Assembly (NCBI GenBank): GCA_023228225.1
Contig: JALOBO010000058.1
Span: 1 to 8,605 of the forward strand
Direction of reading: 5' to 3'
Source of the DNA: Clostridia bacterium
Lineage (GTDB): Bacteria; Bacillota; Clostridia; Christensenellales; UBA1242
Length of the DNA: 8,605 nt
The notes beneath the pieces were generated by a model. It searched no databases, was not told where the DNA came from, and saw only the letters and a program-made list of their open reading frames with translations. Below are positions 1 through 8,605 of this stretch, piece by piece. Within the stretch, counting starts at the first letter, position 1; every line of letters starts with the position of its first letter. A program made the translations under genes and the position numbers.

Positions 1-22
1 TTTTATTTTATATACAGAACAA

Positions 23-253
23 TTATTTAGTTTTATATTTAGTAGGCATATTATCAGGATATCCTAATGAAGCTTTAATAGTTTCGATTATGTTGTATAT
101 TTCTTCCTTTCCTTCTTCAAGTTCTTCATTTGAAATATGTCCTTGCGCTTGTTGCAATCCAGAATGTATAATAAAAGCATTTTCTAATAGTTGAATTACA
201 TTATTAACTTCTTGCCAAGAACGTTCGCCATTACACATATTTATTGCATTCAT
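23..253 (-). CDS. small phage protein of unknown function (76 aa)
   Basis: I do not recognise a family. With the start at 253 the product is 76 residues: an N-terminal part containing MNAINMCNGERSW, then a mostly helical, charged body with an acidic stretch (EELEEGKEE) and a short C-terminal tail ending in a lysine-rich YKTK. There are no membrane segments and no metal-binding cysteine pairs. The frame stays open upstream to 316, but a start there would overlap the preceding zinc-ribbon gene by 58 bases. The ATG at 253 lies five bases after that gene's stop, matching the 2-5 base spacing seen throughout the window, so I prefer it. It is probably cotranscribed with the gene before it. Confidence 0.6.
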   Translation of the reverse strand: MNAINMCNGERSWQEVNNVIQLLENAFIIHSGLQQAQGHISNEELEEGKEEIYNIIETIKASLGYPDNMPTKYKTK

Positions 254-258
254 ATGTA

Positions 259-543
259 TCAATTTTGATAACCGCATTTTTCGCATACTAAACCTGATAC
301 CATCATTTGTCCGCAATTAGGGCATTCGATTGAATTTCTATCTTTTGGGATTTTCGATTGTTTCTCAAGTTGTTTCATAAGCCATTTCATCAAAGTTGAT
401 TCATATTTAGGATTGCCGTGAACGAAAACTACATTATCCGATGTTTCAGTATCGAAACTTATTGACTCAATAACAGGTGCTGGTTTTGAATAATCAGTTA
501 TAAAATGATATTCCTTTTCAAACTTTAGTTTATCGTTTTCCAT
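259..543 (-). CDS. small protein with C-terminal zinc ribbon (94 aa)
   Basis: The last 25 residues hold two CxxC knuckles, CPNCG (about residues 74-78) and CEKCG (about 87-91), spaced as in a compact zinc ribbon. The first 70 residues are charged and contain a predicted beta-rich part (ESISFDTETSDNVVFVHG) followed by a basic helix (STLMKWLMKQLEKQSK). Such small proteins are common in phages and often bind nucleic acid or a protein partner, but nothing here identifies the target. The ATG at 543 follows the structured RNA region at 557-808 after an AT-rich leader. The stop at 259 is five bases before the next gene, so the two are likely one transcription unit. Confidence 0.75.
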   Translation of the reverse strand: MENDKLKFEKEYHFITDYSKPAPVIESISFDTETSDNVVFVHGNPKYESTLMKWLMKQLEKQSKIPKDRNSIECPNCGQMMVSGLVCEKCGYQN

Positions 544-556
544 GTTTATGTTTTAA

Positions 557-808
557 AATAAAAAAGCGGCCAACAATAAGATTCGCACTTATTGCTGTCC
601 TTTTACGATTCGTCACCGTAAAAGTTAGACCTAATAGATTCCGAGTCTTAACACCTTAACAACCTTGATGCACAAGGCCTTGCCTTCGAACGCTCTACTA
701 ACGGAAATTGTTGCAGACAATTTCAACGGGACACGTGCTTGATTATTGCTTCCATTTGGGCGTGACCTCCTAGCCTCTCAATCACGAGATATTTATTCGG
801 GCTCGTAT
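557..808 (-). ncRNA. candidate structured RNA: chain of hairpins between ligase and next gene
   Basis: This stretch of about 270 bases between the ligase stop (814) and the next start (543) has no convincing gene and is visibly richer in G and C than its surroundings. Read on the minus strand it forms successive hairpins, by plus coordinates: 781-788 with 802-808 (one bulge); 729-735 with 761-767 (one mismatch); 704-711 with 717-724 (8 bp, perfect); 661-667 with 673-679 (7 bp, two G-U); 625-630 with 645-652 (one bulge); 600-607 with 617-624 (8 bp, perfect); 571-580 with 588-597 (10 bp, one G-U). The last is followed by GGCCGC and a T-rich run that could end transcription. The strand is inferred from the direction of all neighbouring genes and this T run. 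It does not fit a tRNA, tmRNA or RNase P RNA that I can recognise. It might instead be a structured intergenic processing region. Confidence 0.55.
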
Positions 809-813
809 TTTGA

Positions 814-1860
814 TTATTTTTTGCTATTATCGAGAATGTTCAAAAAATCGGCACGAATCATATTTGACCATTCAGCACCCATTCTTTTTGTAAGTACTTT
901 TTGTTCTTTTAAATCAAGTGCTTCAAATGATTCTCGTTCATCCTTTAAAAAGTCGTTCATTGTGTCTCCCATGCATTCACCCACAATTTTACCGAACATT
1001 TTATCGTTAAGTTCACCTAATTTTGAAATAACCGCATTTAAACGATTTTCATTAACATATTGCATCAATGTTTCAAGTAATTCATTGCCTGCTTCTGATA
1101 ATTCGATTGCTTCTTTTGGTTGTTTCATTGATTTTTCTCCAGATTTCTTTCCAGTGATTTCAGCATATTTTTCATTTTTGTTTTTGAAAATTACACGGTT
1201 ACCTGCCCATGAACGTTTTACTTCAATTGGCTTAATAACAACACCTTCACAAACATTACCTTCAATTTCAGGTAAACCTAATCTTTTAGGAATTGTTGTT
1301 GGAAATAAATTTGGGTATTTAAGGCATTCGTTAAAAGTTCCTTCGAATAAAGGTTCGTCCCAAAAAATACCGAATTGCTCGCAAAGTTCACCTTTTTGTG
1401 TTTCACCTAATAAACGTCCATTTACTTTAATATCAAAACAGTAAAATTCATTAGTTGGTGAGTAAAATAAACCTTTTTGTACTGCAGTTGCATGTGGATT
1501 TCTTGGTACATCTGGATGAGGATATGTACCGCCGAAAAGTTCACCGTATACTACAAGTTCGCCAAGGTCAAATTCCATACCAAAATCTTTGATTTCTGAT
1601 TTGATGAAATCCCACATAGCAATAATTTTAGGATTTTCTTTTGTTGCAACTTCTTCATAATTGAAAAAGTTTTCAGTTGCATCAATGAATCCTGTTCTTT
1701 TTGCATATTTCATTTTTACACCATCATACCAAAATGAAAAATTTGAATTGTGAACAAGAATATCATCGGCAAAAAAGTTATGATTATCTTCAACTTCAAT
1801 ATCATGTCTTTTTGATTTAATGTCAATTTTTTTAATCGACTTGATTCCAACTATTTCCAT
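814..1860 (-). CDS. C-intein fused to C-terminal part of T4 Rnl2-type RNA ligase
   Basis: Residues 1-38 are a C-intein: block F reads DIEVEDNHNFFADDILVHN (20-38), with the terminal H37-N38, and the +1 nucleophile is S39. From S39 the chain is the RNA ligase 2 body: SNFSFWYDG continuing motif I, AKRTGFI (53-59), motif III YGELFGG (105-111), motif IIIa FYCFDIKV (139-146), motif IV EGVVIKP (205-211), motif V RVIFKNKN with K226 and K228, and the helical Rnl2 C-terminal domain from about 250. The nucleophilic lysine is absent because it lies in the other half-gene at 2859-3323. After trans-splicing the ligase would be 365 residues, against 334 in T4 Rnl2. ATP-dependent RNA end sealing is the family role. 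The start lies three bases after the endonuclease stop and in the same frame, so translation is probably coupled. Confidence 0.93.
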   Translation of the reverse strand: MEIVGIKSIKKIDIKSKRHDIEVEDNHNFFADDILVHNSNFSFWYDGVKMKYAKRTGFIDATENFFNYEEVATKENPKIIAMWDFIKSEIKDFGMEFDLGELVVYGELFGGTYPHPDVPRNPHATAVQKGLFYSPTNEFYCFDIKVNGRLLGETQKGELCEQFGIFWDEPLFEGTFNECLKYPNLFPTTIPKRLGLPEIEGNVCEGVVIKPIEVKRSWAGNRVIFKNKNEKYAEITGKKSGEKSMKQPKEAIELSEAGNELLETLMQYVNENRLNAVISKLGELNDKMFGKIVGECMGDTMNDFLKDERESFEALDLKEQKVLTKRMGAEWSNMIRADFLNILDNSKK

Positions 1861-1863
1861 GTT

Positions 1864-2793
1864 TTAATTGTTTATAAAATTAATTATGTTATTTATCGTT
1901 TCTTCAAAATTTTTATTTATGTCGTATTCCCATACAACGCATGTTTTATAGCCTGCAGCTTCTATATAAGAAATACGGTTTTTATCGTGAGTCCAAATAT
2001 CCACAACTGTTCTTGTCGAATTTCTTGGAAATTTGATTACGTCGTTTTCTTTATACTTTCTTGGGTTAGCATGCCAATAATCACCATATGCTTCTATTAC
2101 TTTATTTGTGTTCTTAATGAAAATATCAACCCTATAAGGATATACATTATATTCAGTTTTTGTTTCGTACCCTAATTTTAACAATTCATTATTAATTTTT
2201 TGTTGCAGCTTAGATACATTTCCACCAAATTTATTATTCGGTGATTGGATAGGATATCTATATCCGTGTGATTCTTCATAGTTATCAAAAAACTTCTTCG
2301 TAAATACTGGAGATTGCATATGGCTAGCAAAACCGTATACTTCAATATGATGAGCAATAATTTTTCTTTTTACATCTTCTCTTTGAAATACATTTGTTAT
2401 ATTTTCATCATCAAGCAAACGTTGTGTCCATTCCTTTCTTGATGTATGTTCTTTACAAAAGTTATGTTTTGCGCCGTGTCTTTCCAAGTTTGTTGTTTCC
2501 GTTTTGTCTTTGCAACGTTTTTCTTTTTTTGATTCTTTTATACTACGAGTTCCTATGCCATGCGCATTCATTAATTTGTTAACCGAACATGATGAACGAA
2601 TTCCATGTTCATGCGCAATTTCATTACATGATTTCCCGTTTACCCAATGTTCATTATATAGAAATTCCTTTGTTAAAATTTCTTTTTTGTACGTTTGCCA
2701 TTCCTTGCATTGCCATTGAAAATGATTTGATATTACATTAGGCCGTGTCACTTCGATTTCTTTTTTGCAAAAAGGACATTGATAAAGTTCCAT
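1864..2793 (-). CDS. free-standing Vsr-like (EDxHD-type) homing endonuclease inside the fractured ligase
   Basis: This 309-residue protein starts with a zinc-finger-like C-X2-C-X14-H-X4-C (C6, C9, H24, C29), then a helix-turn-helix-like part (about 42-85, KSCNEIAHEHGI), then repeats of the kind seen in phage homing endonucleases (TNLERHGAKHNF 101-112, ITNVFQREDVKRKI 132-145, HMQSPVF 158-164). The C-terminal domain (about 195-309) looks like a Vsr-type PD-(D/E)xK nuclease: VDIF with D223, KVIEAYGDYWHANP with E234, D238 and H241, THDKNR with H269 and D270, and CVVWEYD (285-291), parallel to the FxDGxxWH and VVWE motifs of Vsr. That fold is used by the EDxHD homing endonucleases found in fractured, split-intein genes. 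Lying exactly between the intein halves, it presumably cuts uninterrupted ligase alleles to spread the cassette; target specificity is inference. Confidence 0.88.
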   Translation of the reverse strand: MELYQCPFCKKEIEVTRPNVISNHFQWQCKEWQTYKKEILTKEFLYNEHWVNGKSCNEIAHEHGIRSSCSVNKLMNAHGIGTRSIKESKKEKRCKDKTETTNLERHGAKHNFCKEHTSRKEWTQRLLDDENITNVFQREDVKRKIIAHHIEVYGFASHMQSPVFTKKFFDNYEESHGYRYPIQSPNNKFGGNVSKLQQKINNELLKLGYETKTEYNVYPYRVDIFIKNTNKVIEAYGDYWHANPRKYKENDVIKFPRNSTRTVVDIWTHDKNRISYIEAAGYKTCVVWEYDINKNFEETINNIINFINN

Positions 2794-2828
2794 AAAATTT
2801 ATTTTTATTTATATATCAATATTCTTTT

Positions 2829-2859
2829 GTGAAAAATTGCACAAACTGTAATTTTTCAC
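2829..2859 (-). promoter_or_regulatory. perfect 10-bp hairpin between N-half ligase and endonuclease gene
   Basis: Bases 2829-2838 and 2850-2859 are perfect inverted copies (GTGAAAAATT against AATTTTTCAC) around an 11-base loop. The hairpin starts on the last base of the TAG stop of the upstream half-ligase gene and ends 35 bases before the endonuclease ATG. No T run follows it on the minus strand, so it is not a typical intrinsic terminator. It may protect an mRNA end or lower endonuclease expression relative to the ligase halves; either role is inference. Confidence 0.5.
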
Positions 2860-3323
2860 TAATCTATAAGAACTTTATCATTTGTTGTTAAATCTTTAAC
2901 TTGTCTCCAGCAATGTAATTCGGGCAACCAAATATAATGAGACCCTGTGACTTGTATGATTTTGCCATTCGTTGTTTCAATTTCATACCAATCATTGTTA
3001 TCTTCTTTAATAGAAAAATTAATAACACGTTTCCATTCAATTTCATTGGTATCAATATTCAAACTTTTGGCATGACAATCAAGTCTTTCTTCAATTATCT
3101 TTCCTATTGCAAGCTTGCCAAATTCTAAAGTATCAACAAGTGATTCATAAGTAAGACAACCATGCACTTTTTCTGATAATCGCCAAACGCCACCTGCATT
3201 GCCTTGTTCTGTAATTCTGTCAATTTCACGACCACGATATGTGTTCTCAATTTCTGAATATTTCGTAAATTTTCCAGGAACAAATGTATGTTCATTTGTT
3301 GTGTTAATGATTTGATCTTGCAT
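2859..3323 (-). CDS. N-terminal part of T4 Rnl2-type RNA ligase fused to N-intein
   Basis: Residues 1-55 are the start of an RNA ligase 2: KYSEIENTY and GGVWRLSEKVHG parallel T4 Rnl2's KYSSLENHY and GGEWVAREKIHG, and K52 is the lysine that takes AMP. C56 begins a 99-residue N-intein: block A CLTYESLVDTLEFGKLAIGK, and block B with the TxxH motif as T126-G-S-H129, ending with DLTTNDKVLID and a TAG stop. The ligase resumes at S39 of the product of 814-1860, so splicing joins EKVHG to SNFSF. The frame is open to a TTG at 3350; I chose the ATG at 3323, which gives an N-extein close in length to T4 Rnl2's and overlaps the upstream GIY-YIG gene by 20 bases. By itself this half cannot ligate RNA. Confidence 0.92.
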   Translation of the reverse strand: MQDQIINTTNEHTFVPGKFTKYSEIENTYRGREIDRITEQGNAGGVWRLSEKVHGCLTYESLVDTLEFGKLAIGKIIEERLDCHAKSLNIDTNEIEWKRVINFSIKEDNNDWYEIETTNGKIIQVTGSHYIWLPELHCWRQVKDLTTNDKVLID

Positions 3324-4173
3324 TTTTCGTAATTTTAAATTCGTAATCAATTAAATTATTTCGTTTGTTTATCATTGCGTAATTTGTTGCTTTTTCTAAT
3401 AAGTTCAGTGTATTTGATGTTATTTTACCTTTATTTAATAATGAAACGATTGAAGCGTATGGCATATTATTTTGTTTCGCAAATTTTATCATTTCGCTCA
3501 CACCTAAAATTTCGATAATATCGTGTGTCGGTGTAATAACATTATAAATTATCATTTGCCATTTTCTTTTATATTCTTTATATTCGTCACTTCTTTTTTT
3601 ACCCGTATTCGATTCTCCTATTTTAGCTCTATGCTCTTCTGTACTTTTGTGTCCTCTTCTAAATGTATGCAATCCTTCATTTTTTGCAAATGTTAAATTC
3701 CATTTTTCTTTTGCTGCGCTACGTTCTTCATCAGTTATTTTAGTTTGCGCTTCCTGCATTGATGCTTTTACTTTTATTACATATACAGGGTCATTCCAAC
3801 GTTCTGCTGTTGCTTTGCCTATTTTTTGTTTTGTTGAATCTTTTAATACTTTTTCTTTTGCTGCTTCGGACATGTGTTGTCTATGCGAATCAGTGAAAAC
3901 TAAACCTTGTGTGCCGCCTCCACCATCTGTTAGATTATATCCTATATTTGAATCCTTTGCATGCAATTCTTTTATCCAAAAAATTTCTTTTTCGTTTAGT
4001 TCATCAGTTGTATTAGCGGTATCAATAATTTCTTTTTTGAAATTCTCAATGCCATATTTTTTTATTGCTTTATTTATTAAAATGCCTGAACCAAAATAAT
4101 TAGGATTATTATGCGAATCTTGGCCAACGTAAATTTTGCCATTAATTAAATTTGTTATTTTATAGATAATCAT
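3304..4173 (-). CDS. GIY-YIG homing endonuclease with NUMOD3-like repeats
   Basis: The N-terminal 90 residues are a GIY-YIG nuclease: IYK (3-5) and IYVG (14-17) replace the canonical GIY and YIG, followed by YFGSG (26-30), AIKKYGIENF (36-45), a likely catalytic glutamate at E63 (NEKEIFWIKEL) and GYNLTDGGGG (78-87). The linker has repeats like the DNA-binding NUMOD3 motif (HKSTEEHRAKIGESNTGKKRS, around 175-195), and a C-terminal helical part (about 220-260) could be a helix-turn-helix. Enzymes of this type nick or cut a specific site and promote copying of their gene. The 3' end overlaps the ATG of the half-ligase gene by 20 bases. The start at 4173 follows an AT-rich 76-base gap. It is intact over 289 residues, so it may be active. 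Confidence 0.92.
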   Translation of the reverse strand: MIIYKITNLINGKIYVGQDSHNNPNYFGSGILINKAIKKYGIENFKKEIIDTANTTDELNEKEIFWIKELHAKDSNIGYNLTDGGGGTQGLVFTDSHRQHMSEAAKEKVLKDSTKQKIGKATAERWNDPVYVIKVKASMQEAQTKITDEERSAAKEKWNLTFAKNEGLHTFRRGHKSTEEHRAKIGESNTGKKRSDEYKEYKRKWQMIIYNVITPTHDIIEILGVSEMIKFAKQNNMPYASIVSLLNKGKITSNTLNLLEKATNYAMINKRNNLIDYEFKITKNARSNH

Positions 4174-4249
4174 ACTTGTTTATTTTATATATCAAATATG
4201 TTTTCTTCAATTTCACAATACTTTTTAAATTGTTATGGCAATCGATTTA
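4174..4249 (-). promoter_or_regulatory. weak promoter-like leader before the GIY-YIG gene
   Basis: The minus strand carries CATATTTG (4193-4200), one base away from the Bacteroidetes -7 element TAnnTTTG, but no TTG at the expected distance; the nearest is 15 bases upstream. The following ATATTTGATATATAAA resembles ATATTGATATATAAA in the leader of the other homing endonuclease gene (about 2805-2822). This is suggestive only. Confidence 0.25.
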
Positions 4250-4519
4250 TTATAAAAGTTTAATTCCTGGTTTTGCATTTACTGTAAGTGTTATGCCTCT
4301 TTCAATTTCGCCTGGCATAATCATTGCGGTTGATTCAACGCCCATCATTTTAACAGGCTTTAAATTTGTAATAAAAGGAAAACATAATCCTTTTAAAACC
4401 AAATTGCATTCGTCCAAGTCACCAATGTGTTGTTTAATGTTAGTAACAACCCATCTTATATCTTCATCGCCAAAGTCGACAACTAATCTTATTAGTTTAT
4501 CAGATTTTGGAATTCCCAT
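4250..4519 (-). CDS. tRNA-binding OB-fold protein (Trbp111/CsaA/YgjH-like), start disrupted
   Basis: The 89 residues from the ATG at 4519 match the EMAP/Trbp111-type tRNA-binding domain: GIPKSDKLIRLVVDFGDE, then LVLKGLCFPFITNLKPVKMMGVESTAMIM, the diagnostic NLKP-K-x-x-GVxS pattern. These OB-folds bind the tRNA elbow, alone or fused to synthetases. The same frame continues upstream to 4621 without a stop and encodes the missing first strand, including KKLEIKIGKITAV, but contains no ATG, GTG or TTG. An ATG stands just ahead of an A6 run (4617-4625); removing one A would join it in frame to give about 124 residues. So the gene is either frameshifted, affected by a homopolymer error, or expressed by slippage. 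The domain assignment is firm; the start is not. Confidence 0.75.
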   Translation of the reverse strand: MGIPKSDKLIRLVVDFGDEDIRWVVTNIKQHIGDLDECNLVLKGLCFPFITNLKPVKMMGVESTAMIMPGEIERGITLTVNAKPGIKLL

Positions 4520-4599
4520 GACTGCTGTGATTTTTCCTATTTTAATTTCAAGTTTTTTCTCTATCTCGAGAAATTCCGCAAATTCAATTTGTTCTTTCG

Positions 4600-4962
4600 T
4601 TATTTTACGTATATTATTTTTTCATCATTTTCTTTCAAATATATTATGAGCGTTTCTTCACTAAGTATAATATAAGATACTTCTTCATTTTTGCAAGAAA
4701 ACATATATATGCCTTCTTGTAATTCTTTTACCTCATCATATACAATGTATTGAACAGATGCGGTTGCAGTGTCCATACCTGTTGAATTGAAACTTAATCG
4801 TTTGCACAATTCATCAACAGTTACCTGTACATCGTCATTTTCATACCGAACCAATATAGTATCCTGAGCAAACGCAGTTTTACTGTAAAGCCAAATATTC
4901 GATTGACAATAACTTGACATCGATATAAAGTAAAATAATAGTATGAACAATATCTTTTTCAT
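4600..4962 (-). CDS. small exported protein with signal peptide, function unknown (120 aa)
   Basis: The N-terminus, MKKILFILLFYFISMSSYCQ, is a clear signal peptide: two lysines, a hydrophobic core of about 12 residues, and an end of the SYCQ type that resembles signal peptides of Bacteroidetes proteins. The mature part of about 100 residues is acidic and beta-rich (DTILVRYENDDVQVTV, EVSYIILSEETLIIYL) with two cysteines and no motif I recognise. It may act in the periplasm or outer membrane of the host, for instance in superinfection exclusion or lysis, but nothing in the sequence says which. The start is two bases after the zinc-ribbon gene; its last 22 bases overlap the open frame of the tRNA-binding gene. 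Confidence 0.7.
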   Translation of the reverse strand: MKKILFILLFYFISMSSYCQSNIWLYSKTAFAQDTILVRYENDDVQVTVDELCKRLSFNSTGMDTATASVQYIVYDEVKELQEGIYMFSCKNEEVSYIILSEETLIIYLKENDEKIIYVK

Positions 4963-4964
4963 AA

Positions 4965-5183
4965 TTATGACATTACAACAATCATTTTTTTAATTTCATT
5001 TTTACATGTTGGACAATTAAATTGTAAACCTGCCCAGCCACTTGTCATTCGAATGGTATTTACGTAAACAACTTCAGATGTTTCGCAAATTCCGGTCCAT
5101 CCGCATTTGCAAGTTATTCTTTCTTTTTTCTTTTCATCGGTATAATTTATGTCGATAAAAGAATACGCCATTGAATCGCTCAT
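4965..5183 (-). CDS. zinc-ribbon protein (72 aa)
   Basis: Two cysteine pairs, CKCGW (about residues 25-29) and CPTC (about 57-60), about 30 residues apart, make a small zinc ribbon with beta strands between (TSEVVYVNTIRMT, GLQFNCPTC). Function is unknown; such proteins often bind nucleic acid or RNA polymerase in phages. The ATG at 5183 lies three bases after the stop of the DUF262 gene, so it is in that gene's transcription unit, which the promoter at 5752-5782 would drive. A second ATG four codons in is possible but less well spaced. Confidence 0.72.
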   Translation of the reverse strand: MSDSMAYSFIDINYTDEKKKERITCKCGWTGICETSEVVYVNTIRMTSGWAGLQFNCPTCKNEIKKMIVVMS

Positions 5184-5186
5184 GAT

Positions 5187-5723
5187 TTATTTTTTAAGAT
5201 TATTCAAATGTTCAACATCTTGAGGTGTTCCAGCAAAATTGATTTGTTCAAACCATGCAATTTTGTTGTCATCGGATATTAAATCGTCCCAGTATTCGTA
5301 AGCTTGGTCGAAATGAATATGGAAACTCATAACATGTTTTTGAATTTCTTCAGGCATTTCAGAAAACAAATATTCTTTTCCTTCAAATGCAAAAGTAAAT
5401 TCATCTTTAACAAACCCTATTAATGTAGATAAACGTTGTTTACCGTCCATTACTTTATATACTTTTGTTCTGTCTTCAAATTCAGAAATAATAATGGTAA
5501 AATGTGGAATATCTCTGCCCATTAAAACAGAAGTAATCAATTCGCGTTTTTGTTCAATAGTCCAACAAAAAGGACGTTGCAAATTTTTTCCTTTTGTTGG
5601 AAGAAAAATATCAAAATCAAATTTGTGATTGTACCTTGGATTTACTAATTCTTTTAGCCATCCGTAATGCATTCCTTTTTGAATTTTTATCGGTAACTCT
5701 TTTTTAAAATCGGATAATTTCAT
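5187..5723 (-). CDS. stand-alone DUF262 (ParB-like fold) protein, paralogue A
   Basis: This 178-residue protein carries the DUF262 signatures: GKNLQRPFCW (45-54, family pattern xxxQRxYxW), the helix EQKRELITSVLMGRDIP (57-73), and VMDGKQRLSTLIGF (91-104, family pattern DGQQRLTTL). The family has a ParB/sulfiredoxin-like nucleotide-binding fold and in GmrSD-type restriction enzymes supplies the NTP-dependent part. Here only the N-terminal domain is present, with no HNH/DUF1524 nuclease half. The last 25 residues (NKIAWFEQINFAGTPQDVEHL onward) nearly equal those of the paralogue at 6267-6821. A TTG at 5741 is in frame but lies 10 bases below the -7 element, so the ATG at 5723 is the better start. 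The role could be anti-defence or hijacking; unknown. Confidence 0.85.
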   Translation of the reverse strand: MKLSDFKKELPIKIQKGMHYGWLKELVNPRYNHKFDFDIFLPTKGKNLQRPFCWTIEQKRELITSVLMGRDIPHFTIIISEFEDRTKVYKVMDGKQRLSTLIGFVKDEFTFAFEGKEYLFSEMPEEIQKHVMSFHIHFDQAYEYWDDLISDDNKIAWFEQINFAGTPQDVEHLNNLKK

Positions 5724-5731
5724 ATATTTTG

Positions 5732-5785
5732 TTTTTATCAATTGTTAAAATCAAATATACAACATTTAACAAGCAATAGCAATAG
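5732..5785 (-). repeat. duplicated promoter and leader block, copy A
   Basis: Bases 5732-5765 are identical to 6836-6869 (34 bases), then come 7 diverged bases, and 5773-5785 are identical to 6877-6889 (13 bases). Both copies lie directly upstream of a DUF262 gene, so the duplication included the control region. Confidence 0.9.
5752..5782 (-). promoter_or_regulatory. Bacteroidetes-type promoter of DUF262 paralogue A
   Basis: The minus strand shows TTG (5780-5782), 20 bases, then TATATTTG (5752-5759), an exact match to the Bacteroidetes -7 consensus TAnnTTTG. The ATG follows 28 bases below it, after an A-rich leader. The 13 bases around the TTG read CTATTGCTATTGC, a direct repeat. The same arrangement is preserved at 6856-6886. 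Confidence 0.8.
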
Positions 5786-5794
5786 TAAAGCAAT

Positions 5795-6049
5795 TTATTT
5801 TTCTAAAAGTTCCAAATTAACAGGAAATAATTTCATTGCTTTTACTGTTACTTTTTTCTTGTCCACTTTATGATTCTTTGGTTTGTCTGACCATAATCCT
5901 TGTAATGATTTAACAACTTCCAATGTAACACCGGTTTTTGTTTCATTTGTTGCAATTCCGACTGTTGATGTTGTTATGCCGCTTGAATCAACAGAATAGC
6001 CATAAGCATTTCCGATAATAACTTCGTTTCCTAATGCATCATATTTCAT
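5795..6049 (-). CDS. small phage protein of unknown function, possible SH3-like barrel (84 aa)
   Basis: The protein starts MKYDALGNEVIIGNAYGYSV, the kind of opening seen in many small T4-like phage proteins (a x-G-N-E-V-x-x-G-x-x-Y-G-Y pattern followed by short strands), which suggests a small beta barrel. A middle strand pair (TTSTVGIATNET, GVTLEVVKSL) and a lysine-rich C-terminal part (KPKNHKVDKKKVTVKAMKLF) follow. No catalytic motif is visible. It lies 15 bases after the preceding 65-residue gene, and its stop is 12 bases before the TTG of the next promoter. The family call is by pattern memory and is weak. Confidence 0.65.
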   Translation of the reverse strand: MKYDALGNEVIIGNAYGYSVDSSGITTSTVGIATNETKTGVTLEVVKSLQGLWSDKPKNHKVDKKKVTVKAMKLFPVNLELLEK

Positions 6050-6064
6050 ATTGTCATTTTTAAG

Positions 6065-6262
6065 TTATTCAATTGTTGGTCCTTGTTCAAATGCAATTCC
6101 TTTTTTCTTCAAGTCAACTTCAATTACGTTGAAAATTGTACCTTTGTATTCGGCAGTTTCATTTAATAGTTTTCTAGCTTCATCCTTTGCAACAATAATG
6201 CAAACGCCTGAAGACATTTCCCATTTATCCTTCGATGTTGTTTCTAAAATAAAAGTTTTCAT
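6065..6262 (-). CDS. small protein of unknown function (65 aa)
   Basis: I do not recognise this gene. The product has a predicted beta-alpha-beta order: MKTFILETTSKDKWEM, GVCIIVAKDEARKLLNETA, then GTIFNVIEVDLKKKGIAFE. It has one cysteine, no membrane segment and a slightly acidic end (EQGPTIE). The ATG at 6262 is four bases after the DUF262 paralogue B stop, so it is part of the same transcription unit. Its counterpart position after paralogue A is taken by an unrelated zinc-ribbon protein. Confidence 0.65.
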   Translation of the reverse strand: MKTFILETTSKDKWEMSSGVCIIVAKDEARKLLNETAEYKGTIFNVIEVDLKKKGIAFEQGPTIE

Positions 6263-6266
6263 GAAA

Positions 6267-6821
6267 TTATTTTTTAAGATTTTCTAAATGTTGAGCATCT
6301 TGTGGAGTTCCTGAAAAATTGATTTGCTCGAACCATGCAATTTTATCGGCGTCAGCAATCATTCGATTTGAATACTCATAAACAACATCAACAGTAAAAT
6401 TGAAACCTGCTATTTCATATTTTGCGTTATCGGCAAGATCTTTGAAAAAATAAATGTTATCATTTACTTCAATTGGAAATTCGTTATTGTAAAATTTTGT
6501 GATTGCAGTAAAACGTTGTTTACCGTCGATTATTTTAAATGTGCAAGCAGAACCGTCTTTTGTTCTATCACGATACTGAATCCATGAAATATTTGCAATT
6601 TTAATACCTTTGAGAACTGAAATTATAAATTCTTGTTGTTGTGATAATGTCCATACATGATCTCGTTGAAGATTTTTGCCGATAGACGGTAAAAATACAT
6701 CAGTATCATAAACATCACCATAGTGATTTTCGGCAAGAAACGAAATTGATTCTGTTGCCATGCCTTTATGAATTTCAAAAGGTAATTTTTTTCGAACATC
6801 AAATAAATCTAGTGGTTTCAT
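6267..6821 (-). CDS. stand-alone DUF262 (ParB-like fold) protein, paralogue B
   Basis: This 184-residue paralogue of the protein at 5187-5723 has the same signatures: GKNLQRDHVW (48-57), the helix QQQEFIISVLKGIKIA (61-76) and IIDGKQRFTAITKF (97-110). The end, DKIAWFEQINFSGTPQDAQH onward, is nearly identical to paralogue A, also at the DNA level, which points to recent duplication or gene conversion of the 3' end. The middle differs more, for example in the segment before the DGKQR motif (RDRTKDGSACTFK). The ATG at 6821 is chosen over an in-frame TTG at 6845, which would leave only about five bases of leader. No nuclease domain is attached. Function unknown; a nucleotide-sensing partner for another protein is possible. 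Confidence 0.85.
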   Translation of the reverse strand: MKPLDLFDVRKKLPFEIHKGMATESISFLAENHYGDVYDTDVFLPSIGKNLQRDHVWTLSQQQEFIISVLKGIKIANISWIQYRDRTKDGSACTFKIIDGKQRFTAITKFYNNEFPIEVNDNIYFFKDLADNAKYEIAGFNFTVDVVYEYSNRMIADADKIAWFEQINFSGTPQDAQHLENLKK

Positions 6822-6835
6822 ATGTTTCAATTTTA

Positions 6836-6889
6836 TTTTTATCAATTGTTAAAATCAAATATACAACATATTTGATGCAATAGCAATAG
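6836..6889 (-). repeat. duplicated promoter and leader block, copy B
   Basis: This is the second copy of the 34 + 7 + 13 base block described at 5732-5785; the 34- and 13-base parts are identical, the 7 bases between are not. Confidence 0.9.
6856..6886 (-). promoter_or_regulatory. Bacteroidetes-type promoter of DUF262 paralogue B
   Basis: TTG (6884-6886), 20 bases, then TATATTTG (6856-6863) on the minus strand, identical in both boxes and spacing to the promoter at 5752-5782. It starts just after the stop of the 59-residue gene and ends 34 bases before the paralogue B ATG. Confidence 0.8.
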
Positions 6890-6891
6890 AT

Positions 6892-7071
6892 TTACTGATT
6901 TTTTTCTAAAATAACGATATTTTTTGTCCAATTGCCGTATGACTGTGTGTATGATTGACGTTGTGCAATTTCAGCAACAAATACCCATCCTTCTTCAAAT
7001 AATTTATTTAACTCTATAACTTCAGTTTGATTAAAGTTACTAATAAGTACTGCTTTATTCTTTATTGCCAT
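6892..7071 (-). CDS. very small protein of unknown function (59 aa)
   Basis: An ATG at 7071 opens a 59-codon frame ending in TAA at 6892-6894. The product begins MAIKNKAVLISNFNQTEVIE and continues through LFEEGWVFVAEIAQRQ to a C-terminal strand, WTKNIVILEKNQ. This beta-alpha-beta layout with an EGW in the middle resembles small phage proteins in which a helix precedes a GW turn. The support is position: the ATG is four bases after the previous stop, and the stop is directly before the promoter at 6856-6886, so the frame fills an otherwise empty gap of about 180 bases. The neighbour at 7076-7324 also carries an AGW turn, hinting at distant relation. Confidence 0.65.
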   Translation of the reverse strand: MAIKNKAVLISNFNQTEVIELNKLFEEGWVFVAEIAQRQSYTQSYGNWTKNIVILEKNQ

Positions 7072-7075
7072 TTTA

Positions 7076-7324
7076 TTACATTTTAAATACTAAATAACTA
7101 CCATCACGTTGGTCTGAATGCCATTTTGCTTCTTTCCAGCCAGCAGCAAGATATCTTTTTTCAAGTATACTCCATATATCACTACGTAAACCGCTTGGTA
7201 TATCAATAGAAATTGAATTTCCGTAATTTACTGTTGATTTTGATAGCATTCTATCAATAATTTCTTCATAACGATTTGCGGTTGCTTGCAATTCCTTTTT
7301 GAATGATTCTGGTCCTATTGCCAT
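7076..7324 (-). CDS. small protein of unknown function (82 aa)
   Basis: The first half is a charged helix (SFKKELQATANRYEEIIDRML); the second half has a strand (SISIDIPSG), a helix (RSDIWSILEKRYLAAGWKEA) and a last strand (GSYLVFKM). A strand, helix, GW turn and strand with a basic patch (KWHSDQRD) is a layout common in small phage proteins of unknown role. No catalytic motif is evident. The ATG at 7324 is three bases below the stop of the preceding gene, and four bases separate its stop from the 59-residue gene, which supports one operon. Confidence 0.68.
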   Translation of the reverse strand: MAIGPESFKKELQATANRYEEIIDRMLSKSTVNYGNSISIDIPSGLRSDIWSILEKRYLAAGWKEAKWHSDQRDGSYLVFKM

Positions 7325-7327
7325 ATT

Positions 7328-7543
7328 TTATGAGTTTAAAAGTGAACATATTAAAACTACTTGAAAGCAACAAATATCTATCGGCATTAATCGTCTTTCA
7401 ACTTTATATAACGGTGCATCTAATCTCTTTGATGAAGCAACCGCATCACCTATGTTTGGAACTAAATAATGTTCGTACGTTAATACAACATTTTGTTTCA
7501 AATCAACAACTGTGATTTTATAAATTGGGTTATTGTCAAGCAT
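7328..7543 (-). CDS. small protein of unknown function (71 aa)
   Basis: The first two thirds look like beta strands (IYKITVVDLKQNVVLTYEHYLVP) followed by a helix (IGDAVASSKRL) and a strand (YKVERRLMPI). The end, CCFQVVLICSLLNS, is hydrophobic with three cysteines, but too short to be a confident membrane anchor. I do not recognise a family. The ATG at 7543 follows a leader with the 12-base palindrome CTTAAATTTAAG (7547-7558), just after the T run that ends the structured RNA. No separate promoter is visible, so expression would need read-through of that RNA or an unseen promoter. Confidence 0.62.
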   Translation of the reverse strand: MLDNNPIYKITVVDLKQNVVLTYEHYLVPNIGDAVASSKRLDAPLYKVERRLMPIDICCFQVVLICSLLNS

Positions 7544-7560
7544 ATTCTTAAATTTAAGTT

Positions 7561-7882
7561 AAAAAAAAACGGTTTCGATACGCAGCCTTGTATAAACCTC
7601 AAGAATCGTACAATCAGAATTCTATCAAATTACTCAAGGATTTGAAAGACCTTTCGGCTTTATATCTTTTACCTTTAAAGCCCTATGCCTCGGTATTTTT
7701 ACCGATACGGCTAATAGAAAGCAATAAGAGATTTGAGTATTGAAATTTAACGTTTGACCTTTAAGATTTGAACTTTTCAGTTTTTTTCCTAATATGGAGT
7801 TGCGCCCGAGAGCGCGACGTTAATTCTATCTTAACCTAGATAAAGAGGGATTGTGTTGTAGAGGTTTTCGCGTATGAAACCG
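7561..7882 (-). ncRNA. candidate structured non-coding RNA closed by a long terminal stem
   Basis: This 340-base gap between genes folds on the minus strand as one domain. The ends pair: 7870-7882 with 7570-7583 form 13 bp with one bulged base. Inside, 7861-7867 pairs with 7594-7600 (7 bp) and 7849-7854 with 7610-7615 (6 bp), so three nested long-range helices hold the two ends together. Local hairpins follow: 7819-7823 with 7831-7835; 7802-7805 with 7812-7815; 7691-7695 with 7700-7704 (5 bp, four-base loop); 7656-7662 with 7676-7682 (7 bp). Nine Ts (7569-7561) directly follow the closing stem, as at an intrinsic transcription end, and fix the strand. I looked for RNase P, tmRNA, tRNA and group I intron core sequences and saw none. 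I cannot assign a known class, nor do I see a promoter of the TAnnTTTG type. Confidence 0.65.
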
Positions 7883-7902
7883 TTTTACTTTATATTATTC
7901 GA

Positions 7903-8529
7903 TTAAACCTCGATAGAAGTTATTGCATTACTTTCGCTAAGAACCGCATCGACTTCACCTAAGAAATCTTGAAGTTCAGTTTCAAGAATTGCAATTTTGT
8001 CATCTATGTTAAGTGGGTCAACATATTCATAACCGTTGTTTTCATCAAACATTTTTGACAATGATGTGATTTCTTCTGGCTTTGCTTTTGATTTATCACC
8101 GCCTAGTGAAGCATTAATGAATATTTCGCGTTTTTCAGCGATTTGCGCATTTTGCTTTTCAAGACTTGATTTTCCTTGACGAGATCTGTTTTTAAGATTG
8201 TCAATAAAGCTTGCAGTTAATGCAGCGTTACCTTTTGCTGTTATTGCGTCAGCAACACTCATTTCTTTGTTTGCAACTGTTACAATTGTTTTACTGTTAG
8301 ATAAAACGATTGCTGCTTTAATTGCATTTTTACGTGCGATTAAATCTTGAACAGATTGATATGATTTTTTCGCGTTTTCAACGAATTTTGCTTCCTCTGT
8401 ATGTCCGTATACAAGTTTACCTTTTTGACGGATTCCTACTGGTTGGATTTCTGAAATTGCTTTCGCGATTCGTGAATCAATTGTTTTGATTTCTGTTAAA
8501 GCTCTGTGAATTGTTAATTTTGTAGCCAT
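7903..8529 (-). CDS. conserved-looking phage protein of unknown function (208 aa)
   Basis: From the ATG at 8529 the product begins MATKLTIHRALTEIKTID and is largely helical: a helix to about residue 28, a turn (VGIRQKGKLVYGHTEE), a long helix (EAKFVENAKKSYQSVQDL and on), a strand pair (KTIVTVANKEMSVADAI), a coiled-coil-like helix (SSLEKQNAQIAEKREIF) and an acidic C-terminal part. The opening helix and the central VTVxxKxMxVAxAI pattern resemble small virion-associated or hypothetical proteins I recall from tailed phages, but I cannot name the family. The frame extends 18 codons upstream to 8583; those codons cover the promoter element, so I prefer 8529. The stop is 20 bases before the structured RNA. 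Confidence 0.75.
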   Translation of the reverse strand: MATKLTIHRALTEIKTIDSRIAKAISEIQPVGIRQKGKLVYGHTEEAKFVENAKKSYQSVQDLIARKNAIKAAIVLSNSKTIVTVANKEMSVADAITAKGNAALTASFIDNLKNRSRQGKSSLEKQNAQIAEKREIFINASLGGDKSKAKPEEITSLSKMFDENNGYEYVDPLNIDDKIAILETELQDFLGEVDAVLSESNAITSIEV

Positions 8530-8531
8530 GT

Positions 8532-8554
8532 TTAAGATTTTTAAGTTTTTTAAG
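8532..8554 (-). repeat. nine-base-period leader repeat
   Basis: CTTAA occurs three times at exact nine-base spacing (8532-8536, 8541-8545, 8550-8554) in the A-rich leader between the promoter and the ATG at 8529. The leader has no Shine-Dalgarno sequence, as usual in Bacteroidetes. Confidence 0.6.
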
Positions 8555-8567
8555 TTTGAATTAATTT

Positions 8568-8575
8568 CAAATATA
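8568..8575 (-). promoter_or_regulatory. Bacteroidetes-type -7 element before the 208-residue gene
   Basis: TATATTTG on the minus strand matches TAnnTTTG exactly and equals the two DUF262 promoters. There is no TTG 20 bases upstream, so the -33 box is weak or different. The ATG is 38 bases downstream. Confidence 0.6.
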
Positions 8576-8605
8576 TTATACATAAGATTTCATTAGTTTC
8601 ATTTT
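8576..8605 (-). CDS. possible C-terminal end of a gene running out of the window
   Basis: A frame open to the window edge reads KMKLMKSYV and stops at TAA (8576-8578), one base before the promoter element. Nine codons are too few to be sure; gene packing makes it plausible. Confidence 0.2.
   Translation of the reverse strand, partial: KMKLMKSYV

What the first reader, a model, noticed from the sequence alone, without database searches (positions are those of the whole stretch)
814..3323. RNA ligase fractured by a split intein exactly at its active-site motif
Seen: one gene ends its ligase part at EKVHG and runs into a 99-residue N-intein (C56, TxxH at 126-129). Another starts with a 38-residue C-intein (ending HN at 37-38) and resumes the ligase at S39 with SNFSFWYDG. 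Together they rebuild an Rnl2 of 365 residues. Known: split inteins in fractured phage genes were described from metagenomic data for helicase, ribonucleotide reductase and similar genes; the C-intein here closely resembles the fast gp41-1 type. Inferred: ligation activity depends wholly on trans-splicing, because K52 is in one chain and motifs III-V in the other. I do not recall RNA ligase as a described host, so this may be a new insertion site and a new natural split intein.
Basis: partly seen in the sequence, partly recalled or inferred. Interest (0 to 1): 0.93.

Follow-up and report, generated by a model that had tools for sequence, protein, structure and literature searches.

The report
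RNA ligase split by an intein
In this phage-like genome the gene for an RNA-repair enzyme is cut in two right after its active-site motif by a split intein, with a gene for a predicted DNA-cutting homing enzyme between the halves; the two protein halves would likely have to splice together to make a working ligase, and matching relatives with and without the insert suggest that such elements still move.

Summary
Confirmed, and larger than reported. This is the known "fractured gene" arrangement. Ligase and intein signature residues are intact. Six N-halves and six C-halves were found; three N-halves are identical to an intein-free ligase up to the exact junction (95, 95, 48 residues), as expected of occupied and empty alleles. 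A second complete split locus (L004) and a contiguous LAGLIDADG intein at the same residue (L003) exist in IMG/VR. RNA ligase is not a wholly new intein host: a mycobacteriophage ligase carries a cis intein at the equivalent motif. Unexpected extension: at least 17 of 55 distinct split C-halves in my biased sample interrupt ligases of five families exactly after Kx[HD]G, and endonucleases from ligase loci separate from those of split DNA polymerases with 100/100 support. Splicing and homing are untested. New member of a known kind, perhaps of a ligase-specialised lineage.

The parts
2859..3323 (-). N-half gene: Rnl2 N-extein plus N-intein, 154 aa, stop included
3159..3323 (-). N-extein, 55 residues, ends in motif I EKVHG (K52 is the predicted adenylated lysine)
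   Evidence: T4 Rnl2 residues 3-40 aligned, E 0.0019
2862..3158 (-). N-intein, 99 residues: Cys1 = C56, TxxH = T126-H129
   Evidence: TIGR01445 3e-8; DnaE inteins in PDB 4.2e-6
1864..2793 (-). intervening ORF, 309 aa: predicted free-standing homing endonuclease with a DUF7487-like N-terminal part
   Evidence: Pfam DUF7487 5.4e-5 and MTES_1575 3.1e-7, both below gathering cut-off; PHROG homing endonuclease 7.8e-10; model pLDDT 87.7
1867..2226 (-). predicted Vsr-type nuclease domain (residues 190-309, with the EAYGDYWH stretch)
814..1860 (-). C-half gene: C-intein plus rest of Rnl2, 348 aa, stop included; starts 3 nt behind the endonuclease stop codon
1747..1860 (-). C-intein, 38 residues, ends in ILVHN
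   Evidence: TIGR01443 4.2e-6
817..1746 (-). C-extein, 310 residues from Ser39 (the +1 nucleophile), with ligase motifs III (GELFGG), IIIa (FYCFDI), IV (EGVVIKP), V (RVIFKNKN) and T4_Rnl2_C domain
   Evidence: PF09414 6.5e-14, PF18043 3.2e-20; motif positions; motif names recalled
3304..4173 (-). neighbour, not part of the intein: GIY-YIG homing endonuclease ORF that overlaps the N-half start by 20 nt
   Evidence: phrog_314 1.1e-40; TIGR01453 4.7e-14, just below its cut-off

Best explanation
The window carries an Rnl2-type RNA ligase gene fractured just after the glycine of its EKVHG active-site motif by a split intein, with a gene for a predicted Vsr-type homing endonuclease between the halves, and the two proteins likely trans-splice into one ligase of 365 residues. 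Likely mechanism (inferred from the intact residues): the N- and C-intein pieces associate, Cys56 attacks the Gly55-Cys56 bond, the N-extein passes to Ser39 of the other chain, Asn38 cyclises, and the ligase is sealed. Only then do K52 (motif I) and motifs III-V lie in one chain. The endonuclease is predicted to cut intein-free ligase alleles; repair from the fractured copy would insert the whole N-intein/endonuclease/C-intein segment. Shown here: the anatomy, intact signature residues, a fold prediction for the endonuclease, relatives at the same site, and intein-free counterparts identical up to the junction. Inferred: splicing, cutting, homing.
For: Intein and ligase profiles on both halves. 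All 6 N-halves found keep Cys1, T..H and the EK[VI]HG^C junction; all 6 C-halves keep HN^S. Three of the 6 N-halves (P0002, P0003, P0005) equal an intein-free full-length ligase (P0010, P0009, P0011) for 95, 95 and 48 residues and diverge exactly at the junction. Endonuclease relatives at 67, 66 and 48% identity (P0128-P0130), P0129 listed with the same longest-contig length as N-half P0003, 8,229 bp. Model matches Vsr and I-Bth0305I. L004 is a second complete split Rnl2 locus in the same gene order, L003 a contiguous intein at the same residue. The window's C-half and endonuclease are each listed with 5 contigs, the longest 425,361 bp.
Confidence: 0.85

Rival explanations
1. A two-subunit ligase: the halves associate through the intein pieces and work without peptide-bond splicing (or with slow or conditional splicing that acts as a switch).
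For: A phage ribonucleotide reductase gene cut by a homing endonuclease works as two peptides (mentioned in passages of PMC10448857). Nothing here shows splicing.
Against: The splicing residues Cys1, block B T and H, His-Asn and Ser+1 are invariant in 6 of 6 N-halves and 6 of 6 C-halves; a non-splicing complex would not need them.
Confidence: 0.07
2. A decayed locus: the halves no longer give a ligase and another RNA ligase of the same phage does the work.
For: Jumbo phages can carry several RNA ligases (passages of PMC7824862); the rest of this genome was not available.
Against: Motifs I, III, IIIa, IV and V and the intein residues are intact and the three frames are open; C-half and endonuclease stand for 5 contigs each; relatives conserve the same residues.
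Confidence: 0.05
3. The intein-free counterparts are assembly chimaeras and show no mobility.
For: They are metagenome proteins whose contigs I could not read; one pair shares a source label (lgn).
Against: Three pairs, each breaking exactly at the splice junction. Source labels: P0002 jgi,lgn / P0010 ncbi,lgn; P0003 jgi / P0009 lgn; P0005 lgn / P0011 ena.
Confidence: 0.08

Closest known systems
Fractured genes with split inteins and a free-standing endonuclease between the halves (Dassa et al. 2009, NAR gkp095; not held, recalled and seen only as a cited reference)
   Same: Gene order N-half, endonuclease, C-half on one strand; split intein at a conserved active-site position; Vsr-like endonuclease (recalled as the family that paper described)
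   Different: Host gene is an Rnl2 RNA ligase, cut at the adenylated-lysine motif; the hosts I recall from that paper are helicase, RNR, IMPDH and similar genes
Split DNA polymerase B of jumbo phage MIJ3 (PMC6892783, passages read)
   Same: Putative split intein with an endonuclease gene (orf154) between the two gene halves (orfs 153 and 155) in a jumbo phage
   Different: Polymerase host, HNH endonuclease
cis inteins in phage RNA ligases (mycobacteriophage Phoebus gp158, KLEP7 gp164; IMG/VR L003)
   Same: RNA ligase host; Phoebus and L003 have the insertion after KxHG
   Different: Contiguous inteins with a LAGLIDADG domain; Phoebus is another ligase subfamily (no hit with my Rnl2 profile), KLEP7 at GEWAG
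T4 RNA ligase 2 (PDB 2hvq, 1s68)
   Same: Motifs I-V align across the two halves; T4_Rnl2_C domain present
   Different: Two polypeptides joined to intein pieces; 30-35% identity to the 40 phage ligases listed (of 1,354 records)
I-Bth0305I and Vsr endonucleases (PDB 3r3p, 1cw0)
   Different: DUF7487-like N-terminal part; 16-17% identity in the aligned part

Membership tests
Split intein (class 1) | Nucleophile Cys at intein position 1 | tested here: met
   C56; invariant in 6 of 6 N-halves
Split intein (class 1) | Block B TxxH | tested here: met
   T126 and H129 invariant in 6 of 6 N-halves
Split intein (class 1) | C-terminal His-Asn and +1 Ser/Thr/Cys | tested here: met
   H37 N38 S39, invariant in 6 of 6 C-halves
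Split intein (class 1) | Curated profile match above cut-off | tested here: inconclusive
   NCBIfam N- and C-terminal models above cut-off; Pfam PF14890 26.3 and 21.8 bits, below its 35.8 cut-off for each half scanned alone
Split intein (class 1) | Trans-splicing activity | not testable with these tools
   needs co-expression
Fractured gene with homing endonuclease | Predicted endonuclease gene between N-half and C-half, same strand | tested here: met
   2793-1864 between 3323-2859 and 1860-814
Fractured gene with homing endonuclease | Vsr-like endonuclease fold | tested here: met
Fractured gene with homing endonuclease | Homing into intein-free alleles | tested here: inconclusive
   3 of 6 N-halves have an intein-free counterpart identical to the junction; no cutting shown
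Rnl2 RNA ligase | Motif I K-x-H-G and motifs III-V | tested here: met
   EKVHG in the N-half; GELFGG, FYCFDI, EGVVIKP, RVIFKNKN in the C-half, aligned to T4 Rnl2
Rnl2 RNA ligase | T4_Rnl2_C domain | tested here: met
   PF18043 72.7 bits, cut-off 27
Rnl2 RNA ligase | TIGR02307 equivalog cut-off | tested here: inconclusive
   166.4 and 16.7 bits for the halves scanned apart, cut-off 197.15; the halves were not joined
Rnl2 RNA ligase | RNA ligation activity | not testable with these tools
   needs assay
gp41-1-type split intein | Closer to gp41-1 than to other inteins | tested here: inconclusive
   C-intein: Spl DnaX 7.5e-5, gp41-1 7e-4; N-intein: DnaE inteins best, gp41-1 not listed

The most novel reading that the evidence does not exclude
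A lineage of split inteins with its own Vsr/DUF7487-type endonuclease has specialised on nucleic-acid ligases and keeps landing at the same spot, just after the adenylated-lysine motif Kx[HD]G, in at least five distantly related ligase families (Rnl1, Rnl2, phrog_968 RNA ligases, ATP-dependent DNA ligases, NAD-dependent LigA), by ectopic homing between structurally equivalent active sites. The motif shows every stage: empty, contiguous intein, split with endonuclease, split with the endonuclease gone.
Probability: 0.4. Interest if true: 0.78.

Novelty: new member of a known kind. Interest (0 to 1): 0.62.

Why it matters
It puts a natural split intein at the catalytic lysine motif of an enzyme family used as a laboratory tool, so activity should be gated by trans-splicing, and it offers new natural split-intein pairs. 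The occupied and empty alleles, and the cis, split and endonuclease-less states at one equivalent residue, make the question of how split inteins arise and spread directly testable. If the ligase-wide pattern holds in an unbiased sample, one active-site motif shared by DNA and RNA ligases is a recurrent landing site for a mobile element.

Tried and rejected
Searches that found nothing: the window's own C-half in IMG/VR (25 stretches, none a relative); near-identical phage DNA; solved structures by sequence for the endonuclease (0 hits); tRNAs and Rfam families above cut-off in the window. Junction pattern scans: viral contigs gave 4 stretches, two being the contigs of L003 and L004, one a cis intein in a gene that reads like a terminase (L087, my reading), one a chance frame (L088); genome contigs gave one chance frame (L090).

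Rejected: phi92-type DNA ligases as intein carriers; the phi92 gene is annotated as an uninterrupted 1,116-nt ligase (the one record opened of 599). Streptococcus phage GXN1, the only intein-like hit of the window N-half search, gave no hit to my ligase profile; its intein ORF reads like a terminase. KLEP7's ligase intein is at another motif. My first impression that the endonuclease family is confined to ligases was wrong: weaker relatives lie in split DNA polymerase loci and beside one contiguous RNR intein (L064). I first took the L048 endonuclease as broken; its in-frame stops are all TGA, so recoding is as likely. Monophyly of the Rnl2 split inteins is neither shown nor rejected: window and L004 together p-AU 0.105, all three 0.1. 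The N-half model was too poor to use.

Literature: judged by titles and abstract starts, no paper on a split intein in an RNA ligase, or on inteins at ligase motif I, appeared in the listings (open-licence PMC papers only; capped lists). Dassa 2009 was not held. Passages only were read of PMC7090010, PMC6892783, PMC3706429, PMC7824862, PMC2988022, PMC3322345, PMC5259590, PMC10448857, PMC7765530; PMC5050341 was searched for 'ligase' with no occurrence.
Full report
WHAT IS THERE. Three ORFs on the minus strand form one unit: N-half 3323-2859 (154 aa), intervening ORF 2793-1864 (309 aa), C-half 1860-814 (348 aa). The N-half is 55 residues of an Rnl2 ligase ending EKVHG, then a 99-residue N-intein. 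The C-half is a 38-residue C-intein ending ILVHN, then 310 residues of Rnl2 from Ser39. Profiles and solved structures agree for both halves. Ligase motifs: K52 in the N-half; GELFGG (residue 106), FYCFDI (139), EGVVIKP (205) and RVIFKNKN (222) in the C-half (motif numbering recalled).

RELATIVES AT THE SAME SITE. The N-half search returned 6 proteins of 18 candidates, the window's own included; all 6 are N-halves with EK[VI]HG^C. The C-half search returned 739 proteins, 120 listed; 6 of the 120, the window's own included, carry a C-intein ending HN^S. In IMG/VR, L004 is a second complete locus: N-half EKAHG^C, endonuclease ORF, C-half HN^SNYS. Its endonuclease ORF keeps the N-terminal part of the window's but ends in an HNH-like stretch (my reading). 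L003 has a contiguous intein with a LAGLIDADG domain (2.8e-21) between EKIHG and SNIS.

EMPTY AND OCCUPIED ALLELES. Three N-halves are identical to an intein-free full-length ligase up to the junction and differ from the next residue on: P0002/P0010 (95 residues), P0003/P0009 (95), P0005/P0011 (48); the other three N-halves have no such partner among the proteins fetched. Among the listed Rnl2 relatives without an intein, 114 were examined and the motif found in 113 (P0042, a fragment, had none): the residue after KxxG is Ala in 75, Ser in 34, Thr in 2 and Gly in 2. The split and cis Rnl2 forms read here have Ser. Ala cannot serve as the splicing nucleophile (established intein chemistry), so an invasion of an Ala allele must bring the Ser codon along; two of the three empty partners have Ala. 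Mobility is the natural reading, but no contigs of these proteins could be read.

IS RNA LIGASE A NEW HOST? Not wholly. A tblastn of the L003 protein matched 639 phage records, 15 listed. Among the 15 are six mycobacteriophages (Phoebus, Dallas, Beem, Bobby, KashFlow, Hannaconda) and Pseudaeromonas phage KLEP7 whose match covers the intein. I read two of these seven: Phoebus gp158 has a LAGLIDADG intein between QKLHG and SSIR, the equivalent motif in another ligase subfamily; KLEP7 gp164, annotated 'intein-containing RNA ligase', has its intein at GEWAG. A split Rnl2 was not found among 50,697 phage records: the window N-half gave 18 records, 17 matching only the ligase part and 1 a Streptococcus phage intein; the L004 N-half gave 20 records, none annotated as a ligase, 4 unannotated.

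THE WIDER PATTERN. They were ranked by similarity to the window's C-half, so counts are not a census. Among 65 C-half ORFs with an N-terminal C-intein, 55 are distinct at 95% identity. Host families were looked up for part of them. At least 20 of the 55 are ligases, and in 17 the N-half on the same contig ends exactly in Kx[HD]G before the intein Cys: Rnl2 (L004, L007 second pair), Rnl1-type phrog_562 (L005, L006 = L007 first pair, L008, L011, L012, L014, L047), phrog_968 RNA ligases (L010, L048, L077), ATP-dependent DNA ligases (L017, L019, L028, L065) and an NAD-dependent DNA ligase (L018). The other three ligases are cut elsewhere (L027 two residues later; L013 and L039 at KTDEER). L007 carries two ligases, both fractured at motif I. 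A cis LAGLIDADG intein sits at PKLDG^C...HN^CRAM in an ATP-dependent DNA ligase (L061).

LINEAGE TESTS. In a tree of paired inteins (26 loci plus the window; 7 of 33 pairs dropped as duplicates or with an unresolved junction; 140 columns), all 21 ligase rows fall on one side of the 6 RNR, DnaE and helicase rows, support 85/81, which is not strong; split polymerase inteins are not in this tree. The Rnl2 rows do not form a clade, nor is one rejected. The endonuclease tree has 40 rows: 17 from ligase loci (the window, 13 of the 17 motif-I loci above, L013, L027, L039), 12 from DNA polymerase loci and 11 of unknown host; hits under 200 aa, L029, P0129 and P0140-P0142 were left out. A branch with 100/100 support parts the 12 polymerase rows from the rest. 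Against a neat ligase clade: the 11 unknown-host rows all lie on the ligase side and mix with it, so that the ligase label then needs 6 changes. Ten of the 12 polymerase labels were checked and L033; L074 was not. The six RNR, DnaE and helicase split loci (L022, L069, L060, L067, L032, L037) showed no hit to this endonuclease profile; one contiguous RNR intein (L064) has one nearby.

ORDER OF EVENTS (inferred). Ligase motif I is seen empty, with a contiguous LAGLIDADG intein (L003, L061, Phoebus), split with an endonuclease (window, L004 and others), split with a reduced or interrupted one (a 100-codon remnant in L006, one in-frame TAG in L077) and split with no ORF of 60 codons in between (L005, L010). 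L048's endonuclease is interrupted only by TGA codons, so it may be recoded, not broken. Of 15 ligase loci with an uninterrupted endonuclease ORF of 200 aa or more, 12 have its stop behind the first possible C-half ATG, an overlap (in L017 only if the first of two ATGs is used); in L008, L011 and L014 it lies 87 nt or more upstream. Such overlap may couple C-half translation to the endonuclease and slow its loss; that is untested.

VERDICT. The feature is real and, on sequence evidence, intact: an Rnl2 ligase predicted to be made by trans-splicing, and a new member of the fractured-gene kind. What lifts its interest is the site (the adenylated-lysine motif), the matched empty alleles, and a possible ligase-specialised lineage. 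Splicing, homing and the lineage claim remain to be tested.

Noticed in passing
window 3304-4173, minus strand: A GIY-YIG homing endonuclease ORF ends 20 nt inside the ligase N-half gene, so the ligase has two endonuclease genes at it, of different families.
   Followed up: partly
window 7545-7902, minus strand: Gene-free stretch that folds better than mononucleotide shuffles (-85.0 against -63.9, sd 4.4, 60 shuffles), its ends pairing before a T run; no Rfam family near its cut-off. Candidate structured RNA.
   Followed up: partly
window 545-812: Second gene-free stretch of about 270 nt; no unusual fold (-64.3 against -61.2, sd 4.9) and no Rfam match up to E 1.
   Followed up: partly
window 5187-5741 and 6267-6845, minus strand: Two short look-alike ORFs with only the GmrSD N-terminal domain, 184 and 192 aa, with near-identical upstream sequences holding a TTG-N-TATATTTG promoter-like motif; with no clear Shine-Dalgarno sequence at the starts looked at, this hints at a Bacteroidota host (host reading recalled, not tested).
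   Followed up: partly
L007 (IMGVR_UViG_3300025839_000011), 7004-8960 and 12272-14545: One phage contig with two different RNA ligase genes, Rnl1-type and Rnl2-type, each fractured by a split intein at motif I.
   Followed up: partly
L048 6824-8000: The endonuclease frame between the ligase halves is interrupted by TGA codons only (8 of the first 8 stops), while 9 of 12 long plus-strand ORFs there end in TAA: possible TGA recoding in this phage.
   Followed up: partly
L015, L016, L020, L033, L035, L036, L045, L046, L054, L063, L071, L074: Twelve further loci with a split C-half (11 of 12 checked as DNA polymerase), a nearby Vsr-type endonuclease and an S-x-Y junction.
   Followed up: partly
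L014 5747-6628: N-half with about 70 residues more after the intein than the others, unexplained.
   Followed up: no
L099 2480-2947 (Salmonella phage NINP13076): An annotated DNA ligase of only 155 residues that breaks off soon after motif I, with a second matching place elsewhere in the record.
   Followed up: no
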